From Salinibacterium amurskyense (lineage in GTDB: Bacteria > Actinomycetota > Actinomycetes > Actinomycetales > Microbacteriaceae), in NCBI RefSeq assembly GCF_002797685.1, contig NZ_PGFH01000001.1, positions 124,001 through 188,000 on the forward strand: a stretch of 64,000 bases of DNA, in the 5' to 3' direction. The position numbers and the translations under genes were made by a program. Below are positions 1 through 64,000 of the stretch, one piece after another (within the stretch, counting starts at the first letter, position 1; every line of letters starts with the position of its first letter). The notes beneath the pieces are model-generated. The model was not told the DNA's origin, ran no database searches, and saw nothing but the letters and a program-made list of their open reading frames with translations.

Positions 1-1
1 C

Positions 2-382
2 CCGCACAGCCGCGGCAAGCGTGCCGAGGTTGCCGCTCACGCTCGTGAACTGCTGGATGCCGTGGGCCTCGCCGACCAGGCTCACAAGCGACCGCATCAG
101 CTGTCGGGCGGTCAGCGCCAACGCATCAACATCGCTCGCGCCCTCATGAACGACCCGAAGGTACTGCTCGTTGACGAACCGACGAGTGCTCTCGACCAAG
201 AGCGCGGTGCGAGCATCATCGAGCTCATCCTGCGCCTCACCGACGAACGCAACACTTCAACGCTGCTCGTGACCCACGACCTCGTGCACCTTCCGCGCAT
301 GCACGCGGTTGTGAACATGGTGGATGGCGCGCTCGAGTCGGTGCGCGGCGAAGTACGCGGCGAAGTGCCCGTCGCCCTCTAA
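2..382 (+). CDS. ABC transporter ATP-binding protein (5' truncated)
   Basis: This is the C-terminal part of an ABC-type ATPase; the open frame continues to the window edge, so the N-terminal Walker A half lies outside. The visible part holds the ABC signature LSGGQRQR, the Walker B stretch VLLVDEP followed by SALD (D-loop), and the switch histidine in VTHD. The order and short tail fit a MacB/LolD-like or amino-acid-type ATPase that couples ATP hydrolysis to a membrane permease. The partner and substrate are not in the window. The end of the gene contains a small in-frame duplication, two copies of R-G-E-V. It converges on the aldo/keto reductase gene. Confidence 0.9.
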
Positions 383-383
383 C

Positions 384-434
384 GAACCGGCCCAGCGAAC
401 CGGCCCGGCGAACCGGCCGAGCGAACCGCCTCGC
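384..434. repeat. 13-bp tandem repeat, about 3.9 copies
   Basis: Immediately after the ABC ATPase stop codon, units of the form GAACCGGCCCAGC follow each other at 384, 397 and 410 with one or two changes, and a fourth degenerate unit starts at 423. The array fills most of the gap between two convergent genes. It may act in transcript ending or be neutral slippage. Confidence 0.8.
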
Positions 435-445
435 TAGCTTGCGCG

Positions 446-1258
446 CTAGTGACCGATCTGGTCGGAGTCAGCGCCTGACCCCGGCACGTCGATCGCCGCA
501 ATGGCTTCGAGGTCGCGCGAGTCGAGTTCGAAGTCGAAGACCGCAATGTTGTCGGCCAGCCTCTCGGGGTTGGCCGACTTCGGAATAGCGACGATGCCGT
601 TTTGCAGGTGCGAGCGCAGCGCGACTTGAGCGGCCGAACGCTCGTGCTTTTCTGCAATCTCGAGCAGCACAGGCTGATCGAGGATGTCTTTGATGGGGCT
701 CCACGCTTCCGTAACGATTCCGCGGGAGTCGTGGTACGCCCGCTCCGCGAGGCGAGCGTTGGTCGGCGAGAGGTCGACCTGGTTGACGGCCGGAACGGTG
801 GCGCCAGCATCCAGCAGCACATCAAGGTGGGCCGGCTTGAAGTTGGAGACACCGATGGAGCGTGTAAAGCCCTCGGCCTGAAGCTTCTCGAAGGTGCGCC
901 ACGTCGACAGGAATTCACCGCGGTCGGGCAGCGGCCAGTGAATCAGCAGCAGGTCAACGAACTCGAGATCGAGGCGTTCGAGGCTGCCCCGCAGGCCCTC
1001 GATTGCGCGATCCTCACCCTGGTATTGCCCATCCAGCTTGGTCGTGACGAAGAGTTCGTCGCGATCAATACCGCTGCGCCGGATGCCCTCGCCCACGCCC
1101 GCTTCGTTGCCGTACTTGGCTGCCGTGTCGATGTGGCGGTAGCCGAGCTCGATGGCGGTCGGCACAACAACAGCGACTTCAGCATCGCCGAGCGGCCACG
1201 TGCCGAGACCGAGTTGGGGGATGCTGTGGCCGTCGTTGAGCGCAATCGAAGGGATCAT
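446..1258 (-). CDS. Aldo/keto reductase
   Basis: This is a 270-residue NADPH-dependent carbonyl reductase of the aldo/keto reductase superfamily, a single cytoplasmic TIM barrel of normal family length. The catalytic tetrad is visible: Asp and Tyr in the segment GYRHIDTAAKYGNE, Lys in VTTKL, and His in LLIHWPLP. The cofactor-binding end reads AIPKSANPERLADNI, as in 2,5-diketo-gluconate-reductase-like members. The physiological substrate cannot be told. The ATG at 1258 is preceded by TAGCCT at six nucleotides, so the gene is probably transcribed without a leader. It lies downstream of and in the same direction as putA, with its own promoter. Confidence 0.93.
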   Translation of the reverse strand: MIPSIALNDGHSIPQLGLGTWPLGDAEVAVVVPTAIELGYRHIDTAAKYGNEAGVGEGIRRSGIDRDELFVTTKLDGQYQGEDRAIEGLRGSLERLDLEFVDLLLIHWPLPDRGEFLSTWRTFEKLQAEGFTRSIGVSNFKPAHLDVLLDAGATVPAVNQVDLSPTNARLAERAYHDSRGIVTEAWSPIKDILDQPVLLEIAEKHERSAAQVALRSHLQNGIVAIPKSANPERLADNIAVFDFELDSRDLEAIAAIDVPGSGADSDQIGH

Positions 1259-1264
1259 CGTCTT

Positions 1265-1270
1265 AGGCTA
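1265..1270 (-). promoter_or_regulatory. -10 box for leaderless aldo/keto reductase
   Basis: On the minus strand TAGCCT stands six nucleotides before the ATG, which places the transcription start at or next to the start codon. No Shine-Dalgarno sequence fits in the gap. Confidence 0.5.
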
Positions 1271-1348
1271 AGCGACGGATATGACAGTGCGCGAGGACTC
1301 GCTGAAGCGAATCCCCGCGCACCATCGTGAGCTGGTTATTGAAAGTCC

Positions 1349-4300
1349 TTAGACCTCGAGGGCAGCCATCGCCGGGTCGGGGTTTCCGAAACGGTGGGCC
1401 GTGATCGAGAGCGACTGCTCCTGCACGAAGATCAGCAGTTCGACGCGACCGGAGGTCGTGACTTCTCCCGACCACACAGCGACGTCGGGGTTACCCTCAA
1501 CGGCTTCAGCGAGGTCAACAGCGGAACCGCCGATGAGACGAACCCGGCTGGTCTTCAACCCACCCTGGGCCGCACGCTCGTTCCAGCGAGCATCCGACTC
1601 CACAAGAACCTCACCGACCGAAACTCCCGTGTTTGCCGACTCGAACGATTCGGTGAGCAGCGACGGCAGCGGGATGGCGGAGCTGATGTGGATGGTCGCA
1701 CCAATGCGCGCGGCACCGGCGATCATCCGCACAAGGTGTCCCATGGGTTCGCCTTCGGAGAGGCGAACGGTGACGGGTACCGGACGGTAACGGAAGACGT
1801 TGCGTTCAACACCGAGGTTGGAGACGTCGCGGCTAACGCCAAACTCTGTCTCCCACGCGCGCTGGTCGCTTTCGGCGGCACGACGTACACGGTCGAACTC
1901 GTCGAATTCCATGCCCGACTGCGCCTTCTTGATAACCGCAGATACCTGGTCGCTGAGACCGCGAACCTGAATGTCGCGAGCAGCGGGCTGTTCGACGGCT
2001 TTCCACTGTCCAAGTGTCATCAGGTAGTTGGGTCCACCAGCCTTGGCGTGGCAGCCCACGGCCGAACGCTTCCATCCGCCGAAGGGCTGGCGACGAACAA
2101 TGGCGCCCGTGATTCCACGGTTCACGTAGGCGTTGCCGGCCTGAACTTCGTCAAGCCAACGCGCTACCTCGGTGGGATCAAGCGAGTGGATGCCCGCAGT
2201 CAGACCGTAGTCCACGGCGTTCTGCATCTCGATCGCCTCGGTGAGGTTCTTGGCGCGCATGATGCCGAGCACCGGACCGAAGTATTCGGTCATGTGGAAC
2301 TCGCTGCCGGGAACAACGCCGGTGCGAACGCCGGGGGTCCACTGCTTGCCTTCGTCATCGAGCTGGCGTGGCTTCACGAGCCAGCTCTCACCGGGAGCGA
2401 GCGTGGTGAGTGCGCCGAGCAGCTTGCCCTGAGCGGGCTCAACAATCGGGCCCATGGTGGTGAGCGGATCCTGCGGGAGGCCAACGCGCAGCGTGCGCAC
2501 CGAGTCAATAAGCTGGCGCTCGAAGCGTTCGCTCTTACCAACGGAACCGACCAGGATCACGAGGGAGGCAGCCGAGCACTTCTGCCCAGCGTGACCAAAG
2601 GCGCTCTTGGTGACGTCAGCAACCGCGAGGTCGAGGTCTGCGCTCGGGGTCACGATGATCGCGTTCTTGCCGCTAGTCTCCGCGAGAATCGGCAGGTCGT
2701 TGCGCCACGAACGGAACATCGCTGCCGTCTCCCACGCACCGGTCAGGATGACGCGGTCAACAGCGGGGTCAGCGATCATGACACGACCGAGTTCACGATC
2801 CTTCAGGTCAACGAACGTGAGCACGTCGCGGGGGACTCCGGCTTCCCAGAGCGCCTCAATCATCACTGCTGCGCTGCGCTGCGAAAGCTTCGCGGGCTTG
2901 ATGATGACGCCGCTGCCGGAGGCGAGAGCGGAAAGCACGCTACCGGCCGGAATCGCGACCGGGAAGTTCCACGGCGGGGTAACGACGATAAGACCTGACG
3001 GCACGAAGGTGGCGTCTTCGATCTTTTCGAGGTCAAGCGAGCGCTCTGCGTAGTAGTGGGCAAAGTCGATTGCCTCGCTGACTTCAACGTCACCTTCGGC
3101 AATGGTCTTGCCGGCCTCGTTGGCCATGACCTCGATGAGTCGGGCACGCGAGTTCTCGAGAGCGTCACCGGCACGGTGCAGGATTGCGGCACGCTCAGCA
3201 GCGGGCATCGCACCCCAGCGGCGTCCGGCAGCCGTGGTGGATTCGAGGATGCTCTTCATCTGTTCGGTGGTGCTGACAGCACCAGCGGTGACAGTCTCGA
3301 CGCCGAGCTGCGACCCTCCGCTGCGGGCCAAGATAGCGCGACCCCACGTGCGGTTTTCGCCAATGGCGGGGTCGGTGTCGGCAACGTTGTTGAACGGGCG
3401 GTCGCCGATGATCGCAGCAGGCGTGGAGCGGTCCTGAACCCGGTTGGTGGCCTGAGCCGGCACATCGAGGTTCGCGAGCGATGCCAAGAAACGGTCTTGC
3501 TCGCGCACGAAAATGTGTTCGTTGCTGGAGAGTTCGAACAGGCCAGACATGAAGTTCTCGGTGCTGGCGTTCTCTTCGAGGCGACGCACGAGGTAGCTGA
3601 TGGCCGAGTCGAACTCGGTCGGCTGAACGACGGGCGTGTACAGCAGCAAGCTGCCGACATCCTTTCGCACCGCTTCGGCCTGGCCCGTAGCCATTCCGAG
3701 CAGCATTTCGAACTCGATGCCCTCGGTGACGCCTCGCTCTTGAGCGAGGTGCCACGCGAAAGCGATGTCGAACAGGTTGTGGCCGGCAACACCAATGCGA
3801 ACAGCATCGATGTGCTCGGGAGTGAATGCCCAGTCGAGCACGCGCTTGTAGTGAGTGTCGCTGTCTTGCTTGGTTCCCCAGGTAGCCATTGGCCAGTGGT
3901 GGGTCACAGCGTCAACGTGTTCCATCGCGAGGTTGGCGCCCTTAACAACGCGCACCTTGATACCGGCGCCGCCGCGAGCGCGACGTGCCGTCGACCACCG
4001 GGTCAGTTCTTGAAGCGCGGTGAGGGCATCCGGCAGGTAGGCCTGAAGCACGATGCCGGCTTCAAGTTCGAGCAGTTCTGGCTGGTCGAGAAGCTTCTCG
4101 AATACCGCGATCGTGAGGTCGAGGTCTTTGAACTCTTCCATGTCGAGGTTGATGAACTTCTTCTGTGGCGAGCGCAGCGCGAGCAGGTAGAGCGGGGTGA
4201 GGCGGTCGACAACACGGTCGACGGTCTCGTCGAAGGCCCACATGGAAAGTTGGGACACGACTGACGACACCTTGATGGAGACGTAGTCAACGTCATCCCG

Positions 4301-4825
4301 GTTCAGGAGCGCCCGAGTTCCGGCGAGGCGGTTGTCGGCCTCGTCGTCACCGAGAACAGCTTCACCGAGGAGGTTGAGGTTGAGGTTCACGCCTTCACGA
4401 CGCAAGTGCACGAGAGCCTTGTCGAGCTTCGCGGGGGTTGCGTCGATGATGAGGTGGCCGACCATCTGGCGAAGTACGCGGCGTGCGATCGGAACGATGA
4501 TCCACGGCAGCAGTGGCGCGAAGCCTCCACCGACCATGATTGCGAAGCGGAGGTACCACGGCAGGAACGCCGGGATGATGTGAGTGAGGCGCTCGAGGTT
4601 ACGACCGGCAACGCGCACGTCTTCGGGGCGCACGACCGTGTCGATGAACCCGAGCGTGAACTCGAGACCGTTCGGATCCTTCAGCACGCCAGCGAGGCGC
4701 GTGGCACTCGCATCGGCGGGAAACTCTTCGCTTTCGGCCAGCCACCGGCGCACGGTACTGATCGTTTGATCCGCGATGTGCTGGTGTGAAGCACTGAGGT
4801 TGTCGGCAGTCGTTGACATGCTCAC
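1349..4825 (-). CDS. putA: Bifunctional proline dehydrogenase / glutamate-semialdehyde dehydrogenase
   Basis: This enzyme oxidises proline to glutamate in two steps: an FAD-dependent proline dehydrogenase barrel in the N-terminal third, then an NAD-dependent aldehyde dehydrogenase. The aldehyde dehydrogenase part shows the nucleophile Cys near residue 749 in GQKCSAAS and the preceding glutamate region LAETSGKN. The barrel includes VRVVKGAN and IGVAGHNLFD. A C-terminal extension of about 180 residues follows the catalytic part, as in other long PutA proteins. There is no N-terminal ribbon-helix-helix DNA-binding domain, so it should not repress itself. A GTG at 4825 and an ATG two codons later (4819) are both possible starts. 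A LysR gene is divergently placed and may control it. Confidence 0.95.
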   Translation of the reverse strand: MSMSTTADNLSASHQHIADQTISTVRRWLAESEEFPADASATRLAGVLKDPNGLEFTLGFIDTVVRPEDVRVAGRNLERLTHIIPAFLPWYLRFAIMVGGGFAPLLPWIIVPIARRVLRQMVGHLIIDATPAKLDKALVHLRREGVNLNLNLLGEAVLGDDEADNRLAGTRALLNRDDVDYVSIKVSSVVSQLSMWAFDETVDRVVDRLTPLYLLALRSPQKKFINLDMEEFKDLDLTIAVFEKLLDQPELLELEAGIVLQAYLPDALTALQELTRWSTARRARGGAGIKVRVVKGANLAMEHVDAVTHHWPMATWGTKQDSDTHYKRVLDWAFTPEHIDAVRIGVAGHNLFDIAFAWHLAQERGVTEGIEFEMLLGMATGQAEAVRKDVGSLLLYTPVVQPTEFDSAISYLVRRLEENASTENFMSGLFELSSNEHIFVREQDRFLASLANLDVPAQATNRVQDRSTPAAIIGDRPFNNVADTDPAIGENRTWGRAILARSGGSQLGVETVTAGAVSTTEQMKSILESTTAAGRRWGAMPAAERAAILHRAGDALENSRARLIEVMANEAGKTIAEGDVEVSEAIDFAHYYAERSLDLEKIEDATFVPSGLIVVTPPWNFPVAIPAGSVLSALASGSGVIIKPAKLSQRSAAVMIEALWEAGVPRDVLTFVDLKDRELGRVMIADPAVDRVILTGAWETAAMFRSWRNDLPILAETSGKNAIIVTPSADLDLAVADVTKSAFGHAGQKCSAASLVILVGSVGKSERFERQLIDSVRTLRVGLPQDPLTTMGPIVEPAQGKLLGALTTLAPGESWLVKPRQLDDEGKQWTPGVRTGVVPGSEFHMTEYFGPVLGIMRAKNLTEAIEMQNAVDYGLTAGIHSLDPTEVARWLDEVQAGNAYVNRGITGAIVRRQPFGGWKRSAVGCHAKAGGPNYLMTLGQWKAVEQPAARDIQVRGLSDQVSAVIKKAQSGMEFDEFDRVRRAAESDQRAWETEFGVSRDVSNLGVERNVFRYRPVPVTVRLSEGEPMGHLVRMIAGAARIGATIHISSAIPLPSLLTESFESANTGVSVGEVLVESDARWNERAAQGGLKTSRVRLIGGSAVDLAEAVEGNPDVAVWSGEVTTSGRVELLIFVQEQSLSITAHRFGNPDPAMAALEV

Positions 4826-4902
4826 GAGAATAGGCCTCCGAACGGGGGTTGGGCTGGAACTCTCAGTGTGCGGCCAGAAAGGCCTTTAGCAAAAGCGACG
4901 GA

Positions 4903-4925
4903 ATTCGCACGATATCGCTTAGAAT
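4903..4925 (+). promoter_or_regulatory. Candidate LysR-type site and promoter between putA and lysR
   Basis: The 121-bp putA/lysR gap contains an imperfect dyad, ATTC ... GAAT, around CGATATCG, ending in the -10-like hexamer TAGAAT at 4920-4925. The LysR gene itself has a strong ribosome site (GGAGGAG) before its ATG at 4947. A LysR regulator would be expected to bind such a divergent gap. The dyad is weak. Confidence 0.35.
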
Positions 4926-4946
4926 AAGTTAACCATTGGAGGAGAA

Positions 4947-5840
4947 ATGCTCGACGTTCGCCGGCTTCGACTTTTGCGAGAACTCAAGCTTCGCGGCACC
5001 ATCGCTGCCGTCGCCAGCGCGCTCAGCTACACCCCCTCCGCCGTGTCTCAACAACTGGCCCTTCTCGAGGAAGAAGCGCGAGTTCCGCTGCTCGTCAAAG
5101 CGGGCCGCCGCGTGCAACTGACGCCCGAAGCCGAACTGCTCGTGGAGCACACCGTCGCCCTTCTCGAACGCCTCGAACTGATGGAAGCGGAGATCCATTC
5201 TTCCCTCACCGAAGTGCGAGGAACCGTTCGTCTCGCCGTCTTCCAATCGGCCGCACTCGGCATCATCCCCCAAGCCCTCAGCGTTATCGCGCGGGACTAC
5301 CCTCAACTGCGCATCAAGATGACGCAGCGCGAGCCCGAGAGCGCCCTCTTCGAAACCTGGACCCGCGAGTTCGACCTCGTGATTGCCGAACAGTACCCGG
5401 GTCACGCCGCGCCGCGGCATCCCGACCTCGACATGATCCCGCTCTACGCCGACGAACTGTCTCTGGCCGTTCCCATCGCCAGCGGCATCACCACCCTCGC
5501 CGAAGCCGCCGGCAGCTCATGGGTGATGGAACCTCGCGGCACCGCCTCCCGCCACTGGGCAGAACAGCAGTGCCGGCGCGCGGGAATCGAACCCGACGTA
5601 CGCTTCGAAACCGCCGACCTGCAGGCGCACATCCGCCTCGTTGAATCCGGTCACGCCACCGCGATCTTGCCGGGGCTCGTGTGGGGCAGCCGCACCCCCA
5701 CCGTCGAACTGCGGCCAATGCCGGGCCTGCCGCGACGTTCGGTTTTCACCTCAGTACGAGAGTCGAGCGTGAGCCGGCCGTCGATCATCGCCTGCCGCGA
5801 AGTGCTCGAACAGGTCGTGCAGTCGTTCGCTCCCGAGTAG
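4947..5840 (+). CDS. LysR-family transcriptional regulator
   Basis: This is a 297-residue LysR-type regulator: an N-terminal winged helix-turn-helix (residues 1-60, with YTPSAVSQQLALLEEE as recognition region), a linker helix, and a two-lobed effector-binding domain. Length is normal for the family. It is divergent from putA, which makes proline or an intermediate a natural effector guess, though this is inference from position. A consensus ribosome-binding site decides the ATG at 4947. It ends three bases before the convergent LacI-type gene. Confidence 0.93.
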   Translation: MLDVRRLRLLRELKLRGTIAAVASALSYTPSAVSQQLALLEEEARVPLLVKAGRRVQLTPEAELLVEHTVALLERLELMEAEIHSSLTEVRGTVRLAVFQSAALGIIPQALSVIARDYPQLRIKMTQREPESALFETWTREFDLVIAEQYPGHAAPRHPDLDMIPLYADELSLAVPIASGITTLAEAAGSSWVMEPRGTASRHWAEQQCRRAGIEPDVRFETADLQAHIRLVESGHATAILPGLVWGSRTPTVELRPMPGLPRRSVFTSVRESSVSRPSIIACREVLEQVVQSFAPE

Positions 5841-5843
5841 CCG

Positions 5844-6863
5844 CTACGCCGAATCGCGGATGACGAGCTCGGTGTTCAGCGTCGTCACGGTGTCGACGGC
5901 ACGCTTTTCAATCAGCGCCACAATCTTTTCGGCCATGCGGCGGCCCATCTCGATGGAGGGCTGGCGCACCGTCGTAAGCGGCGGAGTCGCGGTGCTCCCG
6001 TAGTTGTCGTCGTCGAAGCCGACCACAGCGATGTCTCCCGGCACCGACAAGCCAGCTTCACGGATGGCCGAGTACGCGCCAATCGCCATCTGGTCGTTGG
6101 CAGCAAAGATGCCGTCGATGGGTTCGCCGCGCGCAAGGAGACGGCGCATTGCCTCAGCACCCGAGGGCGGCGAGAAGTCGCCAGTCTCCACGAGGTCGCT
6201 CGTGAGCCCGTGCTTCGACAGCGTGGTGTGAAAAGCCGACAGGCGATCGACACCCGGAGGCATATCCTGCGGTCCCGCGATCGTGGCGAGACGCGTGCGA
6301 CCGGATGCCACCAAATGCTCAACGGCAGAGCAGGCTCCCGTGAAGTTGTCGACATCCACGTAGTAGTTGTCGCCGTCAACGTCGCTGAGCGGGCGCCCAC
6401 CGAACACGACGGGAAGGTTGCGGCTGAGCTCGGAGTACGAGTGATCGCCGGTGTGGTGCGAGACGACCAGCGCGCCATCCACGTTGCCACCGAGGAGGTA
6501 ACGACGAGTCTTGTGCGAGGCCGAACCCGACTCGATGATCATGTTGAGGGTGTAATCGGTGTCTTCGAGATACTGCGCAACGCCCTGCACAACCGCAGCG
6601 AAGAAGGGGTCATCGAAGACCTTGGCTGCCGATTCCGGAACCACCATCGCGATGGCTTGCGTGCGGCGGCTCACGAGCGAACGGGCAGCGCGATTGGGCA
6701 CATAGTTCAGGTGCTCAATCGCGGCCTGAACGACTGCCGCGACATCCGGACTCACCTTGGGAGACTGATTGACCACGCGCGAAACGGTGGCGCGCGAAAC
6801 GCCCGCCTCTGCCGCCACCATCTCGAGTGTCGGCATCGAACCGCTGCGCAATTTTTCAGCCAC
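5844..6863 (-). CDS. LacI-family transcriptional regulator of the sugar operon
   Basis: This 339-residue repressor has an N-terminal LacI helix-turn-helix (TLEMVAAEAGVSRATVSRVV) and hinge, followed by a periplasmic-binding-protein-like sugar sensor with the typical end VGFDDDNYG and PPLTTVRQP. It is the last gene after the transporter and GH1 genes and is probably cotranscribed with them. The three GAGAGCGCTCTC palindromes at the operon promoter are the likely target, since LacI-family operators are even palindromes with a central CG. The GTG at 6863 is used; an ATG at residue 10 is a weaker alternative. Confidence 0.93.
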   Translation of the reverse strand: MAEKLRSGSMPTLEMVAAEAGVSRATVSRVVNQSPKVSPDVAAVVQAAIEHLNYVPNRAARSLVSRRTQAIAMVVPESAAKVFDDPFFAAVVQGVAQYLEDTDYTLNMIIESGSASHKTRRYLLGGNVDGALVVSHHTGDHSYSELSRNLPVVFGGRPLSDVDGDNYYVDVDNFTGACSAVEHLVASGRTRLATIAGPQDMPPGVDRLSAFHTTLSKHGLTSDLVETGDFSPPSGAEAMRRLLARGEPIDGIFAANDQMAIGAYSAIREAGLSVPGDIAVVGFDDDNYGSTATPPLTTVRQPSIEMGRRMAEKIVALIEKRAVDTVTTLNTELVIRDSA

Positions 6864-6903
6864 GAGCTCGCTCTCTACCTAATCGTTTCTCTAAGAGTAG
6901 CGA

Positions 6904-8328
6904 TCAGACCCCGGCTTTCGTGGCCGCGATGAGCGCGGCGTACTCCTTGGCGCTCTGCTTCGGGATGCGTTCCTGCGTCTCGTAATCGACGTAGACGATG
7001 CCGAAACGCTTGTTGTAACCCCAAGCCCACTCGAAGTTATCGAGCAGCGACCACACGAAGTACCCGCGCACATCGGCACCGTCAGCAATGGCATCCGCCA
7101 CCGCCTGAATGTGTTGCGCAATATAGCTTGCGCGCTTCGGGTCGTCGATGGAGTCGCCCTCACGAGTGTCGTCGTACGAGGCACCGTTCTCGGTGACGTA
7201 CAGCGGCGGCAGTGTGGGGTACTCCTTTCCGAGACGAACAAGGAGGTGGTGCAAACCGCTCGGGTTGACTTCCCAATCCATCGCGGTGCGAGGGAGGTCA
7301 CGCGGGGGCATCGTCACAAACTCACTACCGACGAACATGGAGCGACCGGGCTTAGTGGTGGGTCGAAGTCCGGGTGCTGCATCAGCGGGAGCGGGATGAC
7401 CGCTCACGTTGTCGTCGTGATAGTGATTGACGCCCAAGAAATCGATGGGCGCCGAGATGATGTCCAAATCTCCGGCCTGAATGTACTGCTCGAAGTCGTA
7501 GTCGCGCATGTCTTCGATCACATCGGCCGGGTAGGCGCCCAGCACGAGAGGCTCAAGGAACATGCGGTTCCAGATGCCATCGATGCGGCGAGCGGCGTCG
7601 ATGTCAACGGGATCGCTCGGGTCGTTCGGAACAGCGTTCGTGAGGTTCAGGGTGATGCCGAGCTCGATCTCGCGGCCCTGCTCGGTAGCGAGCTCGCGCA
7701 AGCGGTTCGCTGCCAAGCCGTGCGCGAGGTGCTGGTGGTGCAACGCCGCGAGCCCCTGGTTCGGGTCGGTGAGACCGGGAGCGTGCTCGCCCGCGATGTA
7801 CCCGATGAGCGACGAGCAGAGTGGCTCGTTGAAGGTCGTCCAATGGCTGACGCGATCGCCCAGTACCGAATAGACAGCCTCGGCGTAATCAGCGAAACGG
7901 TACGCGGTATCGCGGTTAGCCCAGCCGCCCTTCTCTTGAAGAGCCTGCGGAAGATCCCAGTGGTACAGCGTGAGCCACGGCAGGATGCCGGCCTCGAGCA
8001 GCGAGTCGACAAGACGGCTGTAGAAGTCGAGCCCCTCAGCGTTCGGGGTGCGGTCACCGGGAACGACGCGTGCCCAGCTCGTGGAAAAGCGGTATGAGTC
8101 GAGGCCTAGCTCTTTCATGAGCTGAACGTCGTCGGTCATGCGGTGGTAATGGTCAACCGCAACTTCGGGGGTGTCCCCGTTGGCGACGGCGAGAGGCTGG
8201 CGAGCGTAGTGATCCCAGATGGAATCTTCTTTGCCGCCCTCGTGAGCTGCTCCCTCAATTTGGGCAGCCGCGGTAGCGGAACCCCACAGGAAGCCCTTCG
8301 GCCAGGTGGTGGTGCTGAGTGAATTCAT
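6904..8328 (-). CDS. Glycoside hydrolase family 1 beta-glucosidase
   Basis: This 474-residue retaining beta-glycosidase of family GH1 has the acid/base glutamate in TFNEP (about residue 164) and the nucleophile glutamate in YVTENGA (about residue 379), plus the N-terminal signature FLWGSATAAAQIEGA. No signal peptide is present, so it acts in the cytoplasm on disaccharides or oligosaccharides brought in by the adjacent ABC transporter. The start ATG overlaps the stop codon of the upstream permease gene (TAATG), which indicates translational coupling. Specificity among beta-glucosides, galactosides or fucosides cannot be read from the motifs. Confidence 0.95.
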   Translation of the reverse strand: MNSLSTTTWPKGFLWGSATAAAQIEGAAHEGGKEDSIWDHYARQPLAVANGDTPEVAVDHYHRMTDDVQLMKELGLDSYRFSTSWARVVPGDRTPNAEGLDFYSRLVDSLLEAGILPWLTLYHWDLPQALQEKGGWANRDTAYRFADYAEAVYSVLGDRVSHWTTFNEPLCSSLIGYIAGEHAPGLTDPNQGLAALHHQHLAHGLAANRLRELATEQGREIELGITLNLTNAVPNDPSDPVDIDAARRIDGIWNRMFLEPLVLGAYPADVIEDMRDYDFEQYIQAGDLDIISAPIDFLGVNHYHDDNVSGHPAPADAAPGLRPTTKPGRSMFVGSEFVTMPPRDLPRTAMDWEVNPSGLHHLLVRLGKEYPTLPPLYVTENGASYDDTREGDSIDDPKRASYIAQHIQAVADAIADGADVRGYFVWSLLDNFEWAWGYNKRFGIVYVDYETQERIPKQSAKEYAALIAATKAGV

Positions 8329-9239
8329 TAGCCTTTTACTGCTCCTGCCATGATGCCCGAGACGAGTTGACGTCCCGCGAGAATGAAGACGATCAGCAGT
8401 GGCAGTGTTGCCAGTACTGCGCCCGAAAGAACGACTGAGTAGTCGACGTATTTAGCGCTCTGCAGTTGGCTGAGCGCGACTTGCAAGGTGGGGTTCTGCG
8501 GCGCAACAAGCAGCGGCCACAGGTAGTCGGTCCACGCGGTCATGAACGTGAAGAGACCGAGGATCGCCATGGCCGGGCGCGCGGCCGGGATGCCGACGTT
8601 CCAGAACGTGCGGAACATGTTCGCCCCGTCGACACGGGCCGCTTCAATCAGCTCGTCGGGAATGACATCCACCAAGTATTGGCGCATGAAGAACACCCCG
8701 AAGGCCGTGACCAGCGTCGGCACGACGACGGCACCGAGGGTTCCTGTCCAGCCGAGCTCTTTCATGAGCATGAACTGCGGGATGATGCCCAGCTGGGTGG
8801 GAACGGCGAGCGTCGCGATCACAAAGATCATGAGCCCTTCGCGGCCCTTGAAGCGCAGCTTGGCGAAGGCGTAGCCGGCGAGCGTTGAGAAGAACACAAC
8901 CGAGGTGGTGATGATCGTCGACACGATAATGCTGTTGAGCAGCGACTGCCAGAACGGAACCGTCGAAAGCACTTCGCTGACGTTGATCCAAAACCGACCA
9001 CCGGGCAGCAGCGGCGGCCAGGTTTCGGTGATGGCAGTGTTGTCGCTCGAGCCGACCACATACGACCACCAGAGTGGGTACGAACCGCCGAGGAAGAGGG
9101 CGAGCAGGATGCCGTAAACGAAGAAGCCGGGGCGCTCGGCCAGACCACGGGCACGGCCACGACCGCGGCGGTTCTCCTTCGCTTGCGTGCGCGCATCCGT
9201 CACTTTCTCAGGGGCACGCGGGGGGCTCGTGGTGCTCAT
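8328..9239 (-). CDS. Sugar ABC transporter permease (MalG type)
   Basis: This 303-residue inner-membrane permease of the carbohydrate-uptake-1 family has about six membrane segments. The ATPase-docking EAA loop is seen as ELIEAARVDGANMFRTFW. A charged cytoplasmic N-terminus with many Arg residues precedes the first helix. The ATG overlaps the stop codon of the partner permease. The operon has no ATPase gene of its own, so a shared MsiK-type ATPase elsewhere probably energises it, as is common in actinobacteria. Confidence 0.94.
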   Translation of the reverse strand: MSTTSPPRAPEKVTDARTQAKENRRGRGRARGLAERPGFFVYGILLALFLGGSYPLWWSYVVGSSDNTAITETWPPLLPGGRFWINVSEVLSTVPFWQSLLNSIIVSTIITTSVVFFSTLAGYAFAKLRFKGREGLMIFVIATLAVPTQLGIIPQFMLMKELGWTGTLGAVVVPTLVTAFGVFFMRQYLVDVIPDELIEAARVDGANMFRTFWNVGIPAARPAMAILGLFTFMTAWTDYLWPLLVAPQNPTLQVALSQLQSAKYVDYSVVLSGAVLATLPLLIVFILAGRQLVSGIMAGAVKG

Positions 9240-10339
9240 GAGCGCTTCTCCTCATCTACAACGGTTGCCGCCGGTGCGCCGGTGGTGCTGGCGCTGGCTG
9301 CGGTGGTGGCGCGGTATCGCGCAAGTTTCTTCGCTCGGCGCTTGGAGATGACTTTCACTTCGGTCGAGGCGATTTTGCGAGAGATCGCAAAGTTCAGCAG
9401 GCCGATGCCCACGATGATGATGAACAGCAGCCACGCGATGGCGGAGGCCTTACCGAAGTCACCGCGATTGAACGCCATGTCCCACAGGTAGAGCACGGTG
9501 GTTTGGTACTCGCGATGGGCTCCGCCCAGGTTCGCGCTGGTGGGGTTGAAGAGCTTCGGTTCGGTGAAGATCTGCAGGCCACCGATGGTGGCGGTAATGA
9601 TCACGAAGATCATGGTGGGGCGGATGCTCGGCAACGTCATCGAGAAGAAGCGACGCACAGCGCCCGCTCCGTCCAGGGCTGCCGATTCGTAAATGTCACG
9701 GGGAACGGCCTGCATAGCGGCGAGAAGGATGAGGGCGTTGTAGCCGGTCCAGCGCCAGTTGACCATCGAGGCAATCGCGAAGTGGCTTGCGAACACTTCG
9801 CTCTTCCACATCACGGGCTCAATGTTGAACGAGGTCAGGATGTTGTTGATGAGGCCGTACTTCTCGCCGAAAGCACTCGAGAAGATGATCGCAACCGCTA
9901 CCGGGGTGACGATGTACGGGATGAGGATGCTCATGCGCCAGAACGTCTTTGCGCGCAGGTTCTGGTCGAGCACCGCCGCGATGAAAACAGCGGCAACGAG
10001 CTGCGGGATCGCGCTCAGCAGGAAGATGCTCATCGTGTTGAAGAGCGAGTTCCAGAAGTAGGGGTCGTTCAGTTCGGCGACGTAGTTGTCGAGGCCGATC
10101 CATTCGCCGGGGCCGCTGAGGATGTCCCAGTCGTTGAGCGAGACAACGAAAGTGTAGATAAGCGGGAAGAGCCCGATGAGTGCGAAGAGCACAAAGAAGG
10201 GGGCGATGTAGAGGTAGGGGGATGCTTTCACATCGAGACGACTAAGACGCTGCCGTCTGGTGAGCTTGGCCTTGTTGGGCTCAGAGCGTTTCTTCGCCGG
10301 ACCAGTATCTGGTCGGGGAGGGCTCGTCATGGTCGTCAT
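9236..10339 (-). CDS. Sugar ABC transporter permease (MalF type)
   Basis: This is a permease of about 367 residues, partner of the MalG-type protein. It has six predicted membrane helices and the EAA loop as DIYESAALDGAGAVRRFF. A TTG at 10357 extends the frame by six codons, but the ATG at 10339 (or the one at 10330) is more likely. It is separated from the binding-protein gene by a strong stem-loop, which would lower its expression relative to the binding protein. The C-terminus is long and Ala/Thr-rich. Confidence 0.93.
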   Translation of the reverse strand: MTTMTSPPRPDTGPAKKRSEPNKAKLTRRQRLSRLDVKASPYLYIAPFFVLFALIGLFPLIYTFVVSLNDWDILSGPGEWIGLDNYVAELNDPYFWNSLFNTMSIFLLSAIPQLVAAVFIAAVLDQNLRAKTFWRMSILIPYIVTPVAVAIIFSSAFGEKYGLINNILTSFNIEPVMWKSEVFASHFAIASMVNWRWTGYNALILLAAMQAVPRDIYESAALDGAGAVRRFFSMTLPSIRPTMIFVIITATIGGLQIFTEPKLFNPTSANLGGAHREYQTTVLYLWDMAFNRGDFGKASAIAWLLFIIIVGIGLLNFAISRKIASTEVKVISKRRAKKLARYRATTAASASTTGAPAATVVDEEKRS

Positions 10340-10361
10340 GGAGAAAGTCGCTTTCAAGAAA

Positions 10362-10396
10362 TGAGGCCCCCGGCAGAGGGGACGCCGGGGGCCTCA
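10362..10396 (-). terminator. Intercistronic stem-loop after the binding-protein gene
   Basis: TGAGGCCCCCGGC and its exact complement form a 13-bp stem with a nine-base loop between the binding-protein stop and the permease start. On the minus strand it is followed by ATTTCTTG, a poor T tract. It most likely acts as a partial terminator or as a 3' stabiliser giving excess binding protein. Confidence 0.7.
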
Positions 10397-10411
10397 GATG
10401 TTTCTAGGTGG

Positions 10412-11725
10412 TTAGTTGAGGTCGAGGTTCTTCAGAACCTCAAGCGCGTTGTTCCACGCCGTGTCACCGTCAACGCCCGAGTCGAGTTCCTTGGTGGCAG
10501 GACCGAAGACCTGCTCCTGAACAACGGCGTCGTTCGGGCCCTTGAACTGAGCCTTCACACCCTCTGCACGCGATCCGAGGATCGTGCCGATGGGGGCGTC
10601 GTTGAAGAACGTGCTGAGCTCGCTGCCGCCGGTTACACCGTCGTCAGTCTGTGCAGCGACAACGCTGGGGAAGGTTCCTGCAGCCTGGAAGGCGGCAACT
10701 TCGGACTCGGCCGAGGTGAGGTACGCGGCGAGCTTTGCTGCCTCTTCCGGGTGCTCCGACTGGGTCGGAACGGTCAGGAATGCGCCGCCCCAGTTAGCTG
10801 CTCCACCGGGGAAGACATCTGCGAAGTCCCAGCCGCTGCTGGCGTCTCCGCCTGCTGCTTCAACCTGTCCCTTGACGACTCCAAGCATCCAGCCGGGGCA
10901 CATGAACGTTGCGAAGGAGCCATCAACGAAAGCCTTTCCCCCGCCCCAGTCCCAGGCGCTCTGCTGAGCCGAGAGACCGGATGCTGCGCCATCGGCGAGC
11001 TTGTCCCACTGCGACTTGAGGTCGGCGTTGCCTTCGATGTCGAGCTCTCCACCTGCGGTGTAGTAGCCCTCATCGAGCTGGTTGACCATGGCGTTCCAGA
11101 CGAATCCGGAGTGGTCGTAGAAAGCCTTGCCGGTTGCGGCGTTGTAGTCCTTGCCAACCTGGAAGAAGTCATCCCACGTTGCGCTGTCGCCACCGAAGAG
11201 CTCGGCTACGGCGTCGCGGTCGGAGGGCATGCCAGCGGCTTCGAGGAGGTCTCCGTTGTAGCAGAGCCCTTCCGGTCCGATGTCGGTTCCATAGCCGATG
11301 ATGCGGCCGTCAGCGTCGGTGCCCTGAGCGAGCTTCCAGTCGACCCAGCGGTCCTTGATGTCGTCGGCGCCGTAGTCGCGAAGGTCATGGAAAGTATCCG
11401 AGACCTGCATGACCTGGCCGAGCCATCCTTCTTCAACGGCCTGAACGTCGGCGAGACCGGCGCCTGCTGCCTGCTTGGTCTTCCAGTCGGTCAACGCGTT
11501 TCCACCGGTGTCGATGTTCGTTGCCTTGATGGTGATGTTGGGGTTCTCGGCTTCGTACGCTTCGTAGAGTCCGTCGAGACCCATCGTGCCGAAGGTGGTC
11601 ACGGTGAGGGTGATGGGGCCATCACTGTCTCCGCCGTCAGTTGCCGAGCAACCAGTGGCGAGAAGGGCAATGGATGCTGCGCCTGCGACGGCTGCAACCA
11701 TCTTGGTGCGTCGTAGAGATTTCAC
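10412..11725 (-). CDS. Sugar-binding lipoprotein of ABC transporter
   Basis: This 437-residue extracellular solute-binding protein of family 1 is first in the sugar operon. The N-terminus has a positive stretch, a hydrophobic core and the lipobox LLATGC, so it is lipid-anchored outside the membrane and delivers a sugar to the two permeases. The GTG at 11725 is chosen because AAGGAAG lies just upstream and the protein then begins with a proper lipoprotein signal; the frame extends 24 codons further without a signal. The downstream GH1 enzyme suggests a beta-linked sugar substrate. Confidence 0.93.
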   Translation of the reverse strand: MKSLRRTKMVAAVAGAASIALLATGCSATDGGDSDGPITLTVTTFGTMGLDGLYEAYEAENPNITIKATNIDTGGNALTDWKTKQAAGAGLADVQAVEEGWLGQVMQVSDTFHDLRDYGADDIKDRWVDWKLAQGTDADGRIIGYGTDIGPEGLCYNGDLLEAAGMPSDRDAVAELFGGDSATWDDFFQVGKDYNAATGKAFYDHSGFVWNAMVNQLDEGYYTAGGELDIEGNADLKSQWDKLADGAASGLSAQQSAWDWGGGKAFVDGSFATFMCPGWMLGVVKGQVEAAGGDASSGWDFADVFPGGAANWGGAFLTVPTQSEHPEEAAKLAAYLTSAESEVAAFQAAGTFPSVVAAQTDDGVTGGSELSTFFNDAPIGTILGSRAEGVKAQFKGPNDAVVQEQVFGPATKELDSGVDGDTAWNNALEVLKNLDLN

Positions 11726-11783
11726 GGTCACTTCCTTGTGAATGAGGGATGTTGGTGTCCGAAAGAGGTCCCTCATCAGGAAT

Positions 11784-11795
11784 GAGAGCGCTCTC
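11784..11795. promoter_or_regulatory. LacI-type operator O1
   Basis: The perfect palindrome GAGAGCGCTCTC, extended to TGAGAGCGCTCTCA, lies just downstream of the predicted transcription start of the sugar operon. It is one of three identical copies. Confidence 0.8.
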
Positions 11796-11809
11796 ACGAT
11801 TGCAGACTG

Positions 11810-11839
11810 ATCTTATGAGAGCGCTCTCTCGAATGTCAA
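11810..11839 (-). promoter_or_regulatory. Sugar operon promoter
   Basis: On the minus strand TTGACA (11839-11834) and TAAGAT (11815-11810) are separated by 18 bp, which is close to a sigma-70-type consensus. The second operator copy lies inside the spacer, so a bound repressor would block polymerase directly. Transcription should start near 11803. Confidence 0.8.
11817..11828. promoter_or_regulatory. LacI-type operator O2 inside promoter spacer
   Basis: This second copy of GAGAGCGCTCTC sits between the -35 and -10 boxes. Its start is 33 bp from that of O1. Confidence 0.8.
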
Positions 11840-11851
11840 GAGAGCGCTCTC
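11840..11851. promoter_or_regulatory. LacI-type operator O3
   Basis: This third copy of GAGAGCGCTCTC abuts the upstream side of the -35 box. Its start is 23 bp from that of O2. Confidence 0.8.
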
Positions 11852-11874
11852 ACGAATCCTGAAATGTGACCTTT

Positions 11875-11892
11875 ACAGCAAGCGCTTGCTGT
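11875..11892. promoter_or_regulatory. 18-bp perfect palindrome, second operator type
   Basis: ACAGCAAGCGCTTGCTGT is fully symmetric with a central CG, as LacI-family operators are, but differs from the GAGAGCGCTCTC copies. It lies about 70 bp upstream of the sugar operon start, so it could bind another regulator such as a global sugar repressor. Confidence 0.5.
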
Positions 11893-11914
11893 TTTCGCGG
11901 CGCCTGAAAACCAC

Positions 11915-11963
11915 AGCAACCCCGGCACTCTGGCCGGGTTTGCGGCTCAGTGCGGGGGTTGCT
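11915..11963 (-). terminator. Terminator of the thioesterase gene
   Basis: Two 15-base arms starting AGCAACCCC and ending GGGGTTGCT pair with one mismatch around a 19-base loop. On the minus strand the stem is followed by GTGGTTTTC. It lies just after the thioesterase stop, between it and the sugar operon promoter. Confidence 0.6.
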
Positions 11964-11981
11964 GAGAAAAACTGGAGGCGC

Positions 11982-12530
11982 TTACTCCCAGGTGCTGGGC
12001 GCTTCGGCGCGACTGACGGGCAGCGCAACATGGTCGGCCCACTCTTGAACCCATGCGGGCATGACGGGCTGTTCGTCATCCCATCCGATGGTTTCAAGAA
12101 GCTCGGCGACCGGCACCGTTCCGCCGCCCCGCTTGAGGAAGCGAGCGCGGGTCATGGCCTGGGCGTAAATCTGACCGTCGACAACGAAGCGCTGTTCGAC
12201 AAAGACGGCCTTCTCGTCGTAGCCAACGACGCGCGATTCGAGCTGGAACTTCTTCCACAAATCGAGCGACTTGCGAAAGCTGATCGTCTCGTTCGCCATC
12301 ACCGGGTAAAAGCCCTTGCGCTCAAGCTTTTGCCAGCCGCCGGCGCGAATCAGCAGGTCCATACGACCAATATCCATGATGGAGAAATAGCGGCCGTTAT
12401 TCATGTGGCGCAGCAGATCAACATCGGTGGGCAACACCCGCATCGTCATGCTGCCGACATCGGTGATGCCAAGCGGCGAGCGACGTGTGCTGAGGATGCG
12501 GTGCAAGATGGTGCGGAAGATCAGATTCAC
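11982..12530 (-). CDS. Hotdog-fold thioesterase family protein
   Basis: This 182-residue protein resembles the 4-hydroxybenzoyl-CoA thioesterase (4HBT_2) group, which hydrolyses acyl-CoA thioesters. The motif region VDLLRHMNNGRYFSIMDIGRMDLL matches the typical DxxxHxNNxxY helix of this fold. It should be cytoplasmic; an N-terminal basic amphipathic stretch is present. The acyl substrate is unknown. The GTG at 12530 has TAATCT six nucleotides upstream, which supports a leaderless transcript and this start. Confidence 0.85.
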   Translation of the reverse strand: MNLIFRTILHRILSTRRSPLGITDVGSMTMRVLPTDVDLLRHMNNGRYFSIMDIGRMDLLIRAGGWQKLERKGFYPVMANETISFRKSLDLWKKFQLESRVVGYDEKAVFVEQRFVVDGQIYAQAMTRARFLKRGGGTVPVAELLETIGWDDEQPVMPAWVQEWADHVALPVSRAEAPSTWE

Positions 12531-12536
12531 TCGCCC

Positions 12537-12542
12537 AGATTA
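12537..12542 (-). promoter_or_regulatory. -10 box for leaderless thioesterase gene
   Basis: TAATCT on the minus strand lies six nucleotides before the GTG start, and no ribosome-binding site is present. Confidence 0.5.
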
Positions 12543-12657
12543 GGTGAATCGTGATCGACTTCGTAAATCGTTTGTAGGGATGCTCTAGAGTCCGGGTCTG
12601 CGTTCGCCTGCTTCAGGTTCGCCCGCTCGAGAGCCGGCCCGGCTAGAGAATCCGGCT

Positions 12658-13566
12658 TTACGTCTGCTCTACGAACCGCACCACGGCTTGCACGGGGGCG
12701 TGATCTGACGGCCAGCCGCCCTCGTAGCGCGTGACATTGATTCCAGCACTCTCTGCGATGACTCCGGGCGTGGCCAGAATCCAGTCGATCCGCTTGCGGT
12801 TGCGCTTGGGTGGGCCGTAATTGGGGAACGTGCCCCACACCTGAGTGAGGCGTTCTTCTGCCGTGTTCCAGGTGTCGAGCAGCAGCCCATTACCCGTGAG
12901 CTCAGCATATGGATGAGTGTCAGCATCCGTGTTGAAATCGCCGGTCATGATGGTCGGATGCGGTGTCGCCTGCACGATGTTTCGCAACGCGTCGGCAGAA
13001 CGAAGGCGTGAGGTGCGCGAGCGATGGTCGAGATGGGTGTTCACGGCCTGAAAGTGGATGCCGGTGGCGAGGTCTCGAAAGGTCGCCTCGACGACAACGC
13101 GCGGGGTGCGATTGCCCCACGACACCGACCCTGCCACCGTCGGAGTATCGGAGAGCGCGGACTGTCGCCACTCCACCATCTCTAGCCGGCGAGAGTCGTA
13201 AAAGATGGGGCAACCTTCGCCACCCGTGTTCTTTTCGCGACCATGCCCGAGCGCACGATAGTGCTCCCCCAGCGCCCGGAGTACAAACTCTTTCTGCGTG
13301 AAGAGAGCTTCTTGCACCCCGATGAGCGCCGGCTGTTCGGCGGTGAGTAACCGCCTCATCAGCGGTTGGCGGTGTCGCCACAGGTCAGGGTTACGAGGCA
13401 GAAGTTTCGGCAGACGTCGGCGGATGTTGTAACTCATCACGTGCACGCCAGGCGCATCGACCGGGCCGATTAGAGAACTGCCACGCGCAGGGAACGCCAG
13501 TCGTGGCTCACGCTCCGGGGCAAGCGCAGAAAAATGCTTTGACCGTGGGGCGGTGATTCCCGTCAT
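12658..13566 (-). CDS. Endonuclease/exonuclease/phosphatase family protein
   Basis: This 302-residue protein has the EEP (DNase I-like) fold. The metal and catalytic positions are visible: MSYNIRR with the first Asn, GVQEA with the catalytic Glu, TGDFNTDAD, and the C-terminal SDHAPV. Members cleave phosphodiesters or phosphomonoesters of nucleic acids, lipids or inositol phosphates, and motifs alone do not decide which. No clear signal peptide is seen. The ATG at 13566 has TAGGGT six nucleotides upstream, so it is likely leaderless. Confidence 0.88.
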   Translation of the reverse strand: MTGITAPRSKHFSALAPEREPRLAFPARGSSLIGPVDAPGVHVMSYNIRRRLPKLLPRNPDLWRHRQPLMRRLLTAEQPALIGVQEALFTQKEFVLRALGEHYRALGHGREKNTGGEGCPIFYDSRRLEMVEWRQSALSDTPTVAGSVSWGNRTPRVVVEATFRDLATGIHFQAVNTHLDHRSRTSRLRSADALRNIVQATPHPTIMTGDFNTDADTHPYAELTGNGLLLDTWNTAEERLTQVWGTFPNYGPPKRNRKRIDWILATPGVIAESAGINVTRYEGGWPSDHAPVQAVVRFVEQT

Positions 13567-13572
13567 TGCTAC

Positions 13573-13578
13573 ACCCTA
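13573..13578 (-). promoter_or_regulatory. -10 box for leaderless EEP gene
   Basis: TAGGGT on the minus strand is six nucleotides before the ATG at 13566. Confidence 0.45.
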
Positions 13579-13588
13579 TGGGGTGAAG

Positions 13589-14401
13589 TTATGAGAATTT
13601 GGGCGGTCGCGTCGACGGCGGCGACGCGGATCGGGTGATCTCACCGCTGAGCCATTCGACCTGCCACGTTCGAGCATCCGTGAAATGGATCGCTTTGACC
13701 GTCGGGTGGCAGCGGGGAGGCGCACCAGCGCGGCCGAGAAAGATGTCGGCAGCCTTGAAAACATTGAGAAGTTCGCTCCAGCTCCAGCCGGGGAAGTTCT
13801 CGTCGACGTACTTCTGTGTGTAGCCCCTCCCCAGCGGAATGGCGTGGCCGTAGTGGAGCAAGTGGTCGATCTGGGCGCCGGTGCGGTGCTCACGATAGTT
13901 GTCCCATTGTGATTCGCGATTCACGAATCCACTGCTCGGAGTGGCGATCCGAAAGTGAGCCGCCGCATTGAAGCTGACCGGCTCTTGACCCTCCGGGACG
14001 CCCTCGAGGGTCGTGAGGAACTCGACCACGGTCTGTGAGATCCCGCTGTTCCGCGCCGGTTGTTCGCCTTCGTCGACGGGATCCCAACTCCACGTCGAGC
14101 GGTTTGGGGTTTCGTAAGGACCGAAGGGACCACTCGCCGTGATGACATCGGACTCGGAGCGGTAAATGGTGACCCACGCGATCTCCCGGTAAGTAACCGT
14201 GAAACCGAGTTCGATGAGGTGGCCGGTTTGCAGTGCGTCGAGGCGAGCGAGAAGCCCAGCGGCGATGGTGGCCCAGGTCGCTGAGGTCGGGATCTTGTAG
14301 GTGCCTAGGGCGGCAAGGTCATCCGGGGTGCTCGGGTTGTGCTGGTTGTTCAGGTCGTTCGGGTTGGGCCGGTCGTTCGCGCTGTCAAAGTTGTCGGGCA
14401 T
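13589..14401 (-). CDS. Hypothetical protein, 270 residues
   Basis: The family is not recognised. The first 25 residues are Asn/Asp/Pro-rich and probably disordered. The middle is a soluble alpha/beta sequence with several Trp residues. The end, after residue 250, is Ser/Pro-rich. No membrane segment, signal peptide or catalytic motif stands out. AGGAG six bases before the ATG at 14401 supports the start. Codon use matches the neighbours. It is followed by the EEP gene on the same strand after a 22-bp gap. Confidence 0.75.
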   Translation of the reverse strand: MPDNFDSANDRPNPNDLNNQHNPSTPDDLAALGTYKIPTSATWATIAAGLLARLDALQTGHLIELGFTVTYREIAWVTIYRSESDVITASGPFGPYETPNRSTWSWDPVDEGEQPARNSGISQTVVEFLTTLEGVPEGQEPVSFNAAAHFRIATPSSGFVNRESQWDNYREHRTGAQIDHLLHYGHAIPLGRGYTQKYVDENFPGWSWSELLNVFKAADIFLGRAGAPPRCHPTVKAIHFTDARTWQVEWLSGEITRSASPPSTRPPKFS

Positions 14402-14691
14402 CGGATGCTCCTATCCGTCGAGCTTGCGGCTCGCAAACACGAACCGCCCGTTCTTCCCCTGGGGCACCCGCTCGATGGATCGGGTTGCCGTGCGGCCAGC
14501 CAGGTACTGTGTGGCCGCAACTCGTGAACGTAGTGATCACGGTAGCGACGACCCCCGACATTGGGGTCAGGGTTTCAGCGGCGCAGGGGTTCATTCGCGA
14601 TAGCGTGAGGCATCCGCTCCGCGTTGACTGCCAACCGCTGACTACTGACTACTGATCGGATGTCTCCGGCCGGCCATATTCTGATTGAGAC
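14402..14691. other. 290-bp divergent gap
   Basis: The stretch between two divergent genes holds the ribosome site of the orphan gene, a small hairpin (CGAGC-TTGCG-GCTCG near 14419) and a short GACTACT direct repeat around 14640. No convincing small gene or RNA was seen in it. Confidence 0.4.
14677..14682 (+). promoter_or_regulatory. -10 box for nuclease/helicase gene
   Basis: TATTCT lies nine nucleotides before the ATG at 14692, so the leader would be at most a few bases long. Confidence 0.45.
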
Positions 14692-17600
14692 ATGTACCTA
14701 CTCACCGACACCGCTCTCGTCACGAGCGCCAGCGATCTGACCCAAGCCTCGAACTGCGAGTTTGGGTTTCTGCGCGTGCTCGACAAGCGGTTGGGGTTCT
14801 CGAGGGATCCGCTGCCCGACGACGATGCCATGCTCATGCGGGCGGCGGAGCTGGGCAACGTGCACGAGGAGCGGCTGCGGGATCGCTACCGTGCGCAGTT
14901 CGGCGATGCGATGGTCGAGTTCGACAAGCCTCCCGGGCGGGATGCTGCCGTGCTGCGCGACTACGCGGCACGCACGCGCGATGCTCTACTGGCCGGCGCA
15001 CCCGTCGTTTTTCAGGGCGTCTTCTTTGACGAAACCGACCCCGAGTCACCGTTCATCGGCTACGCAGACTTTCTGGTCAAGCAGCCCGACGGCAGCTATC
15101 GGGTGGTTGACTCGAAGCTCTCGCGCCATGTGCGCGTCACCGCCCTTCTTCAGCTGGCGGCGTATCACGAGCAGCTTCAGAAGCTTGGGATTCCCGCCGA
15201 CGGCACCGTCGAGCTGATTCTCGGCAATGACGCCTCCGAGCTCGCTGCGGTGGCCGACATCGCCCCGGTCTTTCGACGCCGCCGAGCCCGCATGCACGCG
15301 ATCATCGCCGAGCACCGCGCCGAAGGTAAACCGGTCGAATGGAACGACGAGCGTTACGCGCGGGATGGCCGCTGCAAGTTCTGCAAGGAGCCTGCCCAGC
15401 ATGCCGATGACCTGTTTACGGTGGCGGGGTTGCGCGCCGGGCAGCGTACGAAGTTCATGGCGGCGGGCATCCGCACCCTCACTGATTTAGCTGAAACCTC
15501 CGAGCGCCCCGACGACTTGGCTATCCCGAAAGCGAGTTTCGCCAAGCTTCACCTTCAGGCCAAGCTGCAGCACACCGTTGATCCGACTGACGCTCACGCG
15601 GTGCCGCCGGTCGTGGTCGTTGATCCGCTGCCGATCGCTAGCCTTCCGGCGCCCAACCCCGGTGATCTGTTCTTCGACTTCGAGGGTGACCCGATGTACT
15701 CCGAGCCGGGAATCGGTGGGGTTCCGCGCTGGGGGCTCGACTACCTCTTCGGGTGGGTCGATGCCGCGGGCGACTTCGATTGCCTGTGGGCTCACTCGCA
15801 CGCCGAAGAAAAGGTAGCGCTGCGGTCGTTCCTCGACTTCGTTACGAAACGGCGGCAGCAGCATCCGGGTCTCCATATTTATCACTACGCCGCCTATGAG
15901 AAGACGCATCTGCTGAGCATCGCCGCCCGGCACGGCGAGGGTGAGGATGTCGTCGACCAGTTGCTGCGCGATGGCGTGCTCGTTGACCTGTACCCGATCG
16001 TGCGGGGTGCGCTGCGGATCGGAACGCCGTCGTATTCGATCAAGAAGCTTGAGCCGCTCTATATGGGTGAGGCCGAGCGCGCCGGGGTGACGAACGCTGC
16101 CGACTCCATCGGTGAGTACGTCGAGTCGAGTGTGGCGGCCGCGAACGGCAACGTGCAGCGCGCGACCGAGATTCGCGATGCGATCGCCCGCTACAACGAG
16201 TACGACTGCGTTTCGACACTCAAGCTGCGCGACTGGCTGCGGGCACTGCCCGAGGTGCAAGGCGTGAGGGTGGAGCCGGTGGATGAGGAATTCGAGGGCA
16301 AGGTCTTCGAACCCAGTGCGCTCGACCTCCAACTGCAGTCGCTGGGCGACAACGCCGAAGAGGCGGGCGGTGACACCACTGCGAGCGCCTATCGCATGGC
16401 CGCAGCCGCAATTGATTACCATCGGCGCGAGGTCAAGAGCTTCTGGTGGGAGCACTACGACCGTCTCGAGCAGCCGTCGGATCTGTGGGAAGACACCCGC
16501 GGTATCTTCATCGTTGACAGCGGTTCGCTCGATCGCGATTGGCATAAAGAGGGACGCCAGCGCACCGAGCGTCGTCACCTTTATCTCCGCGGTCAGTGGG
16601 CACCAGGAAGTGGTGCCCCGCGGCCGGGCGGCGACGTTTTTCTCGTTTACGGCGACCCGCTTCCTTATCTGCCGCCGGGCCACCGTGCCGGTGCGCGCCT
16701 CGCCCGCGGGGTTCGTTTCGCTGACCCTGCCGAGGATGAGGGCGGCATCTTCGTCATCGAATCCCGGCCCGACGAGATCCCCGCGTGGGACGAGATGCCC
16801 ACGCACATCACGCCGGGGCCGCCGCCCCGCGCAGACAGCATTGTCGCCGCGATTGAGGCGTGGGGCGAGACTGTCGTCGATGCTGCTCCGGGCTGGCCCG
16901 CTGACGCGATGTCGGATCTTCTGCTGCGCAAAGCGCCCGCCGAGGTGGCTGCCCTTGAGCCCATGACGAGCGCGGATGATGGCGTGCGCGCTGTGATCGC
17001 CTCGCTGCTGTCGCGCGAGAGCGGCTACCTCGCGGTGCAGGGCCCACCCGGCACCGGCAAGACCTATCTGGCTGCGCACGTTATTCAGCGGTTGGTCGAG
17101 AAGCATCACTGGAAGGTCGGCATCACCGCGCAGTCACACAAGGTGGTGGAGAACGTTCTCGACGCAGTGGTTCTCGATGCGAGCCTCGACCGGGACCTTG
17201 TCGCGAAGGCGGTGCCGGGCGAATTCGGCGTTGGCTATTACGCCGATGGCCCGTTCAGCGAGTTGCCGGCGAATGGTCACGCAGGCTTTGCGCGCGAGCA
17301 TGACTCGGAGGGCTACGTGATCGGTGGCACGGCCTGGGACATGACCAACCGCAAGCGGGTGCAGGCCGACCAGCTCGATCTGCTCGTCATCGATGAGGCG
17401 GGCCAGTTCTCGCTTGCGAACACGATCGGCGTTGCTGCGAGCGCGAAACGCATTCTGTTGCTGGGCGACCCGCAGCAGCTCCCGCAGGTGAGCCAGGGCA
17501 TCCACCCGGCACCGGTTGATGGTTCGGCGCTCGGTCATGTGATCGGCGAGCTTGCCGTGCTTCCGGATGACTTCGGCTACTTCCTCGAAGAGAGCCGCCG

Positions 17601-18198
17601 TATGGATGAGGCCGTCACGCGCCCAGTCTCGCTGCTCTCCTACGACGGCCTACTGCGGTCGCACGCGTCAACCGAGGGGCGGATGCTCGAGGGCTTCGCC
17701 CCCGGCCTGCACTCGGTGCCGACACCCCACGTCGACAACTCGACGTTCTCCGCCGAAGAAGCCGACCGGGTGGTCGAGCTGGTTCGAGAGCACCTCGGAG
17801 CACTGTGGACTTCGGAAGCCGACGGCAAGGCGAAGCCGCTCGACGAGGACGGCATCATTGTGGTGACGCCCTACAACGCACAGGTGGAACTCATCCGTGG
17901 CCGTCTCGATGCTGCCGGCTATACCCGAGTCGTCGTCGGGACCGTCGACAAGTTTCAGGGCCGAGAAGCCGTGATCTCGATCGTCAGCCTCGCCGCATCC
18001 AGCGCCGACGACGTGCCCCGCGGTCTTGACTTCCTGCTCTCCCGCAACCGCCTCAACGTCTCCATCTCGCGCGCCCAGTGGGCGGCGTACCTCGTCTACT
18101 CGCCGGCGCTGCTCGACTCGCTGCCGCAGTCGGCGGAAGGGGTAGCGACGCTGAGTCGGTTCATCTCGTTGCTGGAGGGTGCGCGTGACGCCTCATGA
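14692..18198 (+). CDS. TM0106-type RecB-like nuclease / SF1 helicase
   Basis: This 1168-residue cytoplasmic protein has three parts. Residues 1-250 are a RecB-like PD-(D/E)XK nuclease (Asp near 124 in GYADF, VVDSK near 139) ending in a Cys pair CKFCKEP. Residues 320-520 are a predicted RNase H-like 3'-5' exonuclease (DFEGDP near 328, YNEYDC near 501). The last 400 residues are a UPF1/DNA2-like SF1 helicase with Walker A GPPGTGKT near 784, IDEAGQ near 897 and late motifs GTVDKFQGRE and RNRLNVSISRA. It matches what I remember of the TM0106-family nuclease-helicase proteins. A role in DNA repair or in degrading foreign nucleic acid is inferred. It directly flanks the defence island. Confidence 0.88.
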   Translation: MYLLTDTALVTSASDLTQASNCEFGFLRVLDKRLGFSRDPLPDDDAMLMRAAELGNVHEERLRDRYRAQFGDAMVEFDKPPGRDAAVLRDYAARTRDALLAGAPVVFQGVFFDETDPESPFIGYADFLVKQPDGSYRVVDSKLSRHVRVTALLQLAAYHEQLQKLGIPADGTVELILGNDASELAAVADIAPVFRRRRARMHAIIAEHRAEGKPVEWNDERYARDGRCKFCKEPAQHADDLFTVAGLRAGQRTKFMAAGIRTLTDLAETSERPDDLAIPKASFAKLHLQAKLQHTVDPTDAHAVPPVVVVDPLPIASLPAPNPGDLFFDFEGDPMYSEPGIGGVPRWGLDYLFGWVDAAGDFDCLWAHSHAEEKVALRSFLDFVTKRRQQHPGLHIYHYAAYEKTHLLSIAARHGEGEDVVDQLLRDGVLVDLYPIVRGALRIGTPSYSIKKLEPLYMGEAERAGVTNAADSIGEYVESSVAAANGNVQRATEIRDAIARYNEYDCVSTLKLRDWLRALPEVQGVRVEPVDEEFEGKVFEPSALDLQLQSLGDNAEEAGGDTTASAYRMAAAAIDYHRREVKSFWWEHYDRLEQPSDLWEDTRGIFIVDSGSLDRDWHKEGRQRTERRHLYLRGQWAPGSGAPRPGGDVFLVYGDPLPYLPPGHRAGARLARGVRFADPAEDEGGIFVIESRPDEIPAWDEMPTHITPGPPPRADSIVAAIEAWGETVVDAAPGWPADAMSDLLLRKAPAEVAALEPMTSADDGVRAVIASLLSRESGYLAVQGPPGTGKTYLAAHVIQRLVEKHHWKVGITAQSHKVVENVLDAVVLDASLDRDLVAKAVPGEFGVGYYADGPFSELPANGHAGFAREHDSEGYVIGGTAWDMTNRKRVQADQLDLLVIDEAGQFSLANTIGVAASAKRILLLGDPQQLPQVSQGIHPAPVDGSALGHVIGELAVLPDDFGYFLEESRRMDEAVTRPVSLLSYDGLLRSHASTEGRMLEGFAPGLHSVPTPHVDNSTFSAEEADRVVELVREHLGALWTSEADGKAKPLDEDGIIVVTPYNAQVELIRGRLDAAGYTRVVVGTVDKFQGREAVISIVSLAASSADDVPRGLDFLLSRNRLNVSISRAQWAAYLVYSPALLDSLPQSAEGVATLSRFISLLEGARDAS

Positions 18199-18219
18199 CC
18201 ATCGCGGAGGGTGAAAACT

Positions 18220-18660
18220 TCACAGACCGTGAGTTTTGCGCCACAACCAGTTCCTCCGAAGCGGGTCAGCGCCCTCGGTGCGTATGAGTTCACGCAGCAA
18301 CTGGTAGTCGTCGCGACGGAGCGTCGCGAGCTCCTTCGAATAAGCAGGCGCTGCGACTTGATCTAGGGTCGCTCCTGCCCAGAATTCCCAGGTGTTATCG
18401 GTCACTCTGCCGAGCCGGCGAAGATCGATCTCGTCTTCGCATAGTTGAAGGTAGCCACGCACTACCGGGCGGTCTTCCTTGCGGGCGCGCCCAGTGATCG
18501 TGAAGCCAGCAGAGCGTTGGTCCATGAGAACCCAGTAGCGTGTTACATACAGCTGCTCGAATTCCCGGTGCATCTGTCTGCTGTGAAAAAGTAATTGCCA
18601 TGCAGCAAAAATGATCGCTAGTGCCGTCACTCCCTGCACGATCGAAGAGAAGATTTCCAT
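18220..18660 (-). CDS. Small membrane-anchored protein of the helicase operon
   Basis: This 146-residue protein has one N-terminal membrane segment (about residues 5-25) and a charged cytoplasmic part of about 120 residues rich in Arg, Glu and Trp. The family is not recognised; similar single-helix proteins with DUF4760-like tails are common in bacteria. It starts three bases after the helicase stop, so it is the last gene of the operon. It could tether the system to the membrane or act as an effector, but this is inference from position only. Confidence 0.7.
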   Translation of the reverse strand: MEIFSSIVQGVTALAIIFAAWQLLFHSRQMHREFEQLYVTRYWVLMDQRSAGFTITGRARKEDRPVVRGYLQLCEDEIDLRRLGRVTDNTWEFWAGATLDQVAAPAYSKELATLRRDDYQLLRELIRTEGADPLRRNWLWRKTHGL

Positions 18661-18663
18661 TCG

Positions 18664-21600
18664 TTAGATGTCCTTAGGTTTCATCGTGGGCGGGGCTTCG
18701 ATGGGAGCCGTAATTGATGACTCTGGCGGGCTTAAGTTCAGCACCGGCATACTCGCCGCATCGACTCCCCTTCGCTTGAGGATCTCCAGCATGTCCTCTT
18801 GCCGCGGTTGGCCCAGCGTCAAGCGATAAAGAGTGAGCGCCTCTCTAAGTCGATCGATCTTCGTGAGGTCACGACTGAGAGGAAATGAGACGAGTTGCCG
18901 TTCAATTTTGGCGTCGCCCGGGTAGACCCAGAATGGCGAAAAGTCGCCGAGTTCTTCGTGGGTCACTGCAGCCGCTTCGAACGCAACCTTCCACGGATTG
19001 GGGTCCTCCGAACTGACGACGTCTGATGCATGGGCGGCAGCGATATTCTTACGCACAGCGTGACCGGCGAAGCGGTTGACTCTACCCTCACGCTGTTCGA
19101 AGTCGACAGGGTTCGACGGCACATTCCAGTGCACCACGGCATGACTCCACCAGTGGAAGTCGATGCCCTCTTGTCCGACGCTGGTGGATGCCAGCACGAA
19201 CGGCCAGAACGGGCTATTGAATGCGTTGCGGATTTCAGGCTGTCGAGCGCTCTCTTCATTCTGACTCTTCCCTCCATAACGTAGGGCGAATCGTGCCGTA
19301 AGCGGGATGCTCTCACCCTGCGCGGAGTGATTTCGGGCGTGGTAAACCGAGGGCCGCATCGTGATTGCGCTTACCGCTCTCTCCGCCAGGGCCATAAGAA
19401 GTTCGTCATCGAGAACCGCTCCTGCAACTTCGCTCCTCAGTTGGAAAAAGTACTCATCTAGTGCGGCTTGCAGGTTTCCGTCCGCGCAATAGTCCAACAC
19501 CGCGCGCCAATAGTATTCATCTTCAGCGGAGTTGAGTTTGTCGAGCAAGAGCATGCTTTCGGCTCGATTAAAGAGTGACCGGATCCCGTTAGAGAGCAGT
19601 GCCGCAGCTCGCCATTGGCCGGCATCGCTAGTCAAGTCGTTGTCATCGCGTAAGCGGCCCAGAGCGCGGTAGGCGATATTGCCCGGTGAGTGCAGCGCCA
19701 ATCGAGCGAGATAGGGGTGAGAGGCGACATTTTCAGGCCGGTTGATTATTTCGATAGCGTGAGAAACGTGCGCTGTGATTAGTCGACCTGCAGAATTCTC
19801 GTTTTGATCTGCGCCTTCGGTAGCCCTAGCGGTCAACAATTGAGCCAGCTTAGAAGGTTCGAGTGGTAAGCCTGCGGGCCTCGCGCCACTCCTCGAAAAA
19901 AAGGCCTCCCACGCAAACTTTGTTTCCGGTCCAGTCGCTAAACGTGTGGAAACAAATAATTCCGCCTCGTCTGCGGTGATCCTGTCGCCCCCGCTATCAC
20001 GCAACACCCGCAGAGGGTCGCCTGCCAGAGCTAACTCTGGATGCGGCCAGAACATTGCGAGCGTCGACATTCTGGCGGGCCGGTCGTCACTCACGCTGTA
20101 GTCCAAACGTGACGATATTGATTGGCGGGCTTCAGAAGAGTTAACGGTTAGCCGAGAACCCTCTGTAATCCGCCGCTCAGCTTCGTAGCTGAGGAGGCTG
20201 GCAACCGCTGTCGGCGTTGCAGTCCACGACGAAAACACAACTCGTTTCGTTACGTCTTCATTCGCGATCGAGCCGTAGATGCTTCCTGGCGCGAGGTACG
20301 GGAGGGATGGCGGCAACCAGAGCAGCTTCCACCAACCTTTGTCCAAGGTCTCTGCTGCAAGGGCGCGCAAATGACTGTTTCCGAACTCTATCTGTCCGTA
20401 ACTACTGATCGTGTGTGCGTCGATCTGCTGGAGATCTTTGAGCTCTCCAGCAATGCTTCCTTCGTTGTCGAGCAGGCGCCGATCAAGTGCGCTAGCGACT
20501 TTGTAGTTGTCCATGAAGCTAGCGAAGTAGGGGACGGACTTCCAATACTCGAGACCGATGGGGGTCCCCAACTCCGTGGCCAGGCGTTCAAGCGCGACAA
20601 ATCCAGCCAGATCAGCGCCCGTTGGGGGGAATGAAGGCAGCTGACGTTCCCGAATAACGCCACCCAACTGAGGTCGCTCAGTTCTGCTCATGATGGTTAG
20701 AAGGTTCTCGCGCAGGCGGGCGAGGTGCTCAGTTGCGGGCTTGCCGCTGACTATCTGTTGACGGTATTCCGCGAAACCCTCGCGGATATCTGCTATCGCT
20801 ACGGACGACCCTTGGGCAAGGAAACTCAGGGTAGTCATTAGGTCGTGGTAGTGGTCATCGCCTGATTCGTCGTTTGCTTGAGTAAACGGCTTGTAAGGAG
20901 TCGCCGAGAGCAGAAGGACCTTTGCGTCAGAGTAGTTGAATAGGTCGTGCGCGAGCTTTGCGGCATCGCCTCCCTCACCCTCATCGAGGAGGTGTCGGAA
21001 GCGCTGGAACTCGTCGAGGATGATTAGGTCAGGTTCGAGTGAATCAACGCTGGCAGCGGCGAGGGCCGCACGCAGTTTCGCCGTGAGATGCCGGATTTGT
21101 TCCTTAAGGAAAACTGGCACGGTTCCTTCGCCTGCCAAATCACTCAGCAACGAGAGGTAGCTGTCGCCCAGCCTGGACTCTGCAATTTTGCGTTCGAACG
21201 CGCGAAGAATGGGCTGCTCAACCCTTCCATCGAGTTTATGCAGCATGCGATCAACCAGAAGAGCGAAGCGTTCCGGGGTCCTTATTGAGTCCTGAAACAG
21301 CACCTTCGACGAATCTTGCTGGGGGCCCGACAAACCGAACAACTCACTAAGAATGATGTGCAAGAGCGCGCGCTCTTCTCCTGACCCAGTACGAAACGAC
21401 CCCATTTCAAACGAAGTCCCGGGGGTGAACGAAACCAGATTGACCGGCTTTCGCCCGGCTGTGTTCGTCCCCGCGAGGCGATGTGACTCGCGGGCGAGCA
21501 AAGTGAGCCTGCTGGTGAGCCCGATGTGAGGATCCCCGGTGACGTTCAGCCGGCGCAGGTTCTGTGAGGCGAGATCTGAGTTGGAGCAGATGTAGACGAT

Positions 21601-21819
21601 GTCGATGCGGTCGACCGAGTCGTCATGCTGCAGCCGCTCGATGGTTCGCGCGATGATTCCCCGTGCGATAACGCTCTTACCCAACCCTGTCTCGTCGGCG
21701 ACCAAGAAGCGCCCGCTTGCGTTGGGAGCGTCATATAGCCGGTACATGACATGTTCGACGGCGTCTCGTTGGAAAGACTTAAGTTCAGCGAGGATCGCAT
21801 CTGCGGAGAAGTCGCTCAC
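18664..21819 (-). CDS. SF2 (SNF2/DEAD-like) helicase of candidate defence operon
   Basis: This 1051-residue helicase has an N-terminal motor with Walker A DETGLGKS (about residue 45), Walker B/motif II as ILDEFQRF (about residue 270) and motif III LLLSATPYKP. A long central insertion follows. The second RecA-like lobe shows TSVGQEGIDFHWW and motif VI QREGRVNRF near residue 915. The insertion and the DEFQ box resemble helicases found beside PLD nucleases in defence loci. It overlaps the PLD gene by a GTGA, so the two are translationally coupled. It probably translocates on duplex DNA or RNA to present it to the nuclease; the substrate is unknown. Confidence 0.88.
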   Translation of the reverse strand: MSDFSADAILAELKSFQRDAVEHVMYRLYDAPNASGRFLVADETGLGKSVIARGIIARTIERLQHDDSVDRIDIVYICSNSDLASQNLRRLNVTGDPHIGLTSRLTLLARESHRLAGTNTAGRKPVNLVSFTPGTSFEMGSFRTGSGEERALLHIILSELFGLSGPQQDSSKVLFQDSIRTPERFALLVDRMLHKLDGRVEQPILRAFERKIAESRLGDSYLSLLSDLAGEGTVPVFLKEQIRHLTAKLRAALAAASVDSLEPDLIILDEFQRFRHLLDEGEGGDAAKLAHDLFNYSDAKVLLLSATPYKPFTQANDESGDDHYHDLMTTLSFLAQGSSVAIADIREGFAEYRQQIVSGKPATEHLARLRENLLTIMSRTERPQLGGVIRERQLPSFPPTGADLAGFVALERLATELGTPIGLEYWKSVPYFASFMDNYKVASALDRRLLDNEGSIAGELKDLQQIDAHTISSYGQIEFGNSHLRALAAETLDKGWWKLLWLPPSLPYLAPGSIYGSIANEDVTKRVVFSSWTATPTAVASLLSYEAERRITEGSRLTVNSSEARQSISSRLDYSVSDDRPARMSTLAMFWPHPELALAGDPLRVLRDSGGDRITADEAELFVSTRLATGPETKFAWEAFFSRSGARPAGLPLEPSKLAQLLTARATEGADQNENSAGRLITAHVSHAIEIINRPENVASHPYLARLALHSPGNIAYRALGRLRDDNDLTSDAGQWRAAALLSNGIRSLFNRAESMLLLDKLNSAEDEYYWRAVLDYCADGNLQAALDEYFFQLRSEVAGAVLDDELLMALAERAVSAITMRPSVYHARNHSAQGESIPLTARFALRYGGKSQNEESARQPEIRNAFNSPFWPFVLASTSVGQEGIDFHWWSHAVVHWNVPSNPVDFEQREGRVNRFAGHAVRKNIAAAHASDVVSSEDPNPWKVAFEAAAVTHEELGDFSPFWVYPGDAKIERQLVSFPLSRDLTKIDRLREALTLYRLTLGQPRQEDMLEILKRRGVDAASMPVLNLSPPESSITAPIEAPPTMKPKDI

Positions 21820-23570
21820 GCTGCGCCCCCTTTCTGTGCGAGCCTTGCGCGCCAGATTGGCTCCCAGAGCTCATCGAAGCCTGCAGGTAGCGATCCCGAA
21901 GAAGCTGCGTCGCGCATCCGTTCAACCAGTCTGGCTAGATCGTCTAGGCCCTCAGGGTTTTCAGCGAGAGAACGTACGAGAGTTTCGAAAACCCCTGCAC
22001 CGTCGCTCGACCATGAGCCGAACCCTCCGGAGCCACCAAGCGGATTGTGCGCGCCCACGGAGCCACCGAGGCTGAGCATCAAGTGCAGGAATCGCAAAAA
22101 CTTCTCTGGCGTATCAATCTGCCGCGCAAGGACTGCATCGCGGCGATGCTTCACGTCACCTATCAAGTCGGCACACACCACAGTGCTCCGGTGTTCACCG
22201 CGTTCATCTCTGGCGTGAATGATCACGAACGGGGTGATCTCTGTGAGGTCGAGGTCGGCGAAAATCGCTGGTGGCCCATCCAAAATCGGCAGTGAATGTG
22301 TATTCCCGGGCTTACTGAGCAGCTGCACGTGTGCCTCAACACCTGCGATGGGCTTTGCGTTGTCGATCGCTTGAACGTCGATCGAGAACGTATCGTCCTC
22401 GCCAGACCGAACCGTGTTGCGGAGACGCGTGCCCGCGAGTGCACGAATAGCATCGTCGAGCTCTCGGTCAGCTTTCTCCGCCTCGGTCTCTTGCACTCCA
22501 CCGTTGCTCTCGTACGGCATGGTGAGCTTGCGTAGCCCGGAGTCTTCGCCGAACACGGCTTTGACCCCGACGATGTTCTTGTTCCCGATCATCTCGATGA
22601 GCATTTCCACGTTGCCGCCAAAAGCGGCCTGGGTGGCGTTAGCTGATCCGAAGAGTGCAAATGTTCGCTGGTCGCGGCTCCACAGGTAGGCCTTGGCGTG
22701 CAGCCCAGCCAGCGGGTCGTCATCGACTTCATCGCTGTCGCGAACCGCGTCGTCGAGCACATGAGCGTCAATGAAGTCGAGCGTCTCGGGACGCAGCCGG
22801 TCGAAGCTTTCCGCACGCGAGATAACTTGCACTTTTTCGCCGCGTGACGATGTGATGGCTGCTATTCCGTCATCAGAAATGAAGGGGGAAATAACGAGAT
22901 GTCGCTTGCCAGTGAAGTCGATGACGTTCGGCCGCCCGATTCCTAGAGCGTGGAACTCCAGTGAACGGATGTCGTCAGGAAGTTCCCACGAGACGTTTGC
23001 GATGCGCTCCGCTAATCCTTCAATTCGTTCACGTCGTTCTTGCGCAAGCGGAGTCACCGCCAGTGAAGGAAGGCTGCGGAGAAGATCACCCAGTGGCTCG
23101 TTCTGCTTGAGCGGTTCATCCCCGTCTTCCCCATCGAGCCGGACAACAAGGTCCCAGCTACGGTCGTTCGTGATGTTTCTGCTGGAGCACAGCAGCCGAT
23201 AACTGCGGTGGGGCCCTCTCGCGTACTCGAGGATCCATACCTTCGGGTGGAACAGCGCACCGAGTCGAGGCGCGGTGACGGGGTGAACCATGGGCTCAAG
23301 AAAGGCCACAAGATCGGAGGCTTGCCGTGGCACTGCAATGTTCCCCGCTTGCGCGAAAATATCGACACGATCAGCGGCCCGACGCACAGCATCCAAAATG
23401 GCAATCGGATCGTCGCTTTCGCGGACGTGATGGCCGGCGAAAGACAGCGGAACTGAAAGCGCACTGGTGAGGTCAAGAGTGAAGGTGGTGCCGACGGCGT
23501 GGACTAGTTCGTACCCGCTCGGGGGCCGCAGTTGTTCAGTGAGGGCGGCGCGTGCATCTGGCTCAAGCAT
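21816..23570 (-). CDS. PLD-superfamily nuclease-like protein
   Basis: This protein of about 584 residues has two phospholipase-D type HxK motifs: FHPKVWIL near residue 108 with SSRNIT following, and LHAKAYLW near residue 285 with GSANAT and NVE following. Two HKD half-sites in one chain fit a PLD-fold nuclease (as in helicase-associated restriction systems) rather than a lipase. The C-terminal 200 residues are unrecognised and hold a Gly/Ser-rich stretch (GSVGAHNPLGGSGGFGSW). The start ATG at 23570 overlaps the end of the upstream gene by eight bases. No signal peptide is present. Confidence 0.85.
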   Translation of the reverse strand: MLEPDARAALTEQLRPPSGYELVHAVGTTFTLDLTSALSVPLSFAGHHVRESDDPIAILDAVRRAADRVDIFAQAGNIAVPRQASDLVAFLEPMVHPVTAPRLGALFHPKVWILEYARGPHRSYRLLCSSRNITNDRSWDLVVRLDGEDGDEPLKQNEPLGDLLRSLPSLAVTPLAQERRERIEGLAERIANVSWELPDDIRSLEFHALGIGRPNVIDFTGKRHLVISPFISDDGIAAITSSRGEKVQVISRAESFDRLRPETLDFIDAHVLDDAVRDSDEVDDDPLAGLHAKAYLWSRDQRTFALFGSANATQAAFGGNVEMLIEMIGNKNIVGVKAVFGEDSGLRKLTMPYESNGGVQETEAEKADRELDDAIRALAGTRLRNTVRSGEDDTFSIDVQAIDNAKPIAGVEAHVQLLSKPGNTHSLPILDGPPAIFADLDLTEITPFVIIHARDERGEHRSTVVCADLIGDVKHRRDAVLARQIDTPEKFLRFLHLMLSLGGSVGAHNPLGGSGGFGSWSSDGAGVFETLVRSLAENPEGLDDLARLVERMRDAASSGSLPAGFDELWEPIWRARLAQKGGAA

Positions 23571-24771
23571 CTGCTCTCTCCAATCCGTCGTGGAGATCCG
23601 CAAGGATCCCTCTCACTTGCCGCCATCGAAATGTGAGTGCACTAGCGCCGGATGCTCCCTGCCAGGTCTGCAGGAGTCGGGAGTTATAGAGTCTCGCTTG
23701 AGGCCCCTTGTGTTGGTGCTCGCGCTGCCGAATTAGCGAGCGGAGATCTTCATCGTCGGCAATCACGAGTGATTCGGGACCCGTCACAGCCTCAAGCCAA
23801 CTATTTATGAACGCTCGAGATCTCGGGTTGATCCGCGGATTCTTGGCGTCGATCAGCGCCCAGAAATCTTTCCGATCCCACGTTGAGAGAGAGCTCGACG
23901 CCGCATCGCGATCGTTCTGCCATCGACTCACGCGTTCGCGGTACGCTTCCGCCCTACCGGTGACACGGTCGTTTCCAGCAGCCTCGTAGGTCTCCGCCAG
24001 CAGAAGGTTGTAGAGCAGTGACGTGCCGTGGAAGGCGAGAGAGAACATCCGAGCATGGACAAGCTCACGCGCAGCGCTTTCGGGTGCGTCAAGTGTGGCG
24101 GGTTCCTGCCACGGCGCATCGCTGTCGGCTTGCGGGCGGTGGTCAAGCAAGTGGGCGAGAAGGGTTCCTTCGCTTCCTTTGAGCATCCTGTCCCGCAACC
24201 ATTCCGCTTCAGTGCGACTCAAATCAAAGCCGCCCTCGGTGTCGTGAGGAAAGTTAGCGGGAACCGGAGGGAGCGTCGGTGACCATGGCCCCGTCGAGTG
24301 CGATTCATCATCGTCAGCCGGAGCGCTGTGGATGCTGGTCGCGATGGCGTCTGCTTGGTTCTGCGAGGGGTCGCTCAGGATTTCGTACTGTCGCAGAGCA
24401 GCCCAATAGGTGCTCGAAGGAAGGTTCTTGAGCGCTACCCCAGCGGTCTTGCCGAGAAGCCCCTCGCCGTCGGTCTCTCTTTTGAGAGTGCCGATCAGGT
24501 TGCGCTCATTCTTGTCGACTCGGCGAGCAATTTCATCGACGCCTACGCCATGTTTGACGGCAGCGGTGAACGCCCACGGAATGAGAATCATGTATCTGGC
24601 CCGCGTGAGCAGAGTTGACGTTCCGGGGAAAAGCGTGTCGCTCAGCACGTCGCGAACCTGCCCGACGCCGAGCTCATCGCGACTATCGCGTTCGCTGAAT
24701 AGGTTGACGATCTCGCGCATGCGGCGCTGATCTTCGCTCGATGCGTCGAGCCACGCTATAAGTGACGGCAA
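23563..24771 (-). CDS. DUF6361-like protein, first gene of candidate defence operon
   Basis: This is a soluble protein of about 402 residues. The N-terminal part reads SLIAWLDASSEDQRRMREIV and then RDELGVGQVRDVLSDTLFPGTS, which matches what I remember of DUF6361 proteins found beside PLD and helicase genes. No enzymatic motif is obvious. The TTG at 24771 is preferred: it has an excellent ribosome site (AGGGGGAG, six-base gap) and lets the protein start at the conserved block. An upstream ATG at 24912 would add 47 residues of no family character. It is followed by the PLD gene with overlap. Confidence 0.75.
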   Translation of the reverse strand: MPSLIAWLDASSEDQRRMREIVNLFSERDSRDELGVGQVRDVLSDTLFPGTSTLLTRARYMILIPWAFTAAVKHGVGVDEIARRVDKNERNLIGTLKRETDGEGLLGKTAGVALKNLPSSTYWAALRQYEILSDPSQNQADAIATSIHSAPADDDESHSTGPWSPTLPPVPANFPHDTEGGFDLSRTEAEWLRDRMLKGSEGTLLAHLLDHRPQADSDAPWQEPATLDAPESAARELVHARMFSLAFHGTSLLYNLLLAETYEAAGNDRVTGRAEAYRERVSRWQNDRDAASSSLSTWDRKDFWALIDAKNPRINPRSRAFINSWLEAVTGPESLVIADDEDLRSLIRQREHQHKGPQARLYNSRLLQTWQGASGASALTFRWRQVRGILADLHDGLERADA

Positions 24772-24940
24772 CGTCCACTCCCCCTGCGCCACCGACCGGG
24801 TATGGGCAGGCGCAGTCTCAGAGTACAGATGTGAGCCGACATCACCTGCGGGCCGCCCTCTCAAAGTCTGCGGTTCACGATACGATTCGAGCGCGTGATG
24901 GCAGAGACACATGATTCCGGACGCCTGCCTCGCGATCTGA
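24772..24940. promoter_or_regulatory. Divergent control region of the two defence operons
   Basis: These 169 bp separate the DUF6361-like TTG start from the hsdM ATG and must hold both promoters. Candidates are TACGAT at 24881 for hsdM and TACTCT on the minus strand for the leftward operon; neither has a good -35 box. The leftward ribosome site AGGGGGAG is at 24785-24778. Confidence 0.4.
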
Positions 24941-26905
24941 ATGGAGCATCAAGAAGTGAACAGCACCACAAACCAACGCTTAGCGCAATTGATCTGGAAC
25001 ATCGCTGATGACGTATTGCGTGACCTTTATGTTCGCGGTAAGTACCGGGACGTCATTCTTCCGATGACTGTGCTCCGCCGCCTCGACAGTGTTCTGGGGA
25101 CGACAAAGCAAGAGGTTCTAAGCCGAAAAGAGAGTTTGGATGCTGCGGGAATCCTGAACCAAGATGCCGCTTTGCGCCAGGCTGCGGGCCAGGATTTCTA
25201 CAACACCAGTCTGTTCTTGATGAAGGATCTACGGTCTGCCAACTCACAGATGCAGTTGCGCCAGAACTTTGAGGCGTATCTCGATGGGTTCTCGCCGAAT
25301 GTGCAGGAGATCCTTGAGAATTTTGAGTTCCGCAACCAGCTTCCGCGTCTTACAAAGGCTGATGCGCTCGGGACGTTAATTGAGAAGTTCCTTGACCCCA
25401 CTCTTGATTTGTCTCCGTCGAGCCTAGACAACCATGGCATGGGCAGCGTTTTCGAGGAACTAGTTCGTCGTTTCAATGAGGAGAATAACGAAGAGGCTGG
25501 AGAGCACTGGACGCCTCGCGATGTGGTGAAGCTCATGACCCGCCTAATGTTCGAGCCGATTGCCGACAGCATCCCCGATGGCACCTATCTCCTGTACGAC
25601 GGTGCTATGGGTACTGGTGGGATGCTGACCGTAGCCGAAGACACGCTCACCGAGCTCACTAAAGATAAGAAGATATCTACGCATCTGTACGGACAAGAGA
25701 TCAACGCCGAGACTTTTGCGATTGCCAAGGCTGACCTTATTCTGAAGGGTGACGGTCGTGCAGCTGACAACATTAAAGGTGGGCCAGAGTTTTCGACGCT
25801 TTCGAACGACGCGTTTTCGAACATGGAGTTCGACTTCATGCTCTCGAATCCACCCTACGGCAAATCGTGGAAGACCGACCAGGAACGTATGGGTGGTGGG
25901 AAGAACATCACCGACCCGCGCTTCGTCGTTAACCATGCGGGCGACTCTGAATTCAGCCTCGTGACGCGATCCAGTGACGGGCAGATGCTGTTTCTGGCGA
26001 ACCTGATCGCCAAGATGAAGAACAGCACCGTAGCAGGCAGCCGCATTGCAGAGATTCACAACGGTTCGTCCCTCTTCACTGGGGATGCCGGGCAGGGCGA
26101 GTCCAACATCCGCCGCTATGTAATCGAGAATGACTTGCTCGAAGCGATCGTCGCCTTGCCGCTGAGTCTGTTCTATAACACGGGGATCGCTACGTATGTG
26201 TGGGTGTTGAGCAACCGCAAGCAGGAGCGTCGCAAGGGCAAGGTCCAGCTCGTCGATGCGACCAAGTGGTTTACGCCGCTGCGGAAGAATCTGGGGAGCA
26301 AGAACTGCGAGCTTTCCGATGACAACATCGAAACGATCATGAAAGCTTTCCATTCTTTCGACGAAGCGGATCCGGAAGTGTCGAAGACCTTCAACAATGC
26401 GGACTTCGGCTACTACAAGGTGGCGATTGAGCGGCCGCTACGTTTGGCCGGCGCGGAAACGGGGCGGGTATACAAAGCTGCCGAAATTAGAGCGCTGAAG
26501 GAGAGCAGCGCACGCGCCGACGACGCACCGGCGATTATTAAGAAGGTGCACAAGCCCGGCACGACAGCCGACCCGTTACACGGGCTCTTTGAGACACTAG
26601 TCGACGGGAGAGTCCGGGTTGTCGAGTACGAACGCGACACCGATCTTAGCGATTCCGAACAGATTCCTCTCACCGAATCTGCGGGCGACTACGGGAGCGG
26701 TATTGAGGCATTTATTCGGCGCGAGGTGCTCCCCCACACCCCGGATGCCTGGGTCGACAAGTCAAAAACCAAGACTGGTTATGAGGTGAGCTTTACCCGT
26801 CACTTCTATAAGCCAACGTCGATGCGCTCCCTCGACGAGATCCGCTCCGACATCCGTGACCTGGAGGCAGAAACTGACAACCTCCTGAGCGAAATTGTCG
26901 GCTGA
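24941..26905 (+). CDS. hsdM: Type I restriction-modification methyltransferase subunit
   Basis: This 654-residue HsdM N6-adenine methyltransferase has an N-terminal helical domain (residues 10-150), then the SAM-binding motif region AMGTGGML and the catalytic motif SNPPYG near residue 302. It modifies host DNA as an M2S complex and joins HsdR in the restriction complex. The block HWTPRDVVKLM is characteristic. The C-terminal 150 residues carry helices for binding HsdS. The stop overlaps the hsdS ATG (TGATG). Codons look less GC-biased than in the housekeeping genes, which fits horizontal transfer. Confidence 0.96.
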   Translation: MEHQEVNSTTNQRLAQLIWNIADDVLRDLYVRGKYRDVILPMTVLRRLDSVLGTTKQEVLSRKESLDAAGILNQDAALRQAAGQDFYNTSLFLMKDLRSANSQMQLRQNFEAYLDGFSPNVQEILENFEFRNQLPRLTKADALGTLIEKFLDPTLDLSPSSLDNHGMGSVFEELVRRFNEENNEEAGEHWTPRDVVKLMTRLMFEPIADSIPDGTYLLYDGAMGTGGMLTVAEDTLTELTKDKKISTHLYGQEINAETFAIAKADLILKGDGRAADNIKGGPEFSTLSNDAFSNMEFDFMLSNPPYGKSWKTDQERMGGGKNITDPRFVVNHAGDSEFSLVTRSSDGQMLFLANLIAKMKNSTVAGSRIAEIHNGSSLFTGDAGQGESNIRRYVIENDLLEAIVALPLSLFYNTGIATYVWVLSNRKQERRKGKVQLVDATKWFTPLRKNLGSKNCELSDDNIETIMKAFHSFDEADPEVSKTFNNADFGYYKVAIERPLRLAGAETGRVYKAAEIRALKESSARADDAPAIIKKVHKPGTTADPLHGLFETLVDGRVRVVEYERDTDLSDSEQIPLTESAGDYGSGIEAFIRREVLPHTPDAWVDKSKTKTGYEVSFTRHFYKPTSMRSLDEIRSDIRDLEAETDNLLSEIVG

Positions 26906-28278
26906 TGTTTAGAGATCTAAGGAGCCACAAGGGCTACAAGCCCTCCGGAATCACGTGGATGCCGACTATTCCTAGTCATTGGCGAACGCAGCGTCTGAAA
27001 ACAGTGGTGTACGAGAAGAACGTTAAAGGCTTTCCTGATGAGCCACTCCTCGCGGCAACGCAAGCGCGAGGAGTGATTCTGAAGACCGAATTCGAGACGC
27101 GAACGGTCGAAGCGCAGAAGTCACTCGAAACTCTAAAGCTTGTGGATGTCAATGACTTCGTTATCAGTCTTCGATCGTTTCAGGGGGGAATTGAACGTTC
27201 GCACGCTCGCGGGATTATCAGCCCGGCCTACACAGTTCTTCAAACGCAAAATGCTGGAAATCGCGAATACTTGGCGTTGCTCTTCAAGTCTCGGCAGTTC
27301 ATTGATGCGTTGACGTTGACGGTCACCGGAATTCGTGAAGGTCAGAACATTGAATATCCGCGGTTGGCTCGCGAACTCGTGGCTCTTCCACCGGCCGCCG
27401 AGCAAGCCGCGATCGTAAAGTACCTCGCACACGCACAAGCGCGCGTCGACAAGGCGATCAACGCCAAGCGCAAGCTCATAGCGCTAATCGAAGAGCGAAA
27501 GCAGGTCATTATCGACCAAGCGGTGACCCGCGGGCTTGCAGCGTCTACACAGTTTAAGGATTCCGAAGTCGCATGGCTCGGCGAGGTCCCCACGCATTGG
27601 AAAATCCGGCGAATCAAATATCTGCTCCGGCCGATAAATAAACGGTCCATAGCTGGTGATGAACAACGGCTTACAGTGTCATCAGCCAAGGGAATCGTCC
27701 CGCGCGCCGATGCGTCAGTCACGATGTTCGAGGCCGCGACGTATGTAGGACACAAGTTGTGCTGGCCCGACGACTTGGTAATCAACAGCCTTTGGGCTTG
27801 GGGCCGCGGGTTGGGGGTGTCTCGGCATCACGGTCTCGTGAGCGCTGCCTACGGGGTCTATCGTTCTCGAGTCGGAACCGGATTGGTTCCGGCCTACTTG
27901 CATGAGGTGGTGCGGTCGAGACCATTCCATAAGGAATTATTTGTTCAATCGCGTGGAGTTTGGAAATCTCGCCTTCAGCTAACAGACGAGCGATTTCTAG
28001 CGCTGTACATGCCGTTGCCCCCGCTCTCTGAGCAGATTCAGATTGTAGAATATCTGCGCGGAAAGTCGACCGAGTCTGATAACGCTGTCGCTAAAATCGC
28101 ACGAGAGATCGAACTCCTGCGCGAATTCCGCACCCGGCTCACTTCTGATGTTGTGACAGGACAGGTCGATGTTCGCGAGATCGCAGCGACTCTGTTCGAA
28201 CTGAACGACGACGTCCCGCTTGGTACAGGCGACGAACTGATCGATCCGGAGCCCGAGCTCGAAGAGCCCGGCGATTGA
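26905..28278 (+). CDS. hsdS: Type I restriction-modification specificity subunit
   Basis: This 457-residue HsdS has the usual two target-recognition domains. Each begins with a WMPTIPSHW / WLGEVPTHW type motif (about residues 18 and 220) and ends in a helical spacer with LPPAAEQAAIVKYL or LPPLSEQIQIVEYL. The two halves dictate a bipartite DNA target that cannot be predicted here. The C-terminal tail is acidic. It is translationally coupled to hsdM and followed 16 bp later by hsdR. Confidence 0.95.
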   Translation: MFRDLRSHKGYKPSGITWMPTIPSHWRTQRLKTVVYEKNVKGFPDEPLLAATQARGVILKTEFETRTVEAQKSLETLKLVDVNDFVISLRSFQGGIERSHARGIISPAYTVLQTQNAGNREYLALLFKSRQFIDALTLTVTGIREGQNIEYPRLARELVALPPAAEQAAIVKYLAHAQARVDKAINAKRKLIALIEERKQVIIDQAVTRGLAASTQFKDSEVAWLGEVPTHWKIRRIKYLLRPINKRSIAGDEQRLTVSSAKGIVPRADASVTMFEAATYVGHKLCWPDDLVINSLWAWGRGLGVSRHHGLVSAAYGVYRSRVGTGLVPAYLHEVVRSRPFHKELFVQSRGVWKSRLQLTDERFLALYMPLPPLSEQIQIVEYLRGKSTESDNAVAKIAREIELLREFRTRLTSDVVTGQVDVREIAATLFELNDDVPLGTGDELIDPEPELEEPGD

Positions 28279-28294
28279 AACAAAGGAGCGACCG

Positions 28295-31246
28295 ATGCCA
28301 CCAGCAAACCTGAATGAGGCAAGTCTCGAGGAGCTAATCGTCGACCAGATGGTCGAGAACGATGGTAGCTCCGGGTGGATCGAAGGCGATCCCAAAAGCT
28401 TCAACGCTGCTTACTGCTTAGACCTCCCTACATTTCGTGAATTCGTCAGAGAGACCCAGCCGGCCCTGATCGACACCCTCGACCTCGACGGGGACTCGCC
28501 CACCACCCACAAGTTCCTGGCACGGCTGCAAGGCGAAATAACCAAACACGGAATCATTGCCTGCGTGCGAGACGGAATCACACACGGCCAGCACCACATT
28601 GACCTTTACTACCCGACACCTGTAGCGCAGAATGCCAAAGCTGCCGAACAGTTCGCAACCAATCGGCTCACAATTACCCGCCAAGTCCACTACAGCACCA
28701 GCGATACGGGCAAGTCGCTCGACCTCGTCGCGTTCGTCAATGGATTGCCCATTGCAACCTTCGAGCTAAAGAACCAGATCACCACACAAACCGTCGAAGA
28801 CGCAGTCAAGCAGTACAAGACTGATCGCGATCCACGCGAACCTATCTTCGCGTTCGGACGATGCATGGTGCACTTCGCTGTCGACGACCACCATGTGCGG
28901 TTCTGCACACAACTAGCCGGAACCTCGTCGTGGTTTCTTCCCTTCGACCAAGGCAACAACGGCGGTGCCGGAAACCCGGTTAACCCACACGGAGTCATGA
29001 CCGACTACCTCTGGCAACAGGTACTTGAACCTCGCAGTCTCGCCAACATCATCGAAAACTACGCGAGCATCGTTCGCACCAAAGACTCCAAAACGGGCAA
29101 GAAGACCGCATCAATGATCTTCCCCCGCTACCACCAACTCGACGTAGTGAGAAAGTTGCTGGCGGATGTCAGCGAGCGAGGCTCTGGAACCCGCTACCTG
29201 ATCCAACACTCGGCCGGCTCCGGAAAGTCAAACTCCATTGCTTGGCTTGCACACCAACTGACCGGGGCAGAACACAGTGGGGCACGGGCTTTCGACTCGG
29301 TCATTGTGGTCACTGATCGGGTCATCCTCGACAGCCAGATTCGCGACACCATCAAAGGCTTCACCCAAGTGGGCTCAACCGTGCAGCACGCCAACACTTC
29401 CAAAGATCTGCGCGAAGCGATCGAAGCCGGCAAAAAAATCATCATCACTACGGTTCAGAAATTTCCCTACATCGTGCAAGACCTTGGCGGAGCGCAGCGA
29501 TACAAAAACTTCGCGATCATCATCGACGAAGCGCACTCCAGTCAGGGCGGCAAAATCTCCGCCGCACTTGCGCAAGCCCTATCTAAGGACGGGCTCGATG
29601 AAGGCGTAGAAGATACAGAAGACGCGCTCAATCGCCTTATGGAATCAAAGAAGATGCTCCCCAACGCATCCTATTTCGCCTTCACAGCCACACCGAAGAA
29701 CAAAACTCTCGAAACATTCGGCCAGGCGTACACCGCTGACGGCGTCGTCAAACATCGGCCGTTCCATAGCTACACAATGAAGCAGGCAATCGAAGAAAAG
29801 TTCATACTCGATGTTCTTGCCAACTACATCCCCATCGACACGTATTACAAACTCATCAAGACGATCGAAGACGATCCCGAGTTTGATGCCAAACGTGCCT
29901 CAAAAAAGCTACGCGCCTACGTAGAAGGTCAGAAGTTTGCCATCCGCCAAAAAGCGGAGATCATGGTCGACCACTTTCAGGCGCAGGTGTACCAGCCTCG
30001 CAAGATTGGCGGTCAAGCCCGAGCTATGGTGGTGACGAGCTCGATCCAGCGCGCTATCGACTACTTCGAAGCAATCAGCAGCTACCTCACCGAAACGAAG
30101 CGCCCATACAAAGCGATCGTCGCCTTCTCCGACTTCACCAATAGTTCCGGCAACAAGGTTACAGAAGCGCAGTACAACGGCTTTCCGAGTGCTTCCATCC
30201 CTGCAAAAATTCAGGAAGAGCCCTACCGGATTCTGATCTGTGCGGACAAATTCCAAACCGGATACGACGAACCACTGCTTCACACCATGTACGTCGACAA
30301 AACTCTATCCAGCGTAAAAGCTGTCCAGACACTCTCCCGACTCAACCGGGCGCACCCCAAAAAGAATGACTGTGCTGTTCTCGACTTTGCCAACGATGTT
30401 GACACAATTCAGCTGTCATTTCAGGACTACTACCAAACCACGGTGCTCTCAGGCGAGACAGATCCGAACAAACTCAATGACCTTGCGGCCGAGATCATGA
30501 AGGCTGGTTTGTTCTCGCAAGAACACGTCGACACATTCGTCGAACGCTACTTGGCTGATGCGCCAATCAACGTGCTGCACCCCCTGCTCGACGCACCAGT
30601 CGCTGAGTACACCGAGGGCATGGACGAAGACGAGCAGGTTAGTTTCAAAGGCTCCGCGAAAGCGTTTGTGCGAACATACGGCTTCCTTTCAGCGATACTT
30701 CCCTATTCGAGCGTGTGGTGGGAGAAACTGTCGATCTACCTCGGCTTCTTGGTCCCGAAGCTTCCCTCGCCCCAGGGCGAGGATCTCTCTGCGGGCATTC
30801 TTGAGAGCATCGACCTCGATTCCTTCCGGGTGGAGAAGCGAACCGCGATGAAGATCGCACTCGCAGACGGCGAAGCTGAAATCGATCCAATTCCTGACGC
30901 CGGCGCCGGTGGTCATACCGATCCGGGTATGGAAAAGTTGAGCGAAATCGTTGCCTCTTTCAACGCCCTGTTCGGGAATGTGCCTTGGGAAGACGAGGAA
31001 CGCATCCGACGTCGGGTAACAGAGGAAGTACCCGCCAAAGTCGCCGAAGACCCGATATATAAAACAGCGATCGCGAACAATGACCAGGCCAACGCGAAAG
31101 TTGCGATGGTCGATGCGCTCGGGAAAGTAATGCTTGACCTGGTCAAGGATGAGACGCAGCTCTTCAAGGAATACTCCGACAACGTGGACTTCAAGAAGTG
31201 GTTTGAAGACGCTGTGTTCCGGGCAACCTACAAGAAGAGTGCGTAG
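28295..31246 (+). CDS. hsdR: Type I restriction endonuclease subunit
   Basis: This 983-residue HsdR has an N-terminal PD-(D/E)XK nuclease (Asp in SLDLVAFVNG, ELK in ATFELKNQ, about residues 140-165), then SF2 translocase motifs: Walker A SAGSGKSNS near 307, IIIDEAHSS near 409, FTATP, and motif VI TLSRLNRAHP. A helical C-terminal domain binds the methylase core. All key residues are intact. A ribosome site AAAGGAG precedes the ATG. The complete HsdMSR set should be functional. Confidence 0.96.
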   Translation: MPPANLNEASLEELIVDQMVENDGSSGWIEGDPKSFNAAYCLDLPTFREFVRETQPALIDTLDLDGDSPTTHKFLARLQGEITKHGIIACVRDGITHGQHHIDLYYPTPVAQNAKAAEQFATNRLTITRQVHYSTSDTGKSLDLVAFVNGLPIATFELKNQITTQTVEDAVKQYKTDRDPREPIFAFGRCMVHFAVDDHHVRFCTQLAGTSSWFLPFDQGNNGGAGNPVNPHGVMTDYLWQQVLEPRSLANIIENYASIVRTKDSKTGKKTASMIFPRYHQLDVVRKLLADVSERGSGTRYLIQHSAGSGKSNSIAWLAHQLTGAEHSGARAFDSVIVVTDRVILDSQIRDTIKGFTQVGSTVQHANTSKDLREAIEAGKKIIITTVQKFPYIVQDLGGAQRYKNFAIIIDEAHSSQGGKISAALAQALSKDGLDEGVEDTEDALNRLMESKKMLPNASYFAFTATPKNKTLETFGQAYTADGVVKHRPFHSYTMKQAIEEKFILDVLANYIPIDTYYKLIKTIEDDPEFDAKRASKKLRAYVEGQKFAIRQKAEIMVDHFQAQVYQPRKIGGQARAMVVTSSIQRAIDYFEAISSYLTETKRPYKAIVAFSDFTNSSGNKVTEAQYNGFPSASIPAKIQEEPYRILICADKFQTGYDEPLLHTMYVDKTLSSVKAVQTLSRLNRAHPKKNDCAVLDFANDVDTIQLSFQDYYQTTVLSGETDPNKLNDLAAEIMKAGLFSQEHVDTFVERYLADAPINVLHPLLDAPVAEYTEGMDEDEQVSFKGSAKAFVRTYGFLSAILPYSSVWWEKLSIYLGFLVPKLPSPQGEDLSAGILESIDLDSFRVEKRTAMKIALADGEAEIDPIPDAGAGGHTDPGMEKLSEIVASFNALFGNVPWEDEERIRRRVTEEVPAKVAEDPIYKTAIANNDQANAKVAMVDALGKVMLDLVKDETQLFKEYSDNVDFKKWFEDAVFRATYKKSA

Positions 31247-31312
31247 AGACTATAGATTCGGTTCAACGCCGTTGTCTTTCAATCACTTCGAAGCAGAAAC
31301 GGAGAACACTCA

Positions 31313-31444
31313 TTGGACGAGAAAGCTGAAGTCAAAAGAGCTGGTTGCGGAACTCTCGTTCTCATCCTTTTCACCTGCGCCCTGTTGCTAACAATCGTTC
31401 TGAGCGGTTTTCTCGCATTGGCAGGAGCGTTCGAGCCAAAATGA
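31313..31444 (+). CDS. 43-residue single-span membrane microprotein
   Basis: A short frame begins at a TTG with GGAGA seven bases upstream. It encodes a charged head (about 10 residues), a hydrophobic span of about 27 residues with two Cys, and the short tail AFEPK. The stop codon overlaps the ATG of the next gene as ATGA. The coupling, the ribosome site and the clear membrane helix argue that it is real, though it is too short for most gene finders. The function is unknown; it may be a membrane toxin or anchor within the defence operon. Confidence 0.55.
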   Translation: MDEKAEVKRAGCGTLVLILFTCALLLTIVLSGFLALAGAFEPK

Positions 31445-32010
31445 TAATCGAAGATCTTCCCGAGTACACGGGATTCGAGCCAGCGGTGCTCGACTCAACT
31501 GCTGAGTCGATCGTCTCCGACCTTCTTAGAGCAGTCGAAGCCGTGCGTGATGAGGCTAATAGCCTGCTAAAGATTAGGGCATCCGAACAGGCAATTGCCC
31601 ACCGAGTTGCCTTTCAACTAGAGGTTTTACTTCGACACGGGGCGAAGCCGTGGGATGTGGATTGCGAATATAACCGCGTTGGAAATGAAAATGATTCTGA
31701 TGACCGTCAACAGTATTTGACCAAACGGCTCACCTCAAACGGGAATACTTTTGACGTTAACCCTGACCTAGTGGTGCATAGGCGCGGAACTAGCGACAAC
31801 GAACTCGTCGTCGAGATGAAAGTAGACGGTCGCAGCCACAGCACACGGAAAACAGCGGGCTTCGACCTGAAAAAATTGAAACTATTTCACGATGACCCAA
31901 GATTCAGATACCGCGAGGCTGTGTTCATCTTGTTTTACGTTGGAGAGGCCCCCCGTTGGGACATCCACCGATACGCTCCGCCCGGTGAAAACTCGAGCAC
32001 CAACGTCTGA
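31441..32010 (+). CDS. PD-(D/E)XK nuclease-like protein behind hsdR
   Basis: This 189-residue protein has a helical N-terminal half. The second half carries NPDLVVHRRG (Asp) and, about 20 residues later, LVVEMKVDG (Glu-x-Lys), the pattern of a PD-(D/E)XK nuclease core. Lys and Arg-rich helices follow. It is a plausible extra nuclease or effector of the island. The ATG at 31441 is coupled to the microprotein by ATGA; an earlier start in this frame (31345) would overlap the microprotein almost entirely. The exact family is not recognised. Confidence 0.7.
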   Translation: MIIEDLPEYTGFEPAVLDSTAESIVSDLLRAVEAVRDEANSLLKIRASEQAIAHRVAFQLEVLLRHGAKPWDVDCEYNRVGNENDSDDRQQYLTKRLTSNGNTFDVNPDLVVHRRGTSDNELVVEMKVDGRSHSTRKTAGFDLKKLKLFHDDPRFRYREAVFILFYVGEAPRWDIHRYAPPGENSSTNV

Positions 32011-32084
32011 GCAGCCTTGGAGCGGGCAAGCCGTGATTGCCGACGAGCTGCTTCCCAAGCGCAGCCCTCCATCTCCCACCGCAC

Positions 32085-32717
32085 CTAGAACTCGAACAAC
32101 CGCGCAGGCTTCCCCACCGTGCCCGCCGCAACTTCGCCAGTGGTCCGCAGCTGCGGCTCCATCGCGCGACGGAAGCTGTCGCGCATCAGCGGCTCGCCAG
32201 CGACAGCCTCGTGCAGGTCCTGGAGCTGGCGGAGGGTGAAGGCGCCGTCCAAGAGGTGGAGCGGATCGGGCGCCGACGCATAGCTCGAGCGCAGCGTCGC
32301 CACCGCGCGGTCGAGGATCTCGTTGTGCCCGTAAGGCAGGGCGCCGACATCCGTCACCGGCACCACTCGCGCTAGGTCGGCGTCGATGCTGAGGCGCGAC
32401 CATGGCACGGCGTCCAGGTGGGCGACCGAGAGAACCCAGCCGCGATTGTCGCGGGCGGGGTCGTCGAAGACGTGGAGTTGGCGGGGTGACAACCCGGATA
32501 CGCCGGCCTTGGTCTGCAGCGAACGGAGTACGGCATCCGCGAGCCTCTCTCCCTCGTGGAGGAAGGTGCCGGGGAGGCGCCATTCGTCGCCGGTGCGCAC
32601 GAGCAGCACGCTGAGAGCCGCGCCCGGCGGGACGGTCAGTACAGCGGTGTCGACGGCGACGGACGGCCGAGGGTAGTCGGTGAGTGCTCGGTTGTGCGAG
32701 TCGCGGTAGGTCTCCAT
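32085..32717 (-). CDS. NrtR-like Nudix-related transcriptional regulator
   Basis: This 210-residue protein has an N-terminal Nudix fold (about residues 15-140) and a C-terminal winged helix (FTLRQLQDLHEAVAGEPLMRDSFRRAME). The Nudix box is degenerate: the usual EExG is QTKAG, so hydrolysis is probably lost, as in NrtR repressors that sense ADP-ribose or related NAD metabolites. It is divergent from the ADP-ribose operon, and one of two 24-bp operators overlaps its own -10 box (GATAAT), so it likely represses itself and that operon. The start at 32717 is probably leaderless. Confidence 0.88.
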   Translation of the reverse strand: METYRDSHNRALTDYPRPSVAVDTAVLTVPPGAALSVLLVRTGDEWRLPGTFLHEGERLADAVLRSLQTKAGVSGLSPRQLHVFDDPARDNRGWVLSVAHLDAVPWSRLSIDADLARVVPVTDVGALPYGHNEILDRAVATLRSSYASAPDPLHLLDGAFTLRQLQDLHEAVAGEPLMRDSFRRAMEPQLRTTGEVAAGTVGKPARLFEF

Positions 32718-32722
32718 GACGC

Positions 32723-32746
32723 AATTATCGCAGATCCGCGCTAAAT
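32723..32746. promoter_or_regulatory. Operator copy 2 (proximal to the Nudix regulator)
   Basis: The pattern AATTnGCGCA-N4-TGCGCnAATT is matched with three changes. The site covers the GATAAT -10 box of the Nudix gene (32729-32724) and begins six bases from its ATG. It starts 46 bp before copy 1. Confidence 0.6.
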
Positions 32747-32768
32747 GTCAGTGGGGTGTCATACTCTG

Positions 32769-32792
32769 AATTTGCGCAACAATGCGCTAATT
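32769..32792. promoter_or_regulatory. Operator copy 1 (proximal to ARPP-1 gene)
   Basis: This is a perfect inverted repeat, AATTnGCGCA-N4-TGCGCnAATT. It starts two bases after a TACTCT -10-like box (32762-32767) and ends just before the ribosome site GGAGG, so a bound repressor would cover the transcription start. Confidence 0.7.
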
Positions 32793-32804
32793 ATCGGAGG
32801 CGCC

Positions 32805-33713
32805 ATGAACGGACACACGAACAGACACCCCAACAGACAAATCCCCCAACTCCACGTGGGGCACGGCAGCCACCACGGCAGCCTCAGCATCTTCCCCGTC
32901 TGGGTCGACTCGCCCAGAGTCACCGGCCTCGACTGGAAGGCCACCAGCATCCGCACCGCCGAACGCGAAGGCTCCCCCGTCGTCGGCGAACTCGTACTGC
33001 ACAACAGCACCGCTCGCCCGGTCGTCGCCCTCGAAGGCGATCTCCTCAAAGGCGGTTGGCAGGATCGGATGCTCGCCGCCAGCCTCCTCCTTGAACCGTT
33101 CGAGGCGCGGGTCGTCGCAGCGCTCTGCGTCGAGCACGGGCGGTGGGGCGGACGCACGACGGAGACGCAGAGCACCCATGAAACCAGCGGTCGGCGCAGC
33201 GCACTCAGCGTGCGGCACGGCAACGTGCGCGGCGTCGATCAACAGGGCGAAGTGTGGCGACGCATCGGCCGCTACGAGAACACCCTCGGCGCTACCGCGA
33301 GTTCGTCAATGCTCGACCACCTCGACCGCTCCGCCCCCATCGACGCTCACCTGCTCGATGGACAGCGCGGCGTAATCATCGGCATCGGTGGTCGCGTGGT
33401 CGGTGCCGAACTCTTCGGCAGCCCCACCGGACTGCGAACACGGTGGCAGGGCATCCTCGACGCTGCCGCCCTCGACGCCCGGCTCGCTCCCCACCGTCGC
33501 ACCACCGCCCACGATGCTCGTGTTTTCGCTCGCCACCTGCAGGCCGTGACCCTCGAAGACGGAGCAGACGCGGGGCTGGCCCGAGCGGTACGTTCACCAG
33601 AGGGCCGACTGCGGGCATCCGGAATCGTGCAAGCAAACGCAAGTGCAGCAACACCGAGCATCATCCACCTGACTGCGTTTGACGACGCGCACCCCCTATT
33701 GGAGAACGCATGA
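32805..33713 (+). CDS. ARPP-1-like protein of the ADP-ribose operon
   Basis: This 302-residue protein contains the block VVALEGDLLKGGWQDRML and, shortly after, LCVEHGRWGG. It matches what I recall of the ARPP-1 domain, named for genes associated with ADP-ribosylglycohydrolase and rhodanese-type phosphatases. Its biochemical role is unknown to me. It is soluble, with no signal peptide. The ATG at 32805 follows GGAGG; an in-frame ATG at 32745 lies before the operator and is rejected. Its end overlaps the next start (ATGA), so the three genes form a coupled operon. Confidence 0.75.
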   Translation: MNGHTNRHPNRQIPQLHVGHGSHHGSLSIFPVWVDSPRVTGLDWKATSIRTAEREGSPVVGELVLHNSTARPVVALEGDLLKGGWQDRMLAASLLLEPFEARVVAALCVEHGRWGGRTTETQSTHETSGRRSALSVRHGNVRGVDQQGEVWRRIGRYENTLGATASSSMLDHLDRSAPIDAHLLDGQRGVIIGIGGRVVGAELFGSPTGLRTRWQGILDAAALDARLAPHRRTTAHDARVFARHLQAVTLEDGADAGLARAVRSPEGRLRASGIVQANASAATPSIIHLTAFDDAHPLLENA

Positions 33714-34597
33714 ACGAACTGAACACCACCCCGGAACGCCCCACCATCGAGCCTCAACGTTTCTACACCCGCTTCACCGACACCGGCTTTCTACACGTCG
33801 GCACCTTCACCGGCATCACCCTCAACGGCGAGCGCCGCTACTTCATGTGGCAGACGGATGCGTGGAAGGAGATCTACCTCTCAGGGTTCGAGTACTACCG
33901 CGATGACGATGACACCCACTTCGCGGAATCCAGTCGCGTGGACGTGCAGCAGCTCAGCCCTGGCGCTGTCGAGACAGAACCGGGCGGCGGGAGCTTTCTT
34001 GACGCCTACTTTGGCCACGATCTCGACGACCCCATCAATCAGCAGGGGCGCACGAAAAAGGCTGACGAACTCGAGGCGCACATCAGCGACGCCGACAACG
34101 AAGACGAGGAAGACGACATGCTCATGACCGAGGTCGACGCGATGGTGCAGCACGGCATAGCGGTCGGCATTGCGACGATCGCCCACCGCGGGCAGCTCGA
34201 CAAGCTCGGCTACGACTACATCGATCATCCGGCGCGGGTTGCCGAGAGCTTCGATTGGCTGAATGAGCCGGTCGAGCATTGCACCGCGTGGCTGCACGAT
34301 GTGATCGAAGACACCGACATCAGCGCCTCCGACCTTCTGAAGGCGGGGATGCTTCCCGAGATCGTGACGGCAGTCGAGCTGATGACCCGGCGGACGGATG
34401 TCGCTAACGCCGACTACTACGACCGCATCCGCCAGAACCCTGCTGCTCTCGCGGTGAAGCTCGCGGACATCAACGACAACCTCGCCGATTGGCGCTTTCG
34501 CAAACTCGACTACGACACCCAGGTGCGCTTGTCGAACAAGTACTTCCACGCGCGGCAGCTTCTGCAGCCCGCGACGGACGAAACGGAGAACTCATGA
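33710..34597 (+). CDS. SpoT-like HD-domain protein with unknown N-terminal domain
   Basis: This 295-residue protein has an unknown N-terminal domain (residues 1-130, with aromatic-rich GERRYFMWQTDAWKEIYL) and an acidic linker. The C-terminal half resembles the HD hydrolase of SpoT/MESH1: HRGQLDKLGYDYIDHPARVA near residue 160, LHDVIEDT near 196 and VKLADINDN near 250. The metal-binding H, HD and D positions are all present. Substrates may be (p)ppGpp or another nucleotide. It overlaps both neighbours by ATGA. The phosphatase-glycohydrolase gene follows. Confidence 0.85.
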   Translation: MNELNTTPERPTIEPQRFYTRFTDTGFLHVGTFTGITLNGERRYFMWQTDAWKEIYLSGFEYYRDDDDTHFAESSRVDVQQLSPGAVETEPGGGSFLDAYFGHDLDDPINQQGRTKKADELEAHISDADNEDEEDDMLMTEVDAMVQHGIAVGIATIAHRGQLDKLGYDYIDHPARVAESFDWLNEPVEHCTAWLHDVIEDTDISASDLLKAGMLPEIVTAVELMTRRTDVANADYYDRIRQNPAALAVKLADINDNLADWRFRKLDYDTQVRLSNKYFHARQLLQPATDETENS

Positions 34598-36009
34598 AAT
34601 TCACCTCTGCACAGAACGACCGCGCCAGCGGCGTCATGCTCGCGATGGCCTGTGGCGATGCGCTCGGCGCCGGCTACGAATTCGGCCCGCCCTTCGAGGG
34701 CGAGGTGCTCATGAAGGGCGGCAACGGCTTCAACTGGGCTCCCGGCGAGTGGACGGATGACACCTCCATGGCCATCCCGATCCTGCGGGCTGCGGCATCC
34801 GGCCTTGACCTGCGCGACGAGGGGGTTCTCGACGAGATAGTCGCTGCGTGGGTCGACTGGGCGACAACGGCACCGGACGTCGGCGTGCAGACCAGCGGGG
34901 TGCTCCGCGGTATCGAGCCCACGGCATCCGCAGCTCGCGCCTCGGCCAAGCGTATCCACGACGCCCGCGGCCGCAGCGGCGGCAATGGCTCGCTCATGCG
35001 CACGGCGCCAGTCGCCCTCGCCTACCTCAAAGACCCGGCCGGGCTGGCCGAAGCCGCTCGTGCGATCAGCGATCTCACCCACTTTGACGAGGATGCCGGC
35101 GACGCCTGCGTGCTCTGGTGCCTCGCCATCCGTCACGCGATCCTCACCGGCGAAGCGGATGTTCGAGTCGGGCTCTCGGCGCTGGACCCCGACCGCGCTG
35201 CACTCTGGTCCGACCGCATTGACGATGCCGAGACGAAGCAGCCCCGCGACTTCACGAAGAACGGCTGGGTTGTCGAGGCATTGCAAGCGGCCTGGTCGGC
35301 GATCGTCAACGGTGAGGGTCTCGTCGATACTCTCGAACGCGCGGTGCGCGGCGGTCGTGATGCGGACACCGTCGCCGCGATTGCGGGCGGCCTCGTCGGC
35401 GCCCAGTGGGGACTCTCCGCGATTCCCGCCGCCTGGCAACGCATCGTGCACGGCTGGCCCGGGTTGCGCAGCCTCGACCTCGTTCGTCTCTCCACCGAGG
35501 TGCTGCGGGGCAAGCCGACGGAGGAACGCATTGACTACGCCGGGTACGGCGACATCTCGACGCTCGTGCAGCATCCGCACGACCCCGGCGTGTGGCTCGG
35601 CGCGGTCGGGGCTCTCGATAATCTTCCGCCCGAGGTGGATGCCGTGGTGTCGCTCTGCCGCATCGGGTCGAAACAGGTGCCGGCCCGCATCCGCGAGCGC
35701 CTCGAGATCCGTCTGATCGACAAGGTCGACCCCGCCGAGAACCCGAACCTCAACTTCGTTCTGGCGGATGCCGCGGATGCCGTCGCCACCCTCCGCGCCG
35801 AAGGCCACACGGTCCTGCTGCACTGCGTGCAGGCGCAAAGCCGCACGCCCACGGTCGCGGCACTCTATGCGGCCCGGCACCTCGACATCCCGATCGACCG
35901 CGCCCTGTCAGAAGTCTCGGCAGCACTGCCGCACGCTCGCCCCAATCGCGCGTTTCGCGCAGCGCTCCAATCCCCTGCGCTCACAAACTCGCGCTCGGGG
36001 CGCAGCTAA
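34594..36009 (+). CDS. ADP-ribosylglycohydrolase fused to Cys phosphatase domain
   Basis: This protein of 471 residues has two enzymes in one chain. Residues 1-310 are an ADP-ribosylglycohydrolase: ACGDALGAG, the metal site WTDDTSM, GGNGSLMRTAPVAL and GRDADTVAAIAGGLVGA. Residues 330-460 form a dual-specificity/rhodanese-type phosphatase with the loop HCVQAQSR near residue 410, that is C-X5-R. The pair would remove ADP-ribose and a phosphate from the same or related products. The start ATG overlaps the HD gene stop; a longer in-frame start at 34489 lies within that gene and is rejected. Confidence 0.92.
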   Translation: MKFTSAQNDRASGVMLAMACGDALGAGYEFGPPFEGEVLMKGGNGFNWAPGEWTDDTSMAIPILRAAASGLDLRDEGVLDEIVAAWVDWATTAPDVGVQTSGVLRGIEPTASAARASAKRIHDARGRSGGNGSLMRTAPVALAYLKDPAGLAEAARAISDLTHFDEDAGDACVLWCLAIRHAILTGEADVRVGLSALDPDRAALWSDRIDDAETKQPRDFTKNGWVVEALQAAWSAIVNGEGLVDTLERAVRGGRDADTVAAIAGGLVGAQWGLSAIPAAWQRIVHGWPGLRSLDLVRLSTEVLRGKPTEERIDYAGYGDISTLVQHPHDPGVWLGAVGALDNLPPEVDAVVSLCRIGSKQVPARIRERLEIRLIDKVDPAENPNLNFVLADAADAVATLRAEGHTVLLHCVQAQSRTPTVAALYAARHLDIPIDRALSEVSAALPHARPNRAFRAALQSPALTNSRSGRS

Positions 36010-36032
36010 GCAGCGCTCGAAATTTCACATTC

Positions 36033-36048
36033 TATGCGTATACGCATA
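36033..36048. promoter_or_regulatory. Operator of the HTH/nucleotidyltransferase pair
   Basis: TATGCGTATACGCATA is a perfect 16-bp palindrome. It overlaps the expected -35 region of a promoter with TACACT at 36059-36064, so it is likely the autoregulatory site of the HTH protein. Confidence 0.65.
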
Positions 36049-36100
36049 ACCGCTGGAGTACACTGGACTTCAGCACTCGTGACTCGAGAAGGGAGAACCG

Positions 36101-36700
36101 ATGCCACTCGCAGCCGAAACGATCCGCACCGCTCGCACCCGCGCGGGGATCAGCCAGGCCGCTCTCGCTCGTCGCGCCGGTATCGCGCAGTCGACCATCA
36201 GCCGGATCGAGCACGAAGAAATCGACCCGACCTGGGCGACGATGCAAAGCCTGCTCGCTGCCACTGGCTGGGCGATTAACCCACAGCCGACAGCTACCGC
36301 ACAATTGCTTTCGCCGGAGACGGTATCTCGGGCGATGGCGCGAAGTCTGCGCAAAGCCGACTCGGAGTCAGCGATCCGAGACCTCACTGAGGGCGTAGGG
36401 CGCCTGATTCGAGCCGGTGAGGCCGGTGAGAATGTTCCCGAGTGGGCCATAGCGAAACCCTCGAAGCCGATCGGGATCCCGCTCTGGGACACCTTCCTCT
36501 CGACCGCATTTGCGTACGGGCTCGAGCGTGCAGGCCAAACACCACCTCAGTGGATGCTCGATGCACCGTCATTGCCGCACGAGACCTCACCCGGTGACGA
36601 CCCCGGTCCAGAGTTTCGGCAGTGGTTGCGAGCGCGAACACCGCCGGTTTTCCTCAACAAGAACATCCTCTCGCGGGCTGAAGACTGGGCGATCGCGTGA
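36101..36700 (+). CDS. Xre-type HTH protein, likely antitoxin/repressor
   Basis: This 199-residue protein has an N-terminal Xre helix-turn-helix (residues 5-60, ARTRAGISQAALARRAG and TISRIEHEE). The C-terminal 140 residues are not recognised and are rich in Pro and Trp at the end. It precedes a nucleotidyltransferase with a four-base GTGA overlap. The arrangement fits an antitoxin-repressor controlling its own operon through the palindrome at 36033. GGGAG precedes the ATG. Confidence 0.82.
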   Translation: MPLAAETIRTARTRAGISQAALARRAGIAQSTISRIEHEEIDPTWATMQSLLAATGWAINPQPTATAQLLSPETVSRAMARSLRKADSESAIRDLTEGVGRLIRAGEAGENVPEWAIAKPSKPIGIPLWDTFLSTAFAYGLERAGQTPPQWMLDAPSLPHETSPGDDPGPEFRQWLRARTPPVFLNKNILSRAEDWAIA

Positions 36701-37269
36701 GCGGCGGCTACCGTCAACTCAACGCGAGCGAGATCACGGAGTTGCTCGGCGAGCTCCTCGAGCGCGCCGATGCAGAGGGCCTCAAGGTTGATGCTTACAT
36801 TATCGGCGGCGCCGCGATGGCAATTCATTTGGGCCGTGACCAGCTCACCCCCGACGTCGATGGCCTCTTCTTCCCGTTCGAGCGCGTCAAACTCATCGGA
36901 AGACAAATGGCTGAAGAGCACGGCCTGGCTCCCGACTGGGTCAACGAGAATGCCCGCCCTTTCATTACGTTTGACACAACAGATCCGCGACATTTCGTGG
37001 AGGTCGAACTCCGCGGACACAAGCTTCGGCTTGCTTCGCAGCGCGCCCTTCTTGCCATGAAAATGGCACGGTATGCGCGCAAAGACTATGCAGACATCAC
37101 AGCGCTGATCCACTCATTAGGCCTCTCACTCCCTGAACAGATTGTCGACCTGACATACGACGTACTCGGCGAAGAGTCGTTATCGCTCACCGCAGGCCGG
37201 GATGATCTAGTGATATTGGCCGCAGAAGCATTGGCGCGTGTGAAGCGAGAAACCGAACCGCAGCGTTGA
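36697..37269 (+). CDS. DUF6036-like nucleotidyltransferase, likely toxin
   Basis: This 190-residue protein has a minimal nucleotidyltransferase fold: YIIGGAAMAIH with the GG motif, then LTPDVDGLF with the metal-binding D-x-D. It resembles DUF6036/AbiEii-type enzymes, which in some toxin-antitoxin pairs transfer nucleotides onto tRNA or proteins. The GTG start is coupled to the HTH gene. A toxin role is inferred from context; the pair may also be a phage-defence module, as it lies close to the defence island. Confidence 0.78.
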   Translation: MSGGYRQLNASEITELLGELLERADAEGLKVDAYIIGGAAMAIHLGRDQLTPDVDGLFFPFERVKLIGRQMAEEHGLAPDWVNENARPFITFDTTDPRHFVEVELRGHKLRLASQRALLAMKMARYARKDYADITALIHSLGLSLPEQIVDLTYDVLGEESLSLTAGRDDLVILAAEALARVKRETEPQR

Positions 37270-37303
37270 ACTTATAGCTGCGGGGCGCATCTCCCGAGCA
37301 ACG

Positions 37304-38239
37304 CTAATGCGAGCGATGATCCTGAATCGTCATCCGCGGCCCGAAGGCTGGCTTGCGAAAACCGGATGCCGTGATGAGCCGCACGACACGTTGACGGTGG
37401 CCGCGCCAGGGCTCGAGCAATTCGAGCATCCGCTCATCGTCGACGGGTTCGCCAATCAGGGCCCAGCCGACGACGGCAGCCAGGTGGTAATCGCCGACGC
37501 TGGGGCTGTCGGGGTCGGCGTGGGAGCGCTGCATGGTTTCGGCGGCCGTCCACACGCCAACGCCCACGACTGATCGCAGCGCGGCCTCGATGCGCGGTCC
37601 GCCTCGCCCCCAGTCGGCGGTGCGCTCAAGGGATGCCGCCACTTGTGTCGCCCGCATCACGGTCGCCGAGCGCTGCGGCCCGACTCCCGCGCGGTGCCAC
37701 TCCCACGACGGAATTCGCGCCCAGCCCTGCGGGGTCGGCACCACGCGCATTCCGGCCGGAGCTGGCCCGGGCGCCGGCGAACCATGCTTGGTGACGAGGA
37801 TGCGCCACCCCCGCTTCGCCTCAATCCCGGTGACTTTCTGCTCGAGAATCGCCATCACGAGCGCTTCGAACACGAGCTTGGTGCGGGTGAGCCGCAGGCC
37901 TGGGTTCTGCCGCTGGGCCTCAGCCGCGAACGGAAGCGCCGAGATATCGAAGTCGCTCCAGTCGTCGCCCTCTCCCAATAACTCGGGAACGCTGTCGATC
38001 GCCCACTCTGCTCCAGCGCCCCACGCGGTGCACTCCACATGCGACTGGTGCTGCACGAGACGCAAAGTTGCGGGACCAGCAGGGGTGAGCATCGTGCGCC
38101 AGATGCCCGCGTCATCCACTCGCATCGTCGGGTCACCGACACCGCGCTTGAGCGGTCGCAGCGTCGCGCGAACATCGACGGGCCGCCCGGGCGCAAAACG
38201 CATGCGCACCGGCTCGTCGACGGCGAGCGCGAAGGTCAT
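37304..38239 (-). CDS. AlkA-like DNA-3-methyladenine glycosylase family protein
   Basis: This base-excision repair enzyme of about 311 residues belongs to the HhH-GPD superfamily. The helix-hairpin-helix is LRSVVGVGVWTAAETMQ, and the catalytic Asp follows in SVGDYHL. The N-terminal 130 residues form a beta domain as in AlkA. It removes alkylated purines. The ATG at 38239 is preferred over the GTG seven codons upstream because TAATCT lies seven nucleotides before it. No obvious anomaly. Confidence 0.88.
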   Translation of the reverse strand: MTFALAVDEPVRMRFAPGRPVDVRATLRPLKRGVGDPTMRVDDAGIWRTMLTPAGPATLRLVQHQSHVECTAWGAGAEWAIDSVPELLGEGDDWSDFDISALPFAAEAQRQNPGLRLTRTKLVFEALVMAILEQKVTGIEAKRGWRILVTKHGSPAPGPAPAGMRVVPTPQGWARIPSWEWHRAGVGPQRSATVMRATQVAASLERTADWGRGGPRIEAALRSVVGVGVWTAAETMQRSHADPDSPSVGDYHLAAVVGWALIGEPVDDERMLELLEPWRGHRQRVVRLITASGFRKPAFGPRMTIQDHRSH

Positions 38240-38246
38240 GAGCCCT

Positions 38247-38252
38247 AGATTA
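38247..38252 (-). promoter_or_regulatory. -10 box for leaderless glycosylase gene
   Basis: TAATCT on the minus strand lies seven nucleotides before the ATG at 38239. It decides the start of that gene. Confidence 0.5.
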
Positions 38253-38268
38253 CGCGCCACCCCTGACG

Positions 38269-38274
38269 TAGAGT
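38269..38274 (+). promoter_or_regulatory. -10 box for leaderless mini-ORF
   Basis: TAGAGT lies seven nucleotides before the ATG at 38282, which puts the transcript start on that ATG. Confidence 0.45.
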
Positions 38275-38281
38275 TTCACTC

Positions 38282-38314
38282 ATGAAACTGGTTCCCGGCG
38301 GCGGTTCGCGATGA
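38282..38314 (+). CDS. 10-codon leader ORF coupled to small membrane protein gene
   Basis: A frame of ten codons, MKLVPGGGSR, begins at the predicted transcript start and ends in a TGA that overlaps the ATG of the next gene as ATGA. This would let a leaderless ribosome reinitiate on the following gene, which has no clear ribosome site. It may be only a translation-loading device; a product role is not implied. Confidence 0.4.
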   Translation: MKLVPGGGSR

Positions 38315-38679
38315 CCACCTACAGCGCCATGCTCCTCCTCGGCGCTTATACCGGGATGCTTCAAGTGGATGCCCGCAAGCCGCGCTCCAGTCGGCCCGCC
38401 CTCGTTGGCAGTGTGCTTGTCATCGCTGCCGCAGCGGTCTTCATCTTCAGCTTCGACCGCACGAACTGGATCGCGCCGTTCGTGTTCTTCGGCTGCCTGT
38501 GGCTGTCGTCGGCGCTCTACGCCGCTTGGGGCTGGACCAACCGCTTTCCCGAAGCCGGAATGTCGTTCTGGGCGTTTTTCGTGCGCGAGCTCTACGACAA
38601 CTCCTTCACAGCAAAGCAGTACGCCACGATGCTCGACGACCGCGAACGCTCAGAAGCCCAGAGCGCCGCCGCTGACTAA
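38311..38679 (+). CDS. Small membrane protein, 122 residues
   Basis: The family is not recognised. Two or three membrane segments are visible: a short N-terminal hydrophobic part, ALVGSVLVIAAAAVFIFSF, and WIAPFVFFGCLWLSSALYAAW. The C-terminal 45 residues are soluble and mixed charge. Its stop codon supplies the first bases of the next gene's -10 box. It is probably an inner-membrane protein of unknown role. Confidence 0.7.
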   Translation: MTTYSAMLLLGAYTGMLQVDARKPRSSRPALVGSVLVIAAAAVFIFSFDRTNWIAPFVFFGCLWLSSALYAAWGWTNRFPEAGMSFWAFFVRELYDNSFTAKQYATMLDDRERSEAQSAAAD

Positions 38680-38682
38680 ACT
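38677..38682 (+). promoter_or_regulatory. -10 box overlapping the stop codon
   Basis: TAAACT begins at the TAA stop of the upstream gene and ends six nucleotides before the ATG at 38689. Confidence 0.5.
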
Positions 38683-38688
38683 GCACTC

Positions 38689-39093
38689 ATGCTCCTCTTT
38701 GTCGGCGCGATTGTCGGCGGCCTCCTCATCGGGGTCGTCTATGCCAAGGTGCATGTGCCCGCCGCGCAACGCCTCCCCCGCGTCGGCGCGATTCTGCTCG
38801 GCTTCGCCGGCGCGATGGGCGTGCTCTTTCTGCAGCCCGATGAAGCATCCGGCCAACAGGCGCTGGTCACCCTCGTCGCCTATGCCCTCAGCTTCTTGCT
38901 GGCCTCGACACTGGTGCGCGGCATTCTCTGGCACCGGTTGCTCCCCGAATCGGGCCGCACTCTTGCCCAAACCATTGGCCGCGTCTTCCTGCGCCCCGAC
39001 GAGATCTACGACGAGTGGATGCTCTTCCTCCAGTCCGAGGTCGCCGCCGCCACCGCAGCCGAAGAGTCTGCCGAAGAGTCTGCCCCCAGCTAA
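38689..39093 (+). CDS. Small membrane protein, 134 residues
   Basis: The family is not recognised. Three hydrophobic segments fill the first 85 residues (for example LLFVGAIVGGLLIGVVYA and LVAYALSFLLASTLV). A cytoplasmic helix and an acidic Ala/Glu-rich end (EESAEESAPS) follow. The start ATG has a leaderless promoter. It has no obvious link to TrhO, which follows with its own promoter. Confidence 0.7.
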   Translation: MLLFVGAIVGGLLIGVVYAKVHVPAAQRLPRVGAILLGFAGAMGVLFLQPDEASGQQALVTLVAYALSFLLASTLVRGILWHRLLPESGRTLAQTIGRVFLRPDEIYDEWMLFLQSEVAAATAAEESAEESAPS

Positions 39094-39099
39094 CAGCCG

Positions 39100-39105
39100 T
39101 AAACT
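39100..39105 (+). promoter_or_regulatory. -10 box for leaderless trhO
   Basis: TAAACT lies six nucleotides before the GTG at 39112. Confidence 0.5.
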
Positions 39106-39111
39106 TGCCCT

Positions 39112-39999
39112 GTGGCTGTCCCTAAGATCCTTCTCTTCTACGTGTTCACGCCGCTGGCCGATCCGGAGGCTGTGCGGCTGTGGCAGCGTGACCTCTGCGA
39201 GTCCCTCGGGCTCGGCGGTCGCATCATCCTCTCTAAAGACGGCATGAATGGCACCGTCGGTGGCGAGCTCAAAGATGTGAAGCGTTATGTGCGCAAGACG
39301 CGCGAGTATCCGGCGTTCAAGAACATCGACTTCAAGTGGAGCGAGGGTCAGGGCAACGACTTCCCGAAGCTCAGCGTGAAGGTGCGCGACGAGATCGTTA
39401 GCTTCGGAGCTCCCGGCGAGCTGCAGGTCGACGAAAACGGCGTGGTTGGCGGCGGCACCAAGCTCAGCCCCGAAGAACTCCACGAACTCGTTGCCCGCAA
39501 AGACGTGACCTTCTTTGATGGCCGCAATCCCATCGAGGCGGCAATCGGCAAGTTCACCGATGCGATAGTTCCGGATGTCGACACCACTCGTGACTTCGTC
39601 GCCGAACTCGACAGCGGCAAGTACGACCACCTCAAAGACACACCAGTCGTCACGTACTGCACGGGCGGCATCCGTTGCGAGGTGCTCTCCTCCCTCATGC
39701 GCAGCCGCGGCTTCGGCGAGGTCTACCAACTCGATGGCGGCATCGTTCGCTACGGCGAAAAGTACGGCGACTCTGGCCTCTGGAATGGTTCGCTATACGT
39801 CTTCGACAAGCGCATGGCCATCGACTTCACCGCCGATACGCAAGCAATTGGCGAGTGCTACCAGTGCGGCACGGCTACCAAGCGCATCGAGAATTGTCAC
39901 AACAAGGCGTGCCGCCAGCAATTCGTGGTGTGCGACGAGCACGCCTCCACCACGGCATGCTCCGAGCATCCGATCGCCAGCCTCTCCCCTGTTAAATAA
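39112..39999 (+). CDS. trhO: tRNA uridine(34) hydroxylase (rhodanese type)
   Basis: This 295-residue protein matches TrhO (YceA), which hydroxylates uridine 34 in tRNA using oxygen; this is early in making 5-oxyacetyl- and methoxyuridine. The N-terminal domain ([13 protein letters not shown]) is followed by a rhodanese domain with the active Cys in YCTGGIRCE near residue 182. A Cys-rich tail ([20 protein letters not shown]) is typical. GTG start with leaderless promoter. No context partner for it is seen. Confidence 0.92.
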
Positions 40000-40066
40000 C
40001 GCACGAAGTTAACATTTTCTGGTTTTCGTGGCTTTCAGGCCTAGATGAATGCGCCATGATGGGTTC

Positions 40067-41092
40067 ATGAAGATTGGAATCCTGACCAGCGGTGGCGACT
40101 GCCCCGGGTTGAACGCGGTTATCCGTGGCGTAGTGCTCAAGGGCACTCAGGTATACAACAAAGAGTTCGTGGGATTCCGCGACGGTTGGCGCGGTGTTGT
40201 CGAAGGCGACGCCATGCCCCTCGAGCGCAAAGACATCCAGGGCATCTCGAAGCAGGGTGGCACCATTCTGGGCACCTCGCGCACGAACCCCTTCGAAGGC
40301 ACCAACGGTGCTGACACGGTTCGCGAGAACATGGAACGTCTCGGCGTCGACTCCCTCATCGCGATCGGTGGCGAAGGCACGCTCGCTGCTGCCAAGCGGT
40401 TGACGGATGCCGGAATCAAGATTGTCGGCGTTCCCAAGACGGTAGACAACGACCTTTCCGCCACCGACTACACGTTCGGCTTCGACACTGCCACGCAGAT
40501 CGCCACCGACGCTATGGACCGCCTGCGCACCACGGGTGACTCGCACGGCCGCTGCATGGTCGCCGAGGTTATGGGTCGCCACGTCGGCTGGATCGCTCTC
40601 CACTCGGGTATGGCTGCCGGCGCACACGCCATCCTCATCCCCGAGCAGAAGACGAGCATGGCGCAGATCGTGGAGTGGGTGAATTCTGCTCGCGACCGCG
40701 GCCGCGCTCCCCTCGTTGTTGTTGCCGAAGGCTTCACCCTCGACACCATGGACGACGCACACTCCGAGCGCGGACTCGACGCCTTCGGTCGCCCCCGCCT
40801 CGGCGGCATCGGCGACCAGCTCGCCCCCGAGATCGAAGCCCTCACTGGCCTCGAGACTCGTTCGACCACTCTGGGTCACATCCAGCGCGGTGGAACCCCC
40901 AGCGCCTACGACCGCGTGCTCGCAACGCGCTACGGTCTAGCTGCGGTCGACGCCGTCATCCACGGACGCTGGGGCCGCATGGTGTCGCTGCAGGGCACTG
41001 AGATCACCAACGTGGCGTTCGAGGATGCCCTCGGCAAGCTCAACACGGTGCCTCAGTCGCGCTACGACGAGGCCGCCATCCTCTTCGGCTAA
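40067..41092 (+). CDS. pfkA: 6-phosphofructokinase
   Basis: This 341-residue group III phosphofructokinase adds phosphate to fructose 6-phosphate in glycolysis. Motifs: SGGDCPGLN, GGEGTLAAA, PKTVDNDL and MGRHVGWIAL. The Gly in GGEGT with Lys in PKTVDND is the pair described for ATP-using actinobacterial enzymes; a PPi-using enzyme usually has Asp at the first site. Start ATG at 40067; CATGAT six bases upstream is a weak -10. A strong terminator follows. Confidence 0.93.
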   Translation: MKIGILTSGGDCPGLNAVIRGVVLKGTQVYNKEFVGFRDGWRGVVEGDAMPLERKDIQGISKQGGTILGTSRTNPFEGTNGADTVRENMERLGVDSLIAIGGEGTLAAAKRLTDAGIKIVGVPKTVDNDLSATDYTFGFDTATQIATDAMDRLRTTGDSHGRCMVAEVMGRHVGWIALHSGMAAGAHAILIPEQKTSMAQIVEWVNSARDRGRAPLVVVAEGFTLDTMDDAHSERGLDAFGRPRLGGIGDQLAPEIEALTGLETRSTTLGHIQRGGTPSAYDRVLATRYGLAAVDAVIHGRWGRMVSLQGTEITNVAFEDALGKLNTVPQSRYDEAAILFG

Positions 41093-41104
41093 AACTATTC
41101 ATCC

Positions 41105-41150
41105 AGCGCGAGTGACGCGGGCACCGGCCTGCGCACTCGCGCTGTCTTGT
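41105..41150 (+). terminator. Terminator after phosphofructokinase gene
   Basis: A 10-bp stem (AGCGCGAGTG with CACTCGCGCT) carries an inner helix with one G-U pair and a four-base loop; GTCTTGTT follows. It starts 13 bases after the stop codon. Confidence 0.7.
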
Positions 41151-41198
41151 TCGCGCACCATCGCAGTCGCGCCTGAGCCAGAACTCAGCCTGCGGTTC

Positions 41199-41204
41199 TA
41201 GGCT
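41199..41204 (+). promoter_or_regulatory. -10 box for leaderless MDR reductase gene
   Basis: TAGGCT lies six nucleotides before the ATG at 41211. Confidence 0.5.
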
Positions 41205-41210
41205 GACGGT

Positions 41211-42200
41211 ATGTGGCGTGGAATCGAAGTAGTCAAGAACGAGTCCGACCCGAAAGCACCGGCACACGTCGAGCTTTCTGAGCAGTTGGATGACAGCATC
41301 CTGATGCCGGGTGACGTCACGATCGACGTCGAGTTCTCCAGCCTTAACTTCAAAGACGGCATCGCGCTCACGGGCAAGCCGGGCATTGTTCGCGCGCCTC
41401 GCCTCATCGCCGGTATCGACCTCGTCGGTGTTGTTGCTGAGTCGACCGATGACCGCTTTTCTGCTGGTCAGCGGGTTCTCGTGAACGGTTGCGGCCTCAG
41501 TGAAACCCACCATGGTGGTTTCGCCGAACGTGCGCGCGTTCCCGGGGATTGGGTGGTTCCAGTGCCCGCGGGCATCAGCAACCATCAGGCCGCGGCGATC
41601 GGCACCGCCGGCTTCACCGCGATGCTCTCGGTGCTCGCGATCGAGCGCGGCGGAGTCTCCGGCGAAGTGCTCGTGACCGGCGCGGCCGGCGGAGTGGGAT
41701 CGGTGGCAATCGCTCTACTGAACAAGCTCGGCTACAGCGTGACGGCATCCACGGGTCGCGAAAGCGAGCACGACTACCTGCGCCAGCTCGGCGCCACCAC
41801 GATCATTGACCGTGCCGAACTCAGCGCGGAACCCAAAGCGCTCATGAAGCAGCGCTGGGCTGGTGCGATCGACGCCGTCGGTGGTTCTACACTCGCGTCG
41901 GCCATTGCCGCGACCGAATATGGCGGCACTGTGACGGCGTGCGGCAACGCACAGTCGAGCGAGCTGCACACGAGCGTGATGCCGTTCATTCTGCGCGGAG
42001 TGAGCCTCGTCGGCATCAACTCTGTCTTCACCCCGCGGGAGCTGCGGCTCGAAGCGTGGAGCCGGCTCGAACGTGATCTTGACCTCGGCAGCCTCGAATC
42101 GACAACGTCCACGATCGGACTAAGCGACACGATTGCAGCGGGTGCGGACATCATGGCCGGGCGCATCCGTGGCCGCACGGTCGTTGACGTGCACGGCTAA
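41211..42200 (+). CDS. YhdH/AcuI-type NADPH oxidoreductase (MDR family)
   Basis: This 329-residue medium-chain dehydrogenase/reductase is of the zinc-free quinone-oxidoreductase type. It has an N-terminal GroES-like domain (SSLNFKDGIALTGKPG is the YhdH/AcuI hallmark) and a Rossmann domain with GAAGGVGSVAIALL. Family members reduce acryloyl-CoA to propionyl-CoA with NADPH. The role here, perhaps acrylate detoxification, is inferred from family only. It stands alone with its own leaderless promoter. Confidence 0.9.
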   Translation: MWRGIEVVKNESDPKAPAHVELSEQLDDSILMPGDVTIDVEFSSLNFKDGIALTGKPGIVRAPRLIAGIDLVGVVAESTDDRFSAGQRVLVNGCGLSETHHGGFAERARVPGDWVVPVPAGISNHQAAAIGTAGFTAMLSVLAIERGGVSGEVLVTGAAGGVGSVAIALLNKLGYSVTASTGRESEHDYLRQLGATTIIDRAELSAEPKALMKQRWAGAIDAVGGSTLASAIAATEYGGTVTACGNAQSSELHTSVMPFILRGVSLVGINSVFTPRELRLEAWSRLERDLDLGSLESTTSTIGLSDTIAAGADIMAGRIRGRTVVDVHG

Positions 42201-42228
42201 CAAACGCAGCTGTGCCAGACTTTCGAGC

Positions 42229-42636
42229 ATGAACAGTCTCTTCGCCATTCTTGGATCAGCTTTTGTATTTCTCGCCGCCCTCGTTCACCTCATGATTTTC
42301 TTCATGGAGAGCGTGCTGTTCCACACGCCTCGCGTGCAGCAGATCTTTGGCGTGCGTGCTCAGGATGCCGAGATCATCAAGCCATGGGCCTACAACCAGG
42401 GCTTCTACAACGTCTTTCTCGCGCTCGGCGCCGGCACCGGCCTCGTACTCATGGGCACCGTCAGCATGTGGCCAGCCGGAATCGCCCTCGCGCTGTTTGC
42501 AGCGCTCAGCATGCTGCTCGCCGCCGTGGTCTTGATCACGTCACAGCCTAAGCAGATGGCTCGCCCCGCCATCATTCAGGGCGCCCCGCCGCTGCTCGGA
42601 ATCATCTTCCTCGTACTGGCGCTCAACGTCGGCTAA
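42229..42636 (+). CDS. DUF1304 family membrane protein
   Basis: This 135-residue protein has four predicted membrane helices. The blocks HLMIFFMESVLF and IKPWAYNQGFYNVFLALG are the DUF1304 signature. The function of the family is unknown. The ATG at 42229 has the weak -10 CAGACT seven bases upstream. It follows the MDR reductase gene after a 28-bp gap and may share its transcript. It converges on hemD. Confidence 0.9.
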   Translation: MNSLFAILGSAFVFLAALVHLMIFFMESVLFHTPRVQQIFGVRAQDAEIIKPWAYNQGFYNVFLALGAGTGLVLMGTVSMWPAGIALALFAALSMLLAAVVLITSQPKQMARPAIIQGAPPLLGIIFLVLALNVG

Positions 42637-42696
42637 CCGGCCGCCCTCAGAACCAAACAACGAGAACCGAGGCTGCTCGCGGAACTCACCACTCCG

Positions 42697-43449
42697 CTAG
42701 CGGCCGAGGTACTCCGCGAGGGTGTCGACGAGCGACTGGCTCGAGCGGTCTTCGGCAATCACGTGAACCGTGAGGCCCGCATCCCGAGCATCAAAAGCGG
42801 TGCGCGGCCCAATGCAGGCCACAATCGTGTCGTCGGGCAAAGGCGCCAACTGTTCGGCGACTTGACGAGCGACTGAACCGGAACTCACCAAGATCGCTGA
42901 GATACGGCCGGATGCAACATCCTCCCGCACCTTGTCTGCCACGGGGATACCGACAGTGCGGTACGCCGAGACGGCTACGACCTCATGCCCGAGAGCACCC
43001 AAGCCATCGACCAGCGTGGTGTCAGCCAGGCTCGACTGGGGTGCGAGCACTCGCAAGCCGGGGCCGGCATCCGGCCATTCCTTGACCAGGCCGCGCCCGG
43101 AGTTATCGAGTTCCGGCACGAAGTCGACGCGATGCCCGGCAAGAGTCAAGGCACTAGCCGTCGTCTCGCCCACGGCCGCGATCTTCGTGTTCTCGGGGAT
43201 CTTTACGCCGCTCGCCATCAAAACATCGACGGTGGTCGCGCTTGTGACGGCGATCCAATCGAACTGCCCATCATTGAGTTCGTGGAACGCGTTAGCGAGC
43301 GCGGAAACGTTCTCTGAGGGTGCGAAGTTGATTAGGGGTGCGATAACGGGAATTGCTGAGTGGTCCCTCAGCAACGCTGCGACGCTGTCGCCCCAATTGC
43401 CTCCGCGTGGAACGAGCACGCGCAAACCATCGAGTGCTTTGCTTGCCAT
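42697..43449 (-). CDS. hemD: Uroporphyrinogen-III synthase
   Basis: This 250-residue enzyme cyclises and inverts ring D of hydroxymethylbilane. The sequence is variable in this family but the two-lobed pattern is present: VLVPRGGNWGDSVAALL at the start, FDWIAVTSATTVDVL in the first lobe, and ILVSSGSVARQVAEQL in the second. It completes the pathway encoded further right by hemL-B-C and hemE. The leader contains a hairpin that buries a GGGGGAG ribosome site. It is on the same strand as the other heme genes but separated by three membrane-protein genes. Confidence 0.87.
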   Translation of the reverse strand: MASKALDGLRVLVPRGGNWGDSVAALLRDHSAIPVIAPLINFAPSENVSALANAFHELNDGQFDWIAVTSATTVDVLMASGVKIPENTKIAAVGETTASALTLAGHRVDFVPELDNSGRGLVKEWPDAGPGLRVLAPQSSLADTTLVDGLGALGHEVVAVSAYRTVGIPVADKVREDVASGRISAILVSSGSVARQVAEQLAPLPDDTIVACIGPRTAFDARDAGLTVHVIAEDRSSQSLVDTLAEYLGR

Positions 43450-43457
43450 GTTCCTAT

Positions 43458-43476
43458 ACTCCCCCTGTTGGGGAGT
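43458..43476 (-). promoter_or_regulatory. Hairpin in the hemD leader
   Basis: ACTCCCC and GGGGAGT pair perfectly (seven bp) around a five-base loop, nine bases before the hemD ATG. The right arm includes the ribosome-binding GGGGGAG, so folding could limit translation. Confidence 0.5.
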
Positions 43477-43491
43477 AAGACGCTAATCGAG

Positions 43492-43731
43492 CTAGTCGTC
43501 GTCGCTCAGAATTGCCCAGGCAACTACGGAAACAACCGAGACTGCGGCTGCTGCAGCACCGATAATCCACGGGAGCGGATTGGTCTCGTACGAGCTGCGA
43601 ACGCGGGTTGCGACCTCGTCAACGCGCTTGCCGACGTTGAACTTATCTTCGATCGCGTCGAGCGTTGCTTCGAGCTCTTCGCGAGCCTGTTCGAGCTTGT
43701 CGTTGGTTTTGATGCTCATATCTTCAGACAT
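43492..43731 (-). CDS. DUF3618-like small membrane protein
   Basis: This 79-residue protein has a charged helical N-terminal part (LEQAREELEATLDAIEDKF is typical of DUF3618) and one C-terminal membrane segment (LPWIIGAAAAAVSVVSVVAW) ending in SDDD. Such proteins accompany the holin-like and YtxH proteins that precede it, and are thought to be envelope-stress or scaffold proteins. Its start overlaps the preceding stop (TAATG). Confidence 0.85.
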   Translation of the reverse strand: MSEDMSIKTNDKLEQAREELEATLDAIEDKFNVGKRVDEVATRVRSSYETNPLPWIIGAAAAAVSVVSVVAWAILSDDD

Positions 43732-44159
43732 TATGACCTCGGCTTTCGGGTGCCTTTGATGGCACGAACGTCGCTCTTAATACTTTCGATCGTCTCCGTG
43801 GGCGCTGGCGGCGTTCCCTTTTTGACGAGCGCGACGCCCACCAGAACCAGGATGGCCACGATGACCAGCAGGATGCCGGCAACAATGAGCGCTGCCGCCC
43901 ACGCCGGAACTACTTCAGCAAAGCCAAGCACTGCTGCAGCGATGAGAACCATGAGAGCGAAAAGTGCGAAGAACGCAGCTCCCGCAAACAGCCCAATGCC
44001 GATGCCGGCGTTCTTGAGCTTGCCCACCATCTCGCTCTTGAGCGATTCGATTTCACCGCGAACGAGCTCGCCTAGGAGGCGGGGAACGTCAGCGATGAGT
44101 GCAGCGAGCGAACGCTTGGGCTCGCGCTGCGGGTCTGACTTCGGTGTGTCACCGTTCAT
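43731..44159 (-). CDS. Phage-holin-family (3_6) membrane protein
   Basis: This 142-residue protein has two membrane helices (GIGLFAGAAFFALFALMVLIAAAVLG and AALIVAGILLVIVAILVLVGVALV) after a cytoplasmic helix LAALIADVPRLLGELVRGEIE. This is the actinobacterial 'phage holin family' architecture found on chromosomes; it does not imply a prophage. Translationally coupled to the DUF3618-like gene and eight bases after the YtxH-like gene. Confidence 0.87.
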   Translation of the reverse strand: MNGDTPKSDPQREPKRSLAALIADVPRLLGELVRGEIESLKSEMVGKLKNAGIGIGLFAGAAFFALFALMVLIAAAVLGFAEVVPAWAAALIVAGILLVIVAILVLVGVALVKKGTPPAPTETIESIKSDVRAIKGTRKPRS

Positions 44160-44167
44160 GGCAGCCC

Positions 44168-44542
44168 CTACTTCGAGTTAGTGGACTTCGTCGTTGATGC
44201 CGATGACGAAGACTTCTTGGCGGCAGGCTTCTTCTTGGAGGAGCTGCTCGAGGACGTCGACGACTTCGACGCGGTCGTGCTTGAGGAAGAGTTGTTGCTG
44301 TTGCTCTTGCTGCTCGCAACCTGCTTAACAACCTTCTTGGCGCCGTCTGCGAGGAATTCCGCGACATCCGGGGCCTTGTCTTTTACAAAGTCTTCAGCGT
44401 TGTGGCGCTGCTCCGCAATGCGGGGATCGTTCCACAGCTTGTTAGCGGTGGCCTTGATCTTTTCGTACTTTTCGCGGCCAGCGCGGGTGCCCAGCACGTA
44501 GCCGATGCCGAGTCCTACTACTAGGAGGATCTTGCCCTTCAT
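44168..44542 (-). CDS. YtxH-like protein with Ser/Lys-rich tail
   Basis: This 124-residue protein has one short membrane segment at the start (ILLVVGLGIGYVLGTRAG, the YtxH motif), then a charged helix. The last 50 residues are almost entirely Ser, Lys, Thr and Asn, a disordered basic tail that might bind nucleic acid or the cell wall. The ATG at 44542 follows CGGAG; the frame continues upstream without family character. It heads the three-gene cluster. Confidence 0.83.
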   Translation of the reverse strand: MKGKILLVVGLGIGYVLGTRAGREKYEKIKATANKLWNDPRIAEQRHNAEDFVKDKAPDVAEFLADGAKKVVKQVASSKSNSNNSSSSTTASKSSTSSSSSSKKKPAAKKSSSSASTTKSTNSK

Positions 44543-44717
44543 GGTGAACTCCGTTTCTTGTTGGCGGTTGGTTATTCCAACATACTCGCGATAGCTGCAG
44601 CCCGTGGTCAGGGTTTTCTGGTATCGCAGGTAGCCAGTTTGGAGCATATTCTCAGATAGGCATAGCCCTAACGCCAGAACTCACACAGAGTTTGCAGTTC
44701 TGTTGCTGCGCGTTGTT

Positions 44718-46103
44718 CTACTCCGGAGCGGATGCCGCGGCGGCAGCCTTTGCGGCGGCGGGCAGTGCTTCGACAATCTTCGAGACCACGCCATCGTCGT
44801 GGGCTGCCGAAACGAACCACGCCTCGAACACGCTCGGAGGCAGTGAGACTCCCGACTCCAGCATGGAGTGGAAGAACGGTGCGTAGCGGTAGCCCTGCTG
44901 CGCCTTCACGTCAGCGAAGTTCAGAGGCTCAGTGCCACTGAACACAAACGAGAACAGGTTGCCTGCGTGCTGCACGACGTGCTCAACACCCTCGGCGGAG
45001 AGTGCCGCAGAGGTTTCGGTCGACAGCGTTTCGGCAACCTGGTTGAGCCGTGAATACACGGCGTCGTCAGCGAGCCGAAGCGTAGCGAGGCCCGCAGCGA
45101 CGGCGACGGGGTTTCCGCTCAGGGTGCCTGCTTGGTAGACGGGGCCGAGGGGAGCCAGCAACTCCATAATGCGAGCCGAACCGCCCAAGGCGGCCAGCGG
45201 CATCCCGCCACCAATGACCTTGCCAAAGGTGAAGAGGTCGGGAACCCAGCGTGCCTCAGGGGCGTCGGGGTTCGCGACCGCCGCGGCACGAGCATCCAAG
45301 CCCCAGTAGCCGGCGGAGTCGACACGGAAGCCGGTGAGAACTTCATCGCTGATCGCGAGGGCGCCGTGCTCGTGGGCGATGCGCACGATGGTTTCATTGA
45401 AGCCGGGCTGCGGGGCAAGAACACCCATGTTCGCGGCGGCGGCTTCAAAGATCACGCCAGCAATGTCGTGGCCATGTTCGGCGAAGACCTGCTCGAGAGC
45501 GGCAACGTTGTTGTACTCGATCACGAGCGTTTGAGCTGCGGTCTCGGCGGTGACTCCCGCAGAGCCGGGCATCGAGAGCGTGGCAAGACCAGAGCCGGCT
45601 TCAGCCAAGAGCCCGTCGGAGTGACCGTGGTAGTGACCGGCGAACTTCACGAGCAGGCGGCGACCGGTGGCACCGCGAGCAAGCCGGATGGCCGTCATGG
45701 TCGCTTCGGTGCCGGTCGAGACGAGACGCAAGCGCTCGATGGGGCTCACTCCCCCGACGCTAATGCGGGCACGCACGAGTTCGGCGAGTTCAGTCTCGGC
45801 GGGAGTGGATGCTCCAAAGCCGAGGCCGCGCGACGCTGCCTGCTGAACGGCGTCAATCACTTCAGGATGAGCGTGGCCGAGAATGGCGGGGCCCCAGGAG
45901 TTGACGAGGTCGATGTACGACCGGCCCTCAACATCCGTCACGTACGAGCCGGAAGCTTTCACGTAGAAGCGAGGCGTTCCGCCGACGGAACCGAAGGCAC
46001 GCACGGGCGAGTTCACGCCGCCTGGCAGCACGCCGCGAGCGCGGTCGAACGACTGCTGGTTAGTGGCGGGGGCGGGCGGGGTGTTGGACGTGGTGTCGCT
46101 CAT
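44718..46103 (-). CDS. hemL: Glutamate-1-semialdehyde 2,1-aminomutase
   Basis: This 461-residue PLP enzyme makes 5-aminolevulinate from glutamate-1-semialdehyde. Motifs: [31 protein letters not shown] and the PLP lysine in [10 protein letters not shown]. The start ATG overlaps the hemB stop (ATGA), fixing it at 46103. It is the last gene of the leftward heme operon, and with HemA forms the C5 route to aminolevulinate. Confidence 0.96.
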
Positions 46104-47095
46104 CGGCGTAGCCATTCTGCAAGTTCGGTTGCGTAGTAGGTGAGCACCGCTTCGGCGCCCGCCCTCTGGATACTGAGTACTGATTCTTCGATAGCACGGC
46201 GGCGGTCGATCCAGCCGTTCGCTGCGGCGGCCTCGATCATCGCGTACTCGCCGGAGACTTGGTACGCCCACACCGGCACACTGCTGATGGCGCTGGCGTC
46301 GGCCAGCACATCGAGGAAACTCATCGCGGGCTTGACCATCACGACGTCGGCACCTTCGTCGATGTCGAGTTCAACTTCGCGGATGCCTTCGCGGCGGTTG
46401 GCCGGGTTCTGTTGGTAGGCGCGGCGGTCGCCCTCAAGCGAGGACTGCACGGCTTCGCGGAACGGACCGTAGAAAGCCGAGGCGTATTTGGCGGCGTAAC
46501 CGAGCAAGGGGGTGTCGGTGTGGCCAGCGGTGTCGAGAGCATCGCGTACTTCGGCGACTTGGCCGTCCATCATGCCGCTGAGGCCCAGTAGTTGCGAGCC
46601 GGCTTCGGCCTGAGCCACGCCCATTTCGCGGTAGCGCTCGAGGGAGGCGTCGTTGTCGACGATGAGCTCGGTCGCGCCGGTGACGGGGTGAGTGCGCTCG
46701 CGCAGCACACCGCAGTGGCCGTGATCGGTGAATTCGTCGAGGCAGAGATCGGTCTGCACCACGAGGGCGTCACCGGCCTCGGCGACAGCCGCGCGCGTGG
46801 CGACGTTGAGGATTCCGTTCGGGTCAATCGCCCCCGAGCCCTCGGCATCCTTGTGCTCAGGAACACCGAACAGCATGATGCCACCGACGCCCAGCTCGGC
46901 TGCTTCGGCAATCGCGCGGCGCATCGAATCGAGAGAATGCTGCTGCACGCCCGGCATCGAACTAATCGGAACCGGCTCGCTCAGACCCTCGCGTACGAAC
47001 ATCGGCAAGATGAGCTGGCCCGGGTGAGTGCGGTTTTCGGCGACCAGGCGACGCATCGCCGGGCTCGACCGCAAACGGCGGGGGCGGATGATCAC
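46100..47095 (-). CDS. hemB: Delta-aminolevulinic acid dehydratase
   Basis: This 331-residue enzyme condenses two aminolevulinates into porphobilinogen. The Cys-containing metal region is [13 protein letters not shown], and the Schiff-base lysine lies in [13 protein letters not shown]. The GTG at 47095 overlaps the hemC stop codon (GTGA); a 70-codon upstream extension lies within hemC and is rejected. It is translationally linked to hemL. Confidence 0.96.
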
Positions 47096-48006
47096 GCCCG
47101 CGCTCCCGTGAGATCCCCGGCACCCTGCGACAACAGTTCGTCGGCGACCCGCTGTGCTGCCTCGCGCGCCGGGTCTTCGACGTCGTTGACGTACAGCGCG
47201 TGCGAGCTGGTGAGGTAGCGGGAGCCGTCGAGGGCATAGACCCGGGCATCCAAGAACAGGAGGCCGTCGTCGATCACGGCGTGCGCTCCGAGGGGAGCCG
47301 AGCATCCGGCGTCAAGAAGGGCCAGAACGTAGCGTTCGGCCTCAGTCTTGGTGCGGCTGGGCTTGTGGTCGAGAACCTTGACGAGCTTCTCGTCGCCGTC
47401 GCGAACCTCGATGGCGAGGGCGCCCTGACCGGGAGCGGTGGGCCAGCCCGAGATGCCGAGGTACTCGGTAATGGCGGCGGCACGACCGGCGCGGGCGAGG
47501 CCGGCGGCGGCGAGAATGACAGCATCCAACTCACCGTTCGTCACCTTGTCGAGACGCGAATCAATGTTGCCGCGAATGTCGACTACTTCGAGGTCGGGGC
47601 GACGCGAACGCAGTTGCGCTTGACGACGCGGCGAGCCGGTGCCGACGCGAGCGCCAGCCGGAAGAGTGTCGAGGGTGAGCTCATCGCGAGCACACAGCAC
47701 GTCACGCTCGTCGGCGCGCTTGGGCACCGCCGCAATCGTGAGGCCGGGCACATTGGCGGTCGGCAAGTCTTTCAACGAGTGAACGACAACGTCGCACTCA
47801 CCGGCGAGCAGTGCTTCGCGAAGCGCGTTCGCGAACACACCCTGGCCACCGATCGTGGAGAGCGACTCGGTTGAGCGGTCGCCCTGAGTGGAGATCGGGA
47901 TGATCTCCGTCTCGACGCCGGTCTTGCTTTCAAGCTGGCATGCCACCGTGGTGGTCTGCGCCATGGCGAGAGTGCTTCCTCGCGTGCCAATTCGGATGAC
48001 GGTCAC
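47092..48006 (-). CDS. hemC: Hydroxymethylbilane synthase
   Basis: This 304-residue porphobilinogen deaminase has the start [14 protein letters not shown] and the dipyrromethane-cofactor Cys in [12 protein letters not shown] near residue 232. It joins four porphobilinogens. It overlaps both hemH (by four bases) and hemB, consistent with one operon. No anomalies. Confidence 0.96.
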
Positions 48007-49172
48007 GGTGCTACCCCCGCGGCTGCGGGCTTAAAGCCGAGCCGCACATTCTCACAGCACCCGGGACGACACACGTCGTACCAGGGGCCGAGCTTGGTCA
48101 GTGCGGGGCGATCTGCCACCGGCACTCCGTCCCGACGCTCCAACACGAGGTCAACAAGACCCGTGACGAACGCCGGATGCACGCCAGGCGTCGGAACGCG
48201 GACGGCAAACATGTTGTGCCCTCCCGCCGTTTCGAGCGCCTCCGTGTCGAGGTCCCACTTCACTTCCATGTGGTCGGAGATGAAGCCGACCGGAACGATA
48301 ACGACCGCTTCGATGCCATCGGCGGCGAGCGCATCAATCGCATCATTGATGTCGGGCTCGAGCCACGGCATCGAGGGCGGGCCACTGCGCGACTGGTACA
48401 CGAGGCTGTGGGCCGGAAGCGGAGCCTCGGGCGAATCAACAGCCTGCGCTGCCATGACAACTTCGGAGACAGCGAGGTGCTGCGCGGCGTACGCGCCGCC
48501 TTCGCCAAAGCCACGCGACTCGGGGCCGCTCTTGGCGGCATCCGTCGAGGGGATGGAGTGAGTGGCGAAAAGTACGTGCGTCTTTTCGGGAGCAATGCCC
48601 TGAGCAGCAACCTTCGCGAGGCCCTCGCGCACGCCGTCGATGAACGGCTGAACGAACCCCGGGTGATCGAAGAACTGGCGAACCTTGTCGATCTGAATCG
48701 TGCCTTCGAGACCGGTCTGCTCGAGCGCGATCGCGTAATCTTCGCGGTACTGACGGCAGCTGGAGTACGAGCTGTAGGCGCTCGTGCCCACGGCGATGAG
48801 CTTCTTGTAGCCGCGTTCGTTGGCTTCGGTGAGCGCATCGCTCAAGCAAGGGTTCCAGTTACGGTTTCCCCACAGCACCGGCATGTCGATACCGCGGCGA
48901 GCAAGCTCTGCTTCGAGAGCGGCTTTCAGCTCGCGGTTCTGGTCGTTGATGGGGCTGACGCCACCAAAGGCGCGGTAGTGGTGCGCCACCTCTTCGAGAC
49001 GCTCTTCGGGGATGCCGCGGCCGCGCGTGACGTTGCGCAAGAACGGGATGACGTCGTCTTGACCCTCGGGGCCGCCGAAGCTGGCGAGCAGAATGGCGTC
49101 GTAGGCCACCGCTTCTTCCACATGTTCGGGGCCGGATGCTGCGGCATCCGTTGCTCCCAGAATGCGAGTCAC
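48003..49172 (-). CDS. hemH: Coproporphyrin III ferrochelatase
   Basis: This 389-residue enzyme (also called CpfC) inserts iron into coproporphyrin III. The catalytic His/Glu region reads FISDHMEVKWDLD. A C-terminal CRPGCCEN segment plus an upstream Cys fits the [2Fe-2S] cluster known for actinobacterial members. The presence of hemQ next to it supports the coproporphyrin-dependent route. The start ATG overlaps the hemQ stop. Confidence 0.94.
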   Translation of the reverse strand: MTRILGATDAAASGPEHVEEAVAYDAILLASFGGPEGQDDVIPFLRNVTRGRGIPEERLEEVAHHYRAFGGVSPINDQNRELKAALEAELARRGIDMPVLWGNRNWNPCLSDALTEANERGYKKLIAVGTSAYSSYSSCRQYREDYAIALEQTGLEGTIQIDKVRQFFDHPGFVQPFIDGVREGLAKVAAQGIAPEKTHVLFATHSIPSTDAAKSGPESRGFGEGGAYAAQHLAVSEVVMAAQAVDSPEAPLPAHSLVYQSRSGPPSMPWLEPDINDAIDALAADGIEAVVIVPVGFISDHMEVKWDLDTEALETAGGHNMFAVRVPTPGVHPAFVTGLVDLVLERRDGVPVADRPALTKLGPWYDVCRPGCCENVRLGFKPAAAGVAP

Positions 49173-49849
49173 GACAGCACCTCGGCAATCTCGTCGAGCG
49201 TGATGCGTCGGCCCGTGTAAAACGGCACCTCTTCGCGCACGTGCATGCGGGCATCCGTTTGACGCAAGTGGCGCATGAGGTCGACTAGGTCAACGAGTTC
49301 GGGGGCTTCGAGCGCGAGCATCCACTCGTAGTCTCCGAGCGCGAAGCTTGCGACGGTGTTGGCGAGAACCTGAGGCATCTCGGAACCCTTGATGCCGTGG
49401 TCGCGCAACATCTTGCTGCGCTCGGCGTCGGGCAGCAGGTACCACTCGTAGCTGCGCACAAAGGGATAGATGGTGAGCCACGCTTCGGGCTCTTTGCCAC
49501 GCATGAACGCGGGCATGTGGCTCTTCGAGAACTCGGCGTCGCGGTGCACACCCATGGCGTTCCACGTGGGAAGCAAGGAGGCGAGCGGCTCGCTGCGGCG
49601 CAATTCACGCAGCGCCCACTGGATGTCTTCGGGATTGTTGCCGTGCAGCCAGATCATGAGGTCGGCATCGGCACGCATTCCCGACACATCGTAGAAGCCA
49701 CGAACGGTGACTCCACGGGCCTCGACCGCAGCAACGGCAGGAGCGAGATCGCCGGCAGCAGCGGGACGGTGCGGATCGCGACGGAACACCGCCCACAGGG
49801 TGTATCCCAAAACTTCGGCGGGCTTCTCGACGTCAGTCATGTCTTCCAT
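49169..49849 (-). CDS. hemQ: Coproheme decarboxylase (chlorite-dismutase fold)
   Basis: This 226-residue HemQ (ChdC) performs the last step, two oxidative decarboxylations of coproheme to heme b. The catalytic Tyr is in IYPFVRSYEWYLL, and the heme-ligand His probably in MLRDHGIKG. A GTRITL-like end (YTGRRITLDEIAEVL) follows. The ATG at 49849 or one three codons later may be used. A candidate iron box lies just upstream, so the hemQ-H-C-B-L block may have its own iron-controlled promoter. Confidence 0.94.
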   Translation of the reverse strand: MEDMTDVEKPAEVLGYTLWAVFRRDPHRPAAAGDLAPAVAAVEARGVTVRGFYDVSGMRADADLMIWLHGNNPEDIQWALRELRRSEPLASLLPTWNAMGVHRDAEFSKSHMPAFMRGKEPEAWLTIYPFVRSYEWYLLPDAERSKMLRDHGIKGSEMPQVLANTVASFALGDYEWMLALEAPELVDLVDLMRHLRQTDARMHVREEVPFYTGRRITLDEIAEVLS

Positions 49850-49891
49850 TCTCTCCCCTGCCTTCTGGGCAAACTGGGAGAATACCTGTGA

Positions 49892-49907
49892 GTTAGGCGA
49901 ACCTAAC
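49892..49907 (-). promoter_or_regulatory. Candidate DtxR/IdeR iron box upstream of hemQ
   Basis: On the minus strand GTTAGG-TTCG-CCTAAC forms a six-bp dyad with a TTCG loop. The 19 bases from its second base match the IdeR/DtxR consensus TTAGGTTAGGCTAACCTAA at 14 positions. TATTCT downstream at 16 bp would be the -10, placing the box over the -35. Confidence 0.45.
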
Positions 49908-51220
49908 TAGCTTACCTCTTTGGCTGCCTCGTTCGGCTCGTCGCCGGTCGCGGCATCCTCGCCATCAGCGGGGCCCTCGGCCGCGAGCGCCAGCAGCCGA
50001 TCCGCCGCAGCGTTCGCGTGCGTAACGATGCCGGCCAGCCCGGTGCCTCCGACGGTTTCGCCGACAACCACCACACCATCCGTGCGTTCAGCGGGGGCCA
50101 ACGGTGCGGGGCGAGTCCACTCGCGACGAGCGAAATCAACGACGGCCTCGACGGGAAGCGAGACGCCCAAGAGAACTTCGGCATCGCGACGAGCAACCTC
50201 GGCAAAGTCACCGGCGGGCACTTCGTTGTACGAGAGGCGCACCACGTGACGACCCTCTGCCTGCTCCTTGAGCCACTGCCACTTCGCCGTGGCGTGTGTG
50301 AGTGCACGAGCAGAGACCTTCGTACAGCCGGGCGCAACGAGCACTCCCGAGCCGCGGGGTTCGGCATCCAACTCAGGCGCATCGAGCACGAGAGTCGCGA
50401 GCGTGACCGTGCGACCACGAACCGGCGCGAGGATGCCGGGAGCAGCCACGATCACCGTGCCGTCGAGATCGGCGAGCGCCTCAGCGCTCTCGATGCGGCG
50501 CTCGAACTCAACAATGACGCCGTACGTCGTGAGGTCGGCCGCGAGCTCGGTAACCAGTCGGTTGATGCCACCCCGGATGCCCTGAACCGCTGTTCCGGCC
50601 GGCATCGCGTGGCGCATCGAACGCACCGCTGCCGCCAGCGAACCGTGCAGGGCGAGGCGCTCCTTGAGGGTGGCGACCCGCTCGAGCGGCAAGTCGTTGG
50701 GGTGCAGCGAGTACACGCCGTGCACGACGGGAGCGACGAGCTTCTCCACGACGGCCTTACCCATGCGGCGACGCACGAGCGCGCCAAGAGAAACGTCAGT
50801 GCGCTTGCCAAACCACGGAATCAGCGAATCGAGTTGAGCACGAAAGGCGCCGCCCAGACCAATTACCGCGATGGTGTCTTTGTCGAGCGGCGTCGCCGGA
50901 ATGCCGAGAATGCCGGTGGCGGGCAACGGCAGGGCCGGGCCCTCCACGGGCTGCAGCCACGCACCCTCGTCACCCGGAGACACAATGTCATCGCCCAGAC
51001 CCAGCTCGCGAGCGAGATCGGCAACAGTATTGCCGCGGGTGGCGAAGCTTTCGGCTCCGGCATCCAGATTAAGGCCACCAACGAGGTGGGATGCCACGGT
51101 GCCGCCGAGATGATCGCTCGCCTCGATGAGACGCACGGTTCGCCCCGCCATGGAGAGGCGGCGCGCCACAACGAGTCCGGCAATGCCGCCGCCAACGACG
51201 GTGAATTCTGTCGTGCTCAC
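49907..51220 (-). CDS. hemY: Coproporphyrinogen III oxidase (HemY/CgoX)
   Basis: This 437-residue FAD oxidase oxidises coproporphyrinogen III to coproporphyrin III in the Gram-positive route. The FAD site is VVGGGIAGLVVARRL at the start and the C-terminal segment VVVGETVGGTGLAGIV fits the flavin amine oxidase fold. The GTG at 51220 is preferred because AGGAAGG lies upstream and because it comes four bases after the hemE stop. The C-terminal 20 residues are acidic. Confidence 0.93.
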   Translation of the reverse strand: MSTTEFTVVGGGIAGLVVARRLSMAGRTVRLIEASDHLGGTVASHLVGGLNLDAGAESFATRGNTVADLARELGLGDDIVSPGDEGAWLQPVEGPALPLPATGILGIPATPLDKDTIAVIGLGGAFRAQLDSLIPWFGKRTDVSLGALVRRRMGKAVVEKLVAPVVHGVYSLHPNDLPLERVATLKERLALHGSLAAAVRSMRHAMPAGTAVQGIRGGINRLVTELAADLTTYGVIVEFERRIESAEALADLDGTVIVAAPGILAPVRGRTVTLATLVLDAPELDAEPRGSGVLVAPGCTKVSARALTHATAKWQWLKEQAEGRHVVRLSYNEVPAGDFAEVARRDAEVLLGVSLPVEAVVDFARREWTRPAPLAPAERTDGVVVVGETVGGTGLAGIVTHANAAADRLLALAAEGPADGEDAATGDEPNEAAKEVS

Positions 51221-51224
51221 GGCA

Positions 51225-52283
51225 CTAACCTTCCTGGTGAACGAGCTCCACGATCTTGGTGAGCACATCCGGATCGGTGTCGGGGCCAACGCCGTGGCCG
51301 AGGTTTACGACGTGCGAGGGAGCAACGCGGCCGCGGCTCATGACGTCGCGCACGTGTGCTTCGAGCACATGCCACGGGGCGCCAAGAAGAGCGGGGTCAA
51401 TGTTGCCCTGCAGCGGAACGCCGCCGCCGAGGCGACGGTCGGCCTCGTCGAGCGGGATACGCCAGTCGACGCCCATCACGTCGGCGCCGATCGAGTGCAT
51501 GGCCTGCAGCACTTCACCGCTGCCGACACCGAAATGAACTTTGGGTACGTCGTAGCCGCGCAAGTGCGAGAGCGCGCGCTTGGAGTGCGGAGCAACCCGG
51601 CGCACGTACTGCTGCTCTGAGAGCGAACCGACCCACGAGTCGAAGAGCTGAGCTGCCGAGGCGCCCGCTTCGATCTGGGCCTTCAAGAATTCGCCCGCGA
51701 TGTCGGCGCACCAGTTGAGCAGCGTGGCCCAGGTCTGCGGGTCGGAGTACATGAGCGTGCGAGCTCGCTGCTGGTCCTTACTCGGCCCGCCCTCGACCAT
51801 GTACGACGCGAGGGTGAAGGGGGCTCCAGCGAAACCAATGAGCGGAGTCGTGCCCAACTGAGCAACGGTTTGCGCGACAGCTTCACGGATGGGCGCGAAT
51901 GCCGCAGGGTCGATGGGGTGCAGCTTGGCGACATCCGCCGCTGTGCGCACGGGGTTCGCGAAAACCGGGCCGCGGCCAGGAACGATCTCTACCTCAACTC
52001 CGGCGAGCTTGGCCGGAATCACGATGTCGCTAAAGAAGATGGCGGCGTCGACGTTGTGTCGACGCACGGGCTGCATCGTGATCTCGCTCGCGAGGTCGGG
52101 CGTGAGGCACGCCTCGAGCATCTCGTTGCCTTCACGCAATTTGCGGTACTCGGGAAGCGAGCGGCCGGCTTGGCGCATAAACCAGACGGGGGTGGTTTCG
52201 GGGCGATCACCGCGGTAGGCCCGGATGATAGGCGAGTTAGCTGTGCGGCCGTCGAGAAGAGGGTGGTCAGAATTCAAAGTCAC
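51225..52283 (-). CDS. hemE: Uroporphyrinogen decarboxylase
   Basis: This 352-residue enzyme converts uroporphyrinogen III to coproporphyrinogen III. The family signature WFMRQAGRSLPEYR and the GFAGAPFTLASY block are present. It is the first gene of the leftward operon. Its GTG is only 17 bp from the hemA start; TAATGT at seven nucleotides upstream makes it probably leaderless. Confidence 0.96.
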   Translation of the reverse strand: MTLNSDHPLLDGRTANSPIIRAYRGDRPETTPVWFMRQAGRSLPEYRKLREGNEMLEACLTPDLASEITMQPVRRHNVDAAIFFSDIVIPAKLAGVEVEIVPGRGPVFANPVRTAADVAKLHPIDPAAFAPIREAVAQTVAQLGTTPLIGFAGAPFTLASYMVEGGPSKDQQRARTLMYSDPQTWATLLNWCADIAGEFLKAQIEAGASAAQLFDSWVGSLSEQQYVRRVAPHSKRALSHLRGYDVPKVHFGVGSGEVLQAMHSIGADVMGVDWRIPLDEADRRLGGGVPLQGNIDPALLGAPWHVLEAHVRDVMSRGRVAPSHVVNLGHGVGPDTDPDVLTKIVELVHQEG

Positions 52284-52288
52284 GGGGT

Positions 52289-52296
52289 TAACATTA
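52289..52296. promoter_or_regulatory. Overlapping divergent -10 boxes of hemA and hemE
   Basis: The 17-bp gap contains TAACATTA. TAACAT serves hemA six nucleotides from its GTG, and the complementary strand reads TAATGT seven nucleotides from the hemE GTG. The two predicted starts are 18 bp apart. Confidence 0.6.
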
Positions 52297-52300
52297 GGTT

Positions 52301-53536
52301 GTGCTCCTGTGTCTTAGCTCGAATCATCGCAACGCGAGCTTAGACGTACTCGAAAGTCTGTCTGAGGTCGCCGCTGCGGCTACTAACGACCTCGTTTCGA
52401 CTAACGATTTCGTTGCCGGAGCCGTTCTCGTTGCCACTTGCAACCGCTTCGAGGCCTATCTCGACGTCGAAGAACCCCTCACCGCTGGTTCGGCCATCAC
52501 CGTCTGCTCGCTGCTCGAATCGCTGAGTGAACGCACGGGCCTCAGCGTCGACACCCTGCACTCCTCCATCGCCGTTCATGAGGGTGCGGATGCCGCAGCT
52601 CACCTCTTTGCGGTGACCTCTGGTCTTGAGTCCGTCGTGATCGGTGAAGCTGAAATCTCTGGCCAGGTCAGCCGAGCTCTCGATCAGGCTCGCAAGGATG
52701 GCACAACTACCCGCGACCTCGAGCGCCTCTTTCAGCGCGCAACGCACACGAGTCGCGGCATCAAGAACAACACCGCCATCGGCGGGGCAGGCAAGTCCCT
52801 CGTGCGCCTTGCGCTCGAACTGGCCTCAAGCCGCGTTGCCGACTGGTCGACCGCAAGCGTTCTTGTCGTGGGAACCGGCCGCTACGCCGTCACCACCGTC
52901 AACGCGCTGCGGGACAAGGGCGCCCTCGATCTGCGCGTCTTCTCGCCATCGGGCCGCGACGCTGCGTTCGCCCTCAAGCACGGCCTCACCCCCAGCGAAG
53001 ACTTCGACGTCGACGTCATCGTCACGTGTACCGCAAGCGCCGTGCTCGGCACCGAGCGCTTCTCGGCCGCCAGCAAGTGCCTCGTGCTCGACCTTGGTCT
53101 CCCCCGCAACGTTGACCCCGCGGTGGGCCAGCTCGACGGTGTTGACCTGCTCGACCTCGAAACCATTAGCCTGCACGCCCCGCTCGAAGAGCTGAACGCG
53201 CACGCGGATGCTCGCGACCTGGTTCGCACGGCCGCCCACGAATTCGCTGCCGAAAGCCAGGCGGAGCCAGCCATCGTTGCTCTTCGCAAGCACCACTTCG
53301 CTCTCCTTGAGGCGGAAATTGCTCGCGCCACCGCCCGCGGAGCCGGCGACGAAACCATCTCCGCGCTGCGCCACCTCGGCGGAGTCCTGCTGCACGGTCC
53401 GTCAGTGCGTGCTCGCGAGTTTGCGGCTGAAGGCCGCGTCGCGGAGTTCGATGCTGCGCTCTCGGCGCTGTACAACATCCCGGTAGAGCGTTCGACTACG
53501 TCGGCGGATGCTCGCGCTCGACCACACTCGGCCTAA
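52301..53536 (+). CDS. hemA: Glutamyl-tRNA reductase
   Basis: This 411-residue enzyme reduces glutamyl-tRNA to glutamate-1-semialdehyde, the first committed step. The catalytic Cys lies in LVATCNRFEAY, and the NADPH domain begins VLVVGTGRYAVTTV. The N-terminal MLLCLSSNHRNASL matches the family even without upstream sequence, which supports the GTG start. It diverges from hemE and shares its tiny promoter region. Confidence 0.96.
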   Translation: MLLCLSSNHRNASLDVLESLSEVAAAATNDLVSTNDFVAGAVLVATCNRFEAYLDVEEPLTAGSAITVCSLLESLSERTGLSVDTLHSSIAVHEGADAAAHLFAVTSGLESVVIGEAEISGQVSRALDQARKDGTTTRDLERLFQRATHTSRGIKNNTAIGGAGKSLVRLALELASSRVADWSTASVLVVGTGRYAVTTVNALRDKGALDLRVFSPSGRDAAFALKHGLTPSEDFDVDVIVTCTASAVLGTERFSAASKCLVLDLGLPRNVDPAVGQLDGVDLLDLETISLHAPLEELNAHADARDLVRTAAHEFAAESQAEPAIVALRKHHFALLEAEIARATARGAGDETISALRHLGGVLLHGPSVRAREFAAEGRVAEFDAALSALYNIPVERSTTSADARARPHSA

Positions 53537-53574
53537 CTGCCTCCCATCTCTACCCACAACGACGAGGGTCTCCG

Positions 53575-54273
53575 ATGAAACCGTATGACTCGCTCGCTCC
53601 GATCGCCACCGAACGTCTCGTGCTGCGTCGCCTCACTCTGAGCAATAACGACATCGACGACCTGCACGCTCAACAGTCGAACCCCGAGCTCACGACCTAC
53701 ATGCTGTACGACCCCCGCGACCGCGCGACCGTCATCGAGAAGATTCAGGAGTGGACGGGCAACGAAGTTCTCGCCGCCACCAACGACTACCTGCAGCTGG
53801 CCATTGACCTGCTGGATGCCGTGCCTCCGAAGGCCGTGCAAAGCACGGCTATCACTGATGCCAACGGCTCTGCGGCCGCCACCACTACCTCAGCCTCCGC
53901 CTCCCCCGGAGCCACGACCGAACCGCCCTCAGAGCGCCGCACCGTGATGATCGGCACGCTGTACTTCAAGCTCACCAACGCCGAGCAGTCCACCGCAGAA
54001 ATCGGCTGGGCCCTGCATCCGAATTTTCAGGGCAAGGGCTATGCCCGGGAGGCAGCATCCGCACTCCTCGATGTTGCTTTCGGCGAGATGGAGCTGCACC
54101 GAGTGACCGCGCTTCTCGACCCGCGCAACGGCGACTCCATCCGGTTGTGCGAGGCCCTGGGCATGCGGCGAGAGGCTCACTTTGTGGAAGACCTGTGGTT
54201 CCGCGGCGCCTGGGAAGACACCTACAGTTACGGAATTCTGGCTCGCGAATGGGCCTCGCGCTCACGCCGCTGA
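53575..54273 (+). CDS. GNAT family N-acetyltransferase
   Basis: This 232-residue acetyltransferase resembles RimJ-type enzymes acting on protein N-termini or amines. The N-terminal strand ERLVLRRLTLSN and the acetyl-CoA loop HPNFQGKGYAREA with DPRNGDSIRLCEALGM are present. An unusual insertion of about 30 residues (Ala, Thr, Ser and Pro-rich, around residues 98-125) interrupts the fold. A GAGGG ribosome site supports the ATG. The gene lies 38 bp after hemA; no functional link is known. Confidence 0.9.
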   Translation: MKPYDSLAPIATERLVLRRLTLSNNDIDDLHAQQSNPELTTYMLYDPRDRATVIEKIQEWTGNEVLAATNDYLQLAIDLLDAVPPKAVQSTAITDANGSAAATTTSASASPGATTEPPSERRTVMIGTLYFKLTNAEQSTAEIGWALHPNFQGKGYAREAASALLDVAFGEMELHRVTALLDPRNGDSIRLCEALGMRREAHFVEDLWFRGAWEDTYSYGILAREWASRSRR

Positions 54274-54555
54274 ACAGGAACAGGATGGCGCGGAGCCTCC
54301 CAAGTCTCCGTAAAGATGCCTGAGAAGCTCGCGTTTTTGCGAGAAAAACTTACACCCATTTACGGGGACAGACAGAACGTTCTGGTGCAGTTTTCCGGGG
54401 GTCTTGTCAACATGTCCCCCCGAGTGGGGACTCGCGGATGCCGGGACGGCCTAAGAGTCTAAATACAGCGCGGCACAACCCGACTCGTACCGCCGCTATC
54501 TGAGCGCATCATTTCTGGCGCTTCTCTCCGCACCTTAACCAACCGAAGTGGATCT
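54274..54555. other. 282-bp gap before the GTPase-roadblock operon
   Basis: The gap contains an AGAACGTTCT palindrome at 54374, a hairpin pair CTCGC/GCGAG at 54328, and overlapping repeats CGAGT-GGGG-ACTCG near 54421. A TAAATA box near 54456 may be the -10 of the GTPase operon. No gene was seen. Confidence 0.4.
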
Positions 54556-55119
54556 ATGTCTGAGCATGTCGTTTTGTTCGCCGGCCCGATGGGCTCCGGC
54601 AAGACGACCGCTATTCGCAGTCTGAGCGAGATCGACGTGGTGTCGACCGAGGCTACCAACACTGATCGCGCCACCGCAGATAAAGAGACCACTACCGTGG
54701 CTCTCGACTACGGCGAGATCACGCTCGACGATGTCACGAAGGTTCGACTCTACGGAGTTCCGGGGCAGAAACGTTTCGACTTCATGTGGTCAATTTTGGC
54801 GGGCCGCGCACGTGGTCTACTGCTGCTGATCAACAACGATGCGCCCGACTCCGTCAACCTGCTCATTGAGTACCTCAGCGACTTCCGTGAGCTTCACGAA
54901 CGTGGAGCCGTCATCATCGGCGTCACTAAGTCTGATGTTGCCTCCACTCCGACAGTCGCCGAGTATTCGGCCGCGCTCACGGCTGCCGTTCCCGAACAAC
55001 TGATTCCCGTGTTCACCGTCGACCCCCGCAACGCTGAAGAAATGCGCACGCTGCTCTTGAGCCTGGTTGCCAGCGTCGAAATGCGTGAACTCCTCGCACC
55101 CGCACCGGAAAAGATCTGA
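54556..55119 (+). CDS. Small Ras-like GTPase of MglA/CvnD type
   Basis: This 187-residue GTP-binding protein has the P-loop AGPMGSGKTT (residues 9-18), G3-like YGVPGQKRF (Val-Pro-Gly-Gln in place of Asp-x-x-Gly) and G4 TKSD. This form matches the GTPases of actinobacterial conservons and MglA-type switches. It overlaps the roadblock gene by one base and should be regulated by it. Target and output are unknown. Confidence 0.9.
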   Translation: MSEHVVLFAGPMGSGKTTAIRSLSEIDVVSTEATNTDRATADKETTTVALDYGEITLDDVTKVRLYGVPGQKRFDFMWSILAGRARGLLLLINNDAPDSVNLLIEYLSDFRELHERGAVIIGVTKSDVASTPTVAEYSAALTAAVPEQLIPVFTVDPRNAEEMRTLLLSLVASVEMRELLAPAPEKI

Positions 55120-55535
55120 TGAACCAGCCACTTGCGCCCGCAACCGTTCCTTCGCACCTCAACCCTGTGCACATCGACGCCGGCAACCGCACCCTTGCTG
55201 AAATGCAAGACCTCGCGAGCTCGCTCACCTTCGCCGCCATGCTCACCGACGACGGCTTCGAAATTGTGCACCTCAACGGCGCCCACACCGACGGCGGTCG
55301 CTTCGCCAGTATGTCCAGCTCGGTGCAGGCCCTCAGCGACGCTGTCGCCCACGAACTGAAAATCGGCACGAACGAATACGTGATCATCGCGTCTGAACTC
55401 GGCCACGTCATCCAGCTGCGCGTTCAGGGTCACCCCATCGTGATCGCCGCGCTGTTCGACACTCACGAAACTTTGGGCAAGGGCCTTTCGATCGCGCGCA
55501 TCGCCGCACGACGCATGGCCGAGCTCATCGCGTAA
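55119..55535 (+). CDS. Roadblock/LC7-like protein A
   Basis: This 138-residue protein has the alternating alpha/beta pattern of roadblock/LC7 proteins (for example LTFAAMLTDDGFEIVHL and YVIIASELGHVIQLRVQG). Such proteins bind small GTPases as activators (GAP-like) or scaffolds. The ATG overlaps the GTPase stop codon (TGATG). The first 20 residues are a Pro/Asn-rich tail. Confidence 0.82.
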   Translation: MNQPLAPATVPSHLNPVHIDAGNRTLAEMQDLASSLTFAAMLTDDGFEIVHLNGAHTDGGRFASMSSSVQALSDAVAHELKIGTNEYVIIASELGHVIQLRVQGHPIVIAALFDTHETLGKGLSIARIAARRMAELIA

Positions 55536-55587
55536 CCACGCACCACTAGAAGTAACACCAAACCCGACACCATAAACGGAGAACACA

Positions 55588-55947
55588 ATGTCAAACATCA
55601 CCGAAACCCTCACCGCTCTTCTCGACACCGATGGCGCTATGGCAGCCGCCGTTGTCGACAGTGGCTCGGGCATGCTCCTCGGAAGCGCTGGAAGCGGCAT
55701 CGACCTCGACGCAGCAGCAGCCGGTAACACCGAGGTAGTGCGCGCCAAGCTCAAGACCATGAAGGCACTGGGCCTCAGCGACTCAATCGATGACATCCTC
55801 ATCACGCTGTCGAGCCAGTACCACATCATTCGCCCGCTGACCTCGAACCCCGAGGTCTTCATCTACTTCGTACTCGACAAGGCGAAGTCGAACCTCGCGC
55901 TTGCTCGCATCAACGCCAAGACCGCAGACACGAGCTTGAGCCTCTAA
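55588..55947 (+). CDS. Roadblock/LC7-like protein B
   Basis: This 119-residue protein has the same roadblock pattern (GAMAAAVVDSGSGMLLGSA and YHIIRPLTSNPEVFIYFVLDKAKSNLALARI). It may pair with protein A to form a heterodimer around the GTPase. It has its own ribosome site (GGAGA). A perfect 14-bp hairpin follows its stop codon. Confidence 0.82.
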   Translation: MSNITETLTALLDTDGAMAAAVVDSGSGMLLGSAGSGIDLDAAAAGNTEVVRAKLKTMKALGLSDSIDDILITLSSQYHIIRPLTSNPEVFIYFVLDKAKSNLALARINAKTADTSLSL

Positions 55948-55956
55948 ATAACTTCA

Positions 55957-55989
55957 ACTGTGGCGGTCACTGAGTGTGACCGCCACAGT
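55957..55989 (+). terminator. 14-bp perfect stem-loop within the GTPase operon
   Basis: ACTGTGGCGGTCAC and its exact complement enclose the loop TGAGT, ten bases after the roadblock B stop. No T tract follows, so it is more likely an attenuator or mRNA stabiliser than a full terminator. Confidence 0.65.
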
Positions 55990-56015
55990 GGGCTCACCAC
56001 CCAGAAAGATTCACT

Positions 56016-57008
56016 ATGACCGACGGCACTGACGTTCCCGCAGGGTGGTACCGCGACCCTCTGGGTGGCGAACACCTCCGTTGGTGGGACGCAAACTCCT
56101 GGACTGAGCACATCGCGCAACTCGATAGCTCACCTCAGCCACCCACCTCATCAGTGAACAGCTCGACCAATCCCTTCGATACCGCGTCAACCGCGCGCGA
56201 GCCCGAAGTCATGATCATTCACCCGTCATCGAGCAAGCGCAGCACGCGCAACGCGGGCGTCGGCACGTCAGCGTCGGCTGCGGTAGGCAACACGACCTCG
56301 GATGACAGCGGCACCGTTATCGAGGAACCCACCCGCGCCAGCATCAAAGCTGCAGCCGCGGCGGCCGCCGCCGCCGAGGAACCTCGTAAATCGGGATTCT
56401 CTGACATCGCCCTCACCGTGGAGACCTGGAACAAGCTCAACCGTGCCATCACCGACGCGGTCAACTCACCCACCGAGCCGCTCGTTGAGCTGCGCTTCGC
56501 TGATGCCCCCACGTTGGTCATCGATCCGCGCGGCTGCGCTTACTGGTGGGCAGACTCTCTCGACAACCTTGCGACAGCATCCGCCGACGGCGACGTCGAA
56601 ACTGTCGCCCGTCCGCTCGGCATTCATCAGGATGAGGCCGGCCGCGACTGGGAGCCCCTCGTGTGGCTCATCGGAACACACGCCCAACCCGACTCTTTCG
56701 ATCCCCTGAGCCTTTCGGGCGCGCGCTTCAAGCTGCGCCGCTGGCCCAACCTCACGACTTTGAGCCATACGACAGAGCAAATGGGTATGACAGCCATGCT
56801 CGGTGCCGCGTACCTCACCGTCACCGAATTGGCCTCGTTGGCCAAGGTCGATGTTGATGAGGCCCGCCGTCTCATCTCCACGTTCGAGCTGATGGGACTG
56901 TTGACCCACACGGTCGACACCATTGCCGAAGAGGCTCGCCAGCCCCTGGCGGCTCAGCCCGCAAAAGAGGGAATCTTCTCTCGCTTGAAGGCACGCTTCA
57001 GCCGCTAA
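56016..57008 (+). CDS. DUF2510 protein with C-terminal winged-helix region
   Basis: This 330-residue protein has an N-terminal DUF2510 (GWYRDPLGGEHLRWWDANSW, about residues 10-35), a disordered Ser/Thr linker, and an Ala-rich helix (residues 105-130). An alpha/beta middle domain follows. The end TVTELASLAKVDVDEARRLISTFELMGLLTH looks like a winged helix, as in CvnC/DUF742 proteins of conservons. This would be the DNA- or GTPase-binding output of the module. No sensor kinase gene is present. Confidence 0.75.
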   Translation: MTDGTDVPAGWYRDPLGGEHLRWWDANSWTEHIAQLDSSPQPPTSSVNSSTNPFDTASTAREPEVMIIHPSSSKRSTRNAGVGTSASAAVGNTTSDDSGTVIEEPTRASIKAAAAAAAAAEEPRKSGFSDIALTVETWNKLNRAITDAVNSPTEPLVELRFADAPTLVIDPRGCAYWWADSLDNLATASADGDVETVARPLGIHQDEAGRDWEPLVWLIGTHAQPDSFDPLSLSGARFKLRRWPNLTTLSHTTEQMGMTAMLGAAYLTVTELASLAKVDVDEARRLISTFELMGLLTHTVDTIAEEARQPLAAQPAKEGIFSRLKARFSR

Positions 57009-57016
57009 CGACTACA

Positions 57017-57032
57017 TGCGGCCGTGGCCGCA
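57017..57032. terminator. Short hairpin between convergent genes
   Basis: TGCGGCC-GT-GGCCGCA is a perfect seven-bp stem. It lies between the DUF2510 gene and the convergent hydrolase gene, without a T tract on either side. Confidence 0.45.
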
Positions 57033-57038
57033 CTGCTC

Positions 57039-57068
57039 GCAGGTGCAGGTGCAGGTGCAGGTGCAGGT
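57039..57068. repeat. Hexanucleotide tandem repeat (GCAGGT)5
   Basis: Five exact copies of GCAGGT (30 bp) lie in the short gap between two convergent genes. Such a perfect microsatellite is prone to slippage. Confidence 0.95.
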
Positions 57069-57077
57069 CTGCGCCCT

Positions 57078-58022
57078 TTAGTGCACGTACTCCATGAGAT
57101 CGAGTCCGAACGTGCGCAGCGCCTCGATCACTTGCAACCGAGCATGCATGCTCTTGTCATCAAATTGAATGGATGCCGCGTAGGCCACCGCACGCTTGTT
57201 GCCTCGCAGCGCTCCGGCTTCCGCTCGCACGCCTCGGTCGATGCCGGTCTTGTTCACCAGCAGAGTGTTGTGGTCGGCACCACGATGAGCCAAAGGATCA
57301 AGCCCGAACGCGCTCGAGACGAGTGACAAGTCAGTGTTGAGCGAGAGCCAGCCAAGCACGCGTTGACTCGCAATGGAGTTCACGATTTCGCCGCGCGCGA
57401 GGGCGCCGAACAACCAGCTGAGTTCCACGGCGGATCCGACAGAAAGCTGTGGGGCATCGTCGGGGCCGCGGGTATCGCGCACGAGGTCGAGCAGTGCCGT
57501 CTTGGTCAGGCCGAGGGATTCGGTGCGAGCTCGCACGGCATCCAACCCGATCAGGCGAAGCAGGATGTTCGTTGCCAGGTTGTCGCTCGTTGCACCTACC
57601 AGGGCAGCAAGGTCGGCAACGGGCAACGATGGTGCCTGCAAGTGTTGCCACAGGCCGGCGGCGCCCACGGATGCTCCGGGGACCTTGTCGAGGATGCCGT
57701 AGGGCGCGAAATCGCTGTCTTCGAAGCGGGCAGAAACCTCGATCAGCAGCAGAATCTTGCCGATGCTGGCCGTGGGTAACGCGACGCGATCGTCGATGCT
57801 GAGCACGGTGCGACCGCTGTTGATGTCGACGGCGCTGGCAGAAACGCGCATGCTGCGATCAGCGAGCCGCAGTTTTCCAAGCGCGGCAAAGGTGCTGGTG
57901 AAGTTGGGCTCTTCTCCAGCTCCGGCGTGTTTCGCAACTCGGGGGGTGCGAATTCGACTCCGGCGTTCTCGGGTTTGCTCGATCTCTACCAAATAGTGAC
58001 GCGATCTTTCGGGTCCAGCCAC
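57078..58022 (-). CDS. Class A beta-lactamase-like serine hydrolase
   Basis: This protein of up to 314 residues has the three penicillin-recognising motifs: TASIGK (Ser-x-x-Lys near residue 85), TSDN near 165, and NKTGID near 259. A catalytic Glu equivalent to the class A position is not clear, so it may be a poor or non-beta-lactam hydrolase. No signal peptide is seen, and the first 55 residues are basic and probably unstructured. The GTG at 58022 overlaps the M13 gene end by 37 bases; a later start is possible. Confidence 0.75.
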   Translation of the reverse strand: MAGPERSRHYLVEIEQTRERRSRIRTPRVAKHAGAGEEPNFTSTFAALGKLRLADRSMRVSASAVDINSGRTVLSIDDRVALPTASIGKILLLIEVSARFEDSDFAPYGILDKVPGASVGAAGLWQHLQAPSLPVADLAALVGATSDNLATNILLRLIGLDAVRARTESLGLTKTALLDLVRDTRGPDDAPQLSVGSAVELSWLFGALARGEIVNSIASQRVLGWLSLNTDLSLVSSAFGLDPLAHRGADHNTLLVNKTGIDRGVRAEAGALRGNKRAVAYAASIQFDDKSMHARLQVIEALRTFGLDLMEYVH

Positions 58023-59953
58023 AACGAATCGGATTTCGTCACACCAAATGTCTCATAGAACGCATCGATATTGCGAACAATTTGGTTGCATCGGAATTCG
58101 TTCGGCGAGTGCGGGTCGATCGCGAGCAGTCGAATGACCTCTTCGTCGCGCCCCTTCTGCTGCCAGGACTGTGCCCACGACATGAAGAATCGCTGCGCAC
58201 CAGTGAGGCCGTCGATAACGGGCGCTTCGGCTCCATCGAGTGAGATTTGGTAAGCCTTCCACGCGATCATGAGACCACCGAGGTCGCCGATGTTCTCGCC
58301 GATCGTGAGCGAACCGTTCACGTGGTGCTCAGGAACCTGAGCCGGCGCGAGCGCGTTGTACTGGTCGATCAGCGACTTCGTGCGCTCTTCGAATGCGGCC
58401 TTGTCTTCGGGAGTCCACCAGTCAATCAAGCGACCATCGCCGTCGTACTTGGCACCCTGGTCGTCAAAGCCGTGACCGATCTCGTGGCCAATGACGGCAC
58501 CGATCGCACCGTAGTTAGCGGCGTCATCCCGCGACTCGTCAAAGAACGGGTACTGCAGAATGGCTGCGGGGAACACGATCTCGTTAAAGCCGGGGTTGTA
58601 GTACGCGTTGATCGTTTGCGGAGTCATGAACCACTCGTCGCGGTCGAGCTCTTTGCCGATCTTGCCGAGTTCGCGCTGGAACTCGAATTCGTTGGCGGCA
58701 CGCACGTTGCCGGCGAGGTCATCCGCACTGATCTCGAGCGTGGAGTAGTCGCGCCACTTTTCGGGGAAACCGATCTTGGGAGTGAACTTCTCAAGCTTCT
58801 CGAGCGCACGCTGCTGCGTGGTGGGCGTCATCCATTCAAGGCCGTTGATCGACTGGCGGTACGCCTCGACCAGGTTGGCGACAAGAACATCCATGGCCGA
58901 CTTGGCGGTCGGCGGAAAGTGGCGCTCAACATAAATCTTGCCGACGGCTTCGCCGAGCACACCCTCGACAAGCGAGACACCGCGCTTCCAGCGAGCACGA
59001 AGTTGGGGAGTGCCCGAAAGGGTGCGACCGTAGAAGTCGAAGTTGGCCTCTACAAAATCGCCCGACAAGTACGCAGCATTGTTGCGGATGACCTGCCACG
59101 ACAGCCAGTCCCGCCACGCCTGCAGGTGGTCGTCGCTCAAGATCGCCTCGAGCCCCTCAACGAAGCTGGGCTGGCGCACTACAACTTCGTCGAAGGAGTG
59201 GGCCGGAACATCGATGGCGTCGAGCCAGACGTTCAAGTCAATAGCACCCGTGAGCTCGTTGGCAGCCTGCCACGTCATCGGGTTGTAAGTCTTCTCGCTG
59301 TCACGGTTGGCGACGTTGTCCCAGTGCTTCGACGCGATCTCGGTCTCGAGAGCGACGATGCGAGCGGCACGCTCGGCGGGAGCATCGAGACCGGCGAGCG
59401 TGAGCATCCGCTCAATGAAGGTTTCGTACTTGGTCAGAATCTCAGCGAACTTCTCGTCGCGGTAGTACGACTCATCGGGAAGGCCAAGGCCGCCCTGCTC
59501 AAGGAAGACGAGGTAGCGCTCGGGGTTGCCCGGGTCGTTGTCGACGAAGAGCTGGAAGAAGCCGCTCGTGCCTCCGCGTTCGAGGCGGCCGAGGGTGCTG
59601 AGCAGAGTCGGGATGGAATCGACGGCGGCGGCCTCCGCGAGCTGCGCGGCGATCGGGGTTGCCCCGAGCTCGTCGGCGCGAGCTTCGTCGAGGAAGCTGG
59701 CGTAGAGGTCGCCTACCTTGCGCGCTTCAGTGCCGGGCTCAGCCGATTGCGACTCGATGATGATGTCGCGAACAGCCTCCTCGGCCTCCTCGGCAAGCAC
59801 CATGAACGAGCCATAGCGAGCCTTGTCGGAGGGGATCTCCGTGCGGTCGATCCAGGCTCCGTTGACGTGCCGATACAGGTCGTCTTGAGGGCGCACCTTC
59901 TCATCAAGATCGTTGACGGCAATTCCGGATGACAATGACGATTCGGCACTCAT
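57986..59953 (-). CDS. M13-family metallopeptidase (neprilysin-like)
   Basis: This 655-residue zinc peptidase has the zinc site HEIGH near residue 489 and the third ligand Glu in ENIGDLGG. The substrate-binding NAYY motif (INAYYNP) is present. It has no signal peptide, so it is likely cytoplasmic and degrades oligopeptides. The ATG at 59953 has TAGGCT seven nucleotides upstream, suggesting a leaderless transcript. Confidence 0.94.
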   Translation of the reverse strand: MSAESSLSSGIAVNDLDEKVRPQDDLYRHVNGAWIDRTEIPSDKARYGSFMVLAEEAEEAVRDIIIESQSAEPGTEARKVGDLYASFLDEARADELGATPIAAQLAEAAAVDSIPTLLSTLGRLERGGTSGFFQLFVDNDPGNPERYLVFLEQGGLGLPDESYYRDEKFAEILTKYETFIERMLTLAGLDAPAERAARIVALETEIASKHWDNVANRDSEKTYNPMTWQAANELTGAIDLNVWLDAIDVPAHSFDEVVVRQPSFVEGLEAILSDDHLQAWRDWLSWQVIRNNAAYLSGDFVEANFDFYGRTLSGTPQLRARWKRGVSLVEGVLGEAVGKIYVERHFPPTAKSAMDVLVANLVEAYRQSINGLEWMTPTTQQRALEKLEKFTPKIGFPEKWRDYSTLEISADDLAGNVRAANEFEFQRELGKIGKELDRDEWFMTPQTINAYYNPGFNEIVFPAAILQYPFFDESRDDAANYGAIGAVIGHEIGHGFDDQGAKYDGDGRLIDWWTPEDKAAFEERTKSLIDQYNALAPAQVPEHHVNGSLTIGENIGDLGGLMIAWKAYQISLDGAEAPVIDGLTGAQRFFMSWAQSWQQKGRDEEVIRLLAIDPHSPNEFRCNQIVRNIDAFYETFGVTKSDSLWLDPKDRVTIW

Positions 59954-59960
59954 GCACCCC

Positions 59961-59966
59961 AGCCTA
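59961..59966 (-). promoter_or_regulatory. -10 box for leaderless M13 gene
   Basis: TAGGCT on the minus strand lies seven nucleotides before the ATG. Confidence 0.5.
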
Positions 59967-60016
59967 GAGCGTTCTCCTTATGCACACGCTGCGAATTTGA
60001 GACCGGTGGATAGCCC

Positions 60017-60022
60017 TACACT
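60017..60022 (+). promoter_or_regulatory. -10 box for leaderless MFS gene
   Basis: TACACT lies six nucleotides before the ATG at 60029. Confidence 0.5.
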
Positions 60023-60028
60023 TAACTG

Positions 60029-61447
60029 ATGACAGCCTCTGACTCGGCCGCCACACCACCATCTCTCCCCCACGGCCTCACCAGCCGCAACGTGCTTTCG
60101 TGGCGCAACGCGATCGCCACGCTCTTCGCGCTCGCTGGCTTTTCTTTCGCCAGTTGGGTGGGCCGCATCCCGACGGTGCGAGACACCTTCGATGCCAGCC
60201 ATTCGGAGATCGGCATCCTGCTCTTCGGCCTCGCTATCGGTTCCCTTTTGGGGCTCGTGGTTGCCGGCAAGCTTGTCGAACGCTTTGGCGCCAAGATTGT
60301 CGTGCGGGCGTGCGTCGTGCTCTTCGTGGCGTCACTCGCTGCCACTGCAATCATCATCGGAGTGCTCGGCAGCTTCTTCGGTGCGGTGATTTCCCTCGCC
60401 GTGTTTGGGCTCGCGTTCAGCACCTACGACGTCGCCATCAACCTGTCCGGCACAGCGAACGAACGGCTCCTCGGCCGCTCGAGCATGCCGACCCTGCACG
60501 GTTTTTACAGCCTCGGCACGATGGCCGGAGCGGGCTTCGGCGCAGCGGCGGAAGCCCTTCACGTTCCCCTCGCCACTCACCTCGTGATCGTGTCGGCGAT
60601 CGTGCTGATCACCGCCCTGATCGTCTCCGCGTTCATCCTGCCCGAACGCCTCGCAGACCCACCGCCCAACACCGTCGAGATGAAGATCGCCGCGGGAGAG
60701 TTAACGGCCCCGAAGTTGAAGAGCGTCTGGCTTGAACCCCGCACCATCCTGATCGGCATCATCGTGTTGGGCATGGCCTTCGCCGAAGGCTCGGCGATCG
60801 ACTGGCTCGCTCTCGCCATGGTTGACGGCTACGAAATCTCCAACGCCTTCGGCACCCTGATCTTCGGTATCTTCGTGACGGCAATGACGGCAACTCGCTT
60901 CTTTGGCGTTCGCGCCCTCGACCGCTTCGGTCGCGTTCCCGTGCTGCGGGCATCCGCTGGTCTGGCCGCTGCTGGCCTCTTGCTCGTCATTTTCTCGCCG
61001 GCGGTCTGGCTCGCCGTCATCGGCACCGCGCTCTGGGGCGCTGGTGCTGCACTCGGTTTCCCGGTCGGCATCTCCGCCGCTGCGGATGACCCCAAGCGCG
61101 CCACTGCCAGGGTCACCGCCGTGGCAACCATTGCCTACGCCTCGACTCTGATCGGACCGCCGATGATCGGCGTTCTCAGTGACCAGGTCGGCGTGCTGCA
61201 CGCGCTGTTGCTGATCGTGGTTCTCGCGATCATCTCAGGCCTGCTCTCGCCCTACGCCCGCGAGCTGGCAGGCCGCCACGCGTACCCGTACGTCGACTTC
61301 TCGTCGCCGGGCCCGACATCCGCTGCCGTCACGATGGCGACCACCGAAATGCACTTCGTCATCACGCCCGAGCAAATCGAAGAAGCGCAGCGCGAGAACG
61401 CACGTCGCGGCCTGGGCAAGTTCAAGCGCAAGCGCCCCGGCAAATAG
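60029..61447 (+). CDS. MFS transporter
   Basis: This 472-residue protein has about twelve membrane helices and the loop pattern GLVVAGKLVERFGAK, as in FucP/YfcJ-like or drug-type MFS permeases. The substrate is not evident. The C-terminal 60 residues are soluble and basic (FKRKRPGK). A leaderless promoter supports the start. Confidence 0.87.
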   Translation: MTASDSAATPPSLPHGLTSRNVLSWRNAIATLFALAGFSFASWVGRIPTVRDTFDASHSEIGILLFGLAIGSLLGLVVAGKLVERFGAKIVVRACVVLFVASLAATAIIIGVLGSFFGAVISLAVFGLAFSTYDVAINLSGTANERLLGRSSMPTLHGFYSLGTMAGAGFGAAAEALHVPLATHLVIVSAIVLITALIVSAFILPERLADPPPNTVEMKIAAGELTAPKLKSVWLEPRTILIGIIVLGMAFAEGSAIDWLALAMVDGYEISNAFGTLIFGIFVTAMTATRFFGVRALDRFGRVPVLRASAGLAAAGLLLVIFSPAVWLAVIGTALWGAGAALGFPVGISAAADDPKRATARVTAVATIAYASTLIGPPMIGVLSDQVGVLHALLLIVVLAIISGLLSPYARELAGRHAYPYVDFSSPGPTSAAVTMATTEMHFVITPEQIEEAQRENARRGLGKFKRKRPGK

Positions 61448-61485
61448 CCGGGCGGCACAACCACGCGCCGAGCCATCGACGCTCC

Positions 61486-61491
61486 TAGGCT
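61486..61491 (+). promoter_or_regulatory. -10 box for leaderless hydrolase gene
   Basis: TAGGCT lies six nucleotides before the GTG at 61498. Confidence 0.5.
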
Positions 61492-61497
61492 AGAGGC

Positions 61498-62469
61498 GTG
61501 TTCGCACCCATCACACCCCATTCGCACGGCTGGCTAAGCCGACCCGATGGAGCGCGCTTGTTTTGGGAGGAATCCGGCAACCCGCACGGGCAGGCAGCGC
61601 TCTACCTCCATGGTGGCCCGGGCAGCGGGCTCGGCCCCGGAGGCTACCGTCGACGCTTCGACCCCGCGGCGTATCGAATCATTGGGCTCGACCAGCGTGG
61701 CTGCGGACAGAGCACCCCACTCGCTATCGATGCACTCGACTCGCTCGACTCCAATACGATTCAAGCGCTCATTGCCGACCTCGAAGCTTTACGCGAGCAC
61801 CTGGGTATAGACACGTGGGTTGTGCACGGAGTCTCGTGGGGCTGCACGCTAGCGCTGGCGTACGCGCTCCAGCATCCGGAAAGAGTGCTCGGTCTGGTGC
61901 TCGTCGCCGTCACCACCGGAGCCCGTGAAGAAATCGAGTGGATCACCGAAGGCGTCGGCACGATTTTTCCCGAGGCGTGGGCCCAGTTCAGCGCAGTCGC
62001 ACGCGAGGGAGAGCGCCCAGTGGATGCCTACGCGCGGCTTTTGCGAGACGGGGATCCGCAGGTTCGAGCTGACGCGGCCCGCGCTTGGGAAACTTGGGAG
62101 AGAACCCACATATCGCTAGACCCTCATTGGGCTCCCGGCCCCCTGTTCGACAACGATCGTGACCGGGAGAACTTCGCCACCCTCGTGACTCACTATTGGG
62201 AGAACGACTGTTTTCTCGGCGGCGCCTTGCGAATCTGCGATCGCATTGCAGAGCTTGAGGGAATTCCCGCCACCCTCATCCACGGCCGTCGCGACATCAG
62301 TGGGCCTGCAAGTACGCCCTGGCGGCTTCACCAGAACTGGCCGAGCAGCGAACTCATCGTCATTGAAGACGAAGGCCACGGCGGCCCCCGCCAGATGGAA
62401 TGCGCTGCCGCCGCTCTCTCGAAGCTGATCTCATCGGCTGATCATCCTGCCTCCGGTCAGCTACCGTAG
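61498..62469 (+). CDS. Proline iminopeptidase-like alpha/beta hydrolase
   Basis: This 323-residue hydrolase of family S33 has the oxyanion block [12 protein letters not shown], the QRGCGQS signature, nucleophile Ser in GVSWGCTLA, and Asp and His in GRRDISGP and DEGHGG. Family members remove N-terminal proline from peptides. The gene has its own promoter. Its end overlaps the nucS promoter. Confidence 0.9.
62462..62467 (+). promoter_or_regulatory. -10 box for leaderless nucS
   Basis: TACCGT lies six nucleotides before the GTG at 62474; its last base is shared with the stop codon of the upstream gene. Confidence 0.45.
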
Positions 62470-62473
62470 GACG

Positions 62474-63169
62474 GTGCGACTTGTCATAGCCAAATGCTCC
62501 GTTGATTACGCCGGACGTCTCAGTGCCCACCTGCCCCTCGCGACGCGACTGCTATTGCTGAAGGCCGACGGCAGTGTGCTCGTGCACTCCGATGCGCTCT
62601 CGTACAAGCCGCTCAACTGGATGAGCCCGCCCTGCGTGCTTTCCACCCTTGAGCCCGAAGCCGAACAGTCGGATGCCGGAGTCACCGAGATCTGGAAGGT
62701 CGCCCACACCAAGTCGGCTGACATGCTCATCGTCTCGATTCACGAAATCCTGCACGACTCAAGCCACGAACTAGGCGTCGACCCCGGACTGCAAAAGGAT
62801 GGCGTCGAGGCTCACTTGCAGAAGCTGCTGGCCGAGCACATCGACATTTTGGGTGACGGCTACCGCCTCGTGCGCCGCGAATACATGACCGCCATTGGGC
62901 CGGTCGACATTCTCGCGACCGACGAAAACGGCGCAAGCGTTGCCGTGGAGCTCAAGCGCCGCGGCGATATCGATGGTGTCGAGCAGCTGACGCGCTACCT
63001 CGAGCTGATGAACCGTGACCCGTTGCTGGCTCCCGTCACGGGCATTTTTGCAGCCCAGGAAATCAAGCCGCAGGCACGCACGCTCGCGAAGGACCGCGGC
63101 ATCCGCTGTGTGCTGTTGGATTACGACGAAATGCGCGGCCTCGACGACCCCAACATGCGCCTGTTTTAG
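62474..63169 (+). CDS. nucS: Mismatch-specific endonuclease NucS
   Basis: This 231-residue NucS/EndoMS cuts mismatched DNA and replaces MutS/MutL in actinobacteria. The nuclease site is [10 protein letters not shown] with VELKRRG. The C-terminal end NMRLF resembles a sliding-clamp binding motif. GTG start with leaderless promoter. No mutS is visible in the window, in keeping with this pathway. Confidence 0.94.
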
Positions 63170-63206
63170 TCTGCGGGCGATTGTTCTAGTCTTCAGCCAC
63201 ACGGCC

Positions 63207-63212
63207 TAGGCT
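63207..63212 (+). promoter_or_regulatory. -10 box for leaderless HAD gene
   Basis: TAGGCT lies seven nucleotides before the ATG at 63220. Confidence 0.5.
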
Positions 63213-63219
63213 GGTAGCG

Positions 63220-63882
63220 ATGGCTACTAATTGGACTTGCATTCTCGTTGACCTTGACGGCACGATCGCTGACTCGGCGCCCGGAATTACGGCGTCGCTC
63301 GCGTACATGTTTGAGGAAATGGGCTACCCCGTGCCCTCCGCTGACGAGCTGCGCGCGTACGTTGGCCCGCCGATCGTTGACTCGTTCCGCGACCGCGCCG
63401 GGTTCACTCCCGTTGAAGCAGCGCAGGCACTCTCGATCTACCGCCGCCACTACATGGAGGGCAACAACGCCAACGGAAGCGACATCTTCCCCGGCATGCC
63501 CGAAGTGCTGAAGACGCTGCACGCGACCGGCATTCCGCTGTCGCTGGCGACCTCGAAGCCCGAGTTTCCGGCATCCGTAATTCTGGATCACGCGAACCTC
63601 ACACAGTACTTCCGCGTGATGGCCGGCGCCTCGATCGACGAGATTCGTAGCGCCAAGAAGGATGTCGTGGCCGAGGCCATCACGCGCCTGAAAATGATCG
63701 GTGCCGACGTGAGCAACCCGGTGATGATCGGTGACCGCTTCTACGACATCGAGGGCGCTGCCGAGCACGGCATCCCCACGATCTATGTCGACTGGGGTTA
63801 CGGCAACCCCGGCGAAGCTGAGGGATCGCTCGCTGTGGTGTCGAAGGCTGAAGAGTTGCTGCCGCTGCTGCTTCCTAGCTAG
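63220..63882 (+). CDS. HAD-family phosphatase (phosphoglycolate phosphatase-like)
   Basis: This 220-residue HAD hydrolase has motif I VDLDGTIAD, motif II ATSKPE, a Lys in SAKKDV, and motif IV MIGDRFYDIEGA. A four-helix cap sits between motifs I and II. The best guess is Gph-type, removing phosphate from 2-phosphoglycolate or a related small phosphate ester. Leaderless promoter supports the ATG. Confidence 0.92.
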   Translation: MATNWTCILVDLDGTIADSAPGITASLAYMFEEMGYPVPSADELRAYVGPPIVDSFRDRAGFTPVEAAQALSIYRRHYMEGNNANGSDIFPGMPEVLKTLHATGIPLSLATSKPEFPASVILDHANLTQYFRVMAGASIDEIRSAKKDVVAEAITRLKMIGADVSNPVMIGDRFYDIEGAAEHGIPTIYVDWGYGNPGEAEGSLAVVSKAEELLPLLLPS

Positions 63883-63892
63883 ACGGCGCGCG

Positions 63893-64000
63893 CTACCATT
63901 CTCCGAACTTGGGGTCGAGCGGGTACTTGATTTCGCAAACGTACTGCAGGGCGTAAAACTTTTCTTGGTCGAAGTCTTCGTTCACTACCCAGCCCATGCC
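63893..64000 (-). CDS. C-terminal end of an unidentified gene (truncated)
   Basis: An open minus-strand frame of 35 codons runs to a TAG at 63893-63895 and continues out of the window. It ends YPLDPKFGEW. It is rich in aromatic and acidic residues. The family cannot be told from this piece. It converges with the HAD gene. Confidence 0.5.
   Translation of the reverse strand, partial: GMGWVVNEDFDQEKFYALQYVCEIKYPLDPKFGEW

Follow-up and report, generated by a model that had tools for sequence, protein, structure and literature searches.

Gene content and organisation of the locus

The locus lies in a 64,000-nucleotide stretch of the Salinibacterium amurskyense genome (GCF_002797685.1, contig NZ_PGFH01000001.1, positions 124,001 to 188,000; referred to as the window), and coordinates are counted from its first nucleotide. 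It consists of an ARPP-HD-ARG-phosphatase operon, an adjoining divergent NrtR gene and, between them, a promoter match that sits between two predicted operators. Gene set, motifs, operators, promoter match and the affinity of the HD protein were computed directly.

32085-32717, reverse strand: NrtR-type repressor combining a degenerate Nudix sensor with the NrtR winged helix (PF21906, NrtR_WHD, E = 7.5e-14; NUDIX, 3.6e-05)
32725-32744, no strand: predicted operator 1, TTATCGCAGATCCGCGCTAA, 7 bp upstream of nrtR, PWM score 21.0
32746-32767, forward strand: PafBC / RecA-NDp type promoter, TGTCAGTG-N8-TACTCT, matching the published consensus; 6 exact matches in the genome
32771-32790, no strand: predicted operator 2, TTTGCGCAACAATGCGCTAA, 3 bp past the -10 element and covering the likely transcription start
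32805-33713, forward strand: ARPP (PF20208), 302 aa, Pfam ARPP-1 E = 6.5e-49
33710-34597, forward strand: HD hydrolase; residues ~13-88 form a small N-terminal beta domain, 89-137 a low-confidence linker and ~141-285 (34130-34564) the HD domain, of (p)ppApp-hydrolase-like type
34594-36009, forward strand: ADP-ribosylglycohydrolase (ARG; residues 1 to ~300) plus a Cys-dependent dual-specificity / rhodanese-phosphatase-type domain (P-loop 35821-35844)

The earlier note had described three genes with ATGA overlaps at both junctions, an ARPP-1-like protein beside a chain of ARG and Cys phosphatase, and a bordering defence island. The ORF coordinates confirm the overlaps (33710-33713 for arpp/hd, 34594-34597 for hd/arg, all on the forward strand); Pfam matches, motifs and PDB phosphatase matches bear out the second point, and type I restriction genes (26905-31246) and a PD-Lambda-3_A-like ORF (31345-32010) are indeed found nearby. 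For the four operon proteins PADLOC returned nothing at E ≤ 0.001. The hd/arg overlap does not occur everywhere: two other loci of the genus (L026, L029) have 72 bp at this junction. For ARPP, the start at 32805 is more likely than the longer ORF start at 32745, because the latter abuts the promoter match on its upstream side and 32805 is directly preceded by GGAGG.

ARPP has the residues Q86, C108, E110, R113-W114, Q147, W151, Q187, H288 and H296 invariant in 19 aligned rows. For its AlphaFold2 model (pLDDT 88.3, pTM 0.89) Foldseek returned nothing under E = 0.001 from PDB or BFVD, and a profile search against PDB sequences was likewise empty at E ≤ 1. The ARG domain (ADP_ribosyl_GH, PF03747, E = 4.3e-53) has intact motifs, TDDT (54-57), TH (162-163) and DADT (256-259); which of its residues bind metal is our assumption. 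The TH motif and the binuclear-metal site have been described (PMC9503650). The phosphatase domain matched DSPc with E = 4.3e-06 and 27 bits, under the Pfam cut-off of 33.5; the same C-terminal stretch is matched by dual-specificity phosphatases in the PDB, and its motif H410-C411-x5-R417 is intact.

Operators and promoter

The repressor matched the NCBIfam model of the ADPR-responsive repressor with 1.1e-17 and 64 bits (model cut-off 400), and its Nudix box was judged degenerate by eye. A second NrtR of the genome adjoins nadA-nadB-nadC-like genes, named by eye. Both predicted operators are 20-bp palindromes. The whole genome was searched by pattern (up to 3 mismatches) and not by matrix; operator 2 is the only site with 0 mismatches, and operator 1 has 2 mismatches to the consensus, tied by one other site that scores 13.2. 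Ranked by score, the two operators (26.2 and 21.0) come first among the sites found in the genome with up to 3 mismatches; the next score is 17.2, and the site ranking third lies at C1:1794404. Elsewhere in the genome there is no excess of the pattern (28 strand matches within 3 mismatches versus 39 for the control pattern), and there was no match in C1:1422000-1431000, the region holding the nadABC-like genes.

The first operator matrix was trained with the window's own site. With the own genus left out of the matrix, operator 2 scored 25.5 versus a shuffle maximum of 9.0, and in 38 of 45 regions, the window included, an operator-like site beat all 200 shuffles; the test failed in the other 7. 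L092, L093, L094, L095, L097 and L137, which are duplicates or near copies, were omitted.

The accessible parts of PMC5656591, PMC6789036 and PMC11804915 give the consensus of the PafBC / RecA-NDp regulon as tTGTCRgtg-8nt-TannnT. Its weak first t is A in this operon. The exact pattern occurs 6 times in the genome, the control 0 times, and the five other matches include uvrB, an epsilon-type exonuclease and ribonucleotide reductase. There are only two WYL proteins in the genome, encoded next to each other; one has an HTH_PafC domain (E = 1.5e-32) and the other is taken as PafB, from its place only. The promoter match directly precedes the operator in 15 of 50 loci, versus 0-1 of 50 at each of eight wrong spacings; a strict match is absent in 35 of the 50 operator-bearing loci, including those of Klenkia, Geodermatophilus and Pseudonocardia. 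This count omitted 15 loci that are repeats of one genome or near copies. In one further set, a locus was skipped if ARPP matched a long ORF only from beyond residue 120 (L028 is one such case), and at most 7 repeats were removed. Neither the two operators nor the DNA-damage-type promoter had been mentioned in the earlier note.

The HD protein

The HD domain is nearest, in sequence and in predicted fold, to a (p)ppApp (adenine) hydrolase and not to ppGpp hydrolases. The general models matched it with Pfam HD_4 at E = 0.0012, below cut-off, and NCBIfam RelA/SpoT at 1.7e-09 and 36.6 bits, far under the model cut-off. Among PDB sequences, the (p)ppApp hydrolase 7SMG was found with E = 2e-19, the best Rel with 1e-06. 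When the predicted model was compared by Foldseek, four chains of 7SMG led the list (TMt 0.85-0.89, 38-40% identity), followed by MESH1 with PAPS and with NADPH. With the solved (p)ppApp hydrolase as nearest relative, the substrate is likely to be adenine- rather than guanine-based.

The motifs H173, H196-D197, E200-D201, D253 and N257 are intact, and the model matches the 7SMG structure; we presume that these residues are the metal ligands and the ED motif known from Rel/SpoT. The arginine at position 44 of Rel, which by its numbering and role we take to be the guanine contact, is replaced by D164. Asp holds this place in all 13 HD proteins of alignment A2 (L083, L085, L086, L089 and L030 left out; L092 and L096 added) and in 25 of the 26 rows of this HD type in a larger alignment, L090 having Thr; the HD_4 type of the Geodermatophilaceae operons keeps Arg. 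The Asp is only suggestive, because residues setting A or G specificity were found not to be evident and the published candidate list is without the R44 position (PMC7644958). Of the previous description, a metal-intact SpoT/MESH1-like HD protein possibly linked to an alarmone, superfamily and metal motifs stand; the nearest relative being a (p)ppApp hydrolase and the Asp at the R44 position call for a change to the rest.

Conservation

Neighbour counts were made with all 56 ARPP loci. ARG lies on the same strand within 6 kb in 37 of the 46 loci having at least 2.5 kb downstream (within 300 bp in 27), and a divergent NrtR is present in 29 of the 49 with at least 1 kb upstream. ARPP is thus also found apart from them, with no divergent NrtR in 20/49 and no ARG in 9/46. 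The three-gene order extends beyond this species, as it also occurs in three Salinibacterium strains (L092, L093, L094), in L029 of the same genus and in a Frigoribacterium MAG (L096).

HD is an accessory gene and absent from most ARPP-ARG operons. It lies beside ARG in L084 and L227, forms a single 829-aa HD-ARG-phosphatase chain in L083 and is fused to a 5'-nucleotidase in L030 and L089. A tree test rejected one clade for eight Microbacteriaceae HD rows versus fifteen others (p-AU 0.024; L094, L028, L095 and L103 omitted as fragments or repeats), and the starred branches require at least 2 changes in the HD-ARG link over all 29 rows. This is evidence against a single origin of the link, and only moderate evidence, because the group was named after the neighbourhoods had been viewed, L030 was placed among the others, L227 stood outside and the domain is short.

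In the Geodermatophilaceae operons a gene ("ART125") lies between ARG (or ARPP) and HD, with R...S...ExE-like invariants reminiscent of ADP-ribosyltransferases. Pfam lent this resemblance no support, PDB sequences gave one unrelated weak match per search, and across 296 genomes of the class a single weak match turned up; we make no claim for this gene.

Discussion

Taken together, a damage-inducible eraser operon for ADP-ribose marks, derepressed by ADP-ribose, is the explanation we favour, with somewhat better than even confidence. The gene set probably strips ADP-ribose and related phosphate marks from damaged or attacked molecules. We infer the ligand, the substrates, the induction, the order of steps and the chemistry of ARPP as follows. 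In the off state NrtR would occupy both operators, covering the operon's likely start site and the region before its own gene. Two inputs would turn the operon on: PafBC, active on binding single-stranded DNA after damage, would drive the promoter, and an ADP-ribose-type ligand would free the operators of NrtR. The ARG domain would then cleave ADP-ribose off the modified macromolecule. The released or capped adenine nucleotide would lose phosphates to the HD enzyme and to the Cys phosphatase fused to ARG; the presumed target of HD is not ppGpp but a 3' (or 2') phosphate on an adenine ribonucleotide. ARPP may process the sugar product by means of its invariant Cys. Since no ADP-ribosyltransferase was found among the ten ORFs around the operon (26.9-38.3 kb; two of the ten matched no family), the modification may be placed from outside, by a phage, prophage or competitor, or by the product of a distant gene.

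The earlier reading combined ADP-ribose handling, a regulator of the NAD-ligand type and an alarmone. Family membership, the operator and the conservation of NrtR, ARPP and ARG support the first two; the alarmone part needs changing. That HD hydrolyses ppGpp and the operon ties ADP-ribose to the stringent response now appears very improbable. The protein belongs to the RelA/SpoT hydrolase superfamily and its metal site is intact, but the sequence match to 7SMG, with Rel hydrolases far lower, the Foldseek result and the nearly invariant Asp at the R44 position led us to drop this as first choice; moreover, at least one further or other match, mostly in frames of ~750 aa as in Rel, was found in 148 of 150 genomes of the family, so that a ppGpp hydrolase is not lacking.

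The MESH1 complexes that follow 7SMG in the structural comparison would fit a 2'-phosphatase that converts NADP(H) or phospho-ADP-ribose to NAD(H) or ADP-ribose, supplying the NrtR ligand and recycling NAD, in salvage and not in defence. NADPH hydrolysis is reported for Mesh1 and XccSAH, but according to the table in the accessible part of that paper the efficiency of XccSAH on NADPH is ~240- to 2900-fold below that on alarmones (PMC9765508); together with the lack of an operator excess elsewhere in the genome this makes salvage an improbable role. It is somewhat less doubtful, but still unlikely, that the operon is an orphan immunity set of two independent antidotes, ARG against ADP-ribosylating toxins and HD against toxins that 3'-pyrophosphorylate adenosine ((p)ppApp or pyrophosphorylated tRNA ends), the toxins coming from prophages or competitors. 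MuF prophage toxins of both kinds are described; their immunity proteins include (p)ppApp hydrolase and ARH1-like hydrolase (accessible parts of PMC11699363 and PMC12226406). The nearest relative of HD, from Bacteroides caccae, would fit, restriction genes adjoin, and no toxin family was found among the operon's own proteins (Pfam, NCBIfam). However, unrelated toxins need not share a single ADP-ribose-type repressor, and the fusions of HD to ARG or 5'-nucleotidase elsewhere point to one nucleotide pathway.

A stricter version of the damage-inducible eraser operon is less likely than not: a coincidence-gated actinobacterial repair operon that fires fully only with both DNA damage (PafBC) and a rise in ADP-ribose-type ligand (NrtR), a combination expected while protein or nucleic acid undergoes ADP-ribosylation. 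Adenine-based marks would then be erased by the glycohydrolase, by two phosphatases that differ in fold and by ARPP, in this version a sugar-acting enzyme of new fold with a catalytic cysteine. If the damage-inducible reading is right, reversal of ADP-ribosylation would be part of the DNA-damage regulon in several actinobacterial lineages, beyond SCO6735, and SpoT-superfamily hydrolases in such operons would act on adenine nucleotides. A damage-type promoter and a predicted site for the sensor make the role of the operon easy to test, as they supply a palindrome for binding studies, a condition for induction and a basis for screening ligands.

Comparison with known systems

The gene content itself is not new. 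Iyer, Burroughs, Anantharaman and Aravind described the parts list in 2022 from genome comparisons, as ARG systems that combine Nudix regulators with fused phosphatases, HD proteins of alarmone type and ARPP, and predicted for them a role in counter-ADP-ribosylation immunity (PMC9503650, section 3.8); protection from phage or toxin ADP-ribosylation is a prediction there too. For ARPP, the earlier statement that no experimental function is known stands in the open-licence literature, where we found the prediction but no experiment on ARPP and ARG-phosphatase systems; gene set and proposed anti-phage role had, however, been published. As in these systems, which include actinobacteria, the operon has an ARG with intact motifs fused to a rhodanese-phosphatase-superfamily domain (HCx5R), a Nudix transcription factor (NrtR), an HD phosphatase related to alarmone hydrolases and an ARPP with conserved Cys and Gln. 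In section 3.8, by contrast, the trigger is phage ADP-ribosylation via a Nudix or WYL factor and HD is not assigned to the (p)ppApp type, an assignment that is new here; the words PafBC, "DNA damage" and "operator" do not occur in the text. Likewise new are the pair of operators and the position of the DNA-damage-type promoter directly ahead of an NrtR-type operator.

The (p)ppApp hydrolase of B. caccae (7SMG) and the Aph1-type immunity proteins, whose family paper is known to us via citation (10.1073/pnas.2213771120), share the HD fold, 38-40% identity and the metal residues with HD; here an N-terminal domain and a linker are added, and the scan of neighbouring ORFs turned up no adenosine pyrophosphokinase family. 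NrtR regulators of NAD metabolism likewise combine a Nudix-like domain and the NrtR winged helix with palindromic operators. Here, in contrast, the operators belong to the ARPP-HD-ARG operon, the pattern search (up to 3 mismatches) placed none in the nadABC region and showed no excess elsewhere, and it is the other NrtR that stands at the nadABC-like genes.

The closest parallel in regulation is SCO6735 of Streptomyces coelicolor, a DarG-like ADP-ribose eraser that reverses DarT marks, has a conserved RecA-NDp promoter and is UV-induced 5-fold; UV or MMS sensitivity of the mutant was not significant (accessible parts of PMC5087735 and PMC9411070). Unlike the present ARG, it is a macrodomain protein outside an ARPP-HD-ARG operon, and those parts mention no NrtR operator. 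With the actinobacterial PafBC / RecA-NDp regulon, as far as its accessible description goes, the operon shares the promoter consensus, and PafC is encoded in the genome; the NrtR-type operator directly after the promoter is predicted to add a second gate, of the metabolite type.

Results

Three plus-strand genes overlap by ATGA at both junctions, which bears out the earlier note's description of a three-gene operon.

Features of the operon and its control region
32085-32717, divergent from the operon: NrtR
32725-32744 and 32771-32790: two predicted NrtR operators
32805-33713, plus strand: ARPP (PF20208, E=6.5e-49)
33710-34597, plus strand: HD hydrolase, middle gene of the three
34594-36009, plus strand: ADP-ribosylglycohydrolase (ARG; PF03747, E=4.3e-53) with a fused Cys-dependent phosphatase of the dual-specificity type (DSPc, E=4.3e-06, below the Pfam cut-off)

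The phosphatase assignment is backed by PDB matches 2hcm and DUSP28 to the same stretch as the DSPc match. ARPP and ARG are each matched once in the genome. In 19 aligned rows, C108, E110, R113, W114, Q86, Q147, Q187, H288 and H296 of ARPP are invariant; its predicted model is confident (pLDDT 88.3, pTM 0.89), and Foldseek gave no match to it under E=0.001. At 36101-37269, just 3′ of the operon, a gene for an XRE-type regulator shares a 4-bp overlap with one for a DUF6036/DUF2204-like nucleotidyltransferase; the two resemble a toxin-antitoxin or Abi-like pair. An ORF at 31345-32010, located between nrtR and the type I restriction genes, matches PADLOC PD-Lambda-3_A (E=3.2e-17).

Sampling 150 genomes of the family and 394 of the class gave ARPP matches in 10 and 14, respectively, with the window's own genome included in each count. 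A pattern scan of named genomes, biased toward copies with one conserved motif, gave 56 ARPP loci, nearly all actinobacterial; the nearest named relatives are Salinibacterium strains, with the ARPP of NG253 being 93% identical. Among the 46 loci with at least 2.5 kb downstream, a same-strand ARG lies within 6 kb in 37 (within 300 bp in 27 of those) and is missing from nine, and an HD-type match is present in 12, including a fragment (L095) and a truncated copy (L103). NrtR is divergent in 29 of the 49 loci with at least 1 kb upstream and absent from 20. The order NrtR, ARPP-HD-ARG extends beyond the species: it is shared by the window, Salinibacterium sp. SWN167 (L026, identical to L094), L029 of the same genus, Salinibacterium NG253 (L092) and SWN248 (L093) and a Frigoribacterium MAG (L096). 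The sole ARPP from the viral-contig scan (L148, IMG/VR, 3016-3942) has a Mrr-type nuclease, a resolvase and a surface lipoprotein among its neighbours and no ARG or NrtR match within the 9.9 kb examined of the 33-kb contig.

The closest solved sequence relative of the HD protein is the (p)ppApp hydrolase 7SMG of Bacteroides caccae (E=2e-19; best Rel 1e-06). An AlphaFold2 model built from a 13-row alignment (mean pLDDT 72.9; ten-residue means 79-96 across residues 151-290, linker 89-137 below 50) retrieved with Foldseek four 7SMG chains on top (TMt 0.85-0.89, rmsd 1.8-2.0, 38-40% identity), followed by MESH1 with PAPS and then MESH1 with NADPH. The window protein retains its metal and catalytic residues. 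At the site equivalent to Rel R44, a guanine-contacting residue, it has D164; Asp stands there in all 13 rows, and in a larger alignment of this HD type in 25 of 26 rows, the exception being Thr in L090. According to PMC7644958, the residues for A/G specificity are not evident. The small N-terminal domain (33710-34000; FYTRF.D..F...G... RYF.W ... DTHFAE) also occurs in L096 and L081; in the latter, the stretch examined gave no ARG match.

Most ARPP-ARG operons are without HD. In L083 a single 829-aa HD-ARG-phosphatase chain and in L084 and L227 an HD gene adjoining ARG are divergent from NrtR, and in L030 an NT5C-HD fusion lies close to ARPP and ARG. Geodermatophilaceae and one Nocardioides have a different HD_4 type in or adjoining the operon, with Arg at the R44 position in 7/7 rows. 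The tree separates the two HD types with full support, and a single clade for eight named ARG-linked Microbacteriaceae HD copies is rejected (p-AU 0.024). Because of these varied arrangements, the two separate types and the rejection of one clade, HD has probably been coupled to ARG/ARPP systems more than once.

In Geodermatophilaceae loci L121, L122, L142, L125 and L110, a protein of unknown family lies 3′ of ARG-phosphatase or ARPP, preceding the HD_4 hydrolase in all except L110. Its R..S..ExE invariants resemble ADP-ribosyltransferases, an identity that received no support from Pfam or PDB sequence searches. Geodermatophilus aquaeductus (L123) retains ARPP and HD; its ARG match is reduced to ~30 residues in an ORF that continues into the end of the gene of unknown family, suggesting an internal deletion.

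A 20-bp palindrome (consensus TTAGCGCAnnnnTGCGCTAA; matrix consensus TTAGCGCAATATTGCGCTAA) is common to the regions upstream of NrtR. With each region's own genus omitted from the matrix, it scored above all 200 self-shuffles in 38 of 45 regions, including the window, and did not beat them in L031, L035, L042, L125, L138, L139 and L142. Allowing up to three mismatches, the genome has 28 strand matches versus 39 for a control pattern. The sole perfect site is in the window, the two 2-mismatch sites are the other window operator and contig position C1:551022 (inside an open frame), and the remainder have three. Matrix scores are 26.2 and 21.0 for the window operators, 17.2 for the third-best site (C1:1794404) and at most 14.2 for the others listed. 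Since counts do not exceed the control and other sites score lower, no regulon beyond this locus is visible in the search, C1:1794404 being a possible exception. A second NrtR (C1:1426370) precedes nadA-, nadB- and nadC-like genes, named by eye.

The stretch that separates the two operators contains TGTCAGTG-GGGTGTCA-TACTCT, which, except for the weak first t, fits the PafBC/RecA-NDp promoter consensus tTGTCRgtg-8nt-TannnT quoted in PMC5656591. TGTCRGTG-N8-TANNNT occurs six times in the genome versus 0 for a control pattern. Besides the copy at the operon, one lies 7 bases upstream of uvrB, one precedes the gene of a DNA polymerase III epsilon-type exonuclease and one is 153 bases upstream of ribonucleotide reductase alpha; the remaining two are each separated from the next sizeable ORF by over 300 bases. 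The genome has two adjacent WYL matches, one with a PafC HTH. Of 50 operator-containing ARG or ARPP loci, all non-redundant, 15 have this promoter type (TGTCRG-N10-TANNNT) ending 3-13 bases 5′ of the operator and 35 lack it; eight wrong spacings gave 0, 0, 1, 0, 0, 0, 0 and 0, and the reversed pattern 0. The positive loci are four from the window's genus, L028 (Homoserinimonas), L096, L134 (Microbacteriaceae), the actinobacterial MAGs L103, L104, L111 and L112, and ARG loci L218, L221, L224 and L235 from one genus of another family, which have no ARPP within the 1.5 kb examined on each side. In an earlier count, the 68 regions upstream of ARPP contained 15 forward matches at the right spacing and 0 at nine others, 0 reverse matches at the right spacing and 1 at another, and a mean of 0.07 (maximum 2) in shuffles.

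Discussion

An activator-type promoter with a repressor site directly after it suggests that damage alone is insufficient for expression of the operon while NrtR is bound. PafBC responds to single-stranded DNA, which activates it (PMC11804915), and ADP-ribose is what NrtR proteins sense, according to work cited in PMC9503650. Together, the two regulators would detect ADP-ribosylation that is harmful to DNA or DNA replication. The ARG domain would then cut the ADP-ribose mark; our guess, guided by PMC9503650, is that the phosphatases may finish the adenine nucleotide and that ARPP, with its invariant residues, may act on the sugar.

The gene set is of an already known, predicted kind: section 3.8 of PMC9503650 lists ARG, a fused rhodanese-type phosphatase, a Nudix or WYL factor, an alarmone-type HD phosphatase and ARPP; its prediction is that such systems give immunity to ADP-ribosylation by viruses. 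The earlier note's interpretation is partly supported: its ADP-ribose-handling pathway stands, and its SpoT/MESH1-like HD hydrolase, possibly tied to an alarmone, is better described as likely adenine-type, nearest to 7SMG. A term search of PMC9503650 found 0 mentions of PafBC, "DNA damage" or "operator", and in the portions consulted of the open-licence literature we recognised no other paper on this gene set combined with PafBC, RecA-NDp or NrtR. For an ADP-ribose eraser under RecA-NDp, SCO6735 is a precedent. As far as could be checked, the adenine-type HD protein and the proposed dual control by damage and ADP-ribose are new.
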